Assembly (NCBI GenBank): GCA_946480995.1 | Contig: CAMLMF010000113.1 | Location: 1-7,524, forward strand | Direction of reading: 5' to 3' | Source: an uncultured Bdellovibrio sp. | GTDB taxonomy: Bacteria > Bdellovibrionota > Bdellovibrionia > Bdellovibrionales > Bdellovibrionaceae | DNA: 7,524 nucleotides | In this document: positions 1-7,524 of the stretch, one piece after another | Layout: the number at the start of each line of letters is the position of its first letter | Numbering within the stretch: position 1 is the stretch's first letter | Translations under genes and position numbers: made by a program | Notes under the pieces: generated by a model | What the model saw: only the letters and a program-made list of their open reading frames with translations | The model's database searches: none | What the model was told of the DNA's origin: nothing

Positions 1-746
1 CCCACTTTTGTCGCTGGCGAATCCACCGAGTGACAAGACGCACAGGCTTTAACCACAAAAAGTTTTTCACCTTTTTTAGCTAGTGGAAGACTTCTTTCTT
101 CCTGACCTTGTTCCAAATACTTATCGAAGTCCGCACGAGACACGACTTTCATTTTACCGATCATACCTGAATGCGAAGTTCCGCAATACTCAGTACAGAA
201 GATATGGAAGTCGCCAAGTTTATCAGCGCGGAACCATAAAGCTGTGTAACGACCTGGTACGGCGTCTTGCTTGATACGGAATGAAGGAACATAGAATGAA
301 TGGATTACGTCGCTAGAAGTAAGCAAAAGCTTAACGTCTTGGCCCACTGGAACAACAACTTCGTTCACAGTTTTGTAACCGTTCTTGTATTCAACTTCCC
401 AAGCCCATTGTTTACCAAGAACGTTGATCTCTAATGCATTTTTCGGCATCGAGCGCATTTCATGGTAAATGTACCAACCCCAAGCAAATACCCCTAGGAA
501 GATCACAAGTGGGATGAATGACCACAAGAACTCCAAGAAAGTATTGTGAGAGATATAAGCTGTTTTGTCGTTTGGCGACTTACGACGATACTTCCAAACG
601 AAGTAAATCATCCCGCCAATAACTAAAACGCAGGCAATTAAGCTTGTGATCAACAAGAATCCGTACAGATTGTCTACCTGCTTTGCAATCTCGGTTCCTT
701 GTGTGGGCATGAAGGATTGGGCCTTCGCTAAATTAAACCACATCAT
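1..746 (-). CDS. coxB: Cytochrome c oxidase subunit II with C-terminal cytochrome c domain (caa3-type), 3' end cut by window
   Basis: This is the electron-entry subunit of a haem-copper oxidase; it passes electrons through the CuA centre to subunit I. About 248 residues are visible. The N-terminus carries two membrane helices (about 28-50 and 70-93). The cupredoxin domain follows, with the aromatic QWAWEVEY patch near 113-120 and a full CuA ligand set: H149, then C184, E186, C188, H192 and M195. After it, CASCH (235-239; DNA 30-44) is a haem c attachment motif, so a cytochrome c domain is fused on, as in caa3 oxidases. The reading frame runs off the left edge inside that domain. The start at 746 is the first of two adjacent ATGs and has GGAG at 757-760. 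The gene lies 18 bp after the SCO gene, which supports co-transcription; coxA would be expected next. No obvious cleavable signal peptide is seen, though a lineage-specific one cannot be excluded. Confidence 0.95.
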   Translation of the reverse strand, partial: MMWFNLAKAQSFMPTQGTEIAKQVDNLYGFLLITSLIACVLVIGGMIYFVWKYRRKSPNDKTAYISHNTFLEFLWSFIPLVIFLGVFAWGWYIYHEMRSMPKNALEINVLGKQWAWEVEYKNGYKTVNEVVVPVGQDVKLLLTSSDVIHSFYVPSFRIKQDAVPGRYTALWFRADKLGDFHIFCTEYCGTSHSGMIGKMKVVSRADFDKYLEQGQEERSLPLAKKGEKLFVVKACASCHSVDSPATKV

Positions 747-764
747 GTACTTTTATCTCCCCGC

Positions 765-1631
765 CTATTTGTTCTTCGCTCTACGCGAGCGGATATAAAT
801 CGGCAATAACCATAATACCATCAACATCACCATTACTGCTCCGCCGAGTTTCATCAGATTGAAAGCCGCCAGAGTGTACTTGCTTTGCTGTGGGTCATAC
901 TTAAAACAATACAAAACTAAGTGATCAACGAAGCTGCCGATTTTTCCGTCAGCGGCTTCCGTCAAAGCCAACTTAATATCTTTAGGATCAAACAAAATCC
1001 CCGGTAAATAACGTGAGATCGTCCCATCTGGGGTGATAATCACCGCTGCAGAGGCATGGGCCCACTCTTGAGCTTGCTCGTCCCACTTAAACTTGAAACC
1101 CAAGGACTGAGTGATCGCCTGAACCGTGGATTCATCCGCTGTGATGAAGTGCCAACCTTTTTCTGCGCCCTCACGCTCATAGAGCTTCATGTAAGTCTCT
1201 TTTTTCTTAGCCGCCAAGTCGGGAGTTTCTTTTGAGTCAAAACTCATAGAAAGAACTTTATATCTCTTTCCAACAGTCCACTCTTTATCCATCATTTTTA
1301 AACCGTCTGTTAGACCGTTTAAATGAAAGTTACAAAGCCCAGGGCAAGAAAAATACACTGGAGAAATAATCACAGGATGTTTGCCATCAAAGAACGAACC
1401 TAAAGTTGTCTCTTGGCCATCATCGTTTTTAACTTTTAAAGTTAGGTCCAGCTTGCCACCCAACTTTTCATCAATACCAATACCGGCAAGTTCTTTCGGG
1501 GCTTCATTCGCCACCATCGGTGCTGGCTTGCCATCATAAGCTTGCGCGTGGAATGAAAACAAAACGAGAACAGCTGCAGAGCAAACTGTTCCCATGATTT
1601 TCATTTTCGCAACAAACTCATTTTTGCGCAT
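765..1631 (-). CDS. SCO1/SenC-family copper chaperone for cytochrome oxidase assembly
   Basis: SCO proteins are thioredoxin-fold periplasmic factors that deliver copper to, or keep reduced the cysteines of, the CuA site of CoxB, the very next gene. The 288-residue product starts with a hydrophobic export segment (about 11-31) ending in a plausible AQA cleavage site. The thioredoxin-like domain follows. It carries the SCO metal/redox motif CPGLC (C96, C100) in the context YFSCPGLCNF, and the distal conserved His is H192 in WAHASA, followed by the usual xPDG strand. A second hydrophobic helix at about 258-281 ends in a basic tail (RSRRAK). The mature protein is therefore probably held in the inner membrane by its C-terminus, with the active domain in the periplasm. 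AGGG at 1641-1644, nine bases upstream, supports the ATG at 1631. The gap to the cytochrome gene is 15 bp and to coxB 18 bp. Family assignment is firm. Confidence 0.94.
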   Translation of the reverse strand: MRKNEFVAKMKIMGTVCSAAVLVLFSFHAQAYDGKPAPMVANEAPKELAGIGIDEKLGGKLDLTLKVKNDDGQETTLGSFFDGKHPVIISPVYFSCPGLCNFHLNGLTDGLKMMDKEWTVGKRYKVLSMSFDSKETPDLAAKKKETYMKLYEREGAEKGWHFITADESTVQAITQSLGFKFKWDEQAQEWAHASAAVIITPDGTISRYLPGILFDPKDIKLALTEAADGKIGSFVDHLVLYCFKYDPQQSKYTLAAFNLMKLGGAVMVMLMVLWLLPIYIRSRRAKNK

Positions 1632-1646
1632 TAATTAAATCCCTAA

Positions 1647-2183
1647 TTATTGTGCGGTTTTTGCAAACTCAGCGACTTTAGCAGGATCGTCAGTTGATTT
1701 ATTTTGAGTGATGGATTCGATGAACATCACTAGGGCCCAGCGATCTGCCGCCTTGAAGTGAGAGTATGAAGCCATCGAAGATCCTTTGATACCGTTCGTA
1801 AGAACGTTAAAGTGAGCGATATCGCCGCCACCTTGAGTCCATTTGCCTTCAACAAGGTTACGAGGTTTTGGATTCAAGCCTGCACCCGCAGCGCCGTCGC
1901 CCAAACCTTTTTCACCGTGGCACATAGCACAGTTTGTTTTGAAAAGCTTAGCACCGTAGGCAACTAGCTCAGGAGTAGAAACCCAAGGCTCTTTTACTTG
2001 CGTGATATCAAATGCAGGAGCTGCACCTTCCGCAGTGGGAGCGTTTGGATCTACAACATTTTCGCCAAGGTCCACACCTTTGTTCACTACAACTAGGTAG
2101 AAGAAGAAGGTAAAGCAAAATACCATCGAGAAGGCAAATGCGATAAGACCGGAACGATTATATTCATCTCTATTTTCAGACAT
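1647..2183 (-). CDS. Membrane-anchored monohaem class I cytochrome c
   Basis: This is a 178-residue electron-transfer protein, probably donating electrons to, or shuttling them towards, the caa3 oxidase encoded downstream. The N-terminus is a short hydrophilic stretch followed by one membrane helix (about 12-33). No cleavage site is obvious, so it likely stays as an anchor with the haem domain in the periplasm. A flexible Pro/Ala-rich linker (about 45-65) leads to the cytochrome c fold. The haem attachment motif is CAMCH at 85-89, followed by GEKGLGDG. The likely axial Met is M137 in GSSMASY, and a C-terminal helix contains WALVMFIES (about 149-157). AGGGAG at 2193-2198, nine bases before ATG 2183, is a strong ribosome binding site. 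It is the first gene of the oxidase unit. It could correspond to the monohaem subunit of an alternative complex III, but no other subunit of that complex is next to it here. Confidence 0.9.
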   Translation of the reverse strand: MSENRDEYNRSGLIAFAFSMVFCFTFFFYLVVVNKGVDLGENVVDPNAPTAEGAAPAFDITQVKEPWVSTPELVAYGAKLFKTNCAMCHGEKGLGDGAAGAGLNPKPRNLVEGKWTQGGGDIAHFNVLTNGIKGSSMASYSHFKAADRWALVMFIESITQNKSTDDPAKVAEFAKTAQ

Positions 2184-2328
2184 AGGTTGGCACTCCCTAG
2201 GGGACGCAAAATAGTTTTGTCACAACAATGTAATGTATTAATTTAAGTAACGTAAAAGACGAGTGACGGCAACTAATTAAGCCGCCCCCGTCTAGATATT
2301 GAAATGCGACGCCAAGCGCCAGCAAGAC
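2184..2328. other. Non-coding gap between the hydrolase operon and the oxidase operon
   Basis: This stretch separates the stop of the downstream hydrolase from the start of the cytochrome c gene; both units run on the minus strand. No credible ORF is seen. The part nearest the cytochrome gene is AT-rich (about 2226-2258) and is the natural place for the oxidase promoter, but no convincing -35/-10 pair could be picked. A small odd palindrome, TTGTCACAA, lies at 2217-2225. The part nearest the hydrolase holds a weak hairpin, listed separately. Confidence 0.5.
2253..2286 (-). terminator. Weak candidate Rho-independent terminator after the hydrolase operon
   Basis: In minus-strand RNA, GGCGGC (2286-2281) can pair with GCCGUC (2270-2265), giving six pairs including one G-U around a 10-base AU-rich loop. 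A short U-rich run (UCUUUU, 2258-2253) follows after about six unpaired bases. The position, about 40 bases past the stop at 2329, is right, but the stem is short and the U-tract is displaced, so termination may be weak or factor-dependent. Confidence 0.3.
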
Positions 2329-3105
2329 CTAAAATAGAAAATTGTTCGTTAAAGTGACAAATTTTTCTGGTGATTCAATGTTCGGGCAATGTCCCAAACC
2401 AGGCAGGGTCTGGAATTTTCCATGCTTGAACAAGCCCGCCAAAGCCTTGGAATCATCCACCGGCAAAAGCTTGTCTTCATCGCCATGCACAACCAAAACT
2501 TCATTCTGAACTGTCTTTAATTGATCACGAATATCAAGACCATCTAAGGCTTCAAGCACCCAGTGACCTACTGTTTTAACAGCATGAAAAGCGTCTTCGA
2601 CCACAACTTGGCGGAAGAAATCTGATTCCGCATTATTATTATGAATCGTAGATCCAATAACTGCGGCCGTTAAATTTTTATCCTGCTTCATTTGTTCAAA
2701 GGCAGCGATCATGGATCTGTCGAATGTCACACCTTTTGCGCCCACCGGGTCCAACAAAAGAGCTTTTTTAAACATTGTCGGCTCTTTGGCCATCATTAAC
2801 GCCGCAATTAAGCCCCCGGTAGAGTGCCCAACCAAATGCACCGGACCACGATTTAACTTTTTTAGAAGGGCAATAAAATCATCGGCAAAAGTATTCAGAT
2901 TCACTTCGCTCGCATCTTTCGGAGCCGTGCTTTTACCGCAACCACGAAATTCAGCGTAAATCAAAGCGCCTGGCAGTTTATTGCCGGCCGTTTGCTTTTT
3001 CCACACTTCTTCAGCGGGATACCACCAACGGTTCGAAGCCAGGTTGCCATGAATAAAGAAAACATCTTCAGGCACTAAGCCTTCGTGAACTTCGTAATTA
3101 ATCAT
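2329..3105 (-). CDS. Cytoplasmic alpha/beta hydrolase (Ser-His-Asp type)
   Basis: This 258-residue single-domain alpha/beta hydrolase is probably an esterase, thioesterase or lipase-like enzyme acting in the cytoplasm; the substrate cannot be read from sequence. The oxyanion-hole strand is FFIHGN (about 16-21). The nucleophile elbow is GHSTGG with S95, the acid is probably D211 in HGDEDKLLP, and the base is H239 in GLGHCPNIESPEKF. A cap region with no clear family signature lies between about 125 and 185. There is no signal peptide or membrane helix. The ATG at 3105 overlaps the TGA of the upstream hydrolase by four bases (ATGA), so the two are almost certainly translationally coupled. Only a weak AGG-type ribosome binding site precedes it, in line with coupling. 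The Ser nucleophile argues against a haloalkane dehalogenase or OleB-type enzyme, which use Asp. Confidence 0.88.
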   Translation of the reverse strand: MINYEVHEGLVPEDVFFIHGNLASNRWWYPAEEVWKKQTAGNKLPGALIYAEFRGCGKSTAPKDASEVNLNTFADDFIALLKKLNRGPVHLVGHSTGGLIAALMMAKEPTMFKKALLLDPVGAKGVTFDRSMIAAFEQMKQDKNLTAAVIGSTIHNNNAESDFFRQVVVEDAFHAVKTVGHWVLEALDGLDIRDQLKTVQNEVLVVHGDEDKLLPVDDSKALAGLFKHGKFQTLPGLGHCPNIESPEKFVTLTNNFLF

Positions 3106-4106
3106 TGGCGACCTACTTTGATAGATTCATCACCCGCGCGAACTTCACCACGGAATGGGTAACCTTCAAAATGAGTTCCTTGGAAAAGTTTTTTATTGCC
3201 CATCAAGATTTCATAAACCCAAGTGGCTGTGAAGTAAGGAACAGCTTCAACCATTTTGTGCTCTGAACCGTTGATGTACAGCAAACTTGCGCGAGCTGCC
3301 GTCGGAACTGCATCCCAGTACTCTTCAAGGACGTTCGCATTGATGTACTGATCTTGGCGCGCGATCATTAGATGCAATGATTTTTCAGGAAGTGTTCCTG
3401 TCGTATCTGCAGGACGCTCTTTGCGGATGCCTTGAACCAAACGGAAGATTGCTTCTAGTTTAAAAGGATTTTCAAGAACGATCGGCTCTGCTTGCGGATA
3501 AGTCGCGTAAACGATTTGGTGCAAGTAATAGTCATAAAGTTCATCATCAGACATTTTGTTGAACGGAAAGATCTGGCGAGTTGCCCAGATTTGCGCCTTG
3601 ATCCAGTCGTCAGTTCCCGCAACCGGGCGCGTGAACGGCGCCATCATGATCAAGTTTTTCACAAGGTTTGGATAAGCGGCAGCAAAACCTGCGGCAATGC
3701 CGCCGCCATAAGATAGCCCAGCTAAATTATAAGGGCCTTTAATTTTTAATTTTTCAAGAAGCGCTTTTAAGTCTTCGACCTGCTCTTTTGCAGTGATCAC
3801 GGACATGATCGGAGCATACTTTAAAAGCGTACGGCCTTGGCCTTGCATATCGTAGCGCAGAACGCCGATGCCTCGAGCCACCAAAGGGTCCGTGAAGTTG
3901 TCCCACTGACGAGTGCTGTATGTAAGACCATTGATCAAAACAACCGTTGGCTTGCCTTCCGCTGCGGGCACGTAATCAACATACAATTCACGTTGATTAG
4001 AAATCGCCACGAAGCCATGAAATTTGTCAGAAGTTTGCGCCAATGACTCCATCGAAACAAACAGTCCCGCAAAAATAACCAGTGCAGCTAAGATCAATGA
4101 TTTCAT
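3102..4106 (-). CDS. Exported alpha/beta hydrolase (lipase/esterase-like)
   Basis: This 334-residue alpha/beta hydrolase has a classical signal peptide: MKS, a hydrophobic core to about residue 18, and a likely cut after SLA (about 23). It should therefore work in the periplasm or outside the cell. Fold landmarks are VVLINGLTYS (about 55-64, oxyanion hole), YDMQGQGRT (about 85-93), the nucleophile elbow GLSYGG with S132, the acid D252 in ARQDQYI, and H283 in GSEHKMVEAVP. A helical cap lies at about 160-235. About 50 residues follow the catalytic His, longer than in typical family members. The last 25 or so are hydrophilic and aromatic (GTHFEGYPFRGEV) and may be an extra domain edge or surface tail. 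The start is backed by GGGGAGG at 4114-4120, seven bases upstream. It sits 48 bp after the SDR gene with no terminator between, and overlaps the next hydrolase by four bases. Substrate is unknown; an ester or acyl-thioester is the natural guess from the neighbours. Confidence 0.88.
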   Translation of the reverse strand: MKSLILAALVIFAGLFVSMESLAQTSDKFHGFVAISNQRELYVDYVPAAEGKPTVVLINGLTYSTRQWDNFTDPLVARGIGVLRYDMQGQGRTLLKYAPIMSVITAKEQVEDLKALLEKLKIKGPYNLAGLSYGGGIAAGFAAAYPNLVKNLIMMAPFTRPVAGTDDWIKAQIWATRQIFPFNKMSDDELYDYYLHQIVYATYPQAEPIVLENPFKLEAIFRLVQGIRKERPADTTGTLPEKSLHLMIARQDQYINANVLEEYWDAVPTAARASLLYINGSEHKMVEAVPYFTATWVYEILMGNKKLFQGTHFEGYPFRGEVRAGDESIKVGRQ

Positions 4107-4154
4107 AAAACATCCTCCCCTTGGAGTTTTGAAACTGATTTGAAAGCGTTCTAA

Positions 4155-4904
4155 TTAAAGAACGATTCCACCGTCGACACTTAAAACTGTGCCGTTAATA
4201 TAGCTCGACTGCTCACTTGCCAAGAACAAACATGCATTTGCAATATCTTCCGTCTCTCCTAAACGAGCGACAGGTACTTTGGCAGCCATACCGTCTAGAA
4301 CCTCGGTTGGCATTTTCATAGTCATAGCTGTTTTAATGAAGCCTGGAGCAATTGCATTCGAAGTGAAACCCTTGCGACCTAATTCTTTGCCCCAAGTTTT
4401 CGCCATACCAATAACGCCAGCCTTAGCAGCTGCGTAATTTGTTTGGCCGAAATTTCCGTACAATCCCACAACCGAAGAAATGCTGATAATACGCTTGTGA
4501 GCAGAAGCAGCGTTGAATTTTTCCAATAACGTTTTTGTAACGTTGAACAAACCCGTTAAGTTTGTGCTGATGACTGCGTCCCAATCTTCAGGACCCATTT
4601 TTGCGAATGATTTATCACGCGTGATTCCAGCGTTATTCACAAGGATATCCACAGCCCACGGCAATGCCGCTGCTGCTTTTGCGACTGAATCACGATTGGT
4701 GACGTCGACTTGTGCGATGTGCACCTGCGCACCGTATTGTGCAAATTCAGTTTTTGCAGTTTGCAAAGCTTGCTCAGAGTAATCCCAGATGGAAACATTT
4801 CCACCCGCCTCTAAGAAACTTTTAGTGATTTGAAAACCGATACCGGCAGCGCCCCCGGTAACGACAGCATTTTTATTTTGGAAATTGAAGTTCATATTTT
4901 TCAT
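4155..4904 (-). CDS. FabG/PhaB-like short-chain dehydrogenase/reductase (3-oxoacyl reductase family)
   Basis: This classical SDR of about 249 residues probably reduces a 3-oxoacyl thioester (ACP or CoA) or a related ketone. The cofactor motif is TGGAAGIG (16-23), with NNAG at 90-93 and N115 in ISTNLTG. The catalytic set is S144 (SSVVG), Y157 and K161 (NYAAAK). PGF at about 187-189 and the C-terminal VDGG match FabG spacing. D41 at the end of the second strand (SIWDYS) is where SDRs that prefer NAD(H) carry an acid, unlike typical NADPH-using FabG. The frame stays open upstream to 5123, but the extra N-terminus runs into the divergent gene and resembles nothing. ATG 4904 or ATG 4895 (giving MNFNFQ, close to other FabG starts) are the real choices. 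Neither has a good ribosome binding site; the nearest G-run is GGGG at 4919-4922, 14 bases from 4904. It is the first gene of the minus-strand unit with the two hydrolases. Confidence 0.9.
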   Translation of the reverse strand: MKNMNFNFQNKNAVVTGGAAGIGFQITKSFLEAGGNVSIWDYSEQALQTAKTEFAQYGAQVHIAQVDVTNRDSVAKAAAALPWAVDILVNNAGITRDKSFAKMGPEDWDAVISTNLTGLFNVTKTLLEKFNAASAHKRIISISSVVGLYGNFGQTNYAAAKAGVIGMAKTWGKELGRKGFTSNAIAPGFIKTAMTMKMPTEVLDGMAAKVPVARLGETEDIANACLFLASEQSSYINGTVLSVDGGIVL

Positions 4905-4933
4905 AGAGCATGGGCTTACCCCAACAAACCCCC

Positions 4934-4960
4934 AGGCCGTCAAAGGAATTCGGCTTTTTT
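4934..4960 (+). terminator. Hairpin followed by six Ts in the divergent leader
   Basis: On the plus strand AGGCCG (4934-4939) can pair with CGGCTT (4951-4956), six pairs including one G-U, around an 11-base loop, with the T-run at 4955-4960. It has the shape of a weak intrinsic terminator. No plus-strand gene lies upstream of it in the window, so if it works it would stop transcription started from the far side of the gap. On the opposite strand the same bases form a hairpin in the SDR leader. Chance is a real alternative. Confidence 0.25.
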
Positions 4961-4961
4961 C

Positions 4962-4985
4962 GCTCTGTGAATAGAGCAAATGCTC
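4962..4985. repeat. Two overlapping inverted repeats, candidate operator
   Basis: GCTCT (4962-4966) and AGAGC (4973-4977) form an inverted repeat with a six-base spacer. The second arm is shared with GAGCA (4974-4978), which forms a nearly closed palindrome with TGCTC (4981-4985) across two bases. The flanks AATA (4970-4973) and TATT extend the second symmetry imperfectly. Lying between divergent genes, this is the best operator candidate in the window. Confidence 0.4.
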
Positions 4986-4998
4986 GATATTTCTTTTC

Positions 4999-5028
4999 TT
5001 GCCAAAATGGGAAAATGCTCTGTAGATG
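4999..5028 (+). promoter_or_regulatory. Possible sigma70-type promoter for the KAS III/ligase operon
   Basis: TTGCCA (4999-5004) matches five of six -35 positions. With an 18-base spacer the -10 would be TAGATG (5023-5028), which is poor. A TGCTCT element (5016-5021) would sit inside the spacer, a position where a bound regulator would block polymerase. Transcription would start only about 20 bases before the gene. Confidence 0.25.
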
Positions 5029-5040
5029 ATCGAAATCTTA

Positions 5041-5045
5041 AAGGA
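5041..5045 (+). promoter_or_regulatory. Ribosome binding site that decides the KAS III-like start
   Basis: AAGGA sits only three bases before ATG 5049 but nine bases before ATG 5055. The normal spacing therefore favours 5055, and disfavours the far upstream in-frame ATG at 4980, which lies within the repeat region. Confidence 0.6.
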
Positions 5046-5054
5046 AACATGACG

Positions 5055-6059
5055 ATGAACAAACAAAAAGCAACAATCGTAGGAACCGGAATGTACGCGC
5101 CTGAACGCGTAATTTCCAATCAATACTTTAATGATCTTTACAAAAAAGACATCGGAACTTTCTTAAGCGAAAGCAGAAACATCAAAGAACGTCGCTGGAT
5201 GAGAGAAGACCAACGCACTTCGGACCTTATTATTCCTGCAGCTGAACAAGCGATGAAAAAAGCTGGCATCACAGCTAAAGACTTAGACCTTATTATTGTC
5301 TCTACGGACACTCCTGACTATTTATCTCCTTCGACAGCTTCCGTGGTCGCGTACCGTATGGGTGCCGTGAACTCTGGAACTTACGACATCAACTCTGCCT
5401 GCGCAGGCTTTGTTGTAGGTTGCGATATCGCGACGAAATACATCATGTCTGACAGCAAGTACAAAAACATCTTGGTTGTTGGCGCGTACGGCATGAGCAA
5501 GTATTTAAATTTTGATGATTACAAAATTGCATCGTTGTTCGCTGACGGCGCCGGTGCCGTGATCATTCAGCCTTCTAAAGACGACACGGGCTTTATCGAC
5601 AGCCAAATGTACACCGATGGTCAATATCATGACTATATGGGTATCTATGCTGGCGGCACAGCGCAACCAGTGACTCATCAAGTGGTCGAAAACAAAGGTC
5701 ACTTGTTGGCGTTCCCAAAACGCATTCCACCTGAAACGAATGGCATTCACTGGCCACGTTTGACCAACATTTTGTTGGATCGTTTGCATAAAACTCCGCA
5801 AGACATTAAGCATTTCTTCATCACGCAATTTAACGTGCAAAGCATCTACGAAACTTTGGACAAATTAAATCTGCCACGCGATCGCGCGCATTACATCATG
5901 GACCGCTTTGGTTACACAGGCTCTGCTTCTATCGGCATGGCTTTAGCGGACGCGGCAGAACAAAAGAAAATGAAAAAAGGCGACCTAGTATTTATGTTGG
6001 GTTCTGGTGGCGGCATGAGCATGGCGGCATTGGCACTTGAGTGGGGATACGACACTTAA
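5055..6059 (+). CDS. Ketoacyl-ACP synthase III (FabH)-like protein with altered His and Asn positions
   Basis: This 334-residue thiolase-fold protein of the KAS III family is of normal length. The N-terminal KAS III signature is IVGTGMYAPERVISN (8-22). The active-site Cys is C116 in NSACAGFVVG; FADGAGAVII (162-171) and the C-terminal GSGGGMSMAALA are typical. The segment DIKHFFITQFN (250-260) aligns with the FabH stretch ending in PHQAN, which places T257 where the catalytic His should be. FGYTGSAS (285-292) aligns with GNTSAAS, which places Y287 where the catalytic Asn should be. Decarboxylating condensing enzymes need Cys-His-Asn, so this protein may instead transfer or hydrolyse an acyl group, or belong to a KAS III subgroup with its own chemistry. 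It starts the plus-strand unit; the acyl-CoA synthetase follows after 31 bp. Start 5055 is chosen on ribosome-binding-site spacing. The family is certain, the reaction is not. Confidence 0.9.
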   Translation: MNKQKATIVGTGMYAPERVISNQYFNDLYKKDIGTFLSESRNIKERRWMREDQRTSDLIIPAAEQAMKKAGITAKDLDLIIVSTDTPDYLSPSTASVVAYRMGAVNSGTYDINSACAGFVVGCDIATKYIMSDSKYKNILVVGAYGMSKYLNFDDYKIASLFADGAGAVIIQPSKDDTGFIDSQMYTDGQYHDYMGIYAGGTAQPVTHQVVENKGHLLAFPKRIPPETNGIHWPRLTNILLDRLHKTPQDIKHFFITQFNVQSIYETLDKLNLPRDRAHYIMDRFGYTGSASIGMALADAAEQKKMKKGDLVFMLGSGGGMSMAALALEWGYDT

Positions 6060-6090
6060 TTGGACCTTTGATTCAGTAAAGGAGCGGGAC

Positions 6091-7524
6091 ATGGAACTTG
6101 ATTGGCTAAAACGCTGGAAACTTTATTCACCTAAAAATATTGCCATTAAAGATGGCGAAACGGGTCGTGAATTTTCTTACGCCAAACTTTATGAGTTGGC
6201 CAATCAAGGCGCGCACTTGCTGCGCTCTAAATACGGCATCAGCAAAGGCGACCGCGTTGCAGTTCTGGCAACAAATGAGCTTGAATACGTTTTCGTGTTC
6301 TTTGCTTTACAACGTTTGGGAGCGATTTTAGTTCCTGTAAACTTCCGCCTTACACAGCGTGAGGTCGATCACATCATCACGGATTCATCTCCGAAAATGA
6401 TTTTATTCCAAGAAGCTTATCGCGAAGTGGTTGAAAAACTGCCAGCTTCGATCAATCCAATTAAATTGTTATTCCAAGGTAAAGACAGTTTTGCCGAACA
6501 GTTAACTTCTGTCGCAGATGCGGGTGAATATCCATTCACGGCGCAAGAATCTGATCCTGTCATGATTCTTTATACATCAGGCACAACGGGCGCTCCGAAA
6601 GGCGCAATCCTTACTTATAAGATGCTTTTCTGGAATTCGATCAATACGACTTTGCGTTTGAATATTTCGCAAAATGATTGCATCGTGATTTTCCTGCCAT
6701 TCTTCCACACTGGTGGCTGGAATGTGTTAACCACACCGTTCATTCACCGTGGTGCTAAAGTCGTCTTCTTAAAAAAATTCGACGCCGAACAGATTCTGTC
6801 TTTAAGCGAACAAGAAAAAGCGACGATGATTTTTGGTGTACCAACAACCATGGACATGATGGCGCGCTCTGCACTGTTTGAAAAAGTTGATTTAAAATCT
6901 GTACGCTATGCCATCGTGGGCGGCGAACCGATGCCCATTGAATTGATCAAAACTTGGGACAAAAAAGGCATTCCTATCCGTCAGGGTTACGGTTTGACTG
7001 AATTTGGTCCAAATGTGTTTTCTTTAAACGAAGAAGACTCGATCCGCAAAATTGGCTCTATCGGATTTCCAAACTTTTATATCGAAGCGAAAGTCGTCGA
7101 CAATGAAGGTCGCGAGCTTGCTGACGAACAAGTGGGCGAACTAGTTCTGCGCGGACCGATGTGCATGCAAGGTTACTGGCACAACGAAAAGGCCACACAA
7201 GAAACCATCAAAGAAGGCTGGCTGTACACGGGCGATTTAGTTCGTCGTGATTCAGAAGGCTATTACTATGTCGTCGGTCGCAAAAAAGACATGTACATTT
7301 CTGGGGGCGAAAATGTTTACCCGCCAGAGGTTGAACAAATCCTGCGCGCGCATCCCAAAGTTTTAGAAGTCGCGGTTGTCGGCGTTCCTGATGAAAAATG
7401 GGGCGAGGTCGGCAAAGCATTTGTCGTCGCCGAAGATGCTTCCGTGTCTGCCGATGAACTTTTAAATCATTGTGTACGGAATTTAGCGAAGTTCAAAATT
7501 CCTAAACACTTTGTTTTCCTGAAA
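6091..7524 (+). CDS. AMP-forming acyl-CoA synthetase (FadD/MenE-like), C-terminus cut by window
   Basis: This adenylate-forming ligase activates a carboxylic acid as acyl-AMP and then acyl-CoA (possibly acyl-ACP). It is cytoplasmic, with no signal peptide. The 478 residues seen include all main motifs in order: the ATP loop YTSGTTGAPKG (161-171), FLPFFHTGG (201-209) of the acyl pocket, QGYGLTE (298-304), YTGD (379-382), and the hinge/A8 block GRKKDMYISGGENVYP (396-411). The window ends inside the C-terminal lid domain, just before the usual GK lysine of adenylation, so that residue cannot be checked. The start at 6091 follows AAAGGAG (6078-6084) with six bases between. The 31-bp gap after the KAS III-like gene shows an operon; the ligase probably supplies, or uses, the acyl group handled by that protein. 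The chain length preferred cannot be read. A feruloyl-, o-succinylbenzoate- or medium-chain-type ligase are all possible. Confidence 0.93.
   Translation, partial: MELDWLKRWKLYSPKNIAIKDGETGREFSYAKLYELANQGAHLLRSKYGISKGDRVAVLATNELEYVFVFFALQRLGAILVPVNFRLTQREVDHIITDSSPKMILFQEAYREVVEKLPASINPIKLLFQGKDSFAEQLTSVADAGEYPFTAQESDPVMILYTSGTTGAPKGAILTYKMLFWNSINTTLRLNISQNDCIVIFLPFFHTGGWNVLTTPFIHRGAKVVFLKKFDAEQILSLSEQEKATMIFGVPTTMDMMARSALFEKVDLKSVRYAIVGGEPMPIELIKTWDKKGIPIRQGYGLTEFGPNVFSLNEEDSIRKIGSIGFPNFYIEAKVVDNEGRELADEQVGELVLRGPMCMQGYWHNEKATQETIKEGWLYTGDLVRRDSEGYYYVVGRKKDMYISGGENVYPPEVEQILRAHPKVLEVAVVGVPDEKWGEVGKAFVVAEDASVSADELLNHCVRNLAKFKIPKHFVFLK

Follow-up and report, generated by a model that had tools for sequence, protein, structure and literature searches.

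Enzymes of the KAS III (FabH) type work with a Cys-His-Asn triad, whose His and Asn are responsible for decarboxylating the second reactant (PMC4807248, in excerpt). The same excerpt describes FabH lacking the His as only ~10-fold less active, and the His-to-Ala variant of PqsBC as acylated at 76.6 per s, compared with 86.9 per s for the wild type. PqsC departs from the triad at the Asn, which is replaced by Val; its Cys is still acylated, His269 is retained and the partner PqsB is needed. CerJ, ChlB3 and DpsC are acyltransferases of KAS III fold that depend on a Cys or Ser nucleophile and pair it with His and Asp (PMC9573744, PMC12664062, both in excerpt; one passage calls the DpsC triad Ser-His-His), the Asp of the CerJ/DpsC type lying five or six residues past the His (H295-D301, H297-D302). 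In aldolases of the thiolase fold, Tyr serves as the acid or the base: CtSal requires Tyr302 and Cys304, and TcLtp2 uses two tyrosines (PMC12329534, in excerpt). The 3-oxopimeloyl-ACP synthase BioZ is a KAS III with a link to catabolism (PMC7645780).

The window analysed here, a stretch of 7,524 nucleotides of Bdellovibrio DNA, carries a KAS III-like gene at positions 5055 to 6059 of the plus strand. The reading frame is intact (334 amino acids, ATG at 5055, stop codon at 6057-6059) and is preceded by the sequence AAAGGA. The Pfam domains ACP_syn_III and ACP_syn_III_C place the product in the KAS III superfamily with FabH fold, and all 50 matches shown in the fold search were KAS III entries. 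BioZ was the top Foldseek match by E-value, with 25% identity. The scores stayed below the NCBIfam cut-offs for FabH-type proteins (229.3 bits with PRK09352, cut-off 249; 201.8 bits with fabH, cut-off 292.1). The fold and the superfamily are already known; no description of the altered-site family introduced below, or of its operon, was found in the open-access literature as judged from titles and abstract openings.

The nucleophile is kept as C116 (codon 5400..5402, plus strand), which corresponds to Cys112 of FabH according to the reading frame and the alignments. The other two triad residues are replaced: T257 (5823..5825, plus strand) stands at the position of FabH His244 and Y287 (5913..5915, plus strand) at that of Asn274. 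All five PDB alignments shown paired the His with T257 and the Asn with Y287. An alignment of 124 rows including E. coli FabH gave the pairs H244/T257, N274/Y287 and F304/S317 with a constant offset of 13, indicating that the two proteins align without gaps over that stretch. A preliminary description had placed these three codons at the same coordinates, exact when counted from the ATG at 5055, and had read Thr and Tyr in place of the catalytic His and Asn from a gap-free alignment made by eye; both kinds of alignment now bear it out.

The triad swap is part of a wider remodelling of the active site. Relative to the FabH proteins of E. coli, Aquifex and S. aureus, not only His244 and Asn274 are exchanged (for Thr and Tyr), but also Phe304 for Ser (S317, codon 6003..6005), Phe87 for Ser (S91, 5325..5327), Ala216 for Asn (N229, 5739..5741) and Leu220 for Trp (W233), all three codons being on the plus strand. 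D85, S91, N229, W233 and S317 are fixed in the 112 distinct rows of the FabH-aligned family. In two further lists of the 120 best-scoring proteins N229 and S91 were present in 120/120 each, and S317 in 119/120 and 120/120. Phe87 of FabH caps the acyl pocket (PMC12664062, in excerpt), and its replacement by Ser suggests a larger acyl pocket in the altered-site family. A relocated catalytic His was sought among the same 112 distinct rows: there is no invariant His, and the best His column, at residue 279, reaches 87%. The position of the OleA glutamate presumably coincides with Ser91, by our own reading.

The altered residues are conserved almost without exception. T257 and Y287 occurred together in 121/121 rows made up of the query and its 120 best-scoring proteins, and in 120/120 of each of two more lists collected with Rhodothermus-type and Cyclonatronum-type members, the three lists consisting of nearest relatives by score, with possible overlaps. 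Among 81 genome loci including the query both residues were found in all, and C116 in 80. We take the remaining row, a gap at C116, to be that of locus L003. There (5396-6397) the gene appears split into two ORFs in a MAG contig, which could be an assembly error. The 36 matches among 198 genomes of the phylum of genome G002 had C116 and Y287 in every case and T257 in 35, the exception (L105) having Ser.

Canonical KAS III genes served as controls. In eight genomes bearing the altered gene, 14 other KAS III-like matches were detected; the three weakest were left out, and all 11 genes fetched had the His and the Asn (HQAN, GN), so that each of the eight genomes possesses a separate KAS III with both residues. 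The same was true of 20/20 lower-scoring KAS III matches picked by hand from Bdellovibrionota genomes. The scores of the two groups, over 144 Bdellovibrionota genomes, were divided by an empty gap (334.6 vs 186 bits). A quick tree (midpoint root; the program issued a warning about the long row L090) split 112 altered-site rows from 12 canonical KAS III rows by a branch of 2.37 with an SH-aLRT value of 100; L003, with its gene in two ORFs, and the second locus copies L092, L104, L118 and L094 were omitted from the 112-row family set. The near-total conservation of T257 and Y287, the long branch and the score gap agree with the earlier view that the gene represents a functional subgroup and is not decaying; decay or a sequencing artefact was rejected on the strength of conservation and open frames in many assemblies. 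That view had also held a changed chemistry to be likely, an expectation which the kept C116, the lost decarboxylation pair and the split from canonical KAS III would support.

The closest named proteins were annotated as Bdellovibrio ketoacyl-ACP synthase III (identity up to 93%), the closest protein of all being 97% identical. Named relatives among those listed carry ketoacyl-ACP synthase III-like names, which the active site does not support. A scan of genome contigs yielded at least 482 confirmed stretches, and the best 80 of these, used as loci, came from Bdellovibrionota, Bacteroidota, Ignavibacteria, Calditrichota, KSB1, Chlorobi-type bacteria and Gemmatimonadota (Gemmatimonadetes), with a few others labelled Pseudomonadota, Proteobacteria, Deltaproteobacteria or just bacterium. 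The gene was present in 23/144 sampled genomes of Bdellovibrionota, the phylum of genome G001 (identity at least 51%), and in 36/198 sampled genomes of the phylum of G002 (E <= 1e-70). Members include entries from the cultured species Rhodothermus marinus, 98% identical to the protein of locus L122, and from Cyclonatronum proteinivorum, 100% identical to that of L113. The quick tree placed seven loci from outside Bdellovibrionota (L042, L046, L049, L050, L052, L056, L059) among Bdellovibrionota rows, a placement that could reflect gene transfer.

Downstream of the KAS III-like gene, 31 bases after its stop codon, an AMP-binding acyl-CoA ligase of the FadD type begins (6091..7524, plus strand, cut by the window end), with AAAGGAG before its start. 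Upstream and divergent lies a FabG-like classical SDR (4155..4895, minus strand; Pfam and NCBIfam models adh_short and FabG), followed on the minus strand by two alpha/beta hydrolases, AB1 (3102..4106), with an N-terminal signal-like stretch, and AB2 (2329..3105), without one, both as judged by eye. The divergent intergenic region (4896..5054) is likely the promoter region for the SDR and KAS III-like genes. Locus L001, from a Bdellovibrio MAG, repeats this gene order at 94-98% identity. A second KAS III was not seen in the window, and another KAS III ORF lies alongside in only 1/86 wide loci (L029, 4262-5326, 33% identical). The suggestion of the preliminary description that the protein might be the partner of another synthase thus finds no support, although a partner could be encoded elsewhere, and a second subunit encoded alongside, as in a heterodimer of the PqsBC type, was not seen. 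Like the present protein, PqsC is a KAS III with an altered triad. Its Cys is still acylated, but it retains His269 and needs PqsB (PMC4807248, in excerpt), whereas the present protein has no His at this position and no partner gene next to it.

The hydrolases and the ligase belong to families so broad that they point to no particular substrate. The best ligase structure was feruloyl-CoA synthetase with 323 bits, but FadD13 followed at 318.7 bits, so the feruloyl name carries no weight and a feruloyl or aromatic acid substrate was rejected. The hydrolases matched PHA depolymerase models only far below the cut-off; such matches were given little weight because generic alpha/beta hydrolases produce them too. 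PHA or another 3-hydroxyalkanoate was therefore dropped as a named substrate, and PHA catabolism stays an idea. The OleABCD set, composed of a KAS III-like protein, an alpha/beta hydrolase, an AMP ligase and an SDR, has a gene mix similar to that of the cassette described here. An olefin cluster was nevertheless rejected: the SDR of the window, recognised by the adh_short and FabG models, is of the classical FabG type and not of the OleD type. The uptake genes of many operons are another difference from the Ole set.

Marker genes were counted in those 60 of 86 loci that had at least 4 kb of flank on each side, ORFs shorter than 90 amino acids being left out. Near the KAS III-like gene, 58 loci had a ligase, 52 an SDR, 4 a MaoC hydratase and 55 some alpha/beta hydrolase; near copies were kept, and the 60 are not independent, many being close Bdellovibrio and L122-L126 being near copies. 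An SDR or a MaoC gene was present in 56/60 and both together in none. The operons of L042, L046, L052 and L056 have the MaoC hydratase and no cassette SDR. L075 and L127 have a ligase and neither SDR nor MaoC, and L026 and L030 lack all marker genes. The cassette SDRs of 6/8 genomes were 53-61% identical to that of L072, compared with 38-47% for the other SDRs listed; the two MaoC-type genomes (G004, G006) had no cassette-type SDR. Apparent fusions of FadD with a transporter in L122 and L071 were dismissed, the translations showing these long ORFs to be out-of-frame upstream extensions in GC-rich DNA.

Uptake and regulatory genes recurred in the same 60 loci: SSF symporters in 19, MFS transporters in at least 5, MarR regulators in 22, and a 516-aa barrel and a small lipoprotein in 17 each. 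The MFS figure, obtained with one reference protein, is a lower bound, and a second MFS cluster adds L051, L054, L063, L071, L073, L074 and L078, part of which the figure already includes. In L072 the barrel-like protein (12721-14268, ~516 amino acids) is without Pfam domain and resembles an outer-membrane barrel, and the lipoprotein lies at 12048-12548; both recur elsewhere. All 23 barrel-bearing genomes among the 198 fell, in a comparison made by eye, within the 36 genomes with the KAS III-like gene, against a chance expectation of about 4; in genome G144 the two genes are on separate contigs. TonB-dependent receptors adjoin the gene in L122, L126, L127, L061 and L069, five loci chosen as mutual BLAST relatives, L069 showing the plug and no barrel domain. 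Such receptors or their BLAST relatives were noted beside the operon in L122-L127, L061 and L069, all of them loci in which the search for the 516-aa barrel gave no match. Many operons beyond Bdellovibrionota thus also carry MarR, a symporter and either a TonB receptor or an outer-membrane barrel, while Bdellovibrionota loci had no transporter or barrel near the gene save SSF in L035 and MFS in L074.

Carrier proteins (PF00550) were absent within 15 kb of the KAS III-like gene in 13/13 genomes, some contigs being short, and the nearest match, a weak one, was ~19 kb away in G139. In contrast, the canonical KAS III has a carrier protein no more than 3 kb away in 5/8 genomes (G001, G003, G005, G007, G008). 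The neighbours differ from those of FabH loci in being ligase, SDR, hydrolases and transporters rather than a carrier protein, and they form a cross-phylum cassette that points to uptake and catabolism and not to polyketide or fatty-acid synthesis. No acyl-CoA dehydrogenase (PF00441) was detected within 30 kb of the KAS III-like gene in the 13 genomes, as far as contig ends allowed, indicating that this region does not encode all of beta-oxidation. Thiolases were present in 13/13 genomes searched and within the operon only in G007. A canonical thiolase adjoins the operon in 4/86 loci, L066 (6023-7207), L070, L054 and L073, just upstream of the SDR and KAS III-like genes; it was identified by Pfam in L066 and by 60-84% BLAST identity in the other three.

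Taken together, the kept Cys, the lost decarboxylation pair, the seemingly opened pocket, the lack of a nearby carrier protein and the import and activation partners suggest, with a probability of roughly 0.45, that the protein is a Cys-dependent, non-decarboxylating acyl-CoA acyltransferase, perhaps of the thiolase type, in an uptake-coupled catabolic pathway. Formation of an acyl-Cys intermediate is very likely, and acylation without His is favoured by the PqsBC His-to-Ala variant, which is acylated almost like the wild type (PMC4807248, in excerpt). Normal malonyl-ACP condensation is likely to have been lost, and a role in a catabolic uptake pathway is probable. For C-C cleavage as opposed to plain acyl transfer the chances appear about even.

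Along the proposed route the hydrolase would free a carboxylic acid, which would enter the cytoplasm, in Bacteroidota by way of the outer-membrane receptor or barrel and a symporter of the SSF or MFS type. Once activated to its CoA thioester by the FadD-like ligase, the acid would be handled by the SDR or by the MaoC hydratase, which would interconvert the 3-hydroxy form with the 3-oxo or 2-enoyl form; both enzymes use 3-hydroxyacyl thioesters. The KAS III-like protein, presumably unable to decarboxylate malonyl groups, would form a thioester at Cys116 from acyl-CoA, with Thr257, Tyr287 and perhaps Asn229 standing in for His and Asn, both in acid-base catalysis and as uncharged donors of hydrogen bonds. 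Transfer or cleavage of the acyl group by this protein would follow, with retro-Claisen (thiolase-type) cleavage of a bulky 3-oxoacyl-CoA as the most likely reaction.

Several observations bear on the last step. Known thiolases retain a His and an Asn-bound water, which counts against a thiolase-type reaction. The thiolase beside four of the 86 operons suggests that the route may pass through 3-oxoacyl-CoA, and at the same time it weakens the claim that the KAS III-like protein itself performs the thiolysis. MaoC-type genomes without cassette SDR fit a strict order of ligase, SDR and thiolase poorly. Because of these thiolases, of the MaoC operons lacking an SDR and of the absent acyl-CoA dehydrogenase, plain acyltransferase and aldolase readings still deserve consideration. 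We tentatively suggest that the Cys-Thr-Tyr site, with Asn229 and Ser317, might define a new KAS III catalytic class, performing His-free C-C cleavage (thiolase- or aldolase-type) of imported bulky acyl-CoAs within a multi-phylum operon for uptake and degradation of a hydrophobic carboxylate or ester. From its gene content the cassette would serve a pathway of uptake and degradation, of which the open-access search turned up no description, in Bdellovibrio-type bacteria and in Bacteroidota including Rhodothermus marinus. With both decarboxylation residues lost and the site kept almost letter for letter across phyla, the family is a clean natural experiment on the capabilities of an unaided Cys in a KAS III fold.

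The protein could instead be a plain acyltransferase or thioesterase of the CerJ/ChlB3/DpsC type, in which Cys116 would hand the acyl group to water, CoA, or an alcohol or amine acceptor without any C-C chemistry. The invariant Cys and the vanished decarboxylation pair are what such an enzyme would show, and like CerJ, ChlB3 and DpsC it would combine the KAS III fold with a departure from Cys-His-Asn. As described in the excerpts of PMC9573744 and PMC12664062, however, those enzymes pair the nucleophile with His and Asp, and their conserved catalytic His has no invariant counterpart in the altered-site family. At the spacing of their Asp the residues following Y287 are S292 and I293, assuming from that spacing that their His corresponds to the FabH Asn position. 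An acceptor such as a carrier protein is also missing near the gene in 13/13 genomes. Overall, plain acyl transfer appears rather unlikely.

A condensing enzyme, in which Thr and Tyr would stabilise the enolate and the 3-oxoacyl-CoA product would be reduced by the SDR for lipid or natural product formation, is unlikely. KAS III, SDR and acyl-CoA ligase, with or without MaoC, also make up a biosynthetic set, the fold matches shown were KAS III entries throughout, and the merely 10-fold cost of replacing the His in FabH (PMC4807248, in excerpt) makes its loss compatible with condensation. Biosynthesis is not what the receptor or barrel, symporter, MarR and hydrolase genes of many operons would lead one to expect, nor does it agree with the empty 15 kb around the gene in the carrier-protein search.

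Still less likely is a retro-aldolase that splits 3-hydroxyacyl-CoA into an aldehyde and acyl-CoA, with Tyr287 as acid-base residue as in the thiolase-fold enzymes Sal and Ltp2. The protein resembles CtSal and TcLtp2 in its thiolase fold, a Tyr that could be catalytic and a MaoC-type partner hydratase, since MaoC-type operons combine hydratase and KAS III-like protein without the cassette SDR in the manner of the Shy-Sal pair. Those aldolases belong to another branch of the thiolase superfamily and have a DUF35 partner and another motif; neither YDCY nor YDHF occurs in the present protein, and no DUF35 domain was detected in the neighbour proteins scanned, which were part of all neighbours. 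Such a reaction leaves the invariant Cys116 at its KAS III position without a clear role, and SDR genes (52/60 loci) far outnumber MaoC genes (only 4/60). Steroid aldolases were also absent from the fold matches listed, which excludes nothing.

The overall fold and Pfam domains would also suit a decaying copy, or a normal FabH that tolerates the substitutions. Either is very improbable, since T257 and Y287 are conserved almost completely across phyla, each of eight genomes has another KAS III in which His and Asn are present, and the reading frames are open.

On the far side of the hydrolase genes, the minus strand of the window at 3-2183 encodes a cytochrome c (Pfam) that adjoins the cassette. 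From a look at the sequence we take the same segment to encode two more proteins: a cytochrome oxidase subunit II, incomplete at the edge of the window, and an SCO1-like protein, the latter without Pfam match. Relatives of the SCO1-like protein occurred in 18/86 loci and relatives of the cytochrome c in 20/86.
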